Positions 1 to 64,000 of a DNA stretch of 64,000 nt are shown one piece after another. The notes below the pieces were generated by a model. The model searched no databases. It worked only from the letters and a program-made list of their open reading frames with translations, and was not told the DNA's origin. Both the position numbers and the translations under genes were made by a program. The stretch is taken from NCBI GenBank assembly GCA_026125285.1, contig JAHCLO010000034.1:1-64000 (forward strand), in the 5' to 3' direction. The first letter of the stretch is position 1. Every line of letters starts with the position of its first letter. This stretch comes from Verrucomicrobiia bacterium. GTDB taxonomy: Bacteria; Verrucomicrobiota; Verrucomicrobiia; Limisphaerales; JADLHS01.

Positions 1-552
1 GCTCACCCACCGGCGCTGGTCCAAACTCAACCCCCCACCCGCCACGAGGAAGTGGATGTGCGGATGGTGAATGAGGGTGCGGCTCCAGGTGTGCAACACG
101 CCCAGCATCCCCAGCGTGGCCCCGAGCCGGCTCTGCGCCAGGTCCTGCAACGCCTGCGCGCTGGCGTCAAACAACCGGTCGTAGCCCAAGGCCGGATGAC
201 GCCGCAACCAACCGCGCAACGCCTCCGGCACCGTGAACGTCACCAGGAAGTAGGGCACGGGCAGCAGCCACGCTGCTTGCGCCGCCAGCCATTCTTCCGA
301 CTCCTCCCGCCCGCACTGCGGACAATGCCGGTCGTTGCACGAGTGGTAGGTGAAGTGGCGCTGACCGCAGCGCGGACAGTGATGCAGGGCGCCGCCCAGG
401 GCCGGGGTGCGACACGGGAGCAGCTTACGCAACACTTCGCGTTGCCGGGCGGGCATCGTGGCGCCAAAGCGTGCGAGGTAGGCCGGTCCGTGTTGAACCA
501 GCACCTCGTGCAGACGCACCGTGCCCTCGGTGGAACCGACGGGCGCGGACAT
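1..552 (-). CDS. IS91-family (HuH/Y2) transposase, 3' end outside window
   Basis: The reverse strand is open from an ATG at 552 to the window edge (184 codons visible), so the C-terminus with the catalytic tyrosines is not seen. The first 110 residues hold a Cys-rich zinc-binding region (HHCPRCGQ, then SCNDRHCPQC) typical of IS91/IS801 transposases. Near the edge lies HTWSRTLIHHPHIHFLVAGG, containing the HPHIH metal-binding HuH motif. Such enzymes act in rolling-circle transposition. It starts 9 bp after the stop of the recombinase gene, suggesting co-transcription. The family call is firm; whether the copy is intact cannot be judged from the visible part. Confidence 0.88.
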   Translation of the reverse strand, partial: MSAPVGSTEGTVRLHEVLVQHGPAYLARFGATMPARQREVLRKLLPCRTPALGGALHHCPRCGQRHFTYHSCNDRHCPQCGREESEEWLAAQAAWLLPVPYFLVTFTVPEALRGWLRRHPALGYDRLFDASAQALQDLAQSRLGATLGMLGVLHTWSRTLIHHPHIHFLVAGGGLSLDQRRWVS

Positions 553-561
553 GACCCGGCC

Positions 562-1451
562 TCAGAGATCGGCCATGAACGTGTTGAGCCGTCGTTGATG
601 CTGGGTCTGGCAGAGACTCGTCAGATGCGTGTAGATCACCGTCACGTTGGGACTGTGATGGCCGAGGTTGACCTGGAGTTGACGCAGGTTCTCGCCCTGC
701 TCCAGCAAGTGGGTGGCGTAGGAATGGCGCAACGTGTGGATGTGGGCGGCCTTGCGGATGCCGCTGGCTGTGAGCGCCAGGCGGAAGGCCCGTTGCAGCG
801 TGGAACGATCCAGCGGGCGGGTGGCGGTGGCGGCGCCCTGGCCGGAACGCCCCTTGGCCGGGAAGAGCAGGCGCGGATGGCGATGGGTCTTCCAGTGTTG
901 CCGCAAGAGTTCCAACGTGCGTTGCGGCAGCGGGACGTAGCGGTCCTTGTTGCCCTTGCCGCCGCGGATGTGCAGGAACATGCGTCCCGAATCAATGTCG
1001 CCCACCTCCAGCTTGAGGGCTTCGCCCAGGCGCAGGCCGCAGGAGTAAATCGTCGTCAGCGCGACGCGATGATCCAGGGCGGGCACGCGCTCGAGAAGGC
1101 GGCGCACCTCGGCGGCCGCGAGGATGACGGGCAGTTTGAACTGGGGATCGGCGCGGACCAGTGCCACCTCGGCGGGCCAGGGGCGGCGGAGGGTTTTCTC
1201 CCAGAAAAGCTTGATGGCGCAGAGGGCCTGGGTGGCGGTCGGCCGGGCGACCTGCTTGACGGTCTTGAGATGAATGAAGTACTGGCGGAGCTGTTCGGGG
1301 CTGATCTGATCGGGAGAACAGTTGAAGTGTTCGCCGAGCTGTCGAACGCAGGCGTGGTAGGCCTGTTCGGTGCGGGGCCCGACGGGCAGGAGCTTCAGGT
1401 CGTCGGCGAAGGAATTGAGGATTGCGTGCGGGACGGACTTTTTTTATGCAT
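562..1451 (-). pseudogene. Tyrosine recombinase of the IS91-like element, apparent frameshift at its start
   Basis: The catalytic domain reads cleanly from a GTG at 1167 to the stop at 562 and shows tyrosine-recombinase motifs: SCGLRLGEALKLEVGDID (Arg box), HTLRHSYATHLLEQG (HxxR), LGHHSPNVTVIYTHLT (second His and nucleophile Tyr). Upstream, the same frame stays open to 1443 and encodes a core-binding domain (PRTEQAYHACVRQLGEHF, then RPTATQALCAIKLFWEKTLR), but it has no ATG. The nearest ATG (1451, MHKK) is in the next frame, separated by a run of seven A residues. One more A would restore a single frame. This is therefore a homopolymer indel, a sequencing error, or a -1 slippage site. A recombinase upstream of the transposase is known from a subgroup of IS91 elements. 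Confidence 0.75.
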
Positions 1452-1628
1452 GGTCGTGTTGAATAATGTTAGTTCGGTGTCGGGGTCCGGGGCGGCCCAT
1501 CAGCCGCCCGGACGCCGCCCAGAATACCGGAGCGCAGCGCGTGATGAAATCTCCAACTGACCTTGGCGGCCCCGACCGGGCCTTGGGCCGTGGCGCTCCC
1601 GCTCCACGCCGCCGCGTAGCGGCTTCGT

Positions 1629-2609
1629 TCAACACTCTTTTGTGTTGGTTTCTCGGGTTATAGCCCAGTATGCAAGGCGGCTTCCGTCCGAACTGAAGGT
1701 CAGGTATCTGATGTCCTGATATTCCTTGCCGGCCACGCCACTCTTCTCGTTCAGGACGCCATCTACAACCAACCGAAGTTTCTTCGGTGGGCCTAAGGAG
1801 GCCACGTAAGCATAGTGTTTGCTGTCGGCACTAAAGGCTATCTCATCAGAGTCGAGATATTGACTGATCGTGCCATCACTTATGGTTTGTTTCCCATCCA
1901 AAACGACAATGGAGGGAGGGATGTAAGTTATGAGCCGAGCAATCTCAGCCTTTGGGTTTGGGACTGTTTTCGTCTTACCGATTGTTGCCGAAAAAATATG
2001 GTGTGAACCGTTAGGATTGAAATGCAGTTTACCTACATAGTCGTAGCGCTTTCCCTCGATGCCGTTCACCACTGGACACCATTCCTCACCAAAGCGGGCA
2101 AGATACGCCACCGCTGAACTTCCGGGAACAAACGAGAGATGTTTCACTTCATCGCACGGCCTCCCCTCGACACCATCTACAACGACAAACCATTTACCTC
2201 CACGCTGCGCTGGGAAAGCCACATGTCTGCTGTCGGCGCTGAAGGCTGCGAAAGCGGTAGTATGGAAAATATTTTCAAAAGCCTTCTCGGGGTGACCATC
2301 AATAACTGCTACCGGCTTGTTTCCGTCCCAACGCTTGTATGCAAAACGCTTTCCGTCAGGGCTAAATAGAATGGCATCGGCTGTCACCCCAGCATCTAGT
2401 GTCCCAATGCTCTCCTCTTTCACGATGAATGTCGGTTTGGAAATCGGTTCGCGACTGAACGTCGTTGTCCCATTGGTTGGGGATTCACCGAGGCTTGCTG
2501 TTGAGGCGGCGAAGAACTCTGATTGCAGAAGTGTAAGACCAATGAAGATGACTCCGATGGTGCGGGCATTGACAGTCACTCTACAGAATCGAGAATGTGT
2601 TGTTTTCAT
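1629..2609 (-). CDS. Secreted WD40/TolB-like beta-propeller protein, probably 3'-truncated
   Basis: The start is taken at ATG 2609, which gives MKTTHSRFCRVTVNARTIG followed by a hydrophobic stretch, a plausible export signal; the open frame extends upstream but that part does not look coding. The body has propeller-type repeats of the form FSPDGKRFAYKRWDG, FSADSRHVAF, FSADSKHYAYVASLG and FSSDGSRLAYWA, alternating with VVVDGVEG or VVDGVLNE strands. The last repeat breaks off at about 1660, and the final ten residues (TRETNTKEC) run into the flank of the IS element. Loss of the true C-terminus by insertion is therefore likely. GC content is visibly lower than that of the genes from 3.3 kb onward. 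Partner and ligand are unknown. Confidence 0.6.
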   Translation of the reverse strand: MKTTHSRFCRVTVNARTIGVIFIGLTLLQSEFFAASTASLGESPTNGTTTFSREPISKPTFIVKEESIGTLDAGVTADAILFSPDGKRFAYKRWDGNKPVAVIDGHPEKAFENIFHTTAFAAFSADSRHVAFPAQRGGKWFVVVDGVEGRPCDEVKHLSFVPGSSAVAYLARFGEEWCPVVNGIEGKRYDYVGKLHFNPNGSHHIFSATIGKTKTVPNPKAEIARLITYIPPSIVVLDGKQTISDGTISQYLDSDEIAFSADSKHYAYVASLGPPKKLRLVVDGVLNEKSGVAGKEYQDIRYLTFSSDGSRLAYWAITRETNTKEC

Positions 2610-2733
2610 CTTCGGCGATTGTCCTCTCGCGAAAAGCCGTGTCAAGCGTTGGTGACTTGGCTTTCTGTTGCCGGCCACCAGTTCGTCACCGCTGTCCCAA
2701 CGTCCAGTGTCTTCGCAAGACTTGCGCACCTCA

Positions 2734-2765
2734 CAAACCTTTGTTGCATATGCAACAAAGGTTTG
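2734..2765. promoter_or_regulatory. Perfect 32-bp palindrome
   Basis: The half-site CAAACCTTTGTTGCAT is followed immediately by its exact reverse complement, with no loop. It sits 125 bp upstream of the beta-propeller start and 9 bp beyond the stop of a short relic reading frame. Perfect symmetry without a spacer or T-run suits a dimeric operator better than an intrinsic terminator, but either is possible. Confidence 0.5.
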
Positions 2766-2773
2766 CAGGGCAA

Positions 2774-2940
2774 CTATTCGGGTTTGAACGTGCGCAGTTG
2801 CCGGCCGGCGTCGCGCAGCACTTCCACCCGCGTCCGCCAAGCCTGTTGCCCCAGATAATCTGACGGCAGTATCCGGCCCGGGAGCATCGGGCCGTGGGTC
2901 ATGGCGTTCAACCAAGCTTCGCACCACACTTCGCTTAAAT
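2774..2940 (-). pseudogene. Relic C-terminal coding fragment
   Basis: A 55-codon reverse-strand frame ends in TAG at 2774 and includes LNAMTHGPMLPGRILPSDYL. It has the composition of a real protein end but no start codon; an in-frame stop lies just upstream in an AT-rich stretch with short repeats (variants of CAGATTGCAGAT). It looks like the leftover 3' end of a deleted gene. The rest of the spacer up to 3274 shows nothing recognisable. Confidence 0.3.
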
Positions 2941-3274
2941 TTCAGATTGCAGATGCCAGATTTCAGATTCCGCAGCGCCGTCTGGCCGCTCCTTCAGCAC
3001 CTTCAGATGGTGGTCCTGCGCGTCATGGTGCTCGATATGAGCGCAACCTGGCTCACCAGCGGCGCGTTGGCAAGATAGGCGTAACGCGAGACAGGTGCAT
3101 GAGTGCCTGGGTCTGTATGAAATCGAAATCCTCACACGCACCTCACGTGAAGCTGGAGGACAATCCAACCTTCGAGCTGCTGACGACGAAACAAGGTGAC
3201 GGCAGGGCGAACTGAAACGAGCCGCTAACTGAATCGAGTTGCATCCGATGCTGGATTAGGCTTTCGTTCCGCCC

Positions 3275-4312
3275 GTGAAACTCAAGTTTTGGCGCCAGGA
3301 TTTGCGCCTTGCTCATACGTGGACCATCGCCCGCGGCAGCGTCAACGAAGGCCAGGTGGTCATGGTGGAATTGACCGACGACGCGGGCAATTCCGGGATC
3401 GGCGAATCCGCGCCCATTGAGCGTTATCATGAATCGGTGGACACCGTCGAGGCGTTCTGCCGCCAGGTGCAGGCCGCGCGGCTTTCGTTTGCGGACGTGC
3501 CCGGCACCATGGCCTACCTCGACACGGTGGCGCCCGGCAACATGGCCGCCAAGTGCGCCATCAATATTGCGCTGCTGGACGGCGCCGCGAAACGCGCCGA
3601 AAAACCGATCTACGACTTTCTCGGACTCGGCTTCCGCGAGCAACATCATGTGACGTCCTTCAGCATCGGCATTGATAAACCCGACGTCATCCGCCAGAAG
3701 GTCTTGGCTGCGGAAAAATATCCGGTCCTCAAACTCAAGATCGGTGTGCCCGAGGAGAAGGCCATCCTGGCTGCCTTGCGCGAGGTCGCACCCGACAAGC
3801 CCGTGCGCGTGGACGCGAACGAAGGTTGGAGGACCAAGGAGGAGGCGCTGGATCGGCTCGAATGGTTGGCGGCCGACGGCCGGATTCAGTTTGTCGAGCA
3901 ACCGATGCCTGCCAGCACGGATCCGAAAGACCTCGTCTGGCTCAAGGAGCGTTCGCCGATGCTGCTGTTTGCGGACGAGGCTTATCATGTTGCCGAAGAC
4001 GTGGCGCATTGCGCGGAATGTTATCACGGCGTAAACGTCAAGCTGGCCAAGACCGGGGGAGTCAGCGGTGGCTTTGATGCGTTGAGTGCCGCGCGCAAGC
4101 TCGGCCTGAAAACCATGATCGGCTGCATGTTGGAAACCAGCGTACTCATCAGCGCGGCCGGCCATTTGGCGGAGTTGTGTGACTACCTGGACATTGATGG
4201 CAATCTGCTCATCACCAATGATCCGTATCTGGGCGTCACGGCCGATAAGGGAATTCTCTCCTTTGCCAGCGCACCGGAGAAAACCGGCTTGCGCGTGCGG
4301 CTGCGGAACTGA
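3275..4312 (+). CDS. Enolase-superfamily dipeptide epimerase (muconate-cycloisomerase type)
   Basis: The 345-residue protein starts at GTG 3275; no nearby in-frame ATG fits the fold. It has the complete acid-base set of the L-Ala-D/L-Glu epimerase / muconate lactonizing group: K153 and K155 in VLKLKIGV, metal ligands D180 (VDANEGW), E208 (FVEQPMP) and D234 (LFADEAYH), and K256/K259 in NVKLAKTGG. Family members epimerise dipeptides such as L-Ala-D-Glu from peptidoglycan turnover. The precise dipeptide cannot be read from sequence. A Tat-exported phosphoesterase follows after 11 bp, so the two are probably transcribed together. Confidence 0.85.
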   Translation: MKLKFWRQDLRLAHTWTIARGSVNEGQVVMVELTDDAGNSGIGESAPIERYHESVDTVEAFCRQVQAARLSFADVPGTMAYLDTVAPGNMAAKCAINIALLDGAAKRAEKPIYDFLGLGFREQHHVTSFSIGIDKPDVIRQKVLAAEKYPVLKLKIGVPEEKAILAALREVAPDKPVRVDANEGWRTKEEALDRLEWLAADGRIQFVEQPMPASTDPKDLVWLKERSPMLLFADEAYHVAEDVAHCAECYHGVNVKLAKTGGVSGGFDALSAARKLGLKTMIGCMLETSVLISAAGHLAELCDYLDIDGNLLITNDPYLGVTADKGILSFASAPEKTGLRVRLRN

Positions 4313-4323
4313 ATTCTTGTTTC

Positions 4324-5352
4324 ATGAACCGTCGCCAGTTTCTCGAACTCAGCCCAGCGTTGCTGGCCGCGCTTACCGCGCCGGTTTCCGCTTTGCGTCT
4401 CACGGCCCAAACGCCCACCGAACCGCCAGAGATCGGACGCTCCACTCGCCGTGCGACCGATGAGCCCGTTGCGCGGCTCGACCTGGGCGCACGCCAATCC
4501 CTGCGGCTGCTCCAATTTACGGACAACCATTTTTTCTGCGGCGTTAAACAGGGCCTCACCATCACCGGCGCGGATCGCCGAACCGAGCGGGATTGGCAGG
4601 AGTTCGTACGCCTCTTCAAACCGGACCTGGTTTTGCTGACCGGCGATAGCTGGCACGACAATCCGGGTGGTCGCGGTCTGGAAAGTCTGCTCGTTATGCT
4701 GCGTCGGGTGGAAGCGCTGGAGGTGCCGTGGGCCTTCGGTTGGGGCAACCACGATTTGCTGGATGACTATCAAGCTGGACACGACGCACTCGCGGCCGCG
4801 CGAAACTCGCTCTACCGTGGCGCAGCCAACCACGGGGATTACCGCATCGAGGTTCGCACCCGCTCGGCCAGCGGGTCGGCGACCGCTGCACATTTGTGGT
4901 TGCTCAACAGCAATCGTTACGGACTGACGACCTGGCAACTGGACTGGCTTCGCCGTGCCCGCGCTTCCCTGGCTGACGTCGGCACGCCGGGGCTGCCATC
5001 GCTGGCCTTTTATCATATCCCGCTGTTGGAACAGAAGACCCTTTACGAGGCGGGGCGCACGCCGGGCGTATTGCAGGAGGAGGTCTGTCATGAGAAAGAG
5101 TCGGGTGCGGCCGCGCCTGTGCTCACGGAGGACACCCGCCTGGTGGCCACCTTCTGCGGCCACGACCACGTCAACGATTACGCAGTCCGCACGCGCGCCC
5201 TCGATCTGGTGTATGGGCGCGCCACGGGCCACGCCGGTTACGGCGGCGAAAAGCTTCGCAAGGGGGCCAAGCTGATCGAACTGGACCTGCGAGCCGGCAC
5301 CTACGAGCAAGTCACCGTGTTTGCCGATGGCTCGCGCTGGCGGCCAAGCTGA
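4324..5352 (+). CDS. Exported calcineurin-like metallophosphoesterase
   Basis: The 342-residue protein begins MNRRQFLELSPALLAAL, a twin-arginine-type signal (RRQFL), so the folded enzyme is probably exported. The five metallophosphatase blocks are present in order: QFTDNHFF (D67, H69), LLTGDSWHD (G107-D108), GWGNHDL, FYHIPLLEQ and CGHDHVNDY. This arrangement matches the purple-acid-phosphatase-like subgroup that hydrolyses phosphomonoesters outside the cytoplasm. It directly follows the epimerase gene (11-bp gap). The substrate is not inferable. Confidence 0.85.
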   Translation: MNRRQFLELSPALLAALTAPVSALRLTAQTPTEPPEIGRSTRRATDEPVARLDLGARQSLRLLQFTDNHFFCGVKQGLTITGADRRTERDWQEFVRLFKPDLVLLTGDSWHDNPGGRGLESLLVMLRRVEALEVPWAFGWGNHDLLDDYQAGHDALAAARNSLYRGAANHGDYRIEVRTRSASGSATAAHLWLLNSNRYGLTTWQLDWLRRARASLADVGTPGLPSLAFYHIPLLEQKTLYEAGRTPGVLQEEVCHEKESGAAAPVLTEDTRLVATFCGHDHVNDYAVRTRALDLVYGRATGHAGYGGEKLRKGAKLIELDLRAGTYEQVTVFADGSRWRPS

Positions 5353-5605
5353 CTTGAACGGCCTCATCCGTGACCGACTCTGTTCTGCCCTGCGCTTACG
5401 GCGCTCAAGACCAATGGCGCATCTCACTTTTCTGCAATGGGGAGCACAGTCGCCCTCGCGTGCGACGCTTGCTGCCCACGTAAACCGCGCCGGCTTCAAC
5501 GTGAGGGCGCGAGCGCTACCCAAGACGCGCGTTCGGGAGCGATGGCTCGACACCCGGGACGGGTTCCGTTAATCTGCGCGGCAAAACTTAGATCAGCTTT
5601 TGACT

Positions 5606-5938
5606 ATGCCAACATACGAATACGTTTGTGCGAAATGTGGAAAGGAATTTGAGCATTTCCAATCCATCAAGGCCAAGCCGTTGACGACCTGTCCCGAAGA
5701 TTTGTGTGCGCAGTCTCGCTGGGGGCGTGGGCGCGTCAAACGCAAGTTGAGCGCCGGCGCCGGACTGATCTTCAAAGGCAGCGGCTTTTACATCACCGAT
5801 TACCGCAGTGAAGGCTACAAACAGGCGGCCAAGAAGGAATCTGAAACTGCCAAACCCTCCACAGCAGGAGACGCCAAGAGTTCCAGCAAGACAGAGTCGA
5901 AGCCGGCCAAGTCGGTGCCAGCGCCAAAGTCGGCTTGA
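5606..5938 (+). CDS. FmdB-family zinc-ribbon protein
   Basis: The start is set at ATG 5606, giving the family-typical MPTYEYVCAKCGKEFEHFQ, rather than at a TTG two codons earlier. Zinc-ribbon cysteines are CAKC and CPEDLC, followed by KRKLSAGAGLIFKGSGFY, the conserved hydrophobic 'GxGFY' segment. A Lys/Ser/Pro-rich low-complexity tail follows. FmdB-type proteins are small putative regulatory or metal-binding proteins of uncertain role. A second member lies at 26268-26498. The 5353-5605 spacer upstream contains only a weak inverted repeat. Confidence 0.8.
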   Translation: MPTYEYVCAKCGKEFEHFQSIKAKPLTTCPEDLCAQSRWGRGRVKRKLSAGAGLIFKGSGFYITDYRSEGYKQAAKKESETAKPSTAGDAKSSSKTESKPAKSVPAPKSA

Positions 5939-5960
5939 CCTCCAGGCCCCGGAGACACGA

Positions 5961-7355
5961 ATGCAAACGCGCCAAGTCCAACCTGCTGCATGGCGTTGCC
6001 GGCTTGCGGCAGTGACGGCGTTGACACTGGGTGCGATGGGCGGTGTGGCGCTGGCTCAAACAGGTTTGCCCGACACCGTCGCCGCGCGCAGCCTGTCAGG
6101 TCAATTCGTGGTGCATGGATTGCAGCGGACGACCCCGGCGCGGCTGGCCGACACCTTGGCGACGAACGCCGCCTGCGTGGAGTTGCGCCCCGCGCTCCTC
6201 GCCATGTCCAGCGAACGCATCAAGCAGGCGCTCGGTCGAGAGTTGAGGGACAGCTCGCCCTGGCAGGGCAAAATTCACCTCGTGCTCCGGCCCGCCAGCA
6301 GCGCAGTGGACCCGGTCACCATCGTCTCGCAACGATTTCGGGATGGCTGGAATTACCGTGTGGAACTGCCGCAGTTCGTGGAGCGGACGCGCTATGTGCG
6401 GGCGCTCGTTCAGACCTTGCTGGTCGAAATGGCCAATCGCCAGGCTGGTGATCGCGCGGCGGAAATCCCCGTCTGGTTGTTGGAAGGGCTGACTCAGCAG
6501 TTGCTTGCTTCGAGCGAGATGCAACTGATTCTGCCACCACCCCAACTGGCCTTGCGCGGATTAACCATCAATCCGGTGATGGTTGAAGCGCGACGGAATG
6601 AGCCGCTGGAAGCCGTGCGGACGAACTTGCGTCACCAGCGGCCATGCAGCATCGAGGAGTTGAGTTGGCCCACGGAGGAACAAATCACCGGTGACGGCGG
6701 CGACGTCTATCGGAGCAGCGCGCAGTTGTTGGTCCTCGAGTTGATGCGGCTCGACCGTGGTCGCGAATATCTGCGCGCCATGCTGGATGAACTGGCGGGT
6801 TGTTACAACTGGCAGACGGCGTTCTTCCGCGCCTTTCAGCCGCATTTTCGCGGACCGCTGGATTTGGAGAAATGGTGGGCGCTGCAACAGGCGCATATCG
6901 CCGCGAGCGCCCCAGGCCAGTTGGAGTCTCCCGCCGAAAGCTGGCAGCGCTTGGACGAGTTGCTGCGCGTGCCGGTCGAGGTGCGCCGCGCTCCCAGCGA
7001 ACTGCCGAGTTCCGGCACGGTGTCGTTGCAGGTTGTCCTCCGTGAGTGGAATCAACTTCGCCAGACGCCGGCATTACAGACGAAGCTGCGCGAACTCGAA
7101 CACGCGCGGTTGCCGACCAGCCCGGAACTGGGCCGACTGATGGAAGATTACCACCAGGCATTGAGCAGTTTCCTGCGGCGACGTGACCAGGTGGGATTGA
7201 TTCTCACCGCCACCACGCGCGACACCAACGCCAAGCTGCGCAATCTCATCGGCGAAACCGTGCGGCAACTGAACGCCCTGGACGCCCGCCGCCTGGCATT
7301 GAAACCCGAAGTCGCGCCGGCAACCAATTCGGTCGAAGCCGTAACGGCACGCTGA
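5961..7355 (+). CDS. Exported protein resembling a gluzincin-type peptidase without catalytic residues
   Basis: The start at ATG 5961 gives a clear signal peptide (RCRLAAVTALTLGAMGG, cleavage near ALAQ), 22 bp after the FmdB stop; 464 residues. Around residues 140-185 the segment LVQTLLVEMANRQ...VWLLEGLTQQLL has the layout of peptidase-MA proteins (HExxH, then W-L-x-E-G), but both zinc histidines are replaced (VEMAN). It is more likely a structural or binding protein than an active protease. The C-terminal third is helical and Glu/Gln/Arg-rich. The exact family is not recognised. Confidence 0.6.
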   Translation: MQTRQVQPAAWRCRLAAVTALTLGAMGGVALAQTGLPDTVAARSLSGQFVVHGLQRTTPARLADTLATNAACVELRPALLAMSSERIKQALGRELRDSSPWQGKIHLVLRPASSAVDPVTIVSQRFRDGWNYRVELPQFVERTRYVRALVQTLLVEMANRQAGDRAAEIPVWLLEGLTQQLLASSEMQLILPPPQLALRGLTINPVMVEARRNEPLEAVRTNLRHQRPCSIEELSWPTEEQITGDGGDVYRSSAQLLVLELMRLDRGREYLRAMLDELAGCYNWQTAFFRAFQPHFRGPLDLEKWWALQQAHIAASAPGQLESPAESWQRLDELLRVPVEVRRAPSELPSSGTVSLQVVLREWNQLRQTPALQTKLRELEHARLPTSPELGRLMEDYHQALSSFLRRRDQVGLILTATTRDTNAKLRNLIGETVRQLNALDARRLALKPEVAPATNSVEAVTAR

Positions 7356-7465
7356 CAGGTTGTTCCCCGGGTGTCGAAGATTCCATGCCAAGATTCCTGT
7401 TCAATCTGTGCGCGCCTGCGGGCAACTTGACAGCGTGCGGTTCAAAACTATAGTGCGCCAACCAA

Positions 7466-8707
7466 ATGCATAGTGACACCACCACCGCGAACGGCGGCGA
7501 GGAGCCGCCCTCAGGACCGTGCTCTTCTTTGCTCAAACAATTTCGCTCCGCCGGTCGCGGCTTCTGGCACGATGTTTCCGATTCCGACTGGAACGATTGG
7601 CGCTGGCAACTCAAGAACCGCATCACCACCCTGGGGCAACTGGAGCGTTTGATGCCCACGCTGACACCGGAGGAGTACGCCGGCACGCAACTGGCCAATC
7701 ACAAACTCGCGCTCGCCATCACGCCGTATTTCTTCAACCTCATTGATCCGGCCGACGAGCACTGTCCCATCCGTTGGCAGGTCATCCCGCGCGTCGAAGA
7801 AACCCACGCGGCCGCCTGGGAAATGACGGACCCGTGCGGCGAGGATTCCCATTCCCCCGTGCCCGGCCTGGTGCATCGTTACCCGGACCGCGTGCTCTTT
7901 CTGGTGACCGACCGTTGCGCGGCGTATTGCCGGTATTGCACGCGCTCACGGCTGGTAAGCAACGCGACGGGCTACGATTTCCACCCGCACTTCGACGAGC
8001 AGATTGATTATATTCGCCAGCATCCCGAAGTGCGCGACGTATTGTTGAGCGGTGGCGATCCGCTGCTGTTTAGCGACGAAAAACTGGAGCATCTGTTGGC
8101 CCAGTTGCGGGCGATCCCGCATGTCGAGTTTCTCCGCATCGGCACGCGCATCCCGGTGTTCCTGCCGCAACGTATCACACCGGAACTCTGCGCCATGCTG
8201 CGGAAATATCATCCATTATTCATCAGCATCCACTCGAACCATCCGCGTGAACTCACGACGGAAGTCCGCGACGCCTTGGGGCGCCTGGCCGACGCCGGGA
8301 TTCCGCTGGGCAATCAATCCGTCCTGCTGCGACACGTGAACGATGATCCCACCGTGATGACCGCCCAATTGCAGAAGCTCCTGATGTGCCGCGTCAAACC
8401 CTACTACGTTTATCAGTGCGACCTCATTTCGGGTTCGGCGCATCTGCGCACCAGCGTGCGCCGTGGATTGGAGGTCATGGAGGAACTGCGCGGCCACACC
8501 ACCGGTTATGCCGTGCCCACGTACGTGATTGACGCTCCGGGCGGCGGCGGCAAAGTCCCGGTCAGCCCCGAATACGTGTTGAGCCGCAACGCTGACCGCG
8601 TGGTGTTGCGGAATTACGAGGGCAGAATCTTCGAGTATCCCGAAGCTCCGGATGGCACGCCCAAGGGCGCGCCCCCGCGGGAGATCGAGGAACCGGAATT
8701 AGTGTAG
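7466..8707 (+). CDS. kamA: KamA-family radical SAM lysine 2,3-aminomutase
   Basis: This 413-residue protein is close to the usual length of lysine 2,3-aminomutases. It has the radical SAM cluster motif C151-AAY-C155-RY-C158, the PLP-binding lysine in DAPGGGGK, and the two aspartates (QCDLISGS and VIDAPGG) that hold the substrate side-chain amino group in the clostridial enzyme. The reaction would be L-lysine to L-beta-lysine, using SAM, a [4Fe-4S] cluster and PLP. Downstream beta-lysine acetyltransferase (ablB) or lysine-fermentation genes are absent nearby. An osmolyte role, EF-P modification or another amino acid substrate remain possible. Confidence 0.88.
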   Translation: MHSDTTTANGGEEPPSGPCSSLLKQFRSAGRGFWHDVSDSDWNDWRWQLKNRITTLGQLERLMPTLTPEEYAGTQLANHKLALAITPYFFNLIDPADEHCPIRWQVIPRVEETHAAAWEMTDPCGEDSHSPVPGLVHRYPDRVLFLVTDRCAAYCRYCTRSRLVSNATGYDFHPHFDEQIDYIRQHPEVRDVLLSGGDPLLFSDEKLEHLLAQLRAIPHVEFLRIGTRIPVFLPQRITPELCAMLRKYHPLFISIHSNHPRELTTEVRDALGRLADAGIPLGNQSVLLRHVNDDPTVMTAQLQKLLMCRVKPYYVYQCDLISGSAHLRTSVRRGLEVMEELRGHTTGYAVPTYVIDAPGGGGKVPVSPEYVLSRNADRVVLRNYEGRIFEYPEAPDGTPKGAPPREIEEPELV

Positions 8708-9081
8708 TGTCTGCTGTCATTCCCCAGCCGCACACCATTACGAACTAGCCCTGGGCAGTAAGCCACGTGCATGACCGACGGCAGATTATAGCTCGGCTCG
8801 GTTATGGCATTGAGTCGAAATCTCCAGACTTGGGCGGGCAACTCGTCGAACTGGGCACAGCAATCCGCCAGTCGCGCGAGCCGTTCCTCATACCGCTCCA
8901 TCGTTCCTTCGAGCAGTTGGGCCAGGATGAGGGTTTCCAACTTGAACCGCTGTTCATCTATCGCCTCTGCCTGCTGATACAAGCTCCTCGCCAGCCATAC
9001 CGAGGCGGTCAACCCCTGCACCAGCGTCGCCCACGCCGGCCAGTAGCGGCGGCGTATTAAGCGGGCGAATTGGACGGGCAT
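8614..9081 (-). pseudogene. Truncated CHASE-domain sensor protein
   Basis: From ATG 9081 the reverse strand encodes a membrane anchor (WPAWATLVQGLTASVWLA) and the start of a CHASE-like extracellular sensor domain (RYEERLARLADCCAQFDELP, then PSYNLPSVMHVAYCP). At about 8750 the similarity stops in mid-domain, and the frame continues as noise antisense to the last 94 bp of kamA. A full protein would continue into kinase or cyclase domains, which are absent. It is an N-terminal remnant of a deleted sensory gene; the deletion end lies just past the kamA stop. Confidence 0.6.
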
Positions 9082-9673
9082 GGCTTCACTTCTACGCCCA
9101 GCACCCCGCGCAAGTCCATGCGAAACCACACCGCGATCCGTATTCGTACTGAGGGTATTTACCAGAGGTATATGCCTCTAGCGGCTCTGCGAACAGACAA
9201 TTACTCTTGCATCATCCGTGAATAATTGCGCCAGTCTCCAATGTAGTTGTCGGGTGTGCCTTCCGCGCCCGGAAAGTTCGAACCGTGTTGATGGAAGCGT
9301 ACTGTTAATTCGGGCTTGGATGTTACGCAACCTTATGAAGGCGCTTTTCGGTCGAGGTTGTAGATCCTATCTGACTGTTTTTCGCAAAGGTTGTATATCG
9401 GGATGGATGGACTTTGTGTTACAGAGCACCGCCAGTCTTGCGATCATCCTTCGACGCCCGCCACCAAGGTTCGGGTCTAGTTCTTTCACTTTGTTGTAAG
9501 ATTTGAGTTCCCTCGACTGTTTCAACCTGTGAAAGGCAACAATAACTCAAACTGTATGATCGAAGCAGAACCTTCCCTTCGCTTTACGAATAACGGCGTT
9601 GATGATCTCGGCGCTGGTTCGGAAGGCCATTTGGCACATCTTCAAATCCAATACGGCTTCAAAGCGTCTTGAT
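9082..9673. other. Non-coding spacer, lower GC
   Basis: No credible gene is visible on either strand. A 16-bp near-palindrome (AGAGGTATATGCCTCT, 9164-9179) and two short direct copies of GGTTGTA(G/T)ATC (about 9356 and 9388) are the only structure seen. The promoter of the giant protein downstream presumably lies here, but no convincing -35/-10 pair could be assigned. Confidence 0.4.
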
Positions 9674-12600
9674 ATGAAAAGGCTCATGCTGTTTGCTGCG
9701 ATTATACTGGGTTTTGGGCTTGTACCCCGTACGGCTTTTGCCCAGCTTACAAATGCTACCATCACGATTTACACGGAAGGGGACAACCCGTCAACGCATT
9801 GGACGCCTATTCCTGGCAAAGTTGAGTGTACCATCGTTGATACCATGCCAATGACGTATGCCCAATGGTGGTCGAGCTATGGTTACGCTGAGGTGGGGAG
9901 TCCAAACTTCAGCCAGTTCGTGGACCGCGATGCCACATTCTATCCGATCTACAATGTGTTAGGGTTTCCGACGCGGGGTTTTCCGTTTCCAAATCGTCGA
10001 GATGGCTTTGGGTTTGTTGCCGTCAAGAAGTCCAATGACCTCTGCTTGGTGTGGGTGCTGGCATCAGTGGGTGCCGTTGGCTTTCAAGGTGGCGCATCCT
10101 ATGATTGGCATTATCAAATCCGCTATTTCTCAGGGGATTTCTTCACTGCCAGACCATCGTACTTTGAAATCGGCACTGTGCCGAACGCAGGTTTTTATGT
10201 GAAAAACGAGTCATTTGCCTACGTGGACGTACAACTCAACAGCGGAGCAGAGGTAGCTGGAACAGAGGTTGTTCAGTCCATCCAAGGGCTTAAAAATGAT
10301 GTGCCGCTGGTCGAGGGCAAGAAGACCTGGGTCCGTGTTTATCTGCAGAGTGCCGTGGAACGGGACGTCATCGCGAAGTTGCGGATTCACCGCAAAGAAG
10401 GGGAGAGGCTCGACAATCTTGGCCTAATCCCTGCAAGCAACCCCGGCGGGAGCGCCAAAGCCGCGCCGGACGTCTTGACCCGCCGAACCAACTTTCTGGC
10501 GAGTTTGAATTTCGAAATTCCTGTGGATTGGACGCGAGGAACTTTGAATTTTCAACTGGAAGGCGGCGGCTTGGACTGTTCTCAACCAACTCAAGTCACG
10601 TTTGAAAAGAGCAGTGAGATGGACTTCCTGTTCGTCTTGGTCAACACCCCAGGCGCATCGGCGAATGAAGCCGATGCTTGGGTTGGCGCCATGCGTTTGA
10701 ACGCCATGTATCCAGTGAAAGAAAACGGCGTGAAATGGAAGTTGACCCAAATGTCAGTTGCCGCTCCACCAAGCACTTTTAATGACCTTGTTTTGTTGAA
10801 CAGTAGATTGAACGTCCTGCGAAACGGAGGCCTTTCCTGGAGGCCCAGAAATCGCACGATCTGCTACGGGTTTCTACCTTTGCCTGTTCCCCCCGGTGGC
10901 ATTTTGGGATATGCTGATGGAGTGCCTGGGAGAGTGCCTGGGAATGTCGCCAGTGGGTTTTCACGTCCGGACCCGGTTGACTTGTTGGATCCGACGTTAC
11001 AGCATGAAATTGGGCACGTGCTCGGTCGTCCTCACTGTGTTAATCCTGGACTATTTGGCACCGACGCATGGTCTCGACCACAAGGCGCCTGTGGCGAAGT
11101 CGCTGACCTCGGAAGTGAAGTCTATCCGTACTTCTTTCCGGCAGATTCGACAGGAAGACCTCGGCTTTGGAATCAGGTCAGCGCCAATCCTGATCCAAGA
11201 GATCTTTATTTTGGTCTGGACACTCATGTAACACGTCGCCCTCGGGTGATAGACCCCTCCAAAAACTTTGACTTGATGAGCTATTGTGCAGTTCCCAATT
11301 GTGGGGTCAACTGCAACACAGGCGTCTGGGTCTCTACTCACACCTACACCAAGTTGATGGAGGCAATTCGAGCAAGGTTTGGTACAGTAAGTATTGCAGG
11401 CGGGGGCGAAATCTCAGAATACTTGCTGGTGGAAGGGATGGTGTCCTTGAGCGATAACGCGGCTTCGTTCTTAGAGTTTCGCAAGGTGCTGAGTGATGAC
11501 CCTGAGTTTCCGCTTCCCGGGGATTACATTCTGGAGGTCGTCGACGTCGCAAACAACATCTTGGAGCAAATCCCGTTTCAACCAACCGAACTGGTGGTTG
11601 AGAACCGAGCAGGTGGCCCGCAAGAACGGCTCGCCACATTTGTGATTCCCGTACCGGCCAATCCATTAATCAGGGGAGTCAATTTGTTGAAGGACGGAGT
11701 ACTATTGGCTTCACGAGTGGCGTCGGAGAATCCACCGGTGGTGCGAGTTCTCACTCCGAACGGGGGTGAAGTTTTCGACACAGCAAACGTCACCATTGAA
11801 TGGGAAGGGACAGATGCGGATGCCGAAGCGATTGTCTATCTGGTTGAATACAGTGCGGATGGCGGTAACACATGGGACACACTGGCTGCCGGGTTATCTT
11901 CCGCCTCGTACCAGATCCCGCGCAAGTTCTTGACGGCCACGACCAACGCCTTGGTTAGAGTGGTAGCCACTGATGGGTTCAATAGTACGTACGACGAGTC
12001 GGACGACGTGTTTTCGGTGGCCAACAATGAACCAGGTGCGTTCCTTAAGTCTCCAGAAGCGAACGATGAGTTCTCAGAAGAACAACATGTCTATTTGCAG
12101 GCATTCGTGCAGGACCCTGAGGACGGAATGTTAAGTGGTCCGAACCTTCAATGGTATTCCGACATTGATGGCGCGCTCGGGTCCGGCGATGAGGTACACT
12201 TTGCCGCAATCCGACTTTCCCAAGGTGGTCATTTGATAACGCTTGTGGCAACCGACAGCGATGGGCTATCGACGTCAAACTCTGTCCCAATCGTGGTGTC
12301 ACGGAGTTGTGACTTTGCCATTTCGCCAACGGATCGCAGCATTGGCCCGGCTGGCGGCAATGGCAGCGTGAGTTTGCTGGCGTCGAATAGTTGTGCTTGG
12401 GCGGCTTCCAGCACAGTCTCATGGATTGTAATTACCGCCGGCAGCAACGGAAGTGGCGACGGAATGGTCAATTACTCGGTGGCTCCCAACATGGATCCGA
12501 CGCCACGTGAAGGCACGGTGAACATCGCGGGCAAGATGTTTACGGTTGTGCAAGCCGGGCTCATTTGTGAGTTTTCAATCACCCCCGGTGCTGAGTCCAT

Positions 12601-15157
12601 AGCTGCGACTGGCGGGACAGGCAGTTTCAGCATTATCGTGGCTAGCGGGTGTCCATGGACGGCCACAAGCAGCAATGAGTGGCTAGCCATCACTTCAGTC
12701 ATCAACGGCAGTGGCAGCGGCACTGTTGCCTACACAGCATCCATGAATCCAAACCCGACTCCGCGCGCAGGGGTAATCGAGGTCGCAGGTCAAGTGTTCA
12801 GCATAACTCAAGCAGCTTGGTGTGATTACTCGATTGTGCCTGCAAGCCGGTCCTTTGACGCCATGGCAACCGAAGGAAGCGTTGAAGTGGTGGCAACTCC
12901 TGGATGTGCGTGGACCGTCAACAGTTCTGAAGTATGGCTAACGATCACCTCTGTCAGCGGTGGAATAGGTAATGGCCTTGTTGAATTCACTGTGCAGGCC
13001 AACCCAACAACAAATTCTCGAACAGGCACAATTACGATTGGGGAAGTGGAATTTACAGCCGTTCAAGCGGGAATTCCATGTAATTACCAAATTGATCCTG
13101 CATACCAGATATTTGGCGCGGCAGGGGGCATAGGGACAATGGAGGTCAACGTTGGAACCGGATGCGCTTGGTCCGCGGTCACAAGTGACGATTGGGTTAT
13201 GATCACGTCTCCAAGTTCAGGTGCAGGCAGTTCAAGCATCCAGTATTTCATCTTACCCAATACGAACAGCGCGGCACGTGCTGGCACAGTGAATGTCGGC
13301 GGACAAGTGCTCACCATTGAACAAGCATCTGCCATCGGCGGGGAGCCCATTGTCACGAGTACGATGCCTGTTTTTGGTGCCACCAATGTCGCTGTTTATG
13401 CCCCAGTGGCGGCTACATTCAACAAGAACATGGATGTAAGCACTCTCAATTCCAATACATTCCGGCTCTGGCTCGGCACGAACTTGGTGCAAGGTGTGGT
13501 ATCGTTCGACACCACCAACAACCGGCTGGAGTTCACTCCTTCAAGCATGTTGGAATTTCGTAGAGTGTATACCGCGACTATCGCTGCTGGAGTCACTGAC
13601 CTAGAGGGAAATCCGCTCATGCAGGATTACTCATGGACGTTCACGACGGCCGGCCTGTATGAACCGGACTATGGGGATGTTATCTTGTCAGGCAATGACG
13701 ATGGTTCTATTGGACCAATCGAATTGCCTTTTACCGTTTACATCTATGGCAGTCAATACACCAGTTTTTGGATCAACAACAACGGCAACGTTACATTTAC
13801 GGGGCCACTTGAAACATACACCGCTTTTGCCTTTCCTAATCCCGATGGCACTGTGATCGTCGCGCCGTTCTTTGGCGATGTTGATACTCGTCCCAGTGAA
13901 AGCGGGCTTGTCCATTATTGGGATCTTACCAATCGTGTTGTGGTCACTTGGGACCGCGTTGGTTACTACAACAGTCGAATAGACAAGATTAATCATTTTC
14001 AACTAATCCTCACAGCCCCTGGCCCGCTGGGCAATCTGATTGGTTTTTCGTATGACGAGCTAGCTTGGACGACCGGGGATGCGAGTGGTGGTAGCGGCGG
14101 CTTTGGAGGCAGTTCGGCTCGCTCTGGGTTCGATGCTGGAGATGGGACGAATGCCGTCGTTCTCTGGTCAGGAAACACCCCTGAAAGTCTGCCTGACATT
14201 GCGCATCAGACTTTCTGGTTTAGCACAGGAGCCAGTGAGCCCGAACGCCTCGCGACATTGTCGCTTGCTCCCCAATTGACCACCAATGTGACGGGAACAG
14301 TGCATACCGTGATGGCTACCGCGTTGGATACAGCGTCAGGTATACCGATGACCAATCAAGTGGTGCATTTCAGCGTAATAAGTGGACCGAATGCTGGAGT
14401 ACTTGGCACATGCTCGACAGCAAACTGTTTCACGGCTGCCAACGGGCAAGTGTCTTGGGCATATGTTGGTAGTAGTGGTCTCGGCATGGACATTATTCAG
14501 GCAGTTCTGGATTATAACAACAACGGGGTGGCTGACTCAGGGGAACCAAGAGTGTTGGCGACGAATAGTTGGATTTCTGGTTCGAGCGTTGCTCTCGCGG
14601 TGCATGCAAACACGAGTATTGAATTGAACCGCCAAACTGGTCTGTACGAACATTGGGTGAAGGTGACTAATACTGGTGACGCCACCGTCGCAGGTTTTCA
14701 ACTCCTTATTACTGGTCTTTCCCCCAATGTTTATGTGTATCAAGCCTCGGGAACGAACGCCTCTGCTGTTCCCTATATCTCTTACAGGCAGCCTTTGACT
14801 CCCGGCAGTAATGTGGTTCTCAGAATTGAATATTACTCGGTTGACCGAAGTCCCCCTCAGCCGGCGGTGATGATGGCTGAAGCCCTAAGTTCGCCTTCGC
14901 CTCATCCAGTGACCGGAACCCCGTTTGATGTGAAAGCAATCCGGCCATTGACAGACGGCGCGGTGTTAATCGAGTTCGAAACGGTTCCGGGACTAAAGTA
15001 CGTTGTTGAGTACAGCGAAAATCTGGTTTCCTGGAAGCAAAGCCTCCCTCCAATTGTCGCACCTGGAAGACGACTTCATTGGATTGATGCGGGACCGCCA
15101 AAGACTGAGAGCGCGCCAGGGGTGACTCGCTACTACCGTGTGCTTTGTTTGGAGTGA
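9674..15157 (+). CDS. Giant secreted metzincin-like protein with Ig, BACON and NIDO domains
   Basis: The start is set at ATG 9674 (MKRLMLFAAIILGFGL, signal peptide, cleavage near AFAQ); 1827 residues. Order of parts: N-terminal region; metalloprotease zinc site HEIGHVLGRPH (H444-H454, exactly HExxHxxGxxH) with a probable Met-turn DLMSYC (M535); an Ig-like domain about 686-780 (LTPNGGEVFDTANVTIEW) and a second to about 870; four BACON-type repeats about 875-1222, each with CxW-type cores (SCAWAASS, GCPWTATS, GCAWTVNS, GCAWSAVT) and a TVVQA/SITQA end strand; a Big_5-like domain about 1224-1325; a NIDO-like domain about 1339-1515 (FWINNNGNVTF); a Big_1-like region; and a C-terminal YVVEYSENLVSW module shared with other secreted proteins here. 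It probably acts at the cell surface on protein or glycan. GC is lower than in the flanks, suggesting transfer. Confidence 0.82.
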   Translation: MKRLMLFAAIILGFGLVPRTAFAQLTNATITIYTEGDNPSTHWTPIPGKVECTIVDTMPMTYAQWWSSYGYAEVGSPNFSQFVDRDATFYPIYNVLGFPTRGFPFPNRRDGFGFVAVKKSNDLCLVWVLASVGAVGFQGGASYDWHYQIRYFSGDFFTARPSYFEIGTVPNAGFYVKNESFAYVDVQLNSGAEVAGTEVVQSIQGLKNDVPLVEGKKTWVRVYLQSAVERDVIAKLRIHRKEGERLDNLGLIPASNPGGSAKAAPDVLTRRTNFLASLNFEIPVDWTRGTLNFQLEGGGLDCSQPTQVTFEKSSEMDFLFVLVNTPGASANEADAWVGAMRLNAMYPVKENGVKWKLTQMSVAAPPSTFNDLVLLNSRLNVLRNGGLSWRPRNRTICYGFLPLPVPPGGILGYADGVPGRVPGNVASGFSRPDPVDLLDPTLQHEIGHVLGRPHCVNPGLFGTDAWSRPQGACGEVADLGSEVYPYFFPADSTGRPRLWNQVSANPDPRDLYFGLDTHVTRRPRVIDPSKNFDLMSYCAVPNCGVNCNTGVWVSTHTYTKLMEAIRARFGTVSIAGGGEISEYLLVEGMVSLSDNAASFLEFRKVLSDDPEFPLPGDYILEVVDVANNILEQIPFQPTELVVENRAGGPQERLATFVIPVPANPLIRGVNLLKDGVLLASRVASENPPVVRVLTPNGGEVFDTANVTIEWEGTDADAEAIVYLVEYSADGGNTWDTLAAGLSSASYQIPRKFLTATTNALVRVVATDGFNSTYDESDDVFSVANNEPGAFLKSPEANDEFSEEQHVYLQAFVQDPEDGMLSGPNLQWYSDIDGALGSGDEVHFAAIRLSQGGHLITLVATDSDGLSTSNSVPIVVSRSCDFAISPTDRSIGPAGGNGSVSLLASNSCAWAASSTVSWIVITAGSNGSGDGMVNYSVAPNMDPTPREGTVNIAGKMFTVVQAGLICEFSITPGAESIAATGGTGSFSIIVASGCPWTATSSNEWLAITSVINGSGSGTVAYTASMNPNPTPRAGVIEVAGQVFSITQAAWCDYSIVPASRSFDAMATEGSVEVVATPGCAWTVNSSEVWLTITSVSGGIGNGLVEFTVQANPTTNSRTGTITIGEVEFTAVQAGIPCNYQIDPAYQIFGAAGGIGTMEVNVGTGCAWSAVTSDDWVMITSPSSGAGSSSIQYFILPNTNSAARAGTVNVGGQVLTIEQASAIGGEPIVTSTMPVFGATNVAVYAPVAATFNKNMDVSTLNSNTFRLWLGTNLVQGVVSFDTTNNRLEFTPSSMLEFRRVYTATIAAGVTDLEGNPLMQDYSWTFTTAGLYEPDYGDVILSGNDDGSIGPIELPFTVYIYGSQYTSFWINNNGNVTFTGPLETYTAFAFPNPDGTVIVAPFFGDVDTRPSESGLVHYWDLTNRVVVTWDRVGYYNSRIDKINHFQLILTAPGPLGNLIGFSYDELAWTTGDASGGSGGFGGSSARSGFDAGDGTNAVVLWSGNTPESLPDIAHQTFWFSTGASEPERLATLSLAPQLTTNVTGTVHTVMATALDTASGIPMTNQVVHFSVISGPNAGVLGTCSTANCFTAANGQVSWAYVGSSGLGMDIIQAVLDYNNNGVADSGEPRVLATNSWISGSSVALAVHANTSIELNRQTGLYEHWVKVTNTGDATVAGFQLLITGLSPNVYVYQASGTNASAVPYISYRQPLTPGSNVVLRIEYYSVDRSPPQPAVMMAEALSSPSPHPVTGTPFDVKAIRPLTDGAVLIEFETVPGLKYVVEYSENLVSWKQSLPPIVAPGRRLHWIDAGPPKTESAPGVTRYYRVLCLE

Positions 15158-15222
15158 GTTCGAGTATGCAGATGTTTGGATCTGCGCAGCGAGATCTCAA
15201 CGCAGAGTGACTAAACTATAGA

Positions 15223-16212
15223 ATGTTTATGAACAGCAAATCATGCGTTCCCATCGCAGTGCTATTGTTTCTCATCGGAGGCAGGTTCGTTTCGGGTCAG
15301 GAGGGAGGGGTGGATTCGAGATGGCGTTTTGGCCTTGCCTACCGACCGATATTCAGCGTGGATGTCTCGTTTGAGAATCGTGCTGCAAGCCCGGCTGCAA
15401 TCAGTCCACTGGACGCGGATCGGTCTTATGCAGATGGCTTTGTCGGGACGGACAGCACTGGTAACGCCTTGGATCTTACGACCTATTGGGGGTTCACGCG
15501 GGAGGAGCAATGGGCCGAAGAGACACTCGCAATGCGCCATTCCCAGCGGGGCGTTTTGGGAACAGTTGAAAAGCTTTGTGCTAATGGACTGGAGTTGGTT
15601 GTTGGTCGCGATCTGGGCGAAGGTTGGAACGTGCTGTGGGGCGTGGAGGGTGCTTTGAGTTACAACCACCTCGATGCAGAGTGGCGTGGAACAGGCGGAG
15701 CAAAGACTTTGTCGCTGGATGCCTTCCCACACGGTGGGATCATCAGACCGGAACCCCCTTACGACGGACCAAAAACAGCCGGGCCAGGGGCACCACTGCT
15801 AGGGGCAACGCCAACTTCTTTTCCCCTCAGCGTGGCCGGAGAGTTGGAGGCGGGACTGTATGGATTCCGCTTGGGGCCGTATTTGGAGTTTCCCATTGCT
15901 CGTTGTGGTTCTGTCTTATTGGGAGGCGGCTTTTCGCTGGCCATCGTTGATAGCGAAGTCAGCTTTCGGGAGGCGGCCCCTGCGCCGCATGCCGCGTTAG
16001 GGCAATCCGCGCGCGGAAACCGCACAGACGTGGTGTTTGGCGGCTACGTTTCCGGCCAGATTAATATCACACTAGGCAAAGGCTGGGAAGTTTTCTCCGG
16101 CGTCCAGTTCCACGCGTTGAGTGACTTTCAGCACAAGCTGGGCGACAAAGTTGCCAAGTTAGATTTGGGTGCAGCATTCGCCTGGACTCTAGGCGTCAAT
16201 AGCCGTTTTTAG
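15223..16212 (+). CDS. Outer-membrane beta-barrel protein
   Basis: 329 residues starting MFMNSKSCVPIAVLLFLIGG (a start two codons later is equally possible), with a signal peptide ending near VSGQ. The remainder alternates hydrophobic and polar residues with many Gly/aromatic strands (GWNVLWGVEGALSY, AGLYGFRLGPYLEF, GGYVSGQINITLG) and ends in FAWTLGVNSRF. A C-terminal phenylalanine is the usual BAM recognition signal for outer-membrane barrels. It lies 65 bp after the giant metzincin gene with the same low-GC composition, so the two may be co-expressed. Sequence family not recognised. Confidence 0.65.
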   Translation: MFMNSKSCVPIAVLLFLIGGRFVSGQEGGVDSRWRFGLAYRPIFSVDVSFENRAASPAAISPLDADRSYADGFVGTDSTGNALDLTTYWGFTREEQWAEETLAMRHSQRGVLGTVEKLCANGLELVVGRDLGEGWNVLWGVEGALSYNHLDAEWRGTGGAKTLSLDAFPHGGIIRPEPPYDGPKTAGPGAPLLGATPTSFPLSVAGELEAGLYGFRLGPYLEFPIARCGSVLLGGGFSLAIVDSEVSFREAAPAPHAALGQSARGNRTDVVFGGYVSGQINITLGKGWEVFSGVQFHALSDFQHKLGDKVAKLDLGAAFAWTLGVNSRF

Positions 16213-16369
16213 CCCTCGCTCCACCGCATGTTGGTTCGTCGCCGGCTTCGTTTAGGACGGCATGCTACCGGCCTTCCGATGCCGGGTTTGCGTAGGAATA
16301 CGGATTTGATTTGGTGTCCGGGAGGATTAGCCTTCGATCCACAAACTTAACCTCACAGTTGGTGATATT

Positions 16370-18625
16370 ATGAACCCTGTTTTGCACACTTGGAGATTCT
16401 TTCGGGCCGGCGGTTTTGATCAGGTCAAACTCGAATCCGGCGCTGATTTGCTGCACCTTGATCAGTTGGATCAGAAACTCTGGGTCGCCCTGGCCTGTCC
16501 CACCATCGGGCTGGAATTCGATCCCAAGACGGCGGCGCTGATAGACACGGACAACGATGGCCGCATCCGTGCGCCCGAACTTATTCGCGCCCTCAAATGG
16601 GCCGGTTCAATGCTCAACAATCCCGACGACTTGGTAAAAGGAGGCGACACCATACCGTTTTCTGCCATCAGCGACGCCACGCCCGAGGGCAAACAACTCC
16701 TCGCGTCGGCCAAACAGATTTGCGCCAACCTTGGCAAGCCGGGTGCCACCGGGATTTCCCTGGCCGACGCTTCGGATGCCAACAAGATATTTGTCAACAC
16801 CACGTTGAACGGGGACGGGGTAATCATTGCTGACTCGGCAAACGACGAGGCCACCAAGGTGGTGATCAATGATATTGCCGCCTGTGTGGGCACGGTGCCG
16901 GATCGCTCGGGAAAGCCGGGAATTGACCAGGTCAAGGCGGACGCGTTTTTCGCCGAGTGCGCCGCGTTTGATGCCTGGAACAAGAAGGCGGAAGACGACA
17001 AGGCCAACATTCTGCCGGCGGGCGACGCCACCGCGGCTGCCGCGGCCGCAGTGCGGGCGATCAAGGGCAAGGTGGATGATTACTTCGGGCGTTGCCGGCT
17101 GGCGGCCTTCGATCCCCGCGCCGTGGCCATGCTCAACCGGAAGGAAGAGGAATACCTGGCGGTAGCCGCCAAGGACCTGACCATCACCGCCAACGAAATC
17201 GCAAATTTTCCGCTCGCGCAAGTGGCCGCTGGCAAGCCGCTGCCCCTCAAGTCCGGCATTAACCCCGCCCATGCAGCTGCGGTCGCCGCACTGCACGCCA
17301 ACGCGGTCAAACCACTGCTCGGCGACAAGGCGGAATTAACCGAGACCGACTGGGCCGCATTGCTGGCCAAACTGGGACCTTATGAATGTTGGAATTCAGG
17401 CAAGGCGGGGGCTGCGGTGGAAAAACTGGGACTGGCGCGGGTGCGCGAGATTCCGGGAGGCAAGGCGAAGGAAAACATCGCCGCACTGATTGCCAAGGAT
17501 AAAGCGCTGGAACCCGAGGCCGTGGCCATCGCCAATGTGGAGAAGCTCGTCCGCTTCGTGCGCGACCTGCATCTCCTTTGCGTCAATTTTGTCAATTTTA
17601 AGGACCTGTACGACGGCAGTGACCCGGCGATCTTCCAAGCCGGCACACTGTATTTGGATCAACGCTCCTGCACGCTGTGCCTGCCGGTGGAGGATGCGGG
17701 TAAACATGCCACCATGGCCGGTTTGGCCGGCGCGTATCTGGCCTATTGCGATTGTGTGCGCAAGAGCACGGGTGAGAAGAAGAGCATTGTGGCGGTGTTC
17801 TCGCAAGGAGACGATGACAATTTGATGGTCGGCCGCAACGGGGTGTTCTACGACCGCAAGGGCCGCGACTGGGATGCGACGATCACCAAGCTGGTGGCCA
17901 ATCCCATCAGCCTGCGCCAGGCCTTCTGGTCCCCTTACAAGAAGCTGGTGCGGATGGTCGAGGAAATGATCGCCAAGCGCGCCGCGGCAGCCGACACTGC
18001 CGCCACCGCCAAGCTGGAAACCACGGCCACCACCGTGACCACGGCCGATAAAGCCAAGCCGGCCGAGCCAGCGAAGAAGGTGGATGTGGGTACGGTCGCG
18101 GCGATGGGCGTGGCGGTGGGTGCCATTGGTACCGCCTTGGCGTATTTCATGGGATTGTTCAAAGGCATCGCGCCGTGGCAACTGCCGTTGATCATCCTGG
18201 CCATCATGCTGTTGATCTCCTTGCCCTCGCTGATCCTGGCGTTCATGAAACTCCGCAAACGCAATCTCGGCCCGATTCTCGATGCCAATGGCTGGGCGGT
18301 TAATGCCAAGGCCAGGATCAATGTGCCTTTTGGGACCAGCTTGACCGGAATCGCCAAGTTGCCGCCGGGCTCGCACGTGGACGTCAGCGACAAGTACGCC
18401 GAGAAATCCGCCGCCTGGCCCAAGGTGCTCATTGTCCTGTTCGTGGTCTGGTGGCTCTATGCCTTCCTCAACGACGACGTGGGCCGCCTGTATCGCTGGA
18501 CTGACGGCAAGTACGGCAAGCCGCCGGCGGAAGTGCAAAAGCTGCTCGACGAGCAGAAAGCCGCGGAGAAAGCCGCAGTCGAGGTCAAACCGGCGGGAGA
18601 GGCCGCAACTGCCGAAGCGAAGTGA
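16370..18625 (+). CDS. Membrane-anchored EF-hand protein of unknown function
   Basis: 751 residues. Residues 59-70 form a textbook EF-hand calcium loop (DTDNDGRIRAPE); a second, degenerate loop lies near NGDGVIIADS. No signal peptide is visible. The long middle part is Ala/Lys-rich and mostly helical. Near the C-terminus are hydrophobic segments VGAIGTALAYFMGLF and LPLIILAIMLLISLPSLIL, then a small soluble domain (KARINVPFGTSLTGIAKLPP) and a last membrane segment (VLIVLFVVWWLYAFL), followed by a charged Ala/Glu/Lys tail. Most of the protein should therefore be cytoplasmic or peripheral, tied to the inner membrane. I do not recognise the family. Confidence 0.7.
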   Translation: MNPVLHTWRFFRAGGFDQVKLESGADLLHLDQLDQKLWVALACPTIGLEFDPKTAALIDTDNDGRIRAPELIRALKWAGSMLNNPDDLVKGGDTIPFSAISDATPEGKQLLASAKQICANLGKPGATGISLADASDANKIFVNTTLNGDGVIIADSANDEATKVVINDIAACVGTVPDRSGKPGIDQVKADAFFAECAAFDAWNKKAEDDKANILPAGDATAAAAAAVRAIKGKVDDYFGRCRLAAFDPRAVAMLNRKEEEYLAVAAKDLTITANEIANFPLAQVAAGKPLPLKSGINPAHAAAVAALHANAVKPLLGDKAELTETDWAALLAKLGPYECWNSGKAGAAVEKLGLARVREIPGGKAKENIAALIAKDKALEPEAVAIANVEKLVRFVRDLHLLCVNFVNFKDLYDGSDPAIFQAGTLYLDQRSCTLCLPVEDAGKHATMAGLAGAYLAYCDCVRKSTGEKKSIVAVFSQGDDDNLMVGRNGVFYDRKGRDWDATITKLVANPISLRQAFWSPYKKLVRMVEEMIAKRAAAADTAATAKLETTATTVTTADKAKPAEPAKKVDVGTVAAMGVAVGAIGTALAYFMGLFKGIAPWQLPLIILAIMLLISLPSLILAFMKLRKRNLGPILDANGWAVNAKARINVPFGTSLTGIAKLPPGSHVDVSDKYAEKSAAWPKVLIVLFVVWWLYAFLNDDVGRLYRWTDGKYGKPPAEVQKLLDEQKAAEKAAVEVKPAGEAATAEAK

Positions 18626-18728
18626 TTTATTGCAGCCGCAGCCCCGAGCCGGAGGCGGGTTTGGGTCGGATACGGTTTTCCACCCGTCGCCTTGCGTTCC
18701 CGCCAGGCCCGATTAGACTATCGCCGTT

Positions 18729-19340
18729 ATGGCCATTCCGAAGATGTCCCGTCCCCTGACGGAGACCGAGTATCTCGCCATCGAACGCGCGGCAGAGTTT
18801 AAGAGCGAATTCTTCGACGGCGAGATGTTTGCAATGGCCGGTGGTTCGCCGATGCATAGTCTTATTGCGGCCAATCTCATCGGCGAACTTCACGGTCGCC
18901 TCAAAGGCCGACCGTGTGTTCCGTTCACGAGCGACCTACGCCTGAAGGTGATGGCGACCGGTCTTCACACTTACCCGGACCTTTCCGTTGTGTGCGGCCC
19001 GCTGGAGTTCGCCGACCAGGAAGAAGACACTATCATCAATCCCACCTTGCTGGCCGAAGTGCTGTCCGATTCCACCGAAGGCTATGATCGTGGGAAGAAA
19101 TTCGAACACTACCGCCAGATTCCGACACTGCGCGAGTATCTGTTGGTGAGCCAGAAGGAGCCGCGCATCGAACAGTTTATCCGCGGTGACGACGGCGAAT
19201 GGCGGTTGCGCGAAGCTGCCGGAATGGAAGCGGAGATTCAATTGCCGTCCCTGCAAATCACCCTGCCGCTGGCCGAGGTTTTCGCCCAGGTGAAGTTCGA
19301 GGCCGCTTCGCTGCGCGTCTCCTCACGCCCGCCGCTTTGA
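18729..19340 (+). CDS. Uma2-family (DUF820) putative restriction-like endonuclease
   Basis: 203 residues with the Uma2 pattern: N-terminal LTETEYLAIERAAEFKSEFF, GSPMHSLIAANLIGEL, then the PD-(D/E)xK-like core TYPDLSVVCG, LLAEVLSDSTEGYDRGKKFE, and HYRQIPTLREYLLVSQ. Proteins of this family occur in many copies in cyanobacteria, Planctomycetes and Verrucomicrobia; their biological role is unsettled. It lies 7 bp ahead of nth, a DNA repair gene, so it may share its transcript. Confidence 0.82.
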   Translation: MAIPKMSRPLTETEYLAIERAAEFKSEFFDGEMFAMAGGSPMHSLIAANLIGELHGRLKGRPCVPFTSDLRLKVMATGLHTYPDLSVVCGPLEFADQEEDTIINPTLLAEVLSDSTEGYDRGKKFEHYRQIPTLREYLLVSQKEPRIEQFIRGDDGEWRLREAAGMEAEIQLPSLQITLPLAEVFAQVKFEAASLRVSSRPPL

Positions 19341-19347
19341 CGCGCCT

Positions 19348-20001
19348 ATGCCTCGCGCAACTGCCGAAGCCAAAGCCGCGCGCACCAGGAAGATCCTCGT
19401 CGCCTTGCAGAAGACCTACCCCGACGCGCACTGCGAGTTGCAGTTCTCCAATCCGCTGGAACTGCTCATCGCCACGATTCTTTCGGCTCAATGCACGGAT
19501 AAACGGGTGAATCTGGTCACGGCGGGATTGTTCAAGAAGTATCGGAGCGCGGCGGCTTTCGCGAACGCGAGCCGGGCGGAACTCGAGCAGGACATCCAGA
19601 CGACCGGTTTCTTTCGCAACAAAGCGAAGAACATCAAGGCGTGTTGCGCGGCGCTGGTGGAGCGCCATGGAGGAGAAGTTCCCCGTACGATGGAAGAACT
19701 CACACAACTCGGCGGCGTGGGGCGCAAGACGGCGAATGTCGTTCTCGGAAACGCCTTCGGCCTCAACGTGGGCGTCGTGGTGGACACACATATCGCGCGG
19801 TTATCACAGCGGCTTGGCCTGACGAAACACACCGACCCGGAGAAAATCGAACAGGATTTGATGCCGCTCGTGCCGCGCGAGCAATGGACGCTGTTCAGCC
19901 ATTGGCTGATCTGGCATGGGCGGCGGCGGTGCGTTGCGCGCAAGCCCGATTGTGGTGGATGCGAGATTGCGAAGCTCTGTCCGTCAGCGGGAAAAGTCTG
20001 A
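19348..20001 (+). CDS. nth: Endonuclease III (DNA glycosylase/AP lyase)
   Basis: 217 residues. The helix-hairpin-helix LTQLGGVGRKTANVVLGNAF contains the catalytic lysine; the catalytic aspartate is in VVVDTHIARLSQRLGL; and four cysteines near the end (CVARKPDCGGCEIAKLC, Cx6Cx2Cx5C) bind the [4Fe-4S] cluster. It removes oxidised pyrimidines and cleaves the abasic site in base-excision repair. The stop TGA at 19999-20001 is immediately followed by the ATG of the next gene (20003), implying translational coupling. Confidence 0.93.
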   Translation: MPRATAEAKAARTRKILVALQKTYPDAHCELQFSNPLELLIATILSAQCTDKRVNLVTAGLFKKYRSAAAFANASRAELEQDIQTTGFFRNKAKNIKACCAALVERHGGEVPRTMEELTQLGGVGRKTANVVLGNAFGLNVGVVVDTHIARLSQRLGLTKHTDPEKIEQDLMPLVPREQWTLFSHWLIWHGRRRCVARKPDCGGCEIAKLCPSAGKV

Positions 20002-20002
20002 G

Positions 20003-20758
20003 ATGGAGAACCGTCAACCTACAATTCTGGAACTGGCAGCAGCACGCTCGACCATGCTTGATGTTGGAGGTTCCCAGTCTCCCTGGTTGCTCCTCCAATC
20101 CGGTCCTTGCGATGCGGCCTGGAACATGGCGCTCGACGAGGCGCTGCTGGACGCGATGCCGCGATTAGGTAAACCGGTGTTGCGCTTCTACGGATGGACG
20201 CAAGCGGCTGCGTCATTTGGCTATTTTCAGAAATTCGCCGAAGTAGAGCGCGCGACGTTGTTGCGCCCGGTCGTGCGCCGACCCACGGGCGGCGGCATCG
20301 TGCCGCACGACGCGGATTGGACCTACAGTCTTGCGTTCCCGACGGTTCACGAGTGGTATTCGCTCCGCGCTGAAGGCAGTTACCGGCGCATCCATGAATG
20401 GCTGCAAACGGCGTTCGCCCGCCTCGACATCCCGACTGAACTTGCTCCCTGCTGTCGCAAGACCGCGCCTGGACGGTGTTTCGTTGGCTACGAGAAATCC
20501 GATTTGCTCTGGCAGGGGACAAAAGTTGCCGGCGCGGCGCAACGCCGCACACGCACGGGTTTGTTGATTCAAGGCTCGGTGCAACCGCCACCGTTGTCGC
20601 TGGCCAAGATTGACTGGCAACAAGCTGTATGCGATGCGGCCCAAGACCGGCTTGGGGCGCGTTGGGCGGAGTCTGAACCCGATACGGAGTTGCGCGAACG
20701 CACCGAAGCACTGGCTGCGGAAAAGTATGCCGCGCCGACCTACACTCAACGGCGCTGA
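20003..20758 (+). CDS. Lipoate-protein ligase A-like / octanoyltransferase-family protein
   Basis: The start is taken at ATG 20003 (MENRQPTILEL), abutting the nth stop; an ATG at 20054 is an alternative. The protein has the BPL/LplA/LipB catalytic fold: WNMALDEALL, the substrate loop RRPTGGGIVPHDADWTYS, and GTKVAGAAQRRT with the conserved lysine. Such enzymes attach lipoate or octanoate to lipoyl domains of 2-oxoacid dehydrogenases or GcvH. It lacks the separate C-terminal domain of classical LplA, so an octanoyltransferase (LipM/LipL-like) or amidotransferase role is possible. Confidence 0.78.
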   Translation: MENRQPTILELAAARSTMLDVGGSQSPWLLLQSGPCDAAWNMALDEALLDAMPRLGKPVLRFYGWTQAAASFGYFQKFAEVERATLLRPVVRRPTGGGIVPHDADWTYSLAFPTVHEWYSLRAEGSYRRIHEWLQTAFARLDIPTELAPCCRKTAPGRCFVGYEKSDLLWQGTKVAGAAQRRTRTGLLIQGSVQPPPLSLAKIDWQQAVCDAAQDRLGARWAESEPDTELRERTEALAAEKYAAPTYTQRR

Positions 20759-20802
20759 GTGCGGTTTACTTTCCGGCCTCGCGGTGTAGGGTCTGCGGGA
20801 TC

Positions 20803-22860
20803 GTGAATTCGTTGTGTGCCTCGATGATCGTGAATTTCACCATTGCCCGCCGGCTGACGATCCTGCTGGCGGGGTTGCTGCTTTTTTCCGGGACCCTACG
20901 CGCGGCTGTGATCCTGTCCGACAACTTTTCCTACCCGAACGGTTCGTTGATCACGAATTCGACGTTTTTCTGGAAGGCACACAGTGGCACGACGGGCCAA
21001 ACCCAGGTTGTTTCCGGCCGCGTCCAACTATCGCAGAACCAATCCGAGGACGTGGCGGCGGGGTTGACCAACGCGCCGTACCACAGCGATGCGCTTTACG
21101 CGAGCTTTACCATCAACTTCAGCGTCCTGCCCAGCGGCGCCGGGAATTACTTCGCGCATTTCAAGGACGGCGGGAGCGCCAACTTCCGGGCGAAGGTGTT
21201 TGCCACGACCAGTGGGGCTGCGCCGGGCTTCTTCCGCGTGGGCGTGGCCAATGTTGCCAACACACCGCTCGTCATTGCAGCGGACCTCGCGTTGGGCGGT
21301 GATTACACGCTGGTGCTGCGTTATGCGGCGGCGACACCCGCCACCACGCTGTGGATCAATCCCGCCAGTGAAGATTCCCTGACCGACCGCGCCGATGCGA
21401 CGGATTCCGCGACAGCGCTGGGCATCAGCACCTTTGCGTTGCGTCAGTCCAATTCCGGCGGCGGAATGGGCGTGCTGACGTTGGATGATCTGATCGTGGC
21501 TACCAGCTTTGCGGAAGCCCGCACGCCGGCCGCGAACCTGCCGCCCGTCATCGTTGAGCCACCGCAAGACCAGGCTATCGCGGAGGGAAGCACGGCGATC
21601 TTCACCGTCACGGCCACCGGCATACCGCCGTTGAGTTATCAGTGGAACTTCAACGGTGATGCGCTTCCGGGCGAGACGGCTACCCGGCTAGTGCTGGGTA
21701 GGGTTATCCCCGCCCAAGCCGGTGATTACACGGTCACCGTGACGAATGTTCACGGCGCGACCAGCAGTGCGCCGGCGACCTTGACGGTGACGCCGCGACC
21801 GGTTGCGGGTTTCAGTCTGGTGACGTACAACACGCATGGCGCCCTGGTGGAGGATTGGAGCACAAATTCGCCGCAGGTGCAGGCCATTGGCCGCCAACTG
21901 CAATACCTGCAACCCGACATTGTCACCTTCCAGGAAATTCCCTTCACCAACACCTGGCAGATGCCGGGATTGGTGGCTGCTTATTTGCCGGGGTATGAAC
22001 TGGCCACCAACTCCGGCACGGACGGCTTCATTCGGAGTGTCATCGCGAGCCGGTTTCCCATCACACGTTCGACCAAGTGGCTGGATGGCGTGAGCCTCGT
22101 GAACTTTGGTTACAATGGAACTTTCACGCGCGACCTGTTCGAGGCACAGATCGCCGTGCCCGGTTTTCCCCAACCGCTGCATGTCTTCACCACGCATTTG
22201 AAAGCGGGTCAGGGGACCGACGATTCCGCCCGCCGGGCCGCCGAGGCAAATGCCATTTCCAATTTCTTCGTCAACGGGTTTCTCACCACCAACTACCTGC
22301 GGCCTTATTTGCTCACCGGAGATTTGAACGAGGACCCCGCCCGCCCGCCGGCCAGCCAACCGCTCACCGTCCAAAGACTGACCAGTGTTCCCACCGGGCT
22401 GCACCTGACCACCCCCATCAATCCGTTCACCGGTGAGGACCTGACCTTCTCTATTCGTGCTGCGAACCTCACCCGGCGTTACGACTACATCCTGCCTTGC
22501 GGATTGCTTTTCTCGAACGCGGCCGACGCCCAGGTCTTCCGTAGCGATGTCTTGACCAAGCCTGCACCGCCCGCGCTGGTGGACGACAGTGCGACTGCCT
22601 CAGACCATCTACCGGTGATGATGGTTTTCAATAATCCTTACGACAAACCGTTCCGCCTGCTTTCCGCGGTGCTGGCGGACGACGCTTTCACGCTTACCTG
22701 GGAGTCTGTTCCAGGCCAGCCGTATCTGGTGGAGGTGTCTTCAAATCTGAGCGCCTGGACCGTAGCGGCATCAAATCTCACTGCCACCGGCGCGCAGTAT
22801 TCCTTCTCCACCAACCTCGGCAGCCAGCCGCAGTTCTTCCGCGTTTATCGGGTGCCGTAG
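20803..22860 (+). CDS. Secreted endonuclease/exonuclease/phosphatase-family protein with Ig domain
   Basis: Start at GTG 20803, with ATG 20824 (MIVNFTIARRLTILL) an alternative; either gives a signal peptide ending near LRAA. Domain order: a lectin-like beta-sandwich (about 35-230, DNFSYPNGSLI ... GVLTLDDLIVAT), an Ig-like domain (about 245-330, PPQDQAIAEGSTAIFTV ... AGDYTVTVTNVHG), a DNase-I-like catalytic domain (about 335-605) with VTYNTHG, FQEIPF, FTTHLKAG, LTGDLNEDP and SDHLPVMMV, and the C-terminal LVEVSSNLSAW module found on other secreted proteins here. It likely hydrolyses nucleic acid or phosphoesters outside the cytoplasm. Confidence 0.85.
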   Translation: MNSLCASMIVNFTIARRLTILLAGLLLFSGTLRAAVILSDNFSYPNGSLITNSTFFWKAHSGTTGQTQVVSGRVQLSQNQSEDVAAGLTNAPYHSDALYASFTINFSVLPSGAGNYFAHFKDGGSANFRAKVFATTSGAAPGFFRVGVANVANTPLVIAADLALGGDYTLVLRYAAATPATTLWINPASEDSLTDRADATDSATALGISTFALRQSNSGGGMGVLTLDDLIVATSFAEARTPAANLPPVIVEPPQDQAIAEGSTAIFTVTATGIPPLSYQWNFNGDALPGETATRLVLGRVIPAQAGDYTVTVTNVHGATSSAPATLTVTPRPVAGFSLVTYNTHGALVEDWSTNSPQVQAIGRQLQYLQPDIVTFQEIPFTNTWQMPGLVAAYLPGYELATNSGTDGFIRSVIASRFPITRSTKWLDGVSLVNFGYNGTFTRDLFEAQIAVPGFPQPLHVFTTHLKAGQGTDDSARRAAEANAISNFFVNGFLTTNYLRPYLLTGDLNEDPARPPASQPLTVQRLTSVPTGLHLTTPINPFTGEDLTFSIRAANLTRRYDYILPCGLLFSNAADAQVFRSDVLTKPAPPALVDDSATASDHLPVMMVFNNPYDKPFRLLSAVLADDAFTLTWESVPGQPYLVEVSSNLSAWTVAASNLTATGAQYSFSTNLGSQPQFFRVYRVP

Positions 22861-23068
22861 TCTAATGAATTACTGTGAACTGCGGCATGGGACGATGACC
22901 AGCTTTGTTGAGGGACGGATGGTCGGCTCACCGCACCGGCACGTGTTTCTGCCGCGCAACTGCTCCGAGAGTGGCCCAATCCTGTGGGTCAGACATTGCC
23001 TTCGGAACTCATGGAGGTGTCCTTCTCTTGGATCGTTGTAGGAGAGAACCGGACAGAAGATTCAGGCT

Positions 23069-24016
23069 TTGCCCTATATCGTGGCACCTTGCAGCGTGGT
23101 AGCGTTTCTGGCGGTTGAACAAACTAATCTCGTTGGATTCGTGAGCGTATTAACACAGCCGAACTTACTGGAATCGCTGATTGGAAAAGTCCGCGAATCC
23201 ACGTTTCATCGCGTTGCCAAGCCTCAGATGATCAACCCGCCCGAGTTGGTTGAGCCGGAGCGGTTCCCTTACGGTCCTTTCCGATTCAAGTTTGCGCTGC
23301 CCAAAGGGGTGTCGTGGGAAATTCAGACCTCCACCAACCTGAAGGATTGGCGATTGCTTGCTGCCGACGCGGCTTGCTCGCCCATGACCGAATATGTGGA
23401 TTCGGAAGCCTCCAACTTCAGCTATCGCCTGTATCGGGTGGTCGCCGGAGGCGTGCCGTCCTCCAATGTCCTCGGCTACGCCTCGACCATTGTGACGCCC
23501 GGCTATTCCATGATCGCCAATCCCTTTGCCACCGGCGTGCAGACCGTGGGTGAATTGCTCAAGGGCTGGCCCAACGGCACCTCCCTCAGCCGGTTTGACA
23601 CCCGGCTCTTTCGCCTGACGGAGAACATGGTCCAACGAGATCAGTGGACCAACCCATCCGAACGGCTCAAACCCGGCGAAGGGGCAATCTTCTTCAATCC
23701 GACTTCCGACTACAAATCACTGAGTTTCTGCGGCGTCGTGGAACAAGGAACGTTGTCCACACCGATTCCCGCCGGCTTCTCCATCCGCAGTCCGCTGTTT
23801 CCCCAGCCAGGTTTGCTGCGCGAAGACCTTGAATTCCCGGTCGCCGACGGCGATGTGATTCACCTGTTCGACCGCGACCGACAGCAGTACGTGCTTTACT
23901 CCTTTGATCAAGGCAAGTGGCAGAGTGGGGCCCCGGCGATCAACGTCTGTGAATCCTTCTGGGTGGCCAAGGCGGCGGCGGCAAACTGGAAACGTTACGT
24001 GGGCGTCAGTGCCTGA
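23069..24016 (+). CDS. Verrucomicrobial-type protein of unknown function, 5' end uncertain
   Basis: The reading frame is convincing from about residue 45 to the end; the first residues lack a signal peptide and look non-coding, so the true start is uncertain or lost. It contains the module WEIQTSTNLKDWRLLAAD ... YRLYRVV that ends other secreted proteins in this window, here placed first. A second domain follows (GYSMIANPFATGVQTVGELL, LKPGEGAIFFNPT, ESFWVAKAAAANWKRYVG). The order suggests the C-terminal half of a larger exported protein. The 208-bp spacer upstream holds a short open stretch (DSGFALYRGTLQRGSVSGG, stop near 23119) in another frame that could be its decayed 5' part. Confidence 0.5.
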   Translation: MPYIVAPCSVVAFLAVEQTNLVGFVSVLTQPNLLESLIGKVRESTFHRVAKPQMINPPELVEPERFPYGPFRFKFALPKGVSWEIQTSTNLKDWRLLAADAACSPMTEYVDSEASNFSYRLYRVVAGGVPSSNVLGYASTIVTPGYSMIANPFATGVQTVGELLKGWPNGTSLSRFDTRLFRLTENMVQRDQWTNPSERLKPGEGAIFFNPTSDYKSLSFCGVVEQGTLSTPIPAGFSIRSPLFPQPGLLREDLEFPVADGDVIHLFDRDRQQYVLYSFDQGKWQSGAPAINVCESFWVAKAAAANWKRYVGVSA

Positions 24017-24190
24017 GAACTTCCTTCCGGGCGCACCCCGCTTGATGGCTGATTGCCGCTTAAGTTTCGCCCCATTCTCAACCCTTGGCCGAAAGAACTG
24101 GTCGAATTCACGGTGGAACACAGCCCACTCGTCCAACCTGGCGCACCATCAAGGGGCCGTTCGATTCTCTCCGAATGAACGGCACTAACC

Positions 24191-24850
24191 TCAAGGGATC
24201 CAAGTCAGATTTGGATTATTGGTGCGGCCGCGGTTGCCGGAGGAATCCCAGTAATCATCCTTTCTGAACCGCGCGGAATGGCCGTCCAGAAAGGTGAACT
24301 GTGCGCCCCCGCTGTGCAGGTTGGTATGCACGTAATTGGGCGTGCCCACGGCAGGCAGGTTCTTGCTGTCGTACAGCCACACGATGGTCGAGTGTCGGTT
24401 CAACGAGGAAATCTTCACGGGCCGGTTATCCGCGCCCGTGCCGTTCACGTATTGATTGAGGCAATAGTGGAATAGATTATTGCCATTGCTGCGGCGCGGA
24501 TTGGTGGGGCAAATCCAAACGGTGCGGCCCACGTCTGCGCTCGCATTGGTGCGCCACGGCATTTCATGGTAACGCGGAAGACTCAAGACTTGCGGCAGTT
24601 GAATGTACCAGCCGACGTTGGTGGCGGAATGGCCGGGATTGGGCGTGCCATCCGGCGGCAGAAAATCATTGTTATCCGTCACGTAAAGCTGCGTGGCCAG
24701 CCCCCATTGTTTGAGGTTGTTGAGGCAGGCAGTGCCCTTGGCCTTCTCCTTGGCCCGGGCGAGGGCGGGCAGCAACATCGCCGCCAGAATGCCGATGATG
24801 GCAATCACCACCAGCAGTTCAATCAACGTAAATGCGCGCTTGTGTGTCAC
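24191..24850 (-). CDS. Type II secretion-like pseudopilin with prepilin signal
   Basis: 219 residues opening with the class III prepilin signal [19 protein letters not shown], cut after the Ala-Phe region by a prepilin peptidase, then [20 protein letters not shown]. The C-terminal part has [20 protein letters not shown], the 'FxDGH' ending common to the large pseudopilin families of Planctomycetes and Verrucomicrobia. No other secretion genes are nearby, as is usual for these scattered paralogues. It stands alone, with convergent or divergent neighbours. Confidence 0.88.
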
Positions 24851-25074
24851 GATCCGGTTCGTCCGGTTTGGTTGCCAGAATCAATAGCACGCAACACCGC
24901 GGATTCCAGCAGGAAATTTGCAGGCTGGTCGGGCGCTCGCACACCCCGGTCTGCCGCTGGCGCGCAATCGTTATTTGCCGAGCCACTCCTCCCGGGTATT
25001 GGGATTTGCCGTGGCGGATCAAGTGTCTCGCGGACATTGCCTCCGTGTCAGCCGGCTCCTAGACTGCCGGCGTA

Positions 25075-25764
25075 ATGATTCGCCTGGTTCTATTCGACAT
25101 TGACGGCACGTTGCTGCACACGGGCGGCGCGGGCGTGAAGGCTTTCCGCAAAGTGTTTGCCACCGAATTCAACGCCACGCACGGCTTTGAGCAACTCCAG
25201 TTCGCGGGCCGGACCGATTACAGTCTCGTGCGCGAATTCTTCACCTACCACGGCATTGCGTCGTCGCCGGAGAATTTTCAAAAATTCTTCGCGCGCTACG
25301 TTTTCTGGCTGGACCACATCCTCAAGGAAAGCGAATCGCGGACCTGTCACGGGGTGCTGGAATTCATCAAGGAACTGCGCACATTACCGCAACCGCCCGT
25401 GCTGGGTTTGCTCACGGGCAATATCCGGCTCGGCGCGGAAATCAAGCTGCGCCATTTCAATCTCTGGGACGTGTTCGAGACGGGCGCGTTTGCGGACGAC
25501 CACGAGGAGCGCGACCAGATTGCTGCCATTGCGCACGAACGCGGTAACCGCCTGCTGAATGAAAAACTACACGGCGAACAGGTATTGGTGATTGGTGACA
25601 CACCGCTGGACGTCCGCTGTGCGCGGGCCATCGGCGCGAAGGTGCTGGCAGTGGCTACAGGCGGCCATTCGTTAGAGGAACTTCAGTCACACAAACCCGA
25701 TTGGGCCGTGGCAGATTTGCGGAAGATCAAGGCGGCGGAGGCGTGCGGATGCAGCCTATGCTGA
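25075..25764 (+). CDS. HAD-family phosphatase (phosphoglycolate phosphatase-like)
   Basis: 229 residues with HAD motif I LFDIDGTLLHTGG (nucleophile and acid-base Asp), motif II LLTGNIRLG, and motif III/IV VIGDTPLDVRCARAIGAKVL. A helical cap lies between motifs I and II, as in beta-phosphoglucomutase/phosphoglycolate phosphatase enzymes. It probably dephosphorylates a small metabolite; the substrate cannot be read. It ends CGCSLC, an odd Cys-rich tail. No operon partner is evident. Confidence 0.85.
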   Translation: MIRLVLFDIDGTLLHTGGAGVKAFRKVFATEFNATHGFEQLQFAGRTDYSLVREFFTYHGIASSPENFQKFFARYVFWLDHILKESESRTCHGVLEFIKELRTLPQPPVLGLLTGNIRLGAEIKLRHFNLWDVFETGAFADDHEERDQIAAIAHERGNRLLNEKLHGEQVLVIGDTPLDVRCARAIGAKVLAVATGGHSLEELQSHKPDWAVADLRKIKAAEACGCSLC

Positions 25765-25891
25765 GAACCGAAAAGAGATCATAGCAGGTTACGACGACTG
25801 GTTGCCGCCAATGGTCCCCCTTCAATCGACCGAAATCAGAGGACACCCAATCCACCATAGGCCGCGTCAATGCATTCCTCCTATTACAGGT

Positions 25892-26248
25892 TCACTCGCT
25901 CAAATGACAATGAGGTCCGGGTTTATACCAATGTGGAGCGCGAGAAGGCTCTCCCCAAAAGCCCCAATCACAAAGCATCTCAATCCACAACTCCTTCTTG
26001 TAGCGTCTGTAACCCCGAGAATCAAGGTAAGAGACACCGTAGCCGTCACCAACAGGTGGATACAAATCCGCCGATGGTTCGGCGGAAATCAGTGTGCCAA
26101 TGCGTCCGCCAAACCGATGCACAAGCCCAAGCGCTTCGAAGGCTTGGCCGCTCAAAGCAAGAGCGATGAATGGAGACGTGAACTGAAATCCTAAATCCTC
26201 AGCGGCTTCACGCCACGCCGATACCACGTTCGCTTCGGCCTCGGTCAT
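25892..26248 (-). CDS. Small hypothetical protein
   Basis: ATG 26248 gives 118 residues (MTEAEANVVSAWREAAED ...), 20 bp behind the FmdB gene on the same strand. The composition (ALALSGQAFEALGLVHRFGG, many aromatic residues near the end: WIEMLCDWGFWGEP) looks like a genuine folded cytoplasmic protein, and GC is lower than in the neighbours. No family recognised. No good ribosome-binding site is seen, so translation may depend on the upstream gene. Confidence 0.5.
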   Translation of the reverse strand: MTEAEANVVSAWREAAEDLGFQFTSPFIALALSGQAFEALGLVHRFGGRIGTLISAEPSADLYPPVGDGYGVSYLDSRGYRRYKKELWIEMLCDWGFWGEPSRAPHWYKPGPHCHLSE

Positions 26249-26267
26249 AAAAGTAGTGACACAGATT

Positions 26268-26498
26268 TCAGTGCCTATGCGGTTTCCCAGTGCCGCACAT
26301 GCCGCAGGACGACGGCGTTCCGGTGCAGGCGGGCGCTTCGCCCGCGGCGCCGGCACTGGCCGAGGCAAACACGGAAAGCTTCTTCTCCAGCTTCGTCGAA
26401 CCGCAGTTCGGACACTTTGTTCCCTTCCAATCGCTGGAGCGGACCAGGATTTCGCTGTCCCGCTCGCACTTCTCACAATGAAATTCGTAAATCGGCAT
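26268..26498 (-). CDS. FmdB-family zinc-ribbon protein (short form)
   Basis: 76 residues beginning MPIYEFHCEKCERDSEIL; zinc ligands CEKC and CPNC; LEKKLSVFASA replaces the longer hydrophobic segment of the 5606 paralogue. The tail carries an extra Cys pair region (SCGMCGTGKPHRH) that could bind metal. The role of FmdB-type proteins is not settled. The esterase gene ends 31 bp upstream on the same strand. Confidence 0.8.
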   Translation of the reverse strand: MPIYEFHCEKCERDSEILVRSSDWKGTKCPNCGSTKLEKKLSVFASASAGAAGEAPACTGTPSSCGMCGTGKPHRH

Positions 26499-26529
26499 GG
26501 CGGCAGACTAACTTGGCAAGTCCCGGAAC

Positions 26530-27441
26530 TCAAGGTGATTGGCTGGACGCCGCCGCCGGTTTGATGCCGCGCAAATGTTCGTCAAACCAGTCGGCAAAGA
26601 TGGGCAGGTCTTTCTCAATGCCCGCCCAACCATGCGCCTTGCCTTCCCGGACCACGAGTTTTGCTTTCACCCCCAACTTCTCGCAGCGTTTCACGAACTG
26701 TTCCGCTTGATAAATCGGCACCAGCTTGTCGGCGTCGCCGTGGATGATGAGAATCGGTGGCGTGTTCGACTGAATGAAATAGATCGGCGAAATTTCCCGG
26801 CCCAATTCCTGGCGACCTTCGGGTGTGTCCGAGCGCGGACCGAAGCCCGACTTGAATCCTTGCAGCGTGCCCACGCCGACGGCGTCGTCGTCCGGTTGGC
26901 TGTAGTTCAGAAAATCGGTTGGCGGAAAAAAACAGGCGACCGCATGAACCTCGCTGCTCTCGCCATCAACCAAATCTTTCGCGTCGGGTTTTCCCTTGCC
27001 GCCTTTCACCGCCATCATCAACGAGAGATGTCCGCCCGCGCTGCCGCCCGTGATGCCCAGTTTGTTTGGATCAACTCCATACCTGGTGGCGTTGTGCCGG
27101 ATGAAGCGGATCGCGCGGTGAACGTCCTCAAGAATCTCCGGGACGACGAATTTTGGCTGCGACCCATGCACGACGGTGAACACGGTGTAGCCGCGATCCA
27201 GAAACGGACGGCACCACTCCGGCCGGATGGCTTCATGCGAAGAAATCCAGCCGCCGCTCACCACGAACACGACACCGGCGCCATTGGGTTTGGCAGGTTG
27301 GAAGACGTCCAGCGTGAGTGCAGTGCCGAATTTGCGGCCATAGATCACGTCTTCAATGCGCGTGAACGCCGGGGCGGTTGCCGGTTGGGCGGCGGCAGTG
27401 GTTGCTATCGCGAGCCAGACCAGCCAAAAGATGCGTTTCAT
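26530..27441 (-). CDS. Exported alpha/beta hydrolase (BD-FAE/esterase type)
   Basis: 303 residues with a signal peptide (MKRIFWLVWLAIATTAAAQ). It shows the esterase nucleophile elbow ITGGSAGGHLSLMMA (GxSxG), an oxyanion region VVFVVSGGWISS, the acid in IHGDADKLVPIY, and the histidine in EGKAHGWAGIE. These features match the prolyl-oligopeptidase-like/BD-FAE group that hydrolyses esters on plant polysaccharides or small esters. Polysaccharide-acting sulfatases elsewhere in the window fit such a lifestyle, but the substrate is not shown. Confidence 0.83.
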   Translation of the reverse strand: MKRIFWLVWLAIATTAAAQPATAPAFTRIEDVIYGRKFGTALTLDVFQPAKPNGAGVVFVVSGGWISSHEAIRPEWCRPFLDRGYTVFTVVHGSQPKFVVPEILEDVHRAIRFIRHNATRYGVDPNKLGITGGSAGGHLSLMMAVKGGKGKPDAKDLVDGESSEVHAVACFFPPTDFLNYSQPDDDAVGVGTLQGFKSGFGPRSDTPEGRQELGREISPIYFIQSNTPPILIIHGDADKLVPIYQAEQFVKRCEKLGVKAKLVVREGKAHGWAGIEKDLPIFADWFDEHLRGIKPAAASSQSP

Positions 27442-27535
27442 AAGCAGTATTCTTTGCGTCGTGTTATGGTTGTCCTCAAAAAGCTCTCGCCCGTGACGGG
27501 GGGAATAGGCAAATTGCAGTGACGTGTAAAACGAA

Positions 27536-28294
27536 ATGTCGCGAACGAGTCAAAACATCTTTGGCTTTGGCTGCCGGGTGGTGGTGGGCGTGATGCTGTT
27601 TGCATGGCTGTCAGTGGCGGCGCAGGCCGACCAGTCCTACGTCGTGAAGCGCAACGACACGCTGTACGGCATTGCCCGGCGGCACAATGTTACTGTCGCG
27701 CAGTTGGCGGATCGCAACGGCCTGACCAAGGACGCGCGCATTTATGTCGGTCAGCGTCTCATAATTCCAACGAAGTCGGCGCCAGTCGTGAAGCGTCCCG
27801 CACTGAGTCCCCCGGTGCAGAACGCGATTGACCGCGCTCCCGTCACCCCGGGCCGCTGGAAATATATCGTGGTGCATCACAGCGGCGTGGATACCGGCAC
27901 GCTCAAATCCCTGGATCGTTATCATCGGGAGGAGCGACGCATGGAGAACGGGCTGGCTTACCATTTTGTCATCGGCAATGGCAGTGGGATGAGCGACGGG
28001 GAAATCGGGGTGGGTTCCCGTTGGACCCGGCAGTTGGATGGTGGTCATCTGGCCAGCCTCGCGCAGAACAAGGTGAGCCTTGGCATCTGCTTGATCGGCA
28101 ATTTTGACCAGAAGAAACCCACGGCCAAACAAATGCAAAGTCTCACCGCGCTGACAGAAGCATTGATGAAACGCAGCAGGCTGACTCCCAATGCGGTGAA
28201 GACCCATCAGCAGATCAACGTGCTCAAGACGCGCTGTCCCGGAAAAAACTTCCCCACCAGTTCGTTCCTGAGTGGCCTGCAAAAGCCGAATTGA
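27536..28294 (+). CDS. LysM-containing N-acetylmuramoyl-L-alanine amidase
   Basis: 252 residues: signal peptide (VVVGVMLFAWLSVAAQA), one LysM peptidoglycan-binding domain (SYVVKRNDTLYGIARRH ... VGQRLIIPT), a short linker, then an amidase_2/PGRP domain. The zinc ligands are the first His of VVHHSG, the His in VKTHQQIN and the Cys in LKTRCPGKNF. It should cut the bond between muramic acid and L-Ala in periplasmic cell-wall remodelling. Divergent from the esterase gene (94 bp apart). Confidence 0.88.
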   Translation: MSRTSQNIFGFGCRVVVGVMLFAWLSVAAQADQSYVVKRNDTLYGIARRHNVTVAQLADRNGLTKDARIYVGQRLIIPTKSAPVVKRPALSPPVQNAIDRAPVTPGRWKYIVVHHSGVDTGTLKSLDRYHREERRMENGLAYHFVIGNGSGMSDGEIGVGSRWTRQLDGGHLASLAQNKVSLGICLIGNFDQKKPTAKQMQSLTALTEALMKRSRLTPNAVKTHQQINVLKTRCPGKNFPTSSFLSGLQKPN

Positions 28295-28366
28295 CGCCCG
28301 GCTGTGGGGAGGTGAGTCGTCCCTGGCACGCGGTCGCCAACCGCTGCCGGCAAGACTTGGGAACGT

Positions 28367-29314
28367 TCAATTCGCGTTGGCCTCGTCCACAATGGCGGCG
28401 ATGGATTCGAGCGCGTTACCTTCCAGGCGATTGTTCACATAAACGTAGGCTTGGCCGGGAGCCGGCCCGGCGAGCGCCGTTTTGATCAATCCGGCGGCCG
28501 CGCGCCGGCCTGCCGGATAAACGTCCTGCACGCGCTCGTAGGGGCTGAATTGTTTGACCGCGTCCCCATACTTGCGACCGGGCTTCAACAAGAACCTTGC
28601 GGCCACGAAATCCGCGGTGCTCCGGCTGCCCGGCAGGGCGAGTTGTTCGTCCACGGGCGGCATGTCTTGCCAACTGTTGAACACATGCGCCGCGCGGTGT
28701 CGCGTCAGGACGCTGAAGTACTCCGGTTGGAGGAAATTTCGATTGCGAAGCTCCACGCCGTAGCGCCAGCCGCGTGGCAGCTTCGCCAGAAACTCATCCA
28801 GAGCCGCGACAAACTCCCGACCGCGCGCGAAGTCGCCCGAATGAAATTGCGAGAACTCAAACATTAGTACCCCGAGTCTGGCCCGGAAAGGCTCGCACGC
28901 ATGGAGAAAGGCGGACGCGAACAGGTCGGCATTTAAGAAATGTTCGTTGGGCTTGCCCGCGCGCCGGCCAAAGCGCGGCAGGTTTGGAAATCGCTTGAGC
29001 GTGATCTCGTCCGTGACTTTGAGGGTGAACTGGAAATCGTCCGGCACTTGCGAAACCATGCTCTCGAGCCAGGGCCCGGTGGGGAACTGGTAGTACGCCG
29101 CGTCCACGGACACCGTCTTGAACACCTGGCTGTATTCCGCGAGGCAAAGGCGCTCGAAGCGCGCGTTCGAGAACTTCCCCCGCCAGATGTAGCGATCCCG
29201 CTCGTAAAGCTGGCCGAACCAGCCCGGATATTTCCAGGACGACGTGCCGAGAAACACTCCTCGTGCGGCCAGCGCCGCGAGATTAAATTTCAGATGGTCA
29301 CGATCGCAGGCCAT
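28367..29314 (-). CDS. DUF72 family protein
   Basis: 315 residues with the family's opening strand FLGTSSWKYPGWFGQLYE, then FSNARFERLCLAEYSQVFKT, DAAYYQFPTGPWLES and FQFTLKVTDEITLKRFPN. DUF72 proteins have a TIM-barrel-like fold and no settled function. It starts 9 bp after the MFS transporter stop on the same strand, so the two form a likely operon. Nothing suggests a substrate. Confidence 0.88.
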   Translation of the reverse strand: MACDRDHLKFNLAALAARGVFLGTSSWKYPGWFGQLYERDRYIWRGKFSNARFERLCLAEYSQVFKTVSVDAAYYQFPTGPWLESMVSQVPDDFQFTLKVTDEITLKRFPNLPRFGRRAGKPNEHFLNADLFASAFLHACEPFRARLGVLMFEFSQFHSGDFARGREFVAALDEFLAKLPRGWRYGVELRNRNFLQPEYFSVLTRHRAAHVFNSWQDMPPVDEQLALPGSRSTADFVAARFLLKPGRKYGDAVKQFSPYERVQDVYPAGRRAAAGLIKTALAGPAPGQAYVYVNNRLEGNALESIAAIVDEANAN

Positions 29315-29323
29315 GGGTCTTGT

Positions 29324-30622
29324 TCACGAGTCCAGCCGGCCATAGCGCCGAATCTCCGGCCAGATCAACGCCACGGCGATTACGACCAGGATGGTTCCCA
29401 CGCCGCCGGACACCACCGAGATCAGGGCGCCGGTGGCGATGGAGTTGCCCATTGCCGGGCCAAACACATGGGCGACACCGCCGGCCCTGAATCCCCCCAA
29501 CTCGTTTGACGTGCCGATAAAGAGGCTGTTGACGGCGGACACGCGCCCGCGCTTCTCGTCCGGCGTGAGCAATTGCACCAGCGTGTGCCGCACAATCACG
29601 CTCACGTTGTCCACCGCGCCACAAACAAAGAGCGCCGCGAACGAGAGCCAGAACCAGCGCGAGACGCCAAATCCAATAATGGCCACGCCAAACACGGCCA
29701 CCGCCCATATCAATGCCCGTCCCGCCTTCTCCATCGGCGGACGATGCGCAAGGATCAGCCCGCACAGAATCGCGCCCGTGGGCATGGCTGACTGCAAGAG
29801 TCCCAATCCTCCGGGCCCGACGCGCAGAATCTCCTTGGCGTACACTGGCAACAGCACCGTGGCTCCGCCCAGCAGCACGGCGAACATGTCCAGCGTGATC
29901 GTCCCCAGAATGATGCGGTGATGCCGCACAAACTTGAAGCCCGCGAACAGGCCGGGCAGGGTCATTTTTTCCTGGGTGGCGGGCCGATGCCGCTGGCGGA
30001 TGCCGCAAACGAGCGCCAGACAAATCAACGCCGCGGCGGTGTTCAGCGCATACACCGTGGCGGCGTTGTGCGTCAGGGCGATGAGCGCGCCACCCGCCAT
30101 CGGTCCCACCACGGAGGAAAGTTGAAAGGTGCTGGTGTTCCACGTTACCGCGCGCGAGAACAAGGCCCGCGGGACAAGATGCGGGAGAAACGCCGCGCTG
30201 GCAGGCCACAGGAATGTCCGCCCAATCCCCGAAACCAGCAAACACACGTAAATCCAGATCACCGGGGCATGGAGGGCGGAAACCAGCGTCAGCCCCAGAC
30301 TGGCCAGCGCGATCACCGAGATCATGGCCAGGATGACCCGTTTGCGTTCGAAATTATCCGCCACATGTCCGGCGGGCAGCATGCCGAGGAGCATGGGGAT
30401 CATTTGCGTCAGCCCCACGAATCCCAGGTGCAACGGGGAGTGCGTGCGCTCATACAATTCCCAGAGCACGGCCACCGTCAGCATCTGCTGGCCGAAAGCC
30501 GCGATGAGCCGGCCCGACAGGTAAAGCGCGAAGTCCCGGTTGCGGAGCACCGCATACGGATCCGGCGGCGGGCCGGAGGCCGAAGCCGAGGCGGCGCTGG
30601 TCGAGGATTCAACGTCACTCAT
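29324..30622 (-). CDS. MFS transporter (EntS/MFS_3 type)
   Basis: 432 residues with about twelve hydrophobic segments. It begins FALYLSGRLIAAFGQQMLTV and has an MFS signature loop after helix 2 (PAGHVADNFERKRVIL). This form is common in the enterobactin-exporter-like MFS_3 group, which moves small molecules, often outward. The cargo is unknown. Transcribed with the DUF72 gene 9 bp downstream. Confidence 0.85.
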   Translation of the reverse strand: MSDVESSTSAASASASGPPPDPYAVLRNRDFALYLSGRLIAAFGQQMLTVAVLWELYERTHSPLHLGFVGLTQMIPMLLGMLPAGHVADNFERKRVILAMISVIALASLGLTLVSALHAPVIWIYVCLLVSGIGRTFLWPASAAFLPHLVPRALFSRAVTWNTSTFQLSSVVGPMAGGALIALTHNAATVYALNTAAALICLALVCGIRQRHRPATQEKMTLPGLFAGFKFVRHHRIILGTITLDMFAVLLGGATVLLPVYAKEILRVGPGGLGLLQSAMPTGAILCGLILAHRPPMEKAGRALIWAVAVFGVAIIGFGVSRWFWLSFAALFVCGAVDNVSVIVRHTLVQLLTPDEKRGRVSAVNSLFIGTSNELGGFRAGGVAHVFGPAMGNSIATGALISVVSGGVGTILVVIAVALIWPEIRRYGRLDS

Positions 30623-30764
30623 GTCTCGCGGTTGCCACCATAGGAGGAACCTGCCCGAACGTCGAGGATCGGTGGGGTGCGCCCGGAAAATTGGAATTGT
30701 GTCACCGCGAGGAGAGAATTCCCCGGGCGCGGCTTCGCTCGCTCAGATCGCGTCGCGTTGCGCG

Positions 30765-32084
30765 TCAACTCGGGTTCGCCAGCGGAGTCCCCGGGAGGTA
30801 GATCGTGAAGACGGTGCCCTCGCCGGCGCGAGTTTGCACGTGGAGCACGCCGCCGGCTTCTTTGACCAGCCGTTGCACGATGTTCAATCCCAAGCCGGTG
30901 CCGCTTTGGGTGTCCTTGGTGGTGAAATAAGGTTGGAAGACGCGCGGCAGGATCTCGGCGGGAATGCCGGGGCCATTGTCGCGCACGGAAAGCCGGATCA
31001 GCGGCGGTGCGTTTTGAAAATTCTCGACGTTGAGCAGGCGAGTTTCCGGCCCATCTTTGAACTCCGCGAGATTCAACTCCTGGCGCAGCAGTTCACCCTC
31101 GATTTCCACCCGGTGAGGTTGCGGGCAACATTGCAGGGCATTGACCGCCAGGTTGCGCAAAACCTGGATGGCATCAGTGCCGTTGATCCGCACGCCGCAA
31201 TCCTCGGCCAGTGGTCGAACGTGAAACTCATTATCCCGCAACGCGGGGTGGACCCGCAAGAGGTGGTTCAGGTCCGCCAGCAACTGGTTGACGCCCACGC
31301 GAGGGGCGTCCTCGGGTCGTCGCCGCAGGAAGCTGAGGTAACGGCGTGAGATTTCAATGCAGTTCGTGACCTGGCGCGTCAGCACCTTGAGGCGGTCCTT
31401 GACGAAATCCACCTCGTTCTCCCCCAACTGCGTCTTGTCACCGATGCGCTGGTTCATCAATTGGAGGAAGCCCGAAATCACCGTCAGCGGGCCGTTGATG
31501 TCGTGGATGATGCTGGCGTAAATATCGCCGCGCGTTTGGGCCATCTGCTGCTCAATCTTTTGATGCTGGAGTTCGGCGACCAGTTGTTCGAGTTTTTCGG
31601 CGTTGTTGTGAATTTCGCTGTCGAGCGTGCGCCGTTGCATGGCGTTGGCCACGGCGGCGCGCATGGTGACAAGGTCAAAGGGCTTGTTGATGTAATCGCT
31701 GGCGCGCAATTGCAGCGCCCGGCGCATTGTGTCGGTCGTTTCAAACGCCGTCATCATCACCACTTCGATGGACGGGTCCACGAACTTGAGGCGTTCGAGC
31801 ACTTCAATGCCGGACATGCCCGACATGCGGATGTCCAGCAAGGCGACGTCAATGCGGTGTTTCTGGGCAAGTTCGATGGCCGTGGCGCCGTCCCCCGCCA
31901 GTAGCAGGTCGTAATCATCCTTGAAAACAACCTTGAGGGACATTCGCGGACCTTCCTCGTCGTCCACGATGAGCAGCGTGCCTTTGCGTTTGGGCGGCAG
32001 CGGATGTTCCGGGACAACCGCTCCGGTATCCGTGATGGTGGTAGCTGACATTGCCTTACTTGCTTGGACCGACTGAACGGTCAT
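30765..32084 (-). CDS. Response-regulator/histidine-kinase hybrid (REC-HisKA-HATPase)
   Basis: 439 residues, soluble. Receiver domain about 35-150: LLIVDDEEGPRMSL, phospho-acceptor D84 in LLDIRMSG, MMTAFETTD, YINKPFD. Then a coiled-coil linker, a HisKA box with H194 (SIIHDINGPLTVISGF), and an ATPase with VRDNGPGIPAEIL and GTGLGLNIVQRL. A receiver placed before the kinase suggests that phosphorylation by another kinase controls this one. Start at 32084 or the internal ATG at 32051. It follows the 32201-34234 kinase on the same strand (116-bp gap). Confidence 0.88.
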   Translation of the reverse strand: MTVQSVQASKAMSATTITDTGAVVPEHPLPPKRKGTLLIVDDEEGPRMSLKVVFKDDYDLLLAGDGATAIELAQKHRIDVALLDIRMSGMSGIEVLERLKFVDPSIEVVMMTAFETTDTMRRALQLRASDYINKPFDLVTMRAAVANAMQRRTLDSEIHNNAEKLEQLVAELQHQKIEQQMAQTRGDIYASIIHDINGPLTVISGFLQLMNQRIGDKTQLGENEVDFVKDRLKVLTRQVTNCIEISRRYLSFLRRRPEDAPRVGVNQLLADLNHLLRVHPALRDNEFHVRPLAEDCGVRINGTDAIQVLRNLAVNALQCCPQPHRVEIEGELLRQELNLAEFKDGPETRLLNVENFQNAPPLIRLSVRDNGPGIPAEILPRVFQPYFTTKDTQSGTGLGLNIVQRLVKEAGGVLHVQTRAGEGTVFTIYLPGTPLANPS

Positions 32085-32200
32085 GATTCACATCTTCAAC
32101 TTCGTGTGGAGCTCGGAACTCTAACGACCGCGCAGGGCTTCACAAGTTCCCTAACGCGGTGATGACTCGACTTGGTGGCTCCAATCCGACTCTGCACCGA

Positions 32201-34234
32201 TCAACCATTCGCGGCACCAGCCGACTCCATGGGCAGGCTGATGCGAACCAGCCCCATGTGTCCAGTTCGGGCCGGAACAATCTCCAGCTTCCCGTGGTGT
32301 GTCTCAATGATCTTGCGGCTCACGGCCAGACCCAATCCCAAACCGACGTTGCGCGTGGTGTAGAATGGCGAAGAGGCCTTTTGCAGCGCTTCCGCGCTGA
32401 AGCCGGCCCCGTTGTCCTGCACCTCGATGCGCAGGCCCGCGGGTTCGTCGCTTGCGGTGTCCGCCTGCAGGCGGACGCCGACTTTCGGGTCCGTGGGATT
32501 CGCCTGGAGTGCATTGATCATCACCTCTGTGAGGGCGTGCTTCAAGGCCGCGCGATCCCCAGTAACGAACAGAGGTTTGCCGCCATTCTCGTATTTGAGC
32601 TGCGCGGATTTTACGGGCTGGTACTTGCGCGCCTCCTGATAGGCTTCTTCGATCAACGGTGAAAGCGGGAAGGCCTCCTGCGCCGCCAGCGCATCACGCG
32701 CCAGGAAACGCATCTGATTGATCAGGCGGGTCACGCGCTTGACGCCGTCCGCCAACGCGGCATCCAGTGAGGCGCGGAATTCGGGATCGCGGTATTTTTC
32801 ACTCAGCAATTGTTGATGCGTGGACAAGGGCACCATGGCGTTGCCCACCTCGTGCGCGAGGCGGTCGGCCATGGTCTTGACCAGGCGCAGGTTGGCGGCT
32901 TCGAGTTCCAGTCGGTGGAATTGATCGCTTTGCGTCAGGTCCTCCACCACCAGCAAGGCGGAGATGGGCAGGCTGGCATCCTGGCGTTGGAACGGGACCA
33001 CGGAAACGCTGTAAACGGTGCCAGGCGATTCCTCTGGCTCATACCTGAAGGTGGTTACTGCCGCGCCGGTGCGCAACACCTGATAAACTTTGCTGGCCAG
33101 CAGTTGCGGCAGGTCGGTGAATTCCATTTCGCCCCCGGTGCGCACCCGCGGGGCAAAGTATTTGCGCGCCATTTTGTTGGCGTGGAGGATTTTTAGATCG
33201 CGACTGACGACCACGCACGCGCTGCTGAGTTCGCGCAGCACGCCCGCCATCATTTCATGATTGCCGGCCAACTGGTCGTGCAGCCAGATGTTGCGGACGG
33301 CCATGCCCACCTGTTCGAGCAGGTGGAAAATCAGTTCGAGTTCCGTGTTCACCAAGGGTTCACCCGTGACCCGCCCGTCGAACACGGCCACCCCCAGCAG
33401 CGTCTCGCGGTCAAGCATCGGCACGGCCACTTGCGCGCCCAATAACTCGAATTCTTTTTGCGCTTCGATGTCTCCGCGCGCCTCCTCCCCGGTGCGGCGC
33501 AGGATACGACCCAGACGCATAAGCTGCCCTCCAATGCCCGCCTCGAAAGACAGTTCAAAGTGCTCCAGCAGGCCGCTGGACAAACCGATGGCGCAGGCCG
33601 CGCGCAGACGGCGGGTTTCTTCCGGGCTGGTGTCAATGCCGCTGTAGGGTTGGCGCAAAAAGATCGCCGCGCGGTTGATGCTCAGAATCTCCCGGAGCAA
33701 CAACAGGAACTGTTTGAGCAGCCCTTCCGCGTTCAAGGAATGGGTGAGAATGGAGGAAAAATCTCGGAGCACCGCCAGCGTCTGGGATGCGTTGGTGAAA
33801 CCGGTCGGGCCACCGACCATGGAGCGAGTGGACTCGGTCGCGGGTGGGGCGGTGGCCGACGCGGCCCGAGTGGGGACATCCGCCAACACCCGATCCAGCA
33901 CGGCGTTCAAGGTGCGGAGACGCACGGGTTTGGTGAGCACATGGGCGACCCCGTGGAGATAGGCTTCCTCCTCCCACTCCGACTGCCTGGCTGCGGTGTA
34001 AACGAGGATTGGGCATTTGGGAGCACGACGATGGAGCTTCTCCAGCATCCAGACGCCCTGAACGCCGGCCAATTCGACGTCCACAATGCAGGCGCCGGCC
34101 AAACCATGCGCCAGCAGGGGTTCGGCCTCCTCCAAACCGACCCGATGAATGATCCGGTATTGTTCGGGGTTCAGCCCGGTGCGGAGGGTCTCTGCGAGTT
34201 CCGGGTGTGGCGCAAGGACCAGCAGTGTTTTCAT
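32201..34234 (-). CDS. Receiver-GAF-PAS sensor histidine kinase
   Basis: 677 residues without membrane segments. A receiver-like domain (1-120) has the acceptor aspartate in ACIVDVELAG; a GAF-type domain (about 150-300; FSSILTHSLNAEGLLKQF); a PAS-like domain (VVSRDLKILHANKMARKYFA); HisKA with the phospho-histidine in ADRLAHEVGNAMVPLSTHQQ; and an ATPase (EVQDNGAGFSAEAL, NVGLGLGLAVSRKI). It probably senses a cytoplasmic signal through GAF/PAS and passes phosphate on, perhaps to the neighbouring REC-kinase or a response regulator elsewhere. Confidence 0.87.
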   Translation of the reverse strand: MKTLLVLAPHPELAETLRTGLNPEQYRIIHRVGLEEAEPLLAHGLAGACIVDVELAGVQGVWMLEKLHRRAPKCPILVYTAARQSEWEEEAYLHGVAHVLTKPVRLRTLNAVLDRVLADVPTRAASATAPPATESTRSMVGGPTGFTNASQTLAVLRDFSSILTHSLNAEGLLKQFLLLLREILSINRAAIFLRQPYSGIDTSPEETRRLRAACAIGLSSGLLEHFELSFEAGIGGQLMRLGRILRRTGEEARGDIEAQKEFELLGAQVAVPMLDRETLLGVAVFDGRVTGEPLVNTELELIFHLLEQVGMAVRNIWLHDQLAGNHEMMAGVLRELSSACVVVSRDLKILHANKMARKYFAPRVRTGGEMEFTDLPQLLASKVYQVLRTGAAVTTFRYEPEESPGTVYSVSVVPFQRQDASLPISALLVVEDLTQSDQFHRLELEAANLRLVKTMADRLAHEVGNAMVPLSTHQQLLSEKYRDPEFRASLDAALADGVKRVTRLINQMRFLARDALAAQEAFPLSPLIEEAYQEARKYQPVKSAQLKYENGGKPLFVTGDRAALKHALTEVMINALQANPTDPKVGVRLQADTASDEPAGLRIEVQDNGAGFSAEALQKASSPFYTTRNVGLGLGLAVSRKIIETHHGKLEIVPARTGHMGLVRISLPMESAGAANG

Positions 34235-34638
34235 CGGGCCTCGCCTGGGTTGACCTCCACTGAGAAAGCTCCATCACTGGTCGGAAACTGGGCCAAGGAC
34301 TCGACTTCCCGCATGACGCCGCCTCCCCCGTGGGCAGGGTTTTGAATTCTGCCTGACACACACATCCTTTTCCCAAGTCGAGTCACTGGCATAGATAAGC
34401 CATAGCTCCTCGTCCCGGTCAATTCATTCTTGATCGTGCCAGCCAGATTTTCATCACATCCCGCCGCGAGGAGTCGCGACCAGCGGTTGACTCGAAATCC
34501 GAAGGCAGAATCCCCGCCAACCAGAAGCGTGCGCAAGTGATCAAGCTGAACATGGCGGCAAGAGCAGGAGACCCTCCCGACCTTTGGTGAAGTGGTCTCA
34601 ACCGCCGAGTTCAAGGGAAGCGACCAACTCGTGAAACA
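34235..34638. other. Non-coding spacer upstream of the sensor kinase
   Basis: About 400 bp between the kinase start and the tRNA 3' end. Reading frames here lack coding character. It should contain the kinase promoter, but no convincing promoter or operator could be read. Confidence 0.5.
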
Positions 34639-34715
34639 TGGCGCGTCTGGCGGGACTCGAACCCACGACCCTCTGCTTAGAAGGCAGATGCTCTATCCAA
34701 CTGAGCTACAGACGC
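34639..34715 (-). tRNA. tRNA-Arg (anticodon UCU)
   Basis: Read on the reverse strand, it folds into a cloverleaf: 7-bp acceptor stem GCGTCTG/CAGACGC, D-arm GCTC...GAGC, anticodon stem TCTGC/GCAGA with loop CTTCTAA (anticodon TCT), T-arm GTGGG TTCGAGT CCCGC, discriminator G and an encoded CCA at 34641-34639. It reads AGA codons. Confidence 0.96.
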
Positions 34716-34875
34716 ACGCGATCAACTGAGGAACACGCCCTCGGCAAAGGATTATGCCGCGATCAGCTTCTGCGGCAAGCCTCATTGATGCGAGCTTTGA
34801 TGCAAGCACGAGAGCAGACAAGTCAATGAACTATGGCATTGAGGCAATTCTCTCGCAGTCCTGAAGGGCGGGTTG

Positions 34876-36324
34876 CTACCGACGATTGGGTTCAGGCAAT
34901 CTGCCAGGTTCGCGGGTTCCAAGCCCCTCGCGCCGCGTCAAAGAATCGCCCAGTTCCGAGCGGGCCTTTTCGACTTGAACCATCAACTGCCGGGCAATCT
35001 CGGGGCGCGTCTCAACGACATCCCGGGTTTCGCCAACGTCACTCAGCAGGTCATACAACTCAGGTGCCGCGATGGTTGTTTGTTCGTACTTGGTCGGGAG
35101 GCCGTTCGTGCCGCCGGGCCAGCCCGCCAGCGTGCGGTATTGGTGGGGCAACACCAGTTTCCAACGGCCGTCGCCGCTTACCACGGATTGAAGTTGGTTG
35201 ACGTGGTAATAGAACCAATAGGCCTCGTGTGGATTCTTTGCGTCCTTTGCGCCGGTGATCAAGGGCCACACCGCACGGCCATCAATGGGGCGGGGAGGCA
35301 GTTCCGCCCCCGCAAGTGCCGCAATGGTGGGCAAGAGATCAATCGTCATCAGCATGGCATCGCTTGTCGTCCCGGCCGGAATGTTCCCGGGCCAACGCAT
35401 AATGCAGGGCACGCGCGTGCCACCCTCCCAGGACGTGCCCTTGCCTTCCCGCAGCGGGCCAGCGGAACCGGCGTGGTTGCCGTAACTGAGCCACGGTCCG
35501 TTGTCGCTGGTGAAAATGACCAGCGTGTTGGCTTCGAGCTTGTGCCGCTTGAGTGCCTTCATCACTTCGCCGACGCTCCAGTCAATCTCCATGATCACGT
35601 CGCCGTAAAGTCCTTGCTTGGATTTGCCCCGGAACTTGTCGCTCACGAACAGCGGCACGTGCGGCATCGAGTGCGCGAGGTAAAAGAAGAACGGCCGCTC
35701 CTTGTGGCGTTCAATGAACTGCACCGCGCGCTCGGTGTAGCGGGTGGTGAGTTGCGTCTGATCTTCCGGGGTGACTTCCGCGTGAATGATCTGGTCGCCT
35801 GCGATCAATGGCAGCGGCGGGTAGGTGCCGGGCCTAGCCTCGGGATGATAGGGCCACATGTCATTGGAGTAGGGCAGGCCAAGGTGCTCATCGAAGCCGT
35901 GATGCACGGGCAGAAACTGCGGGTGATGGCCCAAGTGCCATTTGCCGGCCATGCCCGTGGCGTAGCCTTTCTGTTTGAGCAATTCGGCCAGTGTCACCTC
36001 GTCCTCGTGTAGCCCGTGCCGCGCACCCGGTCCCAGCGCACCGTGAATGCCGATGCGATTCGGATAACACCCGGTCAACAGCGCGGCGCGCGAGGCCGAA
36101 CACACCGGTTGCGCCACGTGAAAGTTGGTGAACTTGCGTCCCTGCTTTGCCAGACGGTCCAGGTTTGGCGTCTTGAAACCTTCTGCGCCAAACACGCCCA
36201 CGTCGGCATAGCCCTGGTCGTCAGTAAGGATGATGACGATGTTCGGCGGACGCGATGGGGTGCCGGAGGCTGCCAGCAGAGGAGACAACAGCAGCAATGC
36301 CAGACAATAGTGGATAGTCTTCAT
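34876..36324 (-). CDS. Exported sulfatase (arylsulfatase A-like)
   Basis: 482 residues with a signal peptide ([15 protein letters not shown]). Metal site [13 protein letters not shown] and formylglycine motif C75-S-A-S-R79 within [12 protein letters not shown]; the Ala in place of the usual Pro is an accepted variant of CxPxR. Further sulfatase blocks: [36 protein letters not shown]. It removes sulfate from sulfated glycans or small sulfate esters after formylglycine maturation. No maturase gene is in the window. Confidence 0.9.
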
Positions 36325-36495
36325 CGGTCCGGCAGGCTACCGCAACCGGCCGGGGGCGGCGAGCAGATGTTGCGAAAACTGAGCGGGAACTTCGCGCTCC
36401 TTGGCTCAGGTGCAGACGTAACGGCCCCGTGATAGCGGGTTAGGCAATGTGCGTTGTGCTTTGCCGCAGCTCCTGCGGGGCGGCGACAAAGGCCA

Positions 36496-36894
36496 TTATT
36501 GCTTGGGCGGAGCCAGCGGGTCGGGTTGAGGCAGGCCCGGGGCCGGGGTGGGCGCGGTCACGGTCGCGGTCTGACCGGTGTAGCCGTACTTGGTCAACAG
36601 GGGGACAAAGTTGGGATGCGTCTTGCCGTACTCCTGCAGCTTTCCAAGGAAGTTTTCCATGATGGGTTTCTGCTGTTGCTGAAAACCCTGGAGAAGCTGC
36701 GTAACGGCTTGTTTGGTGACATCGCGGTCCTGCACGGCATAGCGTTGCTGCTGGTAGAGATAAACGGTCACCGTACCGCTCAAGACCACCATGGCCAGGA
36801 GCAGTGTGGTCAGACGACCCTGCAACGCGGCGTAGAGTCGGCTGGTTTCCGGCGAATCACCGGAGGAGGAGGATTGCGACTGGAGATCGTTCAT
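36496..36894 (-). CDS. Small single-span membrane protein, unknown function
   Basis: ATG 36894 gives 132 residues: a Ser/Gln-rich cytoplasmic N-terminus, one membrane helix (LTTLLLAMVVLSGTVTVYLY), then a soluble Gln-rich helix (LLQGFQQQQKPIMENFLGKLQ) and a Pro-rich tail, presumably periplasmic. It follows the 83-residue membrane protein by 4 bp, so they are translated together and may form one complex. Confidence 0.6.
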   Translation of the reverse strand: MNDLQSQSSSSGDSPETSRLYAALQGRLTTLLLAMVVLSGTVTVYLYQQQRYAVQDRDVTKQAVTQLLQGFQQQQKPIMENFLGKLQEYGKTHPNFVPLLTKYGYTGQTATVTAPTPAPGLPQPDPLAPPKQ

Positions 36895-36898
36895 ACAA

Positions 36899-37150
36899 TT
36901 ATTTGGTGACGAGCTTGAGGCCGACGGATTCAAGAATCGGCAGGATGGCCGCGTTGGTTTTGCTGTATTCCAGGCACTCGTTGGCAAAATTCTGGAACTT
37001 GGCCTGTTCAAACTGCACCTGGCGTCCCTGCAAGGCGAGCCGGCGCGTCTCGCGCGTGGAATTGATCGCGCGCAGGCAGAACACCACGGAGAGCAGCAGG
37101 CTCACCGCCAGCACGCCCGTCAGCACGGAATGGATCATGTTGCTCTTCAT
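36899..37150 (-). CDS. Small single-span membrane protein, partner of the next gene
   Basis: 83 residues: one N-terminal helix (VLTGVLAVSLLLSVVFCL), then a helix rich in Arg/Gln/Glu (RETRRLALQGRQVQFEQAKF) and LEYSKTNAAILPILESVG. That last part resembles LQEYGKTHPNFVPLLTKYG in the neighbouring protein, so both share an 'EYxKTN..ilPiLxxxG' module and look like diverged paralogues. Function unknown. Confidence 0.6.
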   Translation of the reverse strand: MKSNMIHSVLTGVLAVSLLLSVVFCLRAINSTRETRRLALQGRQVQFEQAKFQNFANECLEYSKTNAAILPILESVGLKLVTK

Positions 37151-37366
37151 AAACTGGTGCGGGCGACTTTAGCGACTTCATTGCCGAAGTCCACAGCGTT
37201 TTTCTCCGTGTCCGCTTGTCTGCCGTGGGGTTACCGCCCGTTGGGGAATACAGTGGCGGGTCTTCCAGCCGATTGGGGTTCCGGGCGTGCTGAAATACCG
37301 GCGCGAAAGCCATTGATTTTTCTGGCGGCTGCCGTTTAGAGTTCGCCCGCATCAGATGGCGATCCG

Positions 37367-37585
37367 ATGGCGAAAGAAGAACCAATTGAGTTGAGCGGTT
37401 CGGTGACGCAAGTGTTACCGGGGACCATGTTCCGGGTGGCGTTGCCCAACGGGCACGAAGTGCTGGCTCACATCTCCGGCAAGATGCGCAAGCATTTCAT
37501 TCGAATCAGCGTCGGCGACCGTGTCAAAGTGGAGATGTCGCCCTACGATTTGGGCAAGGCGCGGATCACGTATCGCGAATCCTAA
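37367..37585 (+). CDS. infA: Translation initiation factor IF-1
   Basis: 72 residues, the normal IF-1 length, with the OB-fold sequence [37 protein letters not shown] and [20 protein letters not shown]. It binds the ribosomal A site during initiation. Single-gene unit divergent from the small membrane proteins; its stop is 12 bp from the convergent sulfatase stop. Confidence 0.97.
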
Positions 37586-37597
37586 CCGCGCTGGACG

Positions 37598-39073
37598 CTA
37601 TGGTTTTTTCTCCCCGGCGGCCGATTCGGGTGGCGGTTTGGTGGGCCAGCGCCCGGATTCGACACGCGCGGACGCCAGATACTTTTCGATCTTCGCCACG
37701 ACTTCGGGATTGCGCTCCGCAACATTCTCCTTTTCGGTGCGGTCGGCTTTCAGATGGTAGAGTTCCAGTGGTTCGCCCGCTTGGGGCCGCACCGCTTTCC
37801 AATCGCCCATACGGACTGCTTGCTGGAAGCCGCGTTCGTGAAACTCCCAATAAAGGAATTCATGCTGATTGGTTTGCTCCCGGCCGGTCAGCAACGGCAA
37901 CACTGAAATGCCATCCAGAAACTCCGGTGGTTTTGTGCGGGCGACCTCGGCGGCGGTCGGCAGGAAATCCCAAAGCGTCCAGACGAAATCGCTCACCTGG
38001 CCCGGTTTGATGCGGTCAGGCCAGCGCACAATCATGGGCACGCGAATGCCGCCCTCGTAGAGGTCGCGTTTGATCCCGCGCAATCCGCCCGCACTGTTGA
38101 AGAATTTTGGGTCCACTCCGCCTTCCTTGTGCGGTCCGTTGTCGCTGGTAAAGAAAACGATGGTGTTGTCGTCAATCTTCAGTTCCTTCAGCTTCTCCAC
38201 CAAGCGGCCAATGTCCGTGTCCATACGCGTGATCATGGCCGCTTTGTTTTTCTCCGGTGCCGGCCAGGGTTGCGCAGAATAGGGCTCATCACTGGGCACC
38301 TGCATACCATTGCCGGTGGCGCGGCCATACTCGTTATTGGCGTGGGGAATCGTGTAAGCGAGAAACAGAAAGAACGGACGAAAGCGGTTGAACCGGTCGG
38401 GTTTGTTGATCTGGACAAAATTCAGCGCGGCCAGGGTAAACAGATCGTGTGTGTATTCACCCCTTCGCCCGCCGACGTTCTTGGTCAGCGGAATCTGACC
38501 GTCGAAATTGGTGGTCACCAGCGGCGCGTAGCGCCACAGATGGTCGGTGTAGTAATCGTGGGCGTGGGTATGGTTCAGGTAGCCGAGGAATTCATCGAAG
38601 CCCTTTAGGTTGGGGACGCCGCTCGAACCTTCATCCCCCAGCCCCCATTTGCCGATGAGGCCGGTGCGGTAACCCGCGGCCTTCAAGACTTGCGCCACGG
38701 TCACCTCCTCCGGTTGCAGCGCCAGTCCCTTGCCGTTGCCGCGAATGTTCAAGTGGCCGGTGTGCCGGCCGAGCATCAATGCCGCGCGGGACGGCGCGCA
38801 GACGGTGCTGCCCGCGTAAAAACTGGTAAACCGAATGCCCTCTTCCGCCAGCTTGTCTATGTTGGGCGTCTTGATTTTCGCCTGCCCGTAGCAGCCCAAA
38901 TCGCCGTAGCCAAGATCATCCGCGAGAACGAGAATGATGTTCGGTCGCCGCGGCGCGGGCGGCGGATAGTCATCCGTTTGGGCGGCGGAATGAGAAGACG
39001 TTCCGAGCAGTGCCAAACCCACGGTAAGCGCGGTGGCGTTGCTGAGAAGACGGCAGCGTGACATGACATTCAT
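37598..39073 (-). CDS. Exported sulfatase (arylsulfatase)
   Basis: The start is placed at ATG 39073 (MNVMSRCRLLSN; an ATG three codons on is possible), giving 491 residues with a signal peptide ending near SHSAAQ. Metal site LVLADDLGYGDLGCYG and the canonical formylglycine motif C92-A-P-S-R96 in VCAPSRAALMLGRH. Also LIGKWGLGD, FLAYTIPHANNEYG and VFFTSDNGPHKEGG. It likely cleaves sulfate from a sulfated polysaccharide. It differs from the sulfatase at 34876 in motif and length, so the two probably have distinct substrates. Confidence 0.9.
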   Translation of the reverse strand: MNVMSRCRLLSNATALTVGLALLGTSSHSAAQTDDYPPPAPRRPNIILVLADDLGYGDLGCYGQAKIKTPNIDKLAEEGIRFTSFYAGSTVCAPSRAALMLGRHTGHLNIRGNGKGLALQPEEVTVAQVLKAAGYRTGLIGKWGLGDEGSSGVPNLKGFDEFLGYLNHTHAHDYYTDHLWRYAPLVTTNFDGQIPLTKNVGGRRGEYTHDLFTLAALNFVQINKPDRFNRFRPFFLFLAYTIPHANNEYGRATGNGMQVPSDEPYSAQPWPAPEKNKAAMITRMDTDIGRLVEKLKELKIDDNTIVFFTSDNGPHKEGGVDPKFFNSAGGLRGIKRDLYEGGIRVPMIVRWPDRIKPGQVSDFVWTLWDFLPTAAEVARTKPPEFLDGISVLPLLTGREQTNQHEFLYWEFHERGFQQAVRMGDWKAVRPQAGEPLELYHLKADRTEKENVAERNPEVVAKIEKYLASARVESGRWPTKPPPESAAGEKKP

Positions 39074-39194
39074 GATGTTGCCAGATGTTGGGCAACCCCG
39101 GCAGTCGCGTCCAACCAATTCGTCCCACTCGCGAACTGCGCCGTTCGCGAATTGCCTTTTCATTCACAGAGGCCTCAACCATGCTGACACCGCA

Positions 39195-39680
39195 ATGTCC
39201 GCTAGCGAATCAGAAAAAAACGAGCCCGCGCAAACGGCAAAACCAAAGTCCGCCGGTGGCGACTCCCGCCGTCATCGAGGCCGACGTGGTGGGCGCGGGC
39301 GGCGCCCGGCGCCAGTTCCGTCACCTGCGCCGGCTGCGGTTGCGCCGCTGGAAGCAGTCGCACCGACACCATTGGCCGAAGAGGCCGCAACGCAGGCCGC
39401 GCCGCGCGTGGTCGCCCCTCCGCTGCCGACGGTGTCCAAACCGCCGGAACCGGATTCACAGACTTCGGCCATCAGCCAGGCGCTGGATGAAGTGAGCCAA
39501 GTGGTGGAGGCGCTCCGAAAGGCACTGGACCAAATGGAAGAGGCCTTGGAACTGGTGGAACTTGCCGAACGGCAAAAGTTGGCCGATGAGCAGGAACTCG
39601 ATTCTCTCCGCCGCGCGTTGCGGCAATTGCAGCGGCCCCGCGGTCAGCGTTCGCACGATGACGAAGGCCGCCGTTCTTAA
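39195..39680 (+). CDS. Arg/Gly-rich and coiled-coil protein, unknown function
   Basis: ATG 39195 gives 161 residues. The N-terminal third is basic with an RGG-like patch (RRHRGRRGGRGRR), typical of nucleic-acid contacts; a Pro/Ala-rich linker follows; the C-terminal part is a long acidic coiled coil (VVEALRKALDQMEEALELVE, LADEQELDSLRRALRQLQ). It may be an RNA- or DNA-binding structural protein. It precedes the two kinase genes by 84 bp. Confidence 0.6.
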   Translation: MSASESEKNEPAQTAKPKSAGGDSRRHRGRRGGRGRRPAPVPSPAPAAVAPLEAVAPTPLAEEAATQAAPRVVAPPLPTVSKPPEPDSQTSAISQALDEVSQVVEALRKALDQMEEALELVELAERQKLADEQELDSLRRALRQLQRPRGQRSHDDEGRRS

Positions 39681-39764
39681 TCTTTCGCTGATCGTGCGGC
39701 TCCGTGCGGTTGCTTCGTGGGAAAATGGTTGTCATCGCCCGGTCGCGGTTTAACTTGTCATCGC

Positions 39765-40487
39765 ATGATGAAGACCTTTGCTGAACTGAAGTATCCCGGC
39801 CGGCTGATCGCGGTCGAAGGTCTCGATGGTTCGGGCAAGTCCACCCAGATTTATCTCCTCAAACGCTGGCTGGAGGTGCAGGGGTTGAAAGTGTTTTTCA
39901 GCGAATGGAACTCCTCCGAACTGGTCAAGAGCGCGACCAGCAAGGGCAAGAAGCAGGAACTGCTCACGCCCACCACGTTCAGCCTCATCCACGCCACGGA
40001 TTTTGCGGATCGTTACGAACGGCATCTCGTGCCGTTGTTGCGCGCGGGCTATCTGGTGTTGTGCGACCGCTACATCTTCACGGCTTTTGGCCGCGACATC
40101 ACCCGCGGCTGCCCGCCGCAGTGGGTGCGGGATATTTACAGCTTCGCGGCGTTGCCGGACCTGACATTCTTTTTCAAGGCCGACCTGGAGGTTTCGTTGA
40201 GCCGTATTCTGGACGGCCGCCCGCAGTTGAAGTATTTCGAGGCGGGAATGGACCTGCGCCTATCGTCCGACCCGTACGAGAGTTTCCGTATTTTTCAGGG
40301 CCGCATTCTTGAGCAATACCTGGCGATGAGTGGCGAGTTTAATTTTCTGATTGTGGACGCCAATCAGACCATCGAAGCGCAGCAAAGTGTGGTGCGTTCG
40401 CTGGTCGCCGGCAAACTGGACCTCCCATCGTTTGCGTGGAAGTCGGCCGATCACGCCAAACCAGCGAACCTACATCCCAAGACTTGA
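39765..40487 (+). CDS. Thymidylate kinase-like P-loop kinase (canonical Walker A)
   Basis: 240 residues from ATG 39765. Walker A VEGLDGSGKST has its lysine (K25); DRYIFTAFGRD is the DRx motif of dTMP kinases; LPDLTFFFKADLEVSL carries the LID-side region. It is longer at the C-terminus than housekeeping Tmk, and loop SATSKGKKQELLTPTTFS differs from it. It may be a nucleoside-monophosphate kinase of another specificity. The next gene, 5 bp downstream, is a paralogue. Confidence 0.75.
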   Translation: MMKTFAELKYPGRLIAVEGLDGSGKSTQIYLLKRWLEVQGLKVFFSEWNSSELVKSATSKGKKQELLTPTTFSLIHATDFADRYERHLVPLLRAGYLVLCDRYIFTAFGRDITRGCPPQWVRDIYSFAALPDLTFFFKADLEVSLSRILDGRPQLKYFEAGMDLRLSSDPYESFRIFQGRILEQYLAMSGEFNFLIVDANQTIEAQQSVVRSLVAGKLDLPSFAWKSADHAKPANLHPKT

Positions 40488-40492
40488 ACTTC

Positions 40493-41254
40493 ATGCCCAC
40501 CACCTCCCGCAAAAAAGGTCCCCGTGAAGTCGCCCGGATTATTGTTCCACCCCGGACGCCGCGCCGCTTTTACGGTCACGGTATTCCGGGCGTGGACGTG
40601 GACAAGCTGGCGGGCAAACTCATCGTGGTGGAGGGCGCGGACGGTTCGGGACGTTCCACCCAAATCCGGTGGCTCGTCGAGTGGCTGGAAGGCAGCGGTC
40701 ATTCGACCATCCAGGTGGGGCTTAAACGGTCCACCCTCGTGAGCGAGGAGTTGAATCGGGCGCAGCAGGGCAACATTCTCAGCCACACCACGCTCAGCCT
40801 GTTTTACGCGACTGACTTCGCCGATCAACTCGAGAACATCATCCTGCCGGCGCTGCGCGCGGGCCAGATGGTGCTCGCCGACCGCTACATTTACACGCTG
40901 ATGGCCCGCGACCTGGTGCGCGGCATGGACGAGCAATGGCTGAAAAATCTCTACGGCATGGCGCTCGTCCCCGATGCGGTTTTCTACCTGAACGTCGCGC
41001 CCGAGGAACTCGTCCAGCGTGCCTTTGCCAAGTATTCTTCGCTCGACTACTGGGAAAGCGGCATGGACCTGGGGTTGGAACGCGACATCTTCGACAGTTT
41101 CCTGCGGTACCAGGCGCTGATGGCGCAACAGTTCCGGCGACTGCAAAGCACTTACGGCTTCCACATCATTGATGGCTACCGGGCGGTGGAGGAAATCAAC
41201 GCCGAACTCCGCAAGAAGATTGCCGCCGTGCTTACCGGCCATCGCCTCAAGTAA
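40493..41254 (+). CDS. Thymidylate kinase-like paralogue with Walker A lysine replaced by arginine
   Basis: 253 residues from ATG 40493. It aligns end to end with the preceding kinase: KLIVVEGADGSGRST versus RLIAVEGLDGSGKST, TLSLFYATDFADQLE versus TFSLIHATDFADRYE, LADRYIYTLMARD versus LCDRYIFTAFGRD, and FESGMDLGLE-type blocks. The Walker A lysine is Arg (R54, codon CGT at 40652). A basic N-terminal extension (PTTSRKKGPREVARIIVPPR) is extra. A heteromeric complex with the canonical partner, with this one as regulatory or altered subunit, is plausible. Confidence 0.72.
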   Translation: MPTTSRKKGPREVARIIVPPRTPRRFYGHGIPGVDVDKLAGKLIVVEGADGSGRSTQIRWLVEWLEGSGHSTIQVGLKRSTLVSEELNRAQQGNILSHTTLSLFYATDFADQLENIILPALRAGQMVLADRYIYTLMARDLVRGMDEQWLKNLYGMALVPDAVFYLNVAPEELVQRAFAKYSSLDYWESGMDLGLERDIFDSFLRYQALMAQQFRRLQSTYGFHIIDGYRAVEEINAELRKKIAAVLTGHRLK

Positions 41255-41261
41255 CCAACCT

Positions 41262-42242
41262 ATGGCTGACAACCAAAAAGAACACTTTCTAGGGGTGGAC
41301 CTGGGTGGAACGAAAATCCTCACCGGCGTCTTTGATTCCAAGTTCGAGCTCAAAGGCACGTCCAAACTCAGCACCAAGGCCAACCGCGGCGTGGATGCGG
41401 TGATCGAACGCATTGCGCGCGGCGTGAAGGAGGCCGTGGACGAGTGCGATCTCAGCCTCTCGCAAGTGCGCGGTATCGGCGTCGGCGCGCCGGGCGCCGT
41501 GGACACGGATTCCGGGAAAGTCATTTTCGCGCCGAATTTGCCGGGCTGGAAGGATGTGCCGCTGAAGAAGGACCTGGAGAAGTTGCTCGATGTGCCGGTG
41601 TTTCTTGGCAACGACTGCAACGTCTGCACGCTTGGGGTGTTCGATCAGGAATTCAAAGCCAAACCCAAATACTTGGTGGGTATTTTCATTGGCACGGGCA
41701 TCGGCGGCGGATTGATCGTCAATGGCGATTTGTATTGTGGACATAATCTGACCGCGGGCGAGATCGGGCACATGGTCATCGAGGTCAATGGCCCCAAATG
41801 CGGCTGTGGCAATCGCGGGTGCCTGGAGGCCTTGGCGAGTCGCACGGCGATTTTTCGGCGGATTGAATCCGCCGTGAAGGATGGCCAGGAGACGCTGCTG
41901 ACGGACATGTTGGATAAAGATTTGAAAGACATGCGCAGCGGCGATTTGCGGAAGGCCATCCGGCGCGGCGATAAATTTGTGGCCAAAGTAATCGAGGAGG
42001 CGGCGGAGTTCGCGGGCGTGGGGGTCGCGAATTTGATCAACATCCTAAACCCGGAGGTGGTGGTGGTGGGGGGCGGCGTCATCGAAGCGCTCCAAGACGA
42101 GATGATGCCGACGATCATCAAGACCGCCAAGAATCACGTCATGCCAGGCACCATGTCCGGCATCGAAATCAAAGCCTCCAAACTTGGAGATAACGCCGGC
42201 ATCACGGGAGCCGCGGTGCTGGCGCGGCGTGGGACGGCGTGA
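41262..42242 (+). CDS. ROK-family sugar kinase (glucokinase-like)
   Basis: 326 residues from ATG 41262. ATP-binding DLGGTKILTG, sugar/ATP regions GVGAPGAVD and FAPNLPGW, catalytic Asp in GNDCNVCTLG, GTGIGGGLIVNG, and the ROK zinc site GEIGHM ... CGCGNRGCLEAL. It phosphorylates glucose or a related hexose at C6. It follows the kinase pair by 7 bp, so the three form an operon. The 195-bp spacer after it holds a short CTTCACC/GGTGAAG inverted repeat (about 42310/42362) of unknown meaning. Confidence 0.85.
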   Translation: MADNQKEHFLGVDLGGTKILTGVFDSKFELKGTSKLSTKANRGVDAVIERIARGVKEAVDECDLSLSQVRGIGVGAPGAVDTDSGKVIFAPNLPGWKDVPLKKDLEKLLDVPVFLGNDCNVCTLGVFDQEFKAKPKYLVGIFIGTGIGGGLIVNGDLYCGHNLTAGEIGHMVIEVNGPKCGCGNRGCLEALASRTAIFRRIESAVKDGQETLLTDMLDKDLKDMRSGDLRKAIRRGDKFVAKVIEEAAEFAGVGVANLINILNPEVVVVGGGVIEALQDEMMPTIIKTAKNHVMPGTMSGIEIKASKLGDNAGITGAAVLARRGTA

Positions 42243-42436
42243 GGAAGATCTTGTCATTGCTGCATCGCGCGTGGCCATGTCTGGCTTCGCATCTGCTTAA
42301 AGCCCAGTTGCTTCACCTTGAGACTAACTTCCTCTGACTGATTCGCTTATTGACCGAATGCGGTGAAGAAGTCAGGCTTGGACGGCGTCAATTCACCTTT
42401 GTCGCCGGGTTGTATCGGGATTACTGATTTCTGAGG

Positions 42437-44194
42437 GTGGTCACTTTGAAGATGCTATTGGCTAAATCTACAGTCGCACGAGTTTCATCGGCATGGTGGC
42501 TTTGCTGGGCCGCTGCATGTGCCCTGCTCTTTTCCGGTTGCACGGCGGGCAGTTATCGGCGCTCGGCGGACCAGCGGAATTATCAAATCATTCAACAAAC
42601 CGAGTTTCAGGTGCTCGGGCGCACCAACGCGCTCACCATTGATACTCCCTACTCCCACCGCAAGCCGGCGGAGATTCTGCCGGAGGAACTGATCGAAGAC
42701 CGCGTCCGCACCAACCGGCACGTGCTCACGGTGGACGCGGCGATTGAACTGGCCATGCAGCACAGCCGGGAATACCAACGCTCGAAGGAAGTTCTCTATC
42801 TGGCCGCCTTGCGCCTCTCCAACGCGCGCTACGCGGTGGGAGGCCGAGTCACTCCCTCGTCGGTTACCACCGCCGGTTGGGGACGCGACAGTAGTGGGAA
42901 TCAAAGCTCGGAGGTCGTGACGGAAACTGGACTGCAAATCAGTCAGTTATTCCGCACCGGAGGCCGGCTGACGGTGAATGCGCTGAACAGCGTCATGCTT
43001 TATTATACTGGACAGCCGGAACTCTCGTTCTCCTCCGTGTCGGCTTCGTTGGTGCAGCCGTTGTTGCGGGGGTTTGGCCGCAACCATCCCGACGTGGAAA
43101 CCTTGACCCAACGAGAACGCGACATGGTGTACGCGGTGCGGACGTTCAGCCTTGCCCAGGATGAATTCGCGCTCGGCATCGCCAATGAGTATTTCCGGCT
43201 GCTCCAACAAAAGGACAACATCCGCAATCGCTACACCAACTACCTGAGCCAGGTGGAATCCACCAAGCGGCTCGAGGCTCGCAAAGATCGGGAGCGGAGT
43301 TCGGACGTGGACCAGGCCCGGCAATCGGAACTCGCGGCGAGGAATAACTACGTCAACACCGTGGCGGGCTACTTCAACGCGCTGGACCAGTTCAAAATCC
43401 GGCTGGGTCTGCCTTTGAGCGAGCGTTTGGAGTTGGACGACGAGGCGCTGACGGCGGTGGAACAAACCGGCCTGGTTCCGGCCACAATGGACCCGCTCGC
43501 GGCCTATCGCCTCGCGGTGCAACGCCAGTTGCAGATGCTCAACTTCATTGATCAATATGAAGACAGCCAGCGCGCCGTCCGGATCGCCGCGGACCAGCTC
43601 AAGCCTGGCCTGCGGCTCACCGGCGGCGCCGAACTGGTTTCCGAACAGCCCACGGATTACACAAGGTTCGATGCCCACAAAGTCACGACCAGTGTGGGGC
43701 TGCAACTCGACCTTCCCTTGGACCGGTTGCCCCGCGCCAACACTTACCGGGAGGCCTTGATCGCCTTTGAACTGCAAGTGCGCACGTTTACCGGGCGGCT
43801 GGATGCCCTCAAGAACGACGTTGACCGGGGTTTGCGGACGCTGGAGCAGCGCCGGCTCAACTACGAGAACCAGAGGAACGCGTTGGCACTGGCCAACCGG
43901 CGCGTGGAAAGCAGCACCATGCTGCTGGCGGCGGGCCGCTCCGAGGTCCGTGATTTGGTGGAAGCGCAGAACGCCCAGATTAACGCCCAAATCGCCCTCA
44001 CGGCGGCACTTGTGGAGCATCAGGAAGCGCGGCTGCAACTCATGCTGAACATCGGCGCCTTGCGCACCGACTCGCCGCAGTTCTGGCTCAAAGACCATTT
44101 GGCCGGCCTGTCGCTCGCCGAATCTGCCGCCCCATCAACTTCCGCGGAACTTGACCAACCCGTCATTCCGCCCGATCAATTATTCGAGAACTGA
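42437..44194 (+). CDS. TolC-family outer-membrane efflux lipoprotein
   Basis: Start at GTG 42437 (alternative ATG 42452). A lipoprotein signal ends in LLFSGC, so the mature protein is probably lipid-anchored. Two long helical repeats (LDAAIELAMQHSREYQRS, then LQQKDNIRNRYTNYLSQVES; NRRVESSTMLLAAGRSEVRD) are the TolC/OMF pattern. It is the outer-membrane duct of the MacAB-like exporter encoded by the following three genes (gap of 2 bp to the adaptor). Confidence 0.83.
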   Translation: MVTLKMLLAKSTVARVSSAWWLCWAAACALLFSGCTAGSYRRSADQRNYQIIQQTEFQVLGRTNALTIDTPYSHRKPAEILPEELIEDRVRTNRHVLTVDAAIELAMQHSREYQRSKEVLYLAALRLSNARYAVGGRVTPSSVTTAGWGRDSSGNQSSEVVTETGLQISQLFRTGGRLTVNALNSVMLYYTGQPELSFSSVSASLVQPLLRGFGRNHPDVETLTQRERDMVYAVRTFSLAQDEFALGIANEYFRLLQQKDNIRNRYTNYLSQVESTKRLEARKDRERSSDVDQARQSELAARNNYVNTVAGYFNALDQFKIRLGLPLSERLELDDEALTAVEQTGLVPATMDPLAAYRLAVQRQLQMLNFIDQYEDSQRAVRIAADQLKPGLRLTGGAELVSEQPTDYTRFDAHKVTTSVGLQLDLPLDRLPRANTYREALIAFELQVRTFTGRLDALKNDVDRGLRTLEQRRLNYENQRNALALANRRVESSTMLLAAGRSEVRDLVEAQNAQINAQIALTAALVEHQEARLQLMLNIGALRTDSPQFWLKDHLAGLSLAESAAPSTSAELDQPVIPPDQLFEN

Positions 44195-44196
44195 CC

Positions 44197-46107
44197 ATGA
44201 AACCGAATTCATTCATCCAAAGCTTGGCCCAGCGCACCCGCCAGCGTCCGCTGGTTGCCGCCGCTGCCGGCCTGGTAGTGGTGCTCCTGATTGCCCTGGC
44301 CCTGCGTCCGGGAACCGACCGCAAAGCCGTGAGTTATTACGAAGTCAAACGCGGCGACTTCCTCATTTCCATCGTCGAAGGCGGCACGATCGAGGCCGTC
44401 AACGAAGTCGTCGTACGCAACGAGGTCGAGGGCACCGCGCGCATCATCTACATCGTGCCCGAGGGCACCTACGTGAAGAAAGGTGATCTACTGGTGGAAC
44501 TGGATTCCTCTTCCACGCTGGACTCGGTCAATCAGCAACAAATCAATGTGGAGAAAGCGCAGTTCTCCTTGATCCAGGCGCAGCAACAACTGGAGATCCA
44601 GAAAAGCACGGTGGACAGCGAACTTTCGGCGGCCCGGCTAAAGGTCGAATTTGCGGAATCGGACTTGAAGAAATACCTGGATGGCGAAGCCAAGCAGAAT
44701 TTGCGCAACGCTCAGATCGAAATCACCAATGTCGTGGAAAGCCTCCAAATCAACAAGGAACGGCTGGAATGGACGGAGAAACTCTACGCGAAAGGCTACG
44801 AAACCAAGGCCAACCTCGACAGCCACCGGCTTGCCGTCTCGCAATCCGAACTCCGATTGGAACAGGCCAACCGCGCCTTGTGGCTGCTGGAAAACTTCGA
44901 GGCGCCCAAGCGAAAGCGCACGTTGGAATCCGCGCTTGAAGAAGCCCAGGAGGACTATGAACGGGTGCGACTCCAGGGGGAACGCAAGCTGGCGCAGGCG
45001 AGCGCCGACGTGGAAACTCAACGCAAAACCCTGGATCTCAACCAAGCGAAGCTGGATCGGGACAAGAAACAACTGGAAGCCACCAAGATTCATGCGCCGC
45101 AGGATGGGTTGGTTGTTTATTCCACCGGCGGCGGCGGCGGCGGCGGTGGCGGACGGTTCAGCACTGAATCCATGATCGAGGAAGGCGCCGTCGTTCGCAA
45201 TCGCCAGGAACTCATCAAACTGCCGGATGTTTCCGAGATGAAACTCCAGGTCAAAATCCACGAGTCGCACATCAACCAGATTCGCCCCGGTTTGCCCGCG
45301 TACGTGGTGCTGGACTCCATGCCCGACCAGCGGTTTCGCGGCTTTGTGGCGCGCGTCGCCCCGTTGCCGGACAGTTCCAGCCGTTGGGGCAATCCCAATC
45401 TCAAGGTGTACGCTACCGAAGTGCGGATCACCGACCGCCTGCCTGATGTGAAGCCGGGGGTTTCGGCCCGTGCCGAAGTAGTCATCACCAACTTGGCGGA
45501 TGTCTTGACCGTGCCCATTCAAGCCGTCACGACGCTCAGAGGCCAGCAGGTGGCCTATCTGGCCAGTAATCCGCCGCGTCCCGTGCCCGTGAACGTCGGC
45601 TTGTACAATCAGCGTTTCATCGAAATCACTACGGGGTTGAGCGAGGGCGACCGCGTTCTACTCTCGCCACCCTTCGACACCCAGGACAAGGACTTGGGCG
45701 GCGCGCTCATGGCCAAGGGCGACGAAATGCCGACCGTGGATAGCAATCAGGTATCGCGGGCCCTCGCGCCGCGCAACGGCGTGGAGCGTGGAGGACCCAG
45801 TGCGGCGTTTCCCCGCGCTGCCGCCAACCCCGGGACTGAGGGGCTGGGCAGCGAACGCGGGGCGAATGTTGGCGATGCCCCAACGGCTCGAACCGGCGAG
45901 TCACCCCGTGCTGCGCGCCCCGAAGGTGAACGCGGCGGGAATTTCCCCAATCGCGAGGAAATCCTGAAGCAATTTGACACCAACGGCGACGGCGAGTTGG
46001 ACGAATCCGAGCGCGCCGCCATGCGCGAACGCTTCGGCGGCGGCCAGCGGCGGCGCGGCACCAACGCGCCGCCCGCCGACGCACCGCGTCCCACGCCGGA
46101 TAGTTGA
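44197..46107 (+). CDS. MacA-like periplasmic adaptor with C-terminal EF-hand
   Basis: 636 residues, with one N-terminal membrane helix (LVAAAAGLVVVLLIALAL). HlyD/MacA layout: a lipoyl half-motif (FLISIVEGGTIEAV), a long coiled-coil hairpin (about 100-290), the second lipoyl half interrupted by nine glycines (residues about 310-318), a beta-barrel (LKVYATEVRITDRLPDVKPG) and a membrane-proximal domain. The last 50 residues are unusual: a perfect EF-hand loop at 594-605 (DTNGDGELDESE) and a basic RRRG tail. It should link the inner-membrane MacB-like transporter to the TolC-like duct, perhaps sensing calcium. Confidence 0.84.
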   Translation: MKPNSFIQSLAQRTRQRPLVAAAAGLVVVLLIALALRPGTDRKAVSYYEVKRGDFLISIVEGGTIEAVNEVVVRNEVEGTARIIYIVPEGTYVKKGDLLVELDSSSTLDSVNQQQINVEKAQFSLIQAQQQLEIQKSTVDSELSAARLKVEFAESDLKKYLDGEAKQNLRNAQIEITNVVESLQINKERLEWTEKLYAKGYETKANLDSHRLAVSQSELRLEQANRALWLLENFEAPKRKRTLESALEEAQEDYERVRLQGERKLAQASADVETQRKTLDLNQAKLDRDKKQLEATKIHAPQDGLVVYSTGGGGGGGGGRFSTESMIEEGAVVRNRQELIKLPDVSEMKLQVKIHESHINQIRPGLPAYVVLDSMPDQRFRGFVARVAPLPDSSSRWGNPNLKVYATEVRITDRLPDVKPGVSARAEVVITNLADVLTVPIQAVTTLRGQQVAYLASNPPRPVPVNVGLYNQRFIEITTGLSEGDRVLLSPPFDTQDKDLGGALMAKGDEMPTVDSNQVSRALAPRNGVERGGPSAAFPRAAANPGTEGLGSERGANVGDAPTARTGESPRAARPEGERGGNFPNREEILKQFDTNGDGELDESERAAMRERFGGGQRRRGTNAPPADAPRPTPDS

Positions 46108-46147
46108 GCGTGGCCGTTCGCATCCACGCGCGCACTGCAACCAACCC

Positions 46148-46885
46148 ATGCCTCCGCCCGACTCCATCATTCAGTTTCAGGGGATCGAGAAGCGTTACGA
46201 CCTCGGCGGCGAAGCCGAGGTGCGCGCGTTGCGCGGCGTTGACCTGACCGTGCATGCCGGCGCCTATGTCGCCATCATGGGGCCGTCCGGTTCCGGCAAG
46301 TCCACCATGCTCAATCTCATTGGCTGCCTGGATCGTCCCACAGCTGGTCTCTATTCCTTGGGCGGCACCGACGTTTCCAGCATGCCCGACGATGAACTGT
46401 CGGAAGCGCGCGGGCGCATGATTGGTTTCATTTTCCAGTCCTACAATCTCATCGCGCAGTTGACGGTGATCGAAAACATCCAGGTGCCCCTCATTTACCA
46501 GGGCCGGGACATCCGCGCGTATCAGGAGCACTGCGCCAAACTGGCCGACATGGTGGGGTTGAGCGACCGGCTGCATCACCGCCCCAATCAACTCTCCGGC
46601 GGCCAGCAACAGCGGGTGGCCATCGCCCGCTCGCTTGTCAACGATCCGTTGCTGATTCTGGCCGATGAACCCACCGGCAACCTGGATTCCCGCACCGGCG
46701 CGGAGGTGCTGGATATGATTGACCGCTTGAACGCTTCAGGCAAAACCATCGTGCTGGTGACGCATGACCACAAAGTGGCCGAACGCGCCCATCGCGTGCT
46801 CCACATGAAGGACGGTTTGATCGAGCGCGAAGTGATCAACCGGCCCGCGCCGCGCGCCAACGGCCAGCCGGCCTCGTCTGTATGA
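46148..46885 (+). CDS. MacB/LolD-type ABC transporter ATP-binding protein
   Basis: The start at ATG 46148 gives 245 residues. Walker [14 protein letters not shown]-loop [12 protein letters not shown], signature [15 protein letters not shown], Walker [13 protein letters not shown] and H-loop [13 protein letters not shown]. Its 3' end overlaps the permease start by ATGA, a tight translational coupling. It powers the MacB-type permease in the export of a substrate from the periplasm through the TolC-like duct. Confidence 0.9.
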
Positions 46886-48174
46886 ATCCCCTGAGTTTCC
46901 AGTTCCTTAGCACCGTGCGGTTGGGCATGAAGAGCCTGATGCTGCATAAACTACGCTCCGCGCTTACCATGCTGGGCATCATCTTCGGGGTCTGTTCCGT
47001 CATCGCCATGCTCGCCATCGGGGAAGGCGCCTCCTACGCGGCCCAGGAGGAAATCAAGAAACTCGGCAGTGACAATATCATCCTCCGCAGCCTCAAGCCG
47101 GCGGAGGACGCGAAACTGGCCGGCCTGGGCCGCGGCGGCACCATTGATTACGGGCTGACCTACCAGGACGGCGCGCGCATCCAATCCACCATTCCCGGCG
47201 TGCGCCGGGTGTTGCCGGTGCGAATCATCCGCGAGAATGTTCTGTTCGGCCCTAACAGCGTTCCTTGTCAGGTGCTTGGCACGCTGCCGTTCTATCCGGA
47301 GATTGTCGGCTTGGACGTGGTGCGGGGACGTTTTCTCACCGAAACGGACGAGCGCAACATGGATAACGTCTGTGTGCTGACCGTGGGTTTGGCGCAACGG
47401 CTCTTTCCCTATCAGGACCCGTTGGATCATTCGGTAAAAGTGGACTCCTTCTACTACCGCGTGGTCGGCCTCGTGCGCGAACAGAACCTGCCCGAACATC
47501 GCACGCAACAAGGCGTGATGGAGGGCGAGCCACTCGACAACAACGTGTACGTTCCCTTGAGCGTTTCCCGCACGCGCTTCGGCGAAGTTCTTATCCGCCG
47601 TTCGGCCGGCGGCTTTGAAGCGGAGAAGGTCGAGCTGCACCAGCTCACCGTGCAGATGAACGACACCGCCGCCGTGGAGACAGCGGACCCGCAGATCAAG
47701 ACGTTGCTGGGCCGCTTTCACTCGCGCAACGACTACGAGATCGTCGTGCCACTGCAATTGCTCCGCCAGGCCGAGCAGACCAAGCGCATCTTCAACGTCG
47801 TGCTCGGGTCCATCGCCGCCATCTCCCTGCTGGTGGGCGGCATCGGCATCATGAACATCATGCTCGCCACCGTGACCGAGCGCACGCGCGAGATCGGCGT
47901 TCGTCGCGCCCTCGGCGCCAAACGGCGCGACATCACCCTGCAATTCCTCGTCGAAACCGTCGTGCTCTCCGTTGGTGGCGGATTGATTGGCGTCGCCCTT
48001 GGCGTCATCACGCCTATTGTCGTCTCCCAACTCACGGACATGAAGACCATCGTCACCCTTTGGTCCGTGCTGCTGGCGTTTGGCATCTCCGGCGCGGTGG
48101 GCATCGTCTTTGGTCTTTACCCCGCGAAAGCCGCCGCGCAACTCGATCCCATCGAGGCTTTGCGGCATGAGTAA
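46882..48174 (+). CDS. MacB-type ABC permease (FtsX family)
   Basis: 430 residues with an N-terminal helix ([27 protein letters not shown]), a large periplasmic domain, and three C-terminal helices ([60 protein letters not shown]). '[20 protein letters not shown]' is the conserved permease-NBD contact loop. In MacB the ATPase is fused; here it is a separate gene. Operon: TolC-like, adaptor, ATPase, permease. Cargo unknown. Confidence 0.88.
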
Positions 48175-48197
48175 CCGGCTACCGCCGGCTGCCCGCT

Positions 48198-49508
48198 TCA
48201 GCGCAGCTTCACCGCACGGTAATAGCGTTGCGAGAATTCGGCGGCTCGGAGGTCGGTGATTCGCAATGCGCCGGTGGCGGGCAGCACATTCGTGGTGATG
48301 GCTGTCCAAGAGTTCAAATCCGATGAGGCTTGAATCACGTAGGTCGCGTGCGGCACGCCGGCGAGCACAAAGGAAAACCCGCCCTCAACGGACGTGTGCG
48401 GGCGGCTCAATTCAGGAGGCGCATTCGTGATGGCTGCTGTGGTATCCACGATTGGGACTTGCGTTGCCTCGCTGGCTGGCGGCTTGACGCCGGTGGCCGG
48501 CTCCGGCCTTTTGAAAGCCAGCACACGGCTGACGTATTGACTGGATGGGAAGCTGCCGATTTGGGTTGGATTCCGCGGATCGCTCACGTCGAGAATTCGG
48601 ATCGAAGCGCCGGTGTCCATGAGATATGCCCGGCCTCCCACTACCACGACATCGTACTGCGGACTTTCTGGCAGAAAGACGGTGACCAATTTGGCGTCGA
48701 GCGGTTCGCGGACGTCGGCCACCCGCATACCGCCGCCGTACGAAGCGGCATACGCAAAACCGTTCACAACATGGACGCTTATTCCGCCACCCGGCCAGTT
48801 GGCCACGAACATCGGATCCCGGGCATCGAGAATCTGGGCTCCGGTGTAGGCCAGCTTGCCCGCAACGTGGCTGTGAAATGCCATCGTGACCCGGCAGCGG
48901 CCAACGGGCTGCGGATTCGATGGATTCGACACGTCCACCCGCTCAAACCAGCTATAACAGGACAAATAGGCAATGTGATCCACCACCTGAACGCTCGAAG
49001 GATGATGCTGCTGAGGCTCATACTTTCCGACCAAAGTGGGTTGGCGCGGATTGGAGACATCCAGGATCAACAAGCCGGAACCCGGCCCATCCGCCACGTA
49101 GGCGTGTTTCCCAACCACATGCACACTTGCGGCGCTGCCCGGGGTGTCGTAGGTCGTGAGCCAGACCGGATTCGCGGAGTCCGCGACATCCAACACCGTC
49201 AATCCGGCGAGTTGATTGGCTACAAAGGCGTAATCACCCACGACTTGGATGCCCACGGGAGCACGGCGGGGATTCCAGCCGCCCTTCCATTTCGGAGCGG
49301 CCGGGTCGGAAACATCGAGAATCTGAATGCCGTATCCCCACGCGGCCACGAAGAGGTCATGGCCGACCAATTGCAGCGCCTTGGGCGCGCGATCCCGGGC
49401 TGAATCCACCGAAGTCCGATTGATGGCTGCCGGCTCTGCTGCGAATGACCACGCGCCGAGAAAGCCGATGGCCCCAGTCAGGATCACCTTCTGTTGCCCG
49501 CAATTCAC
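48198..49508 (-). CDS. Exported LVIVD-repeat beta-propeller protein
   Basis: 436 residues; signal peptide ILTGAIGFLGAWSFAAE. About eight repeats of the form AFVANQLAGLTVLDVADS, AYVADGPGSGLLILDVSNP, AYLMDTGASIRILDVSDP, PxxxGxY build a beta-propeller, probably a surface or periplasmic binding module. The C-terminus (ATYVIQASSDLNSWTAI, QRYYRAVKLR) is the same module found at the ends of the nuclease and the metzincin protein. It converges with the MacB-like gene. Confidence 0.82.
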   Translation of the reverse strand: MNCGQQKVILTGAIGFLGAWSFAAEPAAINRTSVDSARDRAPKALQLVGHDLFVAAWGYGIQILDVSDPAAPKWKGGWNPRRAPVGIQVVGDYAFVANQLAGLTVLDVADSANPVWLTTYDTPGSAASVHVVGKHAYVADGPGSGLLILDVSNPRQPTLVGKYEPQQHHPSSVQVVDHIAYLSCYSWFERVDVSNPSNPQPVGRCRVTMAFHSHVAGKLAYTGAQILDARDPMFVANWPGGGISVHVVNGFAYAASYGGGMRVADVREPLDAKLVTVFLPESPQYDVVVVGGRAYLMDTGASIRILDVSDPRNPTQIGSFPSSQYVSRVLAFKRPEPATGVKPPASEATQVPIVDTTAAITNAPPELSRPHTSVEGGFSFVLAGVPHATYVIQASSDLNSWTAITTNVLPATGALRITDLRAAEFSQRYYRAVKLR

Positions 49509-49545
49509 GAACTGACGCTATTCCATGCCGTGCGTTCCTGCAAGC

Positions 49546-51087
49546 CTACTCCCACTCAATCGTCCCGGGCGGCTTGCTGGTGATGTCGAACACACAGCGG
49601 TTGACGCCTTTCACCTCGTTGATGATGCGGCTGGCCAGTTTCTCCAGGAGATCGTACGGCAGTTTCACCCAGTCGGCCGTCATGCCGTCTTGCGATTCCA
49701 CTGCGCGCACGGCGATGGTGTAATCATAAGTGCGTTCGTCACCCATCACGCCCACGCTGCGCACCGGGAGCAACACTGCGAAGCTCTGCCAGATTTTGTA
49801 ATAAAGCCCGCTGGCTTTCATCTCCTCGACCACTATGCGGTCCGCGTTGCGCAGAATCTCACACCGCCGGGGCGTGACTTCGCCCAGAATCCGCACCGCC
49901 AGCCCCGGCCCGGGGAAAGGTTGTCGCCACACGATTTCCTTGGGCAAACCCAGCTCCTCACCGAGCAGCCGCACTTCATCCTTGAACAAACACTTCAACG
50001 GTTCGACGAGCGCAAACTTCATCTTTTTGGGCAGCCCGCCCACGTTGTGATGGCTCTTGATCAACGCGGCGGGATTGCCCGCGATGGGCACGGATTCAAT
50101 CACGTCGGGATACAGCGTGCCTTGGGCGAGAAACTTGGCTTTGCCGGCGCGTTTGGTGGCGGCCTGGAACACCTCGATGAACGTGCGGCCAATGATCTTG
50201 CGTTTGCGCTCGGGGTCGGTGACGCCTTTGAGCCGGGACAGAAACAGCTTCGTGGCGTTTTCGTAGCGCAGCTTCACCTTGAAATGGCGCCCGAAAACCT
50301 CGCGCACCACTTCCGCCTCGCGGGCGCGCAGCACGCCGTTGTTCACGAAGATGCAGGTGAGTTGATCGCCAATGGCTTTGTGCAGCAGGGCGGCTGCTAC
50401 GCTCGAATCCACCCCGCCGCTCAATCCGAGGATCACGCGTTCGCGCCCCACCTGCGCGCGGATTTCCTCGACCGCTTGCTCGATGTAATTGCGCATCGTC
50501 CAATCCTTCCCGCAGCCGCAAACGCCGTGGACAAAGTTGCTGATAACCTCCCGGCCGCGCGGGGTGTGGACCACTTCGGGATGAAATTGCAGGCCGAAGA
50601 ACCCCTTGCTGCGGTGTTCAATGGCGGCGTATTCGGAATTCTCCGTCACGGCGACGGGTTTGAAATTGCGGGGCAGTTTCGTGAGTTTGTCCCCATGTGA
50701 GTTCCAAACCTGAAGCCGCTTCGGCAGGCGCGCGAACAAAGCGCAGGCGGCGTTCGTCACCGTGAGCGTGCCTTTGCCGTATTCGCGTTTCTGGCCTTTT
50801 TCCACCCGGCCACCTAGAAAGTGCGCAAACAACTGCACGCCATAGCAGATGCCCAGCGTCGGCACGCCGAGTTTGAAGATGGCTGGGTCCGGCAATGGGG
50901 CATCTTCGGCGTACACGGAAGACGGTCCGCCGGAGAGGATCAACCCTTTGGGCTGAAGCGCGGATATCTCGCGAGCTGGCGTGTCGTAACGCAGAATCGT
51001 GGAATACACGTTGCACTCGCGCACACGCCGGGCAATCACCTGCGTGTATTGCGAGCCAAAATCCAAAATGACAATTTGTTCAGTCAT
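49546..51087 (-). CDS. guaA: GMP synthase (glutamine-hydrolysing)
   Basis: Start taken at ATG 51087 ([20 protein letters not shown]), giving 513 residues, the normal length. Amidotransferase domain with nucleophile C81 (GICYG) and His/Glu in [12 protein letters not shown]-pyrophosphatase P-loop [17 protein letters not shown]-terminal dimerisation domain ending KPPGTIEWE. It turns XMP into GMP. Standard housekeeping gene with no unusual changes. Confidence 0.96.
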
Positions 51088-51473
51088 GGAAATACCAGAG
51101 CGCACTGTTTGCCCGTGAACGCCGTGTTTGACGAGGAAAAAGTAACCTGTGTGGGACGCGCGGGAGACTCCGGTTGCGTCCGGGGCTGAAGAAATCTGGC
51201 AGTTCCGAGTTCTCTTGAGCCCGCCGAGCTGAAGCCTTGGTCGGTTTCCTGTGCTTGAAATCCCTTTGGCCTAGGGCAAAATCTGCTGATTCTTTTACAA
51301 AAACTGCCTAGCGCGTTAGCCAAATACTGCTACCTATTAACGTGCAACTGATACCGGGTGCCAAGCATCTCGGATTGGCCGGGATGCCCCGCTGGGCAGC
51401 CTGAATCCCAAGTCCGCGCGCTTGCTTGCGGTTTCACTGATACGATGGAACAACCATTGATTGCCTGTGATTT
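51088..51473. other. Intergenic promoter region between divergent genes
   Basis: This 386-bp spacer separates divergent guaA and the first propionate-block gene, so both promoters should lie here. It is locally AT-richer around 51270-51350. I see no reliable -35/-10 pair, riboswitch or operator. Confidence 0.5.
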
Positions 51474-52967
51474 ATGAGCACGAAACCGGTCCTCTTCAAC
51501 AACACCGTCCTCCGGGATGGTCATCAATCCATGGCGGCCACCCGCATGGCCACCCAACAGATGCTCGAACCCGCGCCCATTCTCGATGAGATGGGCTTTG
51601 CCGGGCTGGAAACCTGGGGTGGGGCGACGATTGATTCCTGTCTGCGCTATCTGAACGAGAATCCCTTCGACCGGTTGCGCACGTTGAAGAACATCGCGCC
51701 CAAGACGCCGCAACTGATGCTGCTGCGCGGGCAGAACATCGTCCAATACGCCAGCTTCCCGGATGATGTGGTGGAGACGTTCGTCCGGCTCACCTGCGAG
51801 AACGGACAAGACATTCTCCGCATTTTCGATGCGTTGAACGACGTGCGTAATCTGCAAACCGCCATCAAGGCGACGAAGAAATACCGCAAACACGCGCGCG
51901 GCGAACTTTGTTACACGATCAGCCCCGTTCACACCGTCGAGAACTTTGTGAAGATGGGCGTCGAGCTGGAGAAGATGGGGTGCGATTCCATCGGCATCAA
52001 AGACATGTCGGGCATCATTCAACCGCAGATCGCGTATCGGATGGTGAAGGAGTTGAAGAGCAAGGTCGGTATCCCGATCACGTTGCACACTCACGACACC
52101 GCGGGACTGGGTGCGGCAAGTTATCTCGCGGCGATTGATGCGGGCGTGGATTGCGTCGAAGTGTCCATCGTACCGTTCGCCAATGGCACGTCGCAGCCGG
52201 ACACGCAACGCATGTTGGCGCTGCTCGAAGGCCATCCGCGCTGCCCGAAGTTCGACACGGAGAAGCTCGCACAACTGCGCGATTATTTTGAGGGCGTCTA
52301 CAAGGAGCTTTCCAAATTCACCAGCCCGGCGAACGAGCGGGTGGACAGCGACATTCTGATTTATCAAGTGCCGGGCGGCATGTTGTCGAACTTCCGCACC
52401 CAGCTCAAAGAGCAGGGCATGGCCGACAAGTTCGATCAGGTGGTGAAGGAAATCCCCGTGGTGCGCGAGGCGTTGGGTTGGATTCCGCTGGTGACGCCCA
52501 CGTCCCAAATCGTCGGCACGCAGGCGATGATGAATGTGAAGTTCGGTCGCTGGAAAATGATCTGTCAGCCCGCGCAGGACATCGCCCTGGGCAAGTATGG
52601 TTTGACGCCCGGCCCGATTGATCCCGGCGTGTTGGCGCAGGTCGAGAAGCAGACCTGCAAGAAGCGCGTCACCGAACGCCCGGCGGACTTGCTCGAGCCC
52701 GGCATGGAGAAATATCGCAAGCAATGCGCCGAGAAAGGTCTGCCGACGGACGACGAAACCGTGGTGCTGTTCGCGATGTTCCCGCAACAGGTCGAGGATT
52801 TGCACAAGGCCAAGACCAAACCCGCCGCCGCGCCTGCTGCAACTCCGGCGGCCCCGGCAACGCCCGCCGCTGCAACCCCCGCGCGCGCCAACGGCCAGGG
52901 CCGGCATCTGTTTGTAACCGTCAACGGCAAGCGGCATGACGTCACCGTTGAAACTCTCGAAGGCTAA
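51474..52967 (+). CDS. Transcarboxylase 5S-like / oxaloacetate decarboxylase alpha-type carboxyltransferase
   Basis: 497 residues, with the HMGL-like TIM barrel: TVLRDGHQS (metal ligand D15), carbamylated lysine candidate K176 in SIGIKDMSGI, and H205/H207 in TLHTHDTAG. It is the pyruvate/oxaloacetate-carboxylating half of methylmalonyl-CoA:pyruvate transcarboxylase or an oxaloacetate decarboxylase. No biotin domain is fused. Instead, after a Pro/Ala linker, the protein ends HLFVTVNGKRHDVTVETLEG, resembling the start of the separate biotin carrier encoded at 62418. This could be a docking strand. It heads the propionate block. Confidence 0.88.
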   Translation: MSTKPVLFNNTVLRDGHQSMAATRMATQQMLEPAPILDEMGFAGLETWGGATIDSCLRYLNENPFDRLRTLKNIAPKTPQLMLLRGQNIVQYASFPDDVVETFVRLTCENGQDILRIFDALNDVRNLQTAIKATKKYRKHARGELCYTISPVHTVENFVKMGVELEKMGCDSIGIKDMSGIIQPQIAYRMVKELKSKVGIPITLHTHDTAGLGAASYLAAIDAGVDCVEVSIVPFANGTSQPDTQRMLALLEGHPRCPKFDTEKLAQLRDYFEGVYKELSKFTSPANERVDSDILIYQVPGGMLSNFRTQLKEQGMADKFDQVVKEIPVVREALGWIPLVTPTSQIVGTQAMMNVKFGRWKMICQPAQDIALGKYGLTPGPIDPGVLAQVEKQTCKKRVTERPADLLEPGMEKYRKQCAEKGLPTDDETVVLFAMFPQQVEDLHKAKTKPAAAPAATPAAPATPAAATPARANGQGRHLFVTVNGKRHDVTVETLEG

Positions 52968-53041
52968 GGATTCACCTGCGAATGAACCGGACATTCAGCA
53001 ATTGGCGAGTGGGTTTGGGCGAATTGTGTTCGCCCCGTTTC

Positions 53042-53180
53042 CCCTCACCCCGGCCCTCTCCCTCGGGGAGAGGGAGAATCGTTCGCCGCCTCTCCTGCAG
53101 TCGTGAGTCGGTGGATGCACCGGAGTCGTTGCGTGATCAGAAAGCGTCCAATCGCTGTTCCCTCTCCCTGAGGGAGAGAA
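53042..53180. repeat. CCTCACCCCGG/GAGGG inverted-repeat element, copy 1
   Basis: The left end CCTCACCCCGGCCCTCTCCC with hairpin CCCTCTCCCTCGGGGAGAGGG, and the right end TTCCCTCTCCCTGAGGGAGAGAA, point towards each other. Related pairs occur at 55555-55754, 59281-59591 and 61811-61974, always in spacers. Confidence 0.65.
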
Positions 53181-53218
53181 TTGCCCGAACTCAGATTCGC
53201 GCTTTGAACCCCCGAACT

Positions 53219-53274
53219 GGAGCGCGGAGCATTGCTCCGCTCGGCCCGACCCGCGGAGCAATGCTCCGCGCTCC
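53219..53274. repeat. REPIN-like palindrome, GGAG/CTCC type, copy 1
   Basis: 56 bp starting GGAGC, with hairpin GCGGAGCATTGCTCCGC (53224-53240), an 12-bp centre, then an inverted hairpin GCGGAGCAATGCTCCGC (53253-53269), ending CTCC. Almost the same 56-bp unit lies at 59459-59514. A tetranucleotide plus hairpin in inverted pairs is the design of REPINs. Confidence 0.75.
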
Positions 53275-53367
53275 GTTAGCGGGAAGCGTCAGGGGGAATC
53301 GTGCGCATGCCGTTTGGCGTCCGCCTTTGTCCCGGCGGCTCATTCATCAAATTATCTCTGCAATTTC

Positions 53368-55500
53368 ATGACCACGCAATCTACCACCGCGCTCCTCGCC
53401 GAATTTCCGCCCGTCAGTCAGGACGACTGGCGCAAGCTGGTCGAGGCCGAACTGAAGGGCGCGCCGTTCGACAAGAAGATGTTCACGGCCACGCACGAGG
53501 GCATCACGCTCAAGCCGATCTATCGGCGCGAGGACGTCGCCAATCTGCCGCACGTGAATTCATTGCCCGGCTTCGCGCCGTTCGTGCGCGGGGCGAACGC
53601 GAGCGGTTACGTGAAGGAATCCTGGGACGTGTCGCAGGAAATCGCAGTGGCCAGTCCCACGGAATTCAACTTCGCCGCGCGCAATTCCATCAGCCGTGGA
53701 CTGAACGCGCTCAACATGGTGCTCGATCGCGCGACGCGCAACGGGCTCGATCCCGATTGGGCCGCGGCGGAAGACGTCGGGTTCGGCGGACTGTCCATCG
53801 CGTCGCTCGATGACCTCAATCGCGCCCTGGACGGCGTGGATTTGGAGCAGATGTCGCTATTCGTGCGCTCGGGCGCCTCCGCGTTGCCGTTTGCCGCATT
53901 GCTCATCGCGCTGGCGAAGAAGCGCAAGAAATCCCTCGCGCGGCTGCACGGTTGCATCGAGATGGACCCACTGGGGGTGATCGCGCATGAGGGCAAATTA
54001 CCGCAATCATTCGAGGGCGCGTATCGCGAGATGGCCGCGCTGACAGAGTGGGCCGCCAAGAATGCGCCGCAATTGCAGACAATCTGCGTCCACAGCCGCG
54101 CCTGGCACGAGGCCGGGGGCAGCGCGGTACAGGAACTCGCCTACACACTGGCGACGGGCGTCGAGTATCTGCGGCAGCTCGCAAAGCTCGGTTTGGGAGT
54201 GAACATCGCCGCCCCGCGGATTCGCTTCGCGGTGACGGTGGGAACGAGTTTCTTCCTCGAGATCGCCAAGCTGCGCGCCCTGCGAATGCTCTGGTCGCGC
54301 GCGGTGGCGGCGGCGGGCGGCGACGAAACCGCGCAGAAAATTTCGCTGCATGTGCGCACGTCGCAATGGAACAAGTCGGTCGTGGATCCCTACAACAACA
54401 TGTTGCGCACGACGGTCGAGGCGTTTGCCGGCGTGCTCGGCGGGTGCGACTCCATGCAGGTGGGCGCGTTCGATGAAGTGCTGCGGACGCCGGATGATTT
54501 CAGTTTGCGTATTGCGCGGAACACGCAGCTCGTGCTGCAAAAAGAATGTGAGTTGAATCACGTCGTGGATCCGGCGGGGGGGGCGTGGTATGTCGAAAAC
54601 GCAACGGCGGAAATTGCCGCCCGGGCCTGGGCGTTGTTCCAGGAAGTGGAAAAAGCGGGAGGCATGGAGGCGGTCATGCGGGCCGGGGTCGCCCAAAAAT
54701 CCGTGGCGGAAACGGCCGCCAAGCGAATTAAAGCCGTGACGAGCCGGCGCGATTCCATCGTGGGCGTGAATCAATACGCCAACCCGAAGGAAAAGCCGCT
54801 CGAAGTTGTGGCCACCGATGCCAGGGCATTTCACAAACGGCGGGCGCAACAGGTGGCTTCGCACCGCACCGCACTGGAGGACGAGGACAGTCAAACCGTG
54901 CTCAACTGGCTGGCCAAAGTTATCGGACTGACCGGCGCAGACTTGTTTGGCGTGAGTGTCGAAGCCGTGAGTGCCGGCGCAACGCTGGGCGAAATTACCC
55001 GGGCCTTGCGCATCAACGACACGCCGAGTGAACCGATCACGCCGGTGTGCATCACGCGCGCGGCCAAGCCGATTGAAGGTTTGCGCGCCGCGATGAACCG
55101 GCGCGCGGATGGTCCGGCGAAGGTGTTCCTGTGCAACATGGGAACACTCAAGGAGCACAAAGCGCGGGCGGATTTCTCGCGCGGCTTTTTCAGCGTGGGC
55201 GGCTATGACGTGGTTTCACCCGCTGGATTCAAAACGCCCGAAGATGCCGTGGCGGCGTTTGCCAAGTCGGGCGCGGACATCGCGGTGCTTTGTTCCGTGG
55301 ATGACAATTATCCGGCGCTGGTGCCGGCGCTGACTGCGGGAATTCGTTCGCACAAACCGGGCGCGACCATTGTGCTGGCCGGTTATCCAGCCGAGCAAAT
55401 TGAAACGCACAAACAGGCGGGCGTGGATGAGTTCATTCACATCCGCGCGGACGTGCTTGAAGTGCTGTCGCGGATTCATGAAAGGCTGGGGATCAGATGA
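53368..55500 (+). CDS. mutA: Methylmalonyl-CoA mutase small subunit
   Basis: The start at ATG 53368 (MTTQSTTALLAEFPPVSQDDW) gives 710 residues. Mutase barrel blocks include LNALNMVLDRATRNGLD, RTSQWNKSVVDPYNNMLRT and ELNHVVDPAGGAWYVE. The C-terminal region resembles a B12-binding domain but lacks DxHxxG (here TLKEHKARADF), as expected for the non-catalytic subunit. It pairs with the 725-residue large subunit downstream. The heterodimer interconverts succinyl-CoA and (R)-methylmalonyl-CoA. Confidence 0.92.
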   Translation: MTTQSTTALLAEFPPVSQDDWRKLVEAELKGAPFDKKMFTATHEGITLKPIYRREDVANLPHVNSLPGFAPFVRGANASGYVKESWDVSQEIAVASPTEFNFAARNSISRGLNALNMVLDRATRNGLDPDWAAAEDVGFGGLSIASLDDLNRALDGVDLEQMSLFVRSGASALPFAALLIALAKKRKKSLARLHGCIEMDPLGVIAHEGKLPQSFEGAYREMAALTEWAAKNAPQLQTICVHSRAWHEAGGSAVQELAYTLATGVEYLRQLAKLGLGVNIAAPRIRFAVTVGTSFFLEIAKLRALRMLWSRAVAAAGGDETAQKISLHVRTSQWNKSVVDPYNNMLRTTVEAFAGVLGGCDSMQVGAFDEVLRTPDDFSLRIARNTQLVLQKECELNHVVDPAGGAWYVENATAEIAARAWALFQEVEKAGGMEAVMRAGVAQKSVAETAAKRIKAVTSRRDSIVGVNQYANPKEKPLEVVATDARAFHKRRAQQVASHRTALEDEDSQTVLNWLAKVIGLTGADLFGVSVEAVSAGATLGEITRALRINDTPSEPITPVCITRAAKPIEGLRAAMNRRADGPAKVFLCNMGTLKEHKARADFSRGFFSVGGYDVVSPAGFKTPEDAVAAFAKSGADIAVLCSVDDNYPALVPALTAGIRSHKPGATIVLAGYPAEQIETHKQAGVDEFIHIRADVLEVLSRIHERLGIR

Positions 55501-55554
55501 AGGTAAGACGATCAATCACGGAACGCGGCGTGTCGGAAGAGAAGTTAGTGAAAG

Positions 55555-55754
55555 GCTCGCCCTCACCCCGGCCCTCTCCCCCGGGGAGAGGGAGAGCAAA
55601 TCCCGGTTGTGGAACGACTGGACAATTTCGTTCCAGTCGCTGCCTTCTGAGCTTTCGTTTAAGGGCATTCGATCACCCAGCGCGTTCGGCTTTGCAAAGA
55701 GTTGGAAAACGATTCCCCCTCTCCCCGGGGGAGAGGGCCGGGGTGAGGGCGAGC
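55555..55754. repeat. CCTCACCCCGG inverted-repeat element, copy 2
   Basis: 200 bp with a long terminal inverted repeat: GCTCGCCCTCACCCCGGCCC at the left and its exact reverse complement at the right (at least 27 bp counting the CTCTCCCC next to it). It occupies most of the 306-bp spacer between mutA and mutB. The inside has no open reading frame of note, so it looks like a MITE. Confidence 0.75.
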
Positions 55755-55806
55755 GTAAATCCAATTCCACCGGACATAGCAAAGCACCGTTGGGATCGCT
55801 AAATCT

Positions 55807-57984
55807 ATGACCACGTTTCCTGATTATACCAAAATTGAATTGAACCCTACGCCCGCGCCGGTGACATTTGAGCAATGGCGGGCGCGGTTCGAGGTCGAGA
55901 CGGGCAAATCACTCAACGATTGGGTGCATCAAACGCTCGAACAGATCGCGGTGCAACCGCTCTACACCGAAGCGGACCTCGCCCAGTGCGAACATCTCGA
56001 CACCATGCCGGGCCTCGCGCCGTTCGTCCGGGGGCCGTACGGTTCGATGTATGTGACGAAGCCGTGGACGGTGCGGCAATACGCCGGGTTCTCCACGGCG
56101 GAAGAATCAAACGCGTTTTATCGCCGCAACATCGCGGCGGGGCAGCAAGGCTTGTCCGTGGCATTCGATCTGCCGACCCATCGCGGTTACGACTCGGATC
56201 ATCCGCGCGCGTTTGCCGACGTGGGCAAGGCTGGCGTGGCGGTGGACTCGATCCTCGACATGAAGGTGCTGTTCGACAGCATTCCGCTCGATCGCATCTC
56301 CGTTTCCATGACGATGAACGGCGCGGTGCTGCCGATTCTCGCGTTTTACATCGTCGCCGCTGAGGAGCAGGGCGTCCCGCTCGACAAACTCTCGGGCACG
56401 ATCCAGAACGACATCCTCAAGGAATACATGGTGCGGAACACCTACATTTATCCGCCCGCGCCTTCGATGCGCATCATCGCCGACATCTTCAGCTTCACCT
56501 CTCAGAAGATGCCGAAGTTCAATTCCATCTCCATCTCCGGCTATCACATGCAGGAAGCGGGCGCGACGGCGGATTTGGAAATGGCGTACACGCTTGCGGA
56601 CGGATTGGAGTATGTGCGCACCGGTATCAAAGCGGGCATTGACATTGATGCGTTTGCGCCGCGCCTGTCGTTCTTCTGGGCGCAGGGCAAAAACTTCTTC
56701 ATGGAAATCGCCAAGATGCGCGCCGCGCGGGCGCTGTGGGCGAAACTCATCAAGCAGTTCAATCCGAAGAATCCCAAATCCATGGCGCTGCGGACGCACT
56801 CGCAGACGTCGGGTTGGTCATTGACGGAGCAAGATCCATTCAACAACGTCGCGCGCACGTGCATCGAGGCGATGGCGGCGACGCTCGGGCACACGCAGTC
56901 GTTGCACACCAATGCGCTCGATGAAGCCATCGCGTTGCCGACGGATTTCTCGGCGCGCATCGCGCGGAACACGCAGTTGTTGCTCCAGGAGGAAACCGGC
57001 ATCTGCAAAGTGATTGATCCGTGGGGCGGCTCGTTCTACGTCGAGGCGTTGACGAATGAAATCATGCGGCGCGCGTGGGGACATATTCAGGAAGTGGAAG
57101 CGCTCGGCGGCATGGCGAAGGCGATTGAGACGGGGCTGCCGAAGTTGCGCATCGAAGAAGCGGCGGCGCGGCGGCAGGCACACATTGATTCCGGCAAGGA
57201 AGCGATCATCGGCGTGAACACGTTGCGCCTGGAGAAAGCCGAGAAGCTCGACGTACTCGAAGTGGATAATACCGCCGTGCGCGATTCGCAAATCAAGCGG
57301 CTGCAAAAACTGAAAGCCGAACGCGACAACGCCAAGGTGAACGCGTGTCTGGAGGCGTTGTCCAAAGCAGCGGAAGGTGGTCAGGGTAATTTGCTTGCGC
57401 TGGCAGTGGACGCAGCGCGGGCGCGGGCGTCGTTGGGCGAAATCTCGTTCGCGCTGGAAAAACATTTCAACCGGCACAAAGCCGTCATCCGATCTGTGAG
57501 TGGCGTGTATCAATCTGAATTTGGGCAGGACCCGCAAATCGAGCAGGTCCGCAAACTGACGGACAGTTTCGCGGAGAAGGATGGGCGGCGTCCGCGCATT
57601 CTCATCGCGAAGATGGGCCAGGACGGTCACGACCGCGGCGCGAAGGTGGTGGCGACCGCCTACGCTGATCTCGGTTTCGATGTGGACATCGGCCCGCTGT
57701 TCCAACAGCCGGACGAAGCCGCGCGCATGGCGGCGGAGAACGACGTGCATATAGTGGGCATCAGTTCACTCGCGGGCGGACACAAGACGTTGCTGGTGCA
57801 GTTGCGCGACGAACTCAAGAAGATCGGGCGTGAGGACATCATGATCGTGGTCGGCGGCGTCATCCCGCCGCAGGATTATGATTTTCTGAAAGCGAACGGC
57901 GCGGCGGCGGTGTTTGGGCCGGGCACGTTCATTCCCGATGCGGCGAAGGAAATTTTGACGCAGTTGAATCAAGCGTTGGATTGA
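55807..57984 (+). CDS. mutB: Methylmalonyl-CoA mutase large (catalytic) subunit
   Basis: 725 residues. N-terminal barrel with [60 protein letters not shown] and [19 protein letters not shown]; the C-terminal cobalamin domain has [12 protein letters not shown] (DxHxxG, His below cobalt) and [15 protein letters not shown]. It catalyses the adenosylcobalamin-dependent interconversion of succinyl-CoA and methylmalonyl-CoA. It is followed by meaB, the chaperone-GTPase for this enzyme. Confidence 0.96.
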
Positions 57985-58056
57985 TGCGGCCTGGTGATTA
58001 CAAAGCTTACGATGAAGATGTTCGCAGTCGCCACGACGAAGCGAGGCGGCAGCCGC

Positions 58057-58190
58057 GTAGCGCAGGTTGGCAACCTGCTGTTTCGCAGGCTGGTAGCCTG
58101 CGGGGCGTTCGACGCGGCTGGCGGCGCTGGATGTGCCGAAAGCCTGCCGACTGCCAGTCGGCGATACAGCAGACTGCCAGTCTGCGCTAC
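58057..58190. repeat. REPIN-like palindrome, GTAG/CTAC type, copy 1
   Basis: 134 bp starting GTAGCGCAG and ending CTGCGCTAC (outer inverted repeat). Inside are four hairpins: CAGGTTGGCAACCTG, CAGGCTGGTAGCCTG, GACTGCCAGTC and AGACTGCCAGTCT. It fills most of the 221-bp gap between mutB and meaB. GTAG ahead of a hairpin is the signature bound by REP-associated transposases of Y1 type. Confidence 0.75.
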
Positions 58191-58205
58191 GGATGGAGTG
58201 GACGC

Positions 58206-59240
58206 ATGAGCGAAATCTCGACCAACTCCCCTGCGCCGCGCCATCCCCGTCGGTTGACGGTGGAGGACTATGTGGCGGGTGTGTTGGCGGGGGAGCGGGC
58301 GATCTTGGCGCGGGCGATTACTTTGGTGGAAAGCAATTCGCGGTTGCACGAAGCGCAGGCGCAGGAGGTGTTGACGCGCTTGTTGCCGCACACGGGCAAA
58401 GCGAAACGCATTGGCATCACGGGCGTGCCGGGGGTGGGCAAAAGCACGTTCATCGAGACGTTCGGATGTCAGTTGGTGGAGCGCGGGTACAAGCTCGCGG
58501 TGCTGACGATTGATCCGACCAGCGCGCGATCCGGAGGTAGCATTCTCGGCGACAAGACGCGCATGGAAAGACTGAGCGTCGCGCCGAATGCGTTCATCCG
58601 GCCTTCGCCATCGGGCGACAATCTCGGCGGTGTGGCGCGGCGCACGCGCGAGACGATGTTGCTCTGCGAGGCGGCGGGGTTTGACACGGTTCTGGTCGAG
58701 AGCGTGGGTGTGGGGCAGACTGAAATCGCGCTCCGTTCAATGGTGGACTTCTTCCTGTTGTTGTTGCTGCCGGGCGCGGGCGACGAATTGCAGGGCATTA
58801 AAAAAGGCATCGTGGAGATGGCCGATCTGGTGCTGATCAACAAAGCGGATGGCGACAATCGGCTGCGCGCGGAGCACGCGCGGGCGGATCAAGGTGCGGC
58901 GTTGCATTACCTGCAACCAGCAACGCCGGGATGGAAAACGGAAGTCATGCTGGGAGCAGGTTTGACCGGTGAAGGATTGCCGCAGGTGTGGGAACGCATT
59001 GAGAAGTTTTTCGCGGAGTTGCACGCGAGCGGTGTCATCGCCAAGCGGCGGCAGCAACAGACGTTGGAATGGCTGAACGATTTGATCCACGACGAATTGC
59101 GGCGGCGGTTTGATCACGACCCGCGGGTGCTCGCGAAGTTGCCGGAACTGCGGAGCGCGTTGCTGCGCGGGGAAATGACGGCTGTGCGCGCGGCGAATGT
59201 TTTGCTGGAGGCTCACAACGAAGCGGAGCAAAAGTCATGA
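58206..59240 (+). CDS. meaB: MeaB/ArgK-type GTPase chaperone of methylmalonyl-CoA mutase
   Basis: The start at ATG 58206 (MSEISTNSPAPRHPRRLTVEDYV) gives 344 residues; upstream in-frame codons come from the palindromic repeat. P-loop GITGVPGVGKST, switch region SILGDKTRMERL, ESVGVGQTEIAL, GDELQGIKKGIVEMADLVLINKAD (guanine-binding NKAD). It gates cofactor loading and protects the mutase from inactivation. Confidence 0.94.
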   Translation: MSEISTNSPAPRHPRRLTVEDYVAGVLAGERAILARAITLVESNSRLHEAQAQEVLTRLLPHTGKAKRIGITGVPGVGKSTFIETFGCQLVERGYKLAVLTIDPTSARSGGSILGDKTRMERLSVAPNAFIRPSPSGDNLGGVARRTRETMLLCEAAGFDTVLVESVGVGQTEIALRSMVDFFLLLLLPGAGDELQGIKKGIVEMADLVLINKADGDNRLRAEHARADQGAALHYLQPATPGWKTEVMLGAGLTGEGLPQVWERIEKFFAELHASGVIAKRRQQQTLEWLNDLIHDELRRRFDHDPRVLAKLPELRSALLRGEMTAVRAANVLLEAHNEAEQKS

Positions 59241-59280
59241 ACGCGCAAAACATCCTGGAGCGACTGCTGGATGGTGTGAC

Positions 59281-59591
59281 GCTCGCCCTCACCCCGGCCC
59301 TCTCCCCCGGGGAGAGGGAGAATGGCACGCCGTCACTGGTTAATTGCGGATGGTTTGGCTTGTCGTGCGCGTTCGCATCAAGTCACCAACCGCCGTCGCC
59401 GGCACTGCGAGTGAGCAAATTCGCAGTTCGCCCCGATTGCTGTTCCCTCTCCATGAACGGAGCGCGGAGCATTGCTCCGCGTGTCGAGCCGAGCGGGGCA
59501 ATGCTCCGCGCTCCAGTTCGGGGGTTCAAAGCGCGAACTGGGGTTGGGCGAAATCTCTCCCCGGGGGAGAGGGTCAGGGTGAGGGCGGGCG
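59281..59591. repeat. CCTCACCCCGG inverted-repeat element, copy 3, with a nested REPIN-like unit
   Basis: It starts GCTCGCCCTCACCCCGGCCC and ends in an imperfect reverse complement (CTCTCCCCGGGGGAGAGGGT ... GAGGGCGGGC). The 311-bp element contains the GGAG/CTCC palindrome (59459-59514). It also carries TTCGGGGGTTCAAAGCGCGA, the inverted form of a sequence flanking the copy at 53219. It covers the whole meaB-mce spacer. Confidence 0.7.
59459..59514. repeat. REPIN-like palindrome, GGAG/CTCC type, copy 2
   Basis: 56 bp, GGAGCGCGGAGCATTGCTCC ... GGGGCAATGCTCCGCGCTCC, the same length and layout as 53219-53274, with a few differences in the centre. The flanking 'AGTTCGGGGGTTCAAAGC' is the reverse complement of the flank of copy 1, so the larger units are inverted relative to each other. 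Confidence 0.75.
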
Positions 59592-59623
59592 TTGAACACA
59601 CTTTTGGCAACCACTGAAACTTT

Positions 59624-60034
59624 ATGATCAAGAAAATTGACCACCTGGGCATCGCGGTGAAATCACTCGATGAAGCGGTGCCGTATTATGAGAAAGCACT
59701 CGGCTTGAAATGCGAGCATCGCGAAGAAGTGCCGTCGCAGAAAGTGCGCACCGCGTTCTTTCACTGTGGCGAGGTCCACATTGAATTGCTCGAACCCACC
59801 GATCCGGAGAGTCCGATTGCGAAGTTTCTGGAAAAGAATCCGGCGGGCGGCATTCATCACGTCGCGTTTGGAACGGATGATGTGCAGGGTCAATTGCAAC
59901 AGGCGGCGGACGCGGGCGTGAAGTTGATTCACGACAAGCCGTTTGATGGCGCGGGCGGCAAGCTCGTGGCGTTTTTGCATCCGAAATCCACTTATGGCGT
60001 GCTCACGGAATTTTGCATGCCGAAACCGAACTGA
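59624..60034 (+). CDS. mce: Methylmalonyl-CoA epimerase
   Basis: 136 residues with the VOC-fold pattern: KIDHLGIAVKSLDEAVPYYE, HIELLEPTDPESPIAKFLEK, GGIHHVAFGTDDV and KLVAFLHPKSTYGVLTEFCM. It contains the His/Glu metal ligands of the family. It interconverts (R)- and (S)-methylmalonyl-CoA, linking the mutase to the biotin-dependent carboxyltransferase. Confidence 0.95.
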   Translation: MIKKIDHLGIAVKSLDEAVPYYEKALGLKCEHREEVPSQKVRTAFFHCGEVHIELLEPTDPESPIAKFLEKNPAGGIHHVAFGTDDVQGQLQQAADAGVKLIHDKPFDGAGGKLVAFLHPKSTYGVLTEFCMPKPN

Positions 60035-60039
60035 ATTCA

Positions 60040-60206
60040 AACCACGAATGGACACGAATAGACACGAATGGAGCGCGGGCTTTAGCCCGCTTCAGCGTGC
60101 GAGCGGTATTTGTGGTTCGCACTTCTCCTGCGTGGTGGCGCTGAAGCGGCCTGAAGGCCGCGCTCCAGCCGGTTTGATTCGTGTTCCTTCGTGTCCATTC
60201 GTGGTT
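60040..60206. mobile_element. MITE-like element with 19-bp terminal inverted repeats
   Basis: The 167-bp element begins AACCACGAATGGACACGAA (60040-60058) and ends with the exact reverse complement (60188-60206). A GGAG/CTCC REPIN-like palindrome (60070-60166) is nested inside. No coding capacity. It fills the gap between the epimerase and 12S genes and ends 16 bp before the 12S start codon. Confidence 0.7.
60070..60166. repeat. REPIN-like palindrome, GGAG/CTCC type, copy 3
   Basis: 97 bp starting GGAGC, hairpin GCGGGCTTTAGCCCGC (60075-60090), a 55-bp centre containing the CAGCG/CGCTG arms, then inverted hairpin GCGGCCTGAAGGCCGC (60146-60161), ending CTCC. The hairpin sequences differ from copies 1 and 2, so it belongs to another subgroup. 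Confidence 0.7.
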
Positions 60207-60222
60207 AAAACCTGAAGAATTT

Positions 60223-61776
60223 ATGGCCATACCGAAATCATTCCTCGAAGAACTGGAAAAGAAACGCGCTGCTGCCCGACTGGGCGGGGGGGCGGACAAA
60301 CTCGAAGCGCGCCACAAGAAGGGCGTGATGACCGCGCGCGACCGGCTCAATGAATTGTTCCAAACAGGAACGTTTCAAGAGTCCGGCATGCACGCGGACC
60401 ACGATTGCCACAACTTCGGCATGGAAAAGAAATCCCTGCCGGGCGACGGCGTGGTGACGGGCACGGGATTGGTGGACGGGCGCGCAGTGGCGGCGTTCAG
60501 CCAGGACTTCACCGTGGGCGGCGGCGCGCTGGGCCGCATTCACGCGAAGAAGATTTGCGACGTGATGGAACACGCGCTCAAGGCCGGCTGTCCGATTGTG
60601 GGTTTCAACGATTCCGGCGGCGCGCGGATTCAGGAAGGTGACGATTCACTGTCCGGTTACGGGCAGGTGTTTTTCCGCAACGTGCTGGTGTCGGGGGTGG
60701 TGCCGCAGATTGCGGTGATCGCCGGGCCGTGCGCGGGCGGAGCGGCATATTCGCCGGCGTTGATGGATTTCATCGTCATGGTGAAGGACAGCGCCAACAT
60801 GTTCATTTGCGGGCCGGAGGTCATTCAGGCGGTCACCGGCCAGAAATGCACGATGGCCGAGATCGGCAGCGCGCAGGCGCACGCCAGCGTGAGCGGCAAC
60901 ATTCATTTCGTGGCCGAGAACGACGCGGACGCGGTGCGGATCGTGAAGAAACTGCTGTCGTTTCTGCCGTCGAACAACGTGATGGACCCGCCGCATCATC
61001 CGACCACACAACTGGACCTGAGCACCGACACCGAGTTCAACAAGCTCGTGCCAGACGATTCCAAGAATCCGATGGACGTCACAAAAGTCATCGCGCGCCT
61101 GGTGGACAAGGGCGATTACCTCGAAGTGATGAAGGAATTCGCGAAGAACATCGTGATCTGCTTCGCGCGCATCCAGGGCATCGTGGTGGGCATCATTGCG
61201 AATCAATCGGCGGTGAAGGCGGGCACGCTGGACATTGATGCGTCGGACAAGGCGGCGCGGTTCATCCGGTTCTGCAACGTGTTCAACATTCCCATCGTGA
61301 ACCTGGTGGACGTGCCCGGCTTCCTGCCGGGCGTGGCGCAGGAACGCGGCGGCATCATCCGGCACGGCGCGAAGATGCTGTTCGCCTACGCCTCGGCAAC
61401 TGTGCCCAAGATCACGGTGATTTTGCGCAAAGCCTACGGCGGCGCGTATCTCGCCATGTGCAGCGCGGACATGGGCGCGGACGCGGTTTACGCGTGGCCG
61501 ACCGCCGAGATCGCTGTGATGGGTGCGGAAGGCGCGGTGAAAATTCTCTACAAACGCGAGATCGCCGCCGCGGCGGATCCGAAGAAAGAGGAAGCGAAAC
61601 TGGTGGCGGATTATCGCGCCCACTTCTGTTCGCCTTACGAAGCGGCGAAGAAGGCGATGATCAACGACGTGATCGCACCGGCGGAAACGCGCGCGGTGGT
61701 TTCGCTCGCGTTGCGCAACTTGTTGAGTAAACGTGAAACGCGGCCACCGAAGAAGCACGGGACGATTCCGTTGTGA
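60223..61776 (+). CDS. Acyl-CoA carboxylase carboxyltransferase (12S/MmdA-type) subunit
   Basis: The start at ATG 60223 gives 517 residues. Crotonase-like double domain: KKGVMTARDRLNELFQTGTF, FSQDFTVGGGALGRIHAKKI, GFNDSGGARIQEGDDSLSGY, IAGPCAGGAAYSPALMDF, then NLVDVPGFLPGVAQERGGII and RKAYGGAYLAMCS. It moves carboxyl between biotin and propionyl-/methylmalonyl-CoA. Together with the 5S-like subunit and the carrier, it forms a transcarboxylase or a methylmalonyl-CoA decarboxylase/carboxylase. No biotin carboxylase subunit is seen in the window. Confidence 0.92.
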   Translation: MAIPKSFLEELEKKRAAARLGGGADKLEARHKKGVMTARDRLNELFQTGTFQESGMHADHDCHNFGMEKKSLPGDGVVTGTGLVDGRAVAAFSQDFTVGGGALGRIHAKKICDVMEHALKAGCPIVGFNDSGGARIQEGDDSLSGYGQVFFRNVLVSGVVPQIAVIAGPCAGGAAYSPALMDFIVMVKDSANMFICGPEVIQAVTGQKCTMAEIGSAQAHASVSGNIHFVAENDADAVRIVKKLLSFLPSNNVMDPPHHPTTQLDLSTDTEFNKLVPDDSKNPMDVTKVIARLVDKGDYLEVMKEFAKNIVICFARIQGIVVGIIANQSAVKAGTLDIDASDKAARFIRFCNVFNIPIVNLVDVPGFLPGVAQERGGIIRHGAKMLFAYASATVPKITVILRKAYGGAYLAMCSADMGADAVYAWPTAEIAVMGAEGAVKILYKREIAAAADPKKEEAKLVADYRAHFCSPYEAAKKAMINDVIAPAETRAVVSLALRNLLSKRETRPPKKHGTIPL

Positions 61777-61810
61777 ACCTTGGGCGTAACGAATCATGAA
61801 CTTGATAAAT

Positions 61811-61974
61811 GCCCTCACCCCGGCCTTCTCCCATCCGATGGGAGAGGGAGAATCTTCCGCCGCTGGTTTAAAATGTCGTGTGGCGGCGATTGCGGGATGG
61901 TCTTACGAACAACGGCGAGTGTTCGAAACCTGTTCCCCTCTCCCGTCGGACGGGAGAGGGGTCAGGGGTGAGGG
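61811..61974. repeat. CCTCACCCCGG inverted-repeat element, copy 4
   Basis: 164 bp between the 12S and OadG-like genes. Left GCCCTCACCCCGGCCTTCTC with hairpin CTCCCATCCGATGGGAG; right CTCTCCCGTCGGACGGGAGAG with GGTCAGGGGTGAGGG. It is the most diverged copy of the family here. Confidence 0.6.
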
Positions 61975-62004
61975 TTATGCGCTTCGCAATCTCGGAACTG
62001 AATT

Positions 62005-62400
62005 ATGAATCCCACTCCTCCTCCTGACGATCTGTCACCCGCCGAGTCGAACCTCGGCAAGGTGCTGGCACTCATTCATCGCGTGTTACCGCGCCTTGAC
62101 GACCCGGCCCGCAAGGCCGAGGTGCAATCCGCGTTGAGCAAGGCCGCTTCGTTCTTGGAAGCGGCGCGGGCGGCGCACAGCGGCGGCGTGGCCAGCCTGC
62201 CGCCGATTGGTTCGCAACAGGTCGCCACGGCGGTGGCGCCAGAAATCGCGGCCGTGATTGCGGCGGCGGTGTCCGTGATTCTCGACCGGCCGTATCGGCT
62301 CGTTTCCGTGCAACAGGTGACGGTGCCCGTTGTGCCGCATCTCAACGTCTGGGCGGTGGAAGGCCGCACGCAGATTTTCATGTCCCATAAAGTCCGTTGA
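62005..62400 (+). CDS. Small OadG/MmdD-like accessory protein without membrane anchor
   Basis: 131 residues from ATG 62005. The C-terminal part, PEIAAVIAAAVSVILDRPYR then VWAVEGRTQIFMSHKVR, resembles the soluble tail of gamma/delta subunits of Na+-pumping decarboxylases (OadG/MmdD), which bind partner subunits and sometimes zinc. The N-terminal half is helical, not a membrane span. It sits between the 12S and carrier genes, so it likely belongs to the carboxyltransferase complex as an assembly factor. Confidence 0.55.
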   Translation: MNPTPPPDDLSPAESNLGKVLALIHRVLPRLDDPARKAEVQSALSKAASFLEAARAAHSGGVASLPPIGSQQVATAVAPEIAAVIAAAVSVILDRPYRLVSVQQVTVPVVPHLNVWAVEGRTQIFMSHKVR

Positions 62401-62417
62401 ACCCTTTACCAAATCGC

Positions 62418-62852
62418 ATGATCAAACGACTTCGCGTCACCGTGGATGGCAACTCTTACGACGTCACCGTCGAGTTGCCCGATGAAACCAGTGCGGCGCC
62501 CGGCGTCATTGCGCCGCCCCTGCCCTCAGCGCCAGCCGCCAGCGCCCCGGCAGCGCCCGCTTCGCCGCCGCCCGCCGCCGCTCCCGCTGCACCCGCAGCA
62601 GCAGTAGCAGCCGCACCGGCGGCTTCCGGTCCGGCGGGTCCGGGCGATGTGCCCAGTCCGCTGGCCGGTCGCGTGACGGCAGTTGTGGTGGCCGTGGGCC
62701 AGGAAGTGAAGGAAGGCGATCATCTCATCACGCTCGAAGCGATGAAGATGAACACGTTCGTCTTCGCGCCCAAGAGTGGCAAGGTCACCGAAGTTAAAAC
62801 CGCCGTCGGCGCGACGGTCGAGGAAGGACAGGCATTGGTCAGTATTGGATAG
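62418..62852 (+). CDS. Biotin carrier protein (transcarboxylase 1.3S/BCCP-type)
   Basis: The start at ATG 62418 gives 144 residues. N-terminal docking strand MIKRLRVTVDGNSYDVTVEL, a long Ala/Pro-rich flexible linker, and a biotinyl domain GDVPSPLAGRVTAVVVAVGQ ... LEAMKMNTFVF with biotinylated K110 in EAMKM. It carries carboxyl between the 5S-like and 12S-like active sites. The biotin ligase gene follows 17 bp later. Confidence 0.94.
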   Translation: MIKRLRVTVDGNSYDVTVELPDETSAAPGVIAPPLPSAPAASAPAAPASPPPAAAPAAPAAAVAAAPAASGPAGPGDVPSPLAGRVTAVVVAVGQEVKEGDHLITLEAMKMNTFVFAPKSGKVTEVKTAVGATVEEGQALVSIG

Positions 62853-62869
62853 CGAGCTGCAACGCAGCG

Positions 62870-63811
62870 ATGCGAGGTTTCGTGAGGATTGAATTAACAG
62901 ACAGCCGGCAAGTGCTCGCTGATGCTGGTAGCCGCCGAGGTAACGAGGCGGACTCGCTCGGATTGCGTCGTTCTCCGCCTCCTCACGTCGGCGGCTACGA
63001 TGTTACGGCGGAGTTCTGGACGTTGCACGAGTATGCCGAAGTCACGTCCACCAATCTGATCGCCGCGAAGCTGCCCGCGTGGCATGCGGTGCGGGCGGAT
63101 ACACAATCGGCGGGACGCGGACGGTTTCAACGGAATTGGGTTTCCGACGCGGGCGGACTGTGGCTGTCCGCAGTCGTGCCGGTGGAAACCAATTCGCCTG
63201 CGTGGCGAATGTTGCCGCTGGCGACGGGCGTTGCGGTGTGCGAGGTGTTGCGCGGCTTGGGCGTGAAGGAACTCCGGTTGCGCTGGCCCAATGACGTGCT
63301 TGTGGGCGACCGCAAATTGGCGGGTTTGTTGATTGACCAGTTTCAGGCCGGGCTGGCGGTGGTGGGCATCGGCATCAATGTCACAAACCAACCGCACACC
63401 CGCGACGCGGCCTTGAACGGCCACGTCGCGCGCCTGGCGGATTTGGTTTCGCCGCTGCCAACATTGCGGGAATTGGCGGAGCGGGTGCTGAGTTCGCTGC
63501 GCGGGGTCTGGCAGGAATTGAATGGTGGCTTTGATTGCGCCGAGACATTGGTAGAGCGAAAGCTTTTGCCGCCGGGCTTGAAGCCCGGCTCTACGGCAGG
63601 CAGGGATGCCTGCCGCTACACGTCATTGTTGCCACGCGTGAACGCGCTGTGGGATTTGCCGCGCCGCGTGCAGCTCGACCTGGACGGCACGCTGGTCGAG
63701 GGTGAATTTGCGGGCGTGGACGCCGGTGGCCGTTTGCGCCTGCGTTTGCCGGGCGATGTGAACCAGTTTTTTGAACCGCAAGAGGTGAAGCTCCTGCGCG
63801 ACATTCCCTGA
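62870..63811 (+). CDS. birA: Biotin-[protein] ligase interrupted by palindromic repeats
   Basis: 313 residues in the open frame from ATG 62870, with no DNA-binding domain. The catalytic domain has ADTQSAGRGRFQRNWVSD (GRGRxxR), LRWPNDVLVGDRKLAGLLI and VGIGINVTNQP; the C-terminal domain follows residue 215. Residues about 20-43 are encoded by a 71-bp repeat (62928-62998) and 228-250 by a 69-bp repeat (63551-63619), neither part of the family. It biotinylates the carrier of the preceding gene. The native start may be elsewhere (see findings). Confidence 0.85.
   Translation: MRGFVRIELTDSRQVLADAGSRRGNEADSLGLRRSPPPHVGGYDVTAEFWTLHEYAEVTSTNLIAAKLPAWHAVRADTQSAGRGRFQRNWVSDAGGLWLSAVVPVETNSPAWRMLPLATGVAVCEVLRGLGVKELRLRWPNDVLVGDRKLAGLLIDQFQAGLAVVGIGINVTNQPHTRDAALNGHVARLADLVSPLPTLRELAERVLSSLRGVWQELNGGFDCAETLVERKLLPPGLKPGSTAGRDACRYTSLLPRVNALWDLPRRVQLDLDGTLVEGEFAGVDAGGRLRLRLPGDVNQFFEPQEVKLLRDIP
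62928..62998. repeat. REPIN-like palindrome, GTAG/CTAC type, at the birA 5' end
   Basis: 71 bp: GTAGCCGCCGAGGTAACGAG with stem CCGCC/GGCGG, a 21-bp centre, then CCGCCTCCTCACGTCGGCGG and CTAC. Inverted pair with the GTAG tetranucleotide outside. Its length is not a multiple of three, so it changes the frame of anything translated across it. Confidence 0.75.
63551..63619. repeat. REPIN-like palindrome, GTAG/CTAC type, within birA
   Basis: 69 bp from GTAGAGC to CTAC. It has hairpins GCCGGGCTTGAAGCCCGGC and GGCAGGCAGGGATGCCTGCC, each followed by (T/G)CTAC, and an outer GTAGAGC/GCTCTAC pair. 69 bp is 23 codons, so the birA frame is kept across it. Confidence 0.75.
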
Positions 63812-63819
63812 ATTATTCC

Positions 63820-64000
63820 ATGAAACCATTGACGAAACTGACCAAAGAAGAAGCGGCGGAGTACATCAACCACAGCGAGACGGTGGCCGTCAGCGGGTTC
63901 ACCGCCGCCGGTGCGCCCAAGGCCGTGCCCGGTGCGATTGCCGCGCGCGCCGCGACGGAACACGCCGCCGGCCGGCCGTTCAAAATCAATCTCATCTCCG
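63820..64000 (+). CDS. Acetyl-CoA hydrolase/transferase family (succinate CoA-transferase-like), 3' end outside window
   Basis: ATG 63820, 8 bp after the birA stop; 60 codons are visible. LTKEEAAEYINHSETVAVSG then FTAAGAPKAVPGAIAARA and GRPFKINLIS match the start of CoA-transferases of the succinyl-CoA:acetate / propionyl-CoA:succinate type. Such an enzyme would recycle CoA from propionyl-CoA to succinate and so close the Wood-Werkman cycle. The acceptor pair cannot be told from the fragment. Confidence 0.75.
   Translation, partial: MKPLTKLTKEEAAEYINHSETVAVSGFTAAGAPKAVPGAIAARAATEHAAGRPFKINLIS

Follow-up and report, generated by a model that had tools for sequence, protein, structure and literature searches.

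How does a palindromic repeat come to lie inside the reading frame of a biotin ligase, and can the enzyme carry it? The question is raised by a 69-nt element near the end of the window, as we call the whole 64,000-nt stretch of Verrucomicrobiia DNA analysed here, from a genome named G000 below. Its sister species of the same genus, G001 (VER1), serves for comparison. It is in our view highly probable that several GTAG-type REP units make up the 69 bp, that these are carried as an in-frame passenger loop in an accessory biotin ligase, and that they are one case of a Limisphaerales-wide habit. REP units are non-autonomous mobile hairpins, and RAYT (TnpA_REP) HUH transposases move elements of this class.

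The repeat in the birA frame

The features of the locus are the following.

62397–62852, plus strand: biotinyl carrier protein by open frame and EAMKMNTF motif, just upstream of birA
62870–63811, plus strand: birA-like biotin protein ligase frame, 313 aa counted from the first ATG
62928–62998, no strand assigned: second GTAG...CTAC element (family C, GTAGCCGCCGAGG...CGGCGGCTAC) at the 5' end of the birA frame; fold z −5.0
63546–63550, plus strand: CATTG before the 69-nt element, read from the sequence
63551–63619, no strand assigned: composite GTAG-REP insertion, 69 nt, residues 228–250; absent from 31 of 33 aligned orthologues; hairpin z −5.9
63551–63570, plus strand: degenerate third unit GTAGAGCGAAAGCTTTTGCC, inverted; missing from most other copies
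63571–63594, minus strand: REP unit A2 GTAGAGCCGGGCTTCAAGCCCGGC, stem 7, loop 5; present with a loop change in birA of G001
63595–63619, minus strand: REP unit A1 GTAGCGGCAGGCATCCCTGCCTGCC, stem 7, loop 6; found again elsewhere in the genome
63620–63808, plus strand: coding region of the C-terminal domain behind the insert; pN/pS 0.11; strands predicted, pLDDT 90 or more
63624–63628, plus strand: CATTG after the element, read from the sequence; a possible target duplication, short and chosen afterwards, the pair being absent in G001

The frame 62870–63811 matches the Pfam family BPL_LplA_LipB (biotin/lipoate protein ligase, E 1.9e-13), and solved BirA structures align with the catalytic part of its protein. 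The true translation start may lie downstream of the first ATG. Judging by sequence, the adjoining carrier protein (62397–62852) is likely to be the substrate of this BirA. A second, housekeeping-type biotin ligase-like gene is found in G000 at C12:203181, so the BirA studied here need not be essential.

Codon 228 of the frame is the GTA at 63551, and the 69 nt encode VERKLLPPGLKPGSTAGRDACRY. The preliminary description of the element was exact in coordinates, sequence, frame and both CATTG copies. It spoke of two strong hairpins: as DNA, the 69-mer folds at −24.9 kcal/mol against −12.9 ± 2.0 for shuffled sequences (z −5.9; 0 of 200 as good), which puts the hairpins above chance, but the structure is richer and holds three units. 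Read on the minus strand, these are GTAG-C-[GGCAGGC ATCCCT GCCTGCC], then GTAG-A-[GCCGGGC TTCAA GCCCGGC], followed by a degenerate unit in inverted orientation with CTAC at its end. On that strand an unpaired GTAG stands directly 5' of a short stem-loop both in 63571–63594 and in 63595–63619. Of the proposed REPIN type, the REP-type palindrome is supported and the simple two-armed form is not, the element being two direct units plus a degenerate inverted one.

Repetition in the genome was likewise confirmed in part: the full length is unique, whereas the two main units recur. The 69-mer has one copy, and the full-length pattern GTAGAGC...GAAGCCCGGCTCTAC one exact copy only; stretches of the 69-mer are matched at six further places (E ≤ 3.5e-5). 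For survey we used 1.24 of the 7.16 Mb of G000 (contigs C1, C12 and C23), in which A1 and A2, with at most 4 errors, gave 4 and 2 matches against 0 for shuffled seeds. One of the partial copies, at C23:262207, likewise keeps the frame of its host gene, which encodes a thioredoxin-type protein. The element is repeated in the manner of GTAG-type REPs, at a copy number low for a REP family. In the same sample, GTAG ranks top of the 256 tetramers for a hairpin next to it on the 3' side (2.7% against a mean of 0.8%). A further seed, J (CCGAAAGG...), had no matches and was dropped. Rfam returned no family above cut-off, only sub-threshold chance matches.

The units A1 and A2 flank none of the 10 scanned Y1_Tnp (RAYT-type) loci of G000, nor the RAYT in DnaE described below, and no cognate RAYT of the birA units was found there; unlike in a REPtron, none of the RAYTs scanned is flanked by these same units; other REP families of the genome do flank RAYTs. 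Several published REP families have no local RAYT, and a flanked RAYT is not needed for REP status.

The element at 62928–62998 had been overlooked in the preliminary description. It would be translated only if an upstream start is used. An unrelated element, GTAGGACAGGCGTCGCGCCTGTC, occupies the equivalent place in G001, so this 5' spot has been hit twice. The layout at 62928–62998 matches a REPIN better than that at 63551–63619 does, and its type is also found in frame in a solute-binding protein (L151:12418-13551).

Other repeats occur in the window. Family B, the CCCTCACCCCGGCCCTCTCCC repeat, has copies at 53042–53093, 55560–55611, 55714–55754, 59286–59337, 59555–59592 and 61816–61867; it is also found in frame in DnaE1 and ValRS. 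Two inverted copies of 118 nt, 88% alike, lie at 53160–53277 and 59456–59573 around GGAGCGCGGAGCATTGCTCCGC palindromes. The sequence CGGACCATCCCCACGCGGGTGGGGAGAACG, by its look a CRISPR array repeat, occurs about 78 times in the 1.24-Mb sample (C1, C12, C23).

Empty sites and selection around the insert

A precise gap at this place in relatives had been predicted, and it is seen in 31 of the 33 aligned orthologues; extra residues are found in G000 and G001 only. One relative with a stop codon in its matched stretch (L066:2501-3313, on contig CAJAYO010000807.1) was left out of the alignment. The segment from ARLADL to VNALW measures 43–48 aa in the insert-free orthologues, 75 aa in G000 and 102 aa in G001. 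Both inserts have an identical right-hand boundary and share A1 and A2. That of G001 is 27 codons longer, with additional hairpin sequence on its left.

Between G000 and G001, pN/pS (Nei-Gojobori, no model) is 0.26 in the catalytic domain, 1.67 in the 24 codons of the insert and 0.11 in the C-terminal domain. As judged from these sequences, the pattern is that expected of a translated but unconstrained passenger: purifying selection downstream of the insert and none on the insert indicate that the ribosome reads across it and that the protein tolerates it as a linker. Synonymous divergence is low in the insert (pS 0.13 against 0.42–0.46 in the flanks), and within the 49-nt A1 plus A2 part all three differences between the two species fall in loops or tag. 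Both facts could point to constraint on the DNA hairpins or to recent separate insertion at one place, and away from plain neutral inheritance.

In an AlphaFold model built from a 33-sequence alignment, residues 228–250 have pLDDT values of 56–74, against 86–97 around them. The insert is thus predicted as a low-confidence linker between well-predicted domains, in keeping with the surface loop first proposed. That the enzyme works, as had also been suggested, gains from the purifying selection behind the insert; its activity we infer from that selection, and the enzyme may be non-essential.

REP clusters and RAYTs inside other enzymes

Nine REP-like families form 98 clusters in the 1.24 Mb of G000, and 56 of them lie inside open frames, counted as such when the frame reached 200 aa or more and left 30 or more codons on each side of the cluster. 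In GC-rich DNA stop-to-stop frames can be spurious, and we therefore checked ten REP-bearing frames in Pfam. All ten matched families. In seven (AlaRS, MutS, ValRS, PheRS-beta, KsgA, a protein kinase and a MutY-like protein) a domain match was found on both sides of the insert. A fusion of DinB-like and DnaE2-like polymerases in one 1620-aa frame (G000:C45, L152:3814-8676) has two in-frame repeat inserts.

The idea that in-frame palindromes are rare outside Rickettsia is not supported, given the 56 of 98 clusters and the in-frame GTAG REPs that Di Nocera et al. (PMC3733652) reported in 2013, mostly from the verrucomicrobium Opitutus terrae. Given this report of in-frame REPs in Verrucomicrobiota, the birA case alone is ordinary.

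Whole transposase genes are found in the same situation. Of the 11 Y1_Tnp transposases that G000 has, one is embedded in the DnaE1 frame (C37, 1518 aa; L151:4525-9081); GTAGTGGCACGGGCGTCCCGCCCGT REPs in inverted orientation flank it, and the frame is free of stops before and behind it. This DnaE1 has a second in-frame repeat insert, EPLIPTLSPRERENRPP...LSPLPGGEGQGEGE, and is the sole DnaE1 of the genome, the other DnaE match being the DinB-DnaE2-like fusion. The RAYT sits about between residues 820 and 831 of E. coli DnaE, in a hairpin PDVNES..FAP|..|IRFGLAAIKGVG that is empty, at 30 aa, in seven of the genomes read at this site. In 7–8 genomes, among them G004, G005, G007, G008, G016, G020 and G021, the hairpin holds REP pairs or other hairpin inserts. 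The arrangement REP-RAYT-REP is found there in G000, G001 and G285, and in G013, of whose DnaE the right half only is readable because the contig begins inside the RAYT. In G102 a RAYT occupies a different, second DnaE site.

Searching 293 genomes of the order with the DnaE RAYT, we found the best 18 non-query matches all in frames of 556–1564 aa; most of the weaker matches, among those listed, are standalone genes of about 200–350 aa. A search of 196 genomes with the ThrRS RAYT listed 32 matches, the query itself included, every one of them in a frame of at least 555 aa, so that among them this RAYT clade is found only embedded. From flanking sequence, the 24 loci of this set that were read are ThrRS, with one site, or AlaRS, with two. 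The ThrRS/AlaRS clade comprises L190, L186 and L237-L260; AlaRS with two RAYTs is seen in G063:C141, G073:C129 and G160:C166. In ten genomes tested, one of them a one-contig genome, all AlaRS matches belong to the RAYT-carrying frame.

By Pfam, the hosts of embedded RAYTs include DnaE, a DinG-type helicase, AlaRS, ThrRS, SNF2, PriA, ClpB, a UDPGP-type nucleotidyltransferase and a DNA methylase. The position of the RAYT, after SVIMTSATLAT, is shared by DinG-type helicases from several families (L184, L199, L203, L204, L211, L213). Long frames with such RAYTs also occur elsewhere in the phylum, with few hosts named there. Nearly all the genomes are metagenome bins, in many of which the pattern recurs independently.

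The inserts examined, of about 180–230 aa, are all open and in frame on both sides. A Pfam scan of 13 host frames reported PF01797 in 8 (DinG, PriA and ClpB, for example), and a search found it in the DnaE frame. The AlaRS and ThrRS types fall short of the PF01797 E-value, yet their motifs are present, and the HUH and Tyr motifs are kept in nearly all embedded RAYTs. By domain and motif these are TnpA_REP proteins, with REP cleavage as their predicted activity. They lack the WxWSSA end typical of most standalone relatives. No splicing domain, as would mark an intein, appears in the Pfam results for these 13 frames.

In the tree, 4 changes account for the embedded state where shuffles need 13, and the grouping for the most part tracks the host gene. 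A single origin of embedding for 24 LPHW-type RAYTs was rejected (AU p 0.004), so we claim no one clade for them.

Embedded RAYTs have pN/pS values of 0.12–0.40, similar to their hosts, and by this sequence measure are under purifying selection. Some pairs look vertical: pS is 0.37 in a UDPGP host and 0.39 in its RAYT, and 0.13 and 0.20 in a DinG pair. For DnaE of G000 and G001, in contrast, host pS is 0.28 against 0.69 for the RAYT, which makes it less likely that the two species inherited the DnaE RAYT from their common ancestor. The G000 RAYT is also nearer that of G285, from another family, than that of G001, its own genus. This mismatch and this affinity suggest that RAYTs have arrived repeatedly at the DnaE site, on the basis of few pairs with synonymous sites near saturation.

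Proposed origin, rival explanations and known systems

The chemistry of TnpA_REP is single-strand cutting and joining (PMC8266576), and we propose that REP units and REP-flanked RAYTs insert in this way. The birA element would have inserted where a linker joins the catalytic to the C-terminal domain; since its 69 nt divide evenly into codons and the frame used has no stop in it, translation would add 23 residues to the protein in a flexible loop. Insertions that break the frame of essential genes would be purged, and those that keep it, in flexible loops, would persist and be translated. Limisphaerales housekeeping enzymes would in this manner keep REP pairs and whole REP-RAYT-REP units in frame in tolerant loops. 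Translation as a single polypeptide, activity of the enzymes, the RAYT as mover, the purging of out-of-frame insertions and a role of existing REPs as landing pads are what we infer from the observations above.

A removed insert needs no frame. The two BirA inserts of unequal length, and all the RAYT inserts examined, are nevertheless in frame on both sides, which makes it very unlikely that the insert is excised from RNA or skipped by the ribosome and that the mature protein does without it. Bypassed or excised inserts do exist in other systems, a precedent that together with the strong hairpins of the 69-mer speaks for such removal; neither an intron family in Rfam nor a splicing domain in Pfam was found. 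That birA is a decaying pseudogene, harmless because of the BPL-like gene at C12:203181, we hold to be highly improbable given that pN/pS is 0.11 and 0.26 on the two sides of the insert since the split from G001 and that the frame is intact in both species. AlaRS and DnaE1, moreover, hold inserts of this kind, and each is the sole copy of its type in the genomes tested.

Retention of the insert in two species could hint at an adaptive role in BirA, in regulation or partner binding for instance. Its protein sequence is not conserved (pN/pS 1.67), however, its lengths are 27 codons apart in the two species and the same types of element sit in unrelated enzymes; such a role is very unlikely. An ordinary variable linker, palindromic in appearance only, would fit the interdomain position, but with 43–48 aa in this segment of insert-free orthologues against 75 or 102 aa in carriers, with REP units recurring in the genome and with a fold z of −5.9, it is next to impossible.

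The closest known case is that of Opitutus terrae, a member of the same phylum, where REPs likewise combine GTAG with a stem-loop and form dimers or clusters encoding 20–30 in-frame residues. In the main-text passages of the report, Di Nocera et al. argue that intragenic REPs occupy linkers or loops. Their work catalogues REP units within annotated genes, to which the present analysis adds orthologues with empty sites and tests of selection. We met no embedded RAYT genes in those passages (all PMC3733652).

REPINs, RAYTs and REPtrons, which are IS200/IS605-like HUH systems, share with our cases the GTAG tag, inverted REP pairs, the REP-flanked RAYT and the HUH and Tyr motifs (PMC2817692, PMC3116915, PMC8266576). 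Known REPtrons are described as separate genes in REP-rich loci, whereas embedded RAYTs are internal parts of the host frame without a stop of their own. Unexpectedly long members of the family were dropped by Quentin et al. as fusions or annotation errors (PMC6006769). In the open-access literature, supplements aside, we found descriptions of intragenic REPs and none of embedded RAYTs; in-frame embedding of RAYTs in essential enzymes seems to be undescribed before.

Like the birA insert, Rickettsia palindromic elements (RPEs) are palindromic repeats in frame within functional proteins. According to the passages cited above, RPEs matching REPs carry a CGTC tag, and CGTC REPs are without a known dedicated transposase (PMC3733652). 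By analogy, embedded RAYTs may be likened to inteins with homing endonucleases, which are in-frame mobile ORFs at recurrent sites in DnaE, helicases and synthetases; unlike inteins, they have no splicing domain, encode an HUH transposase and occupy host sites that are apparently tolerant loops. We give about even chances to a wider reading, in which RAYTs of Verrucomicrobiota are intein-like elements without splicing, REP-flanked and translated inside AlaRS, ThrRS, DnaE, DinG and PriA, that move between species into the same permissive sites, and in which the REP pairs of birA and DnaE are their footprints or landing pads.

In-frame REPs show that mobile palindromic DNA can be taken up by bacterial proteins in the form of loops, so that some "extra loops" in alignments may be transposon remains. 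The sites in DnaE and the tRNA synthetases would mark natural permissive positions for domain insertion. If RAYTs are indeed translated there, one lodged in a cell's sole AlaRS, ThrRS or DnaE would occupy a niche where loss by frameshift kills the host, and this lethality would let RAYTs persist, a testable answer to their long retention in genomes.
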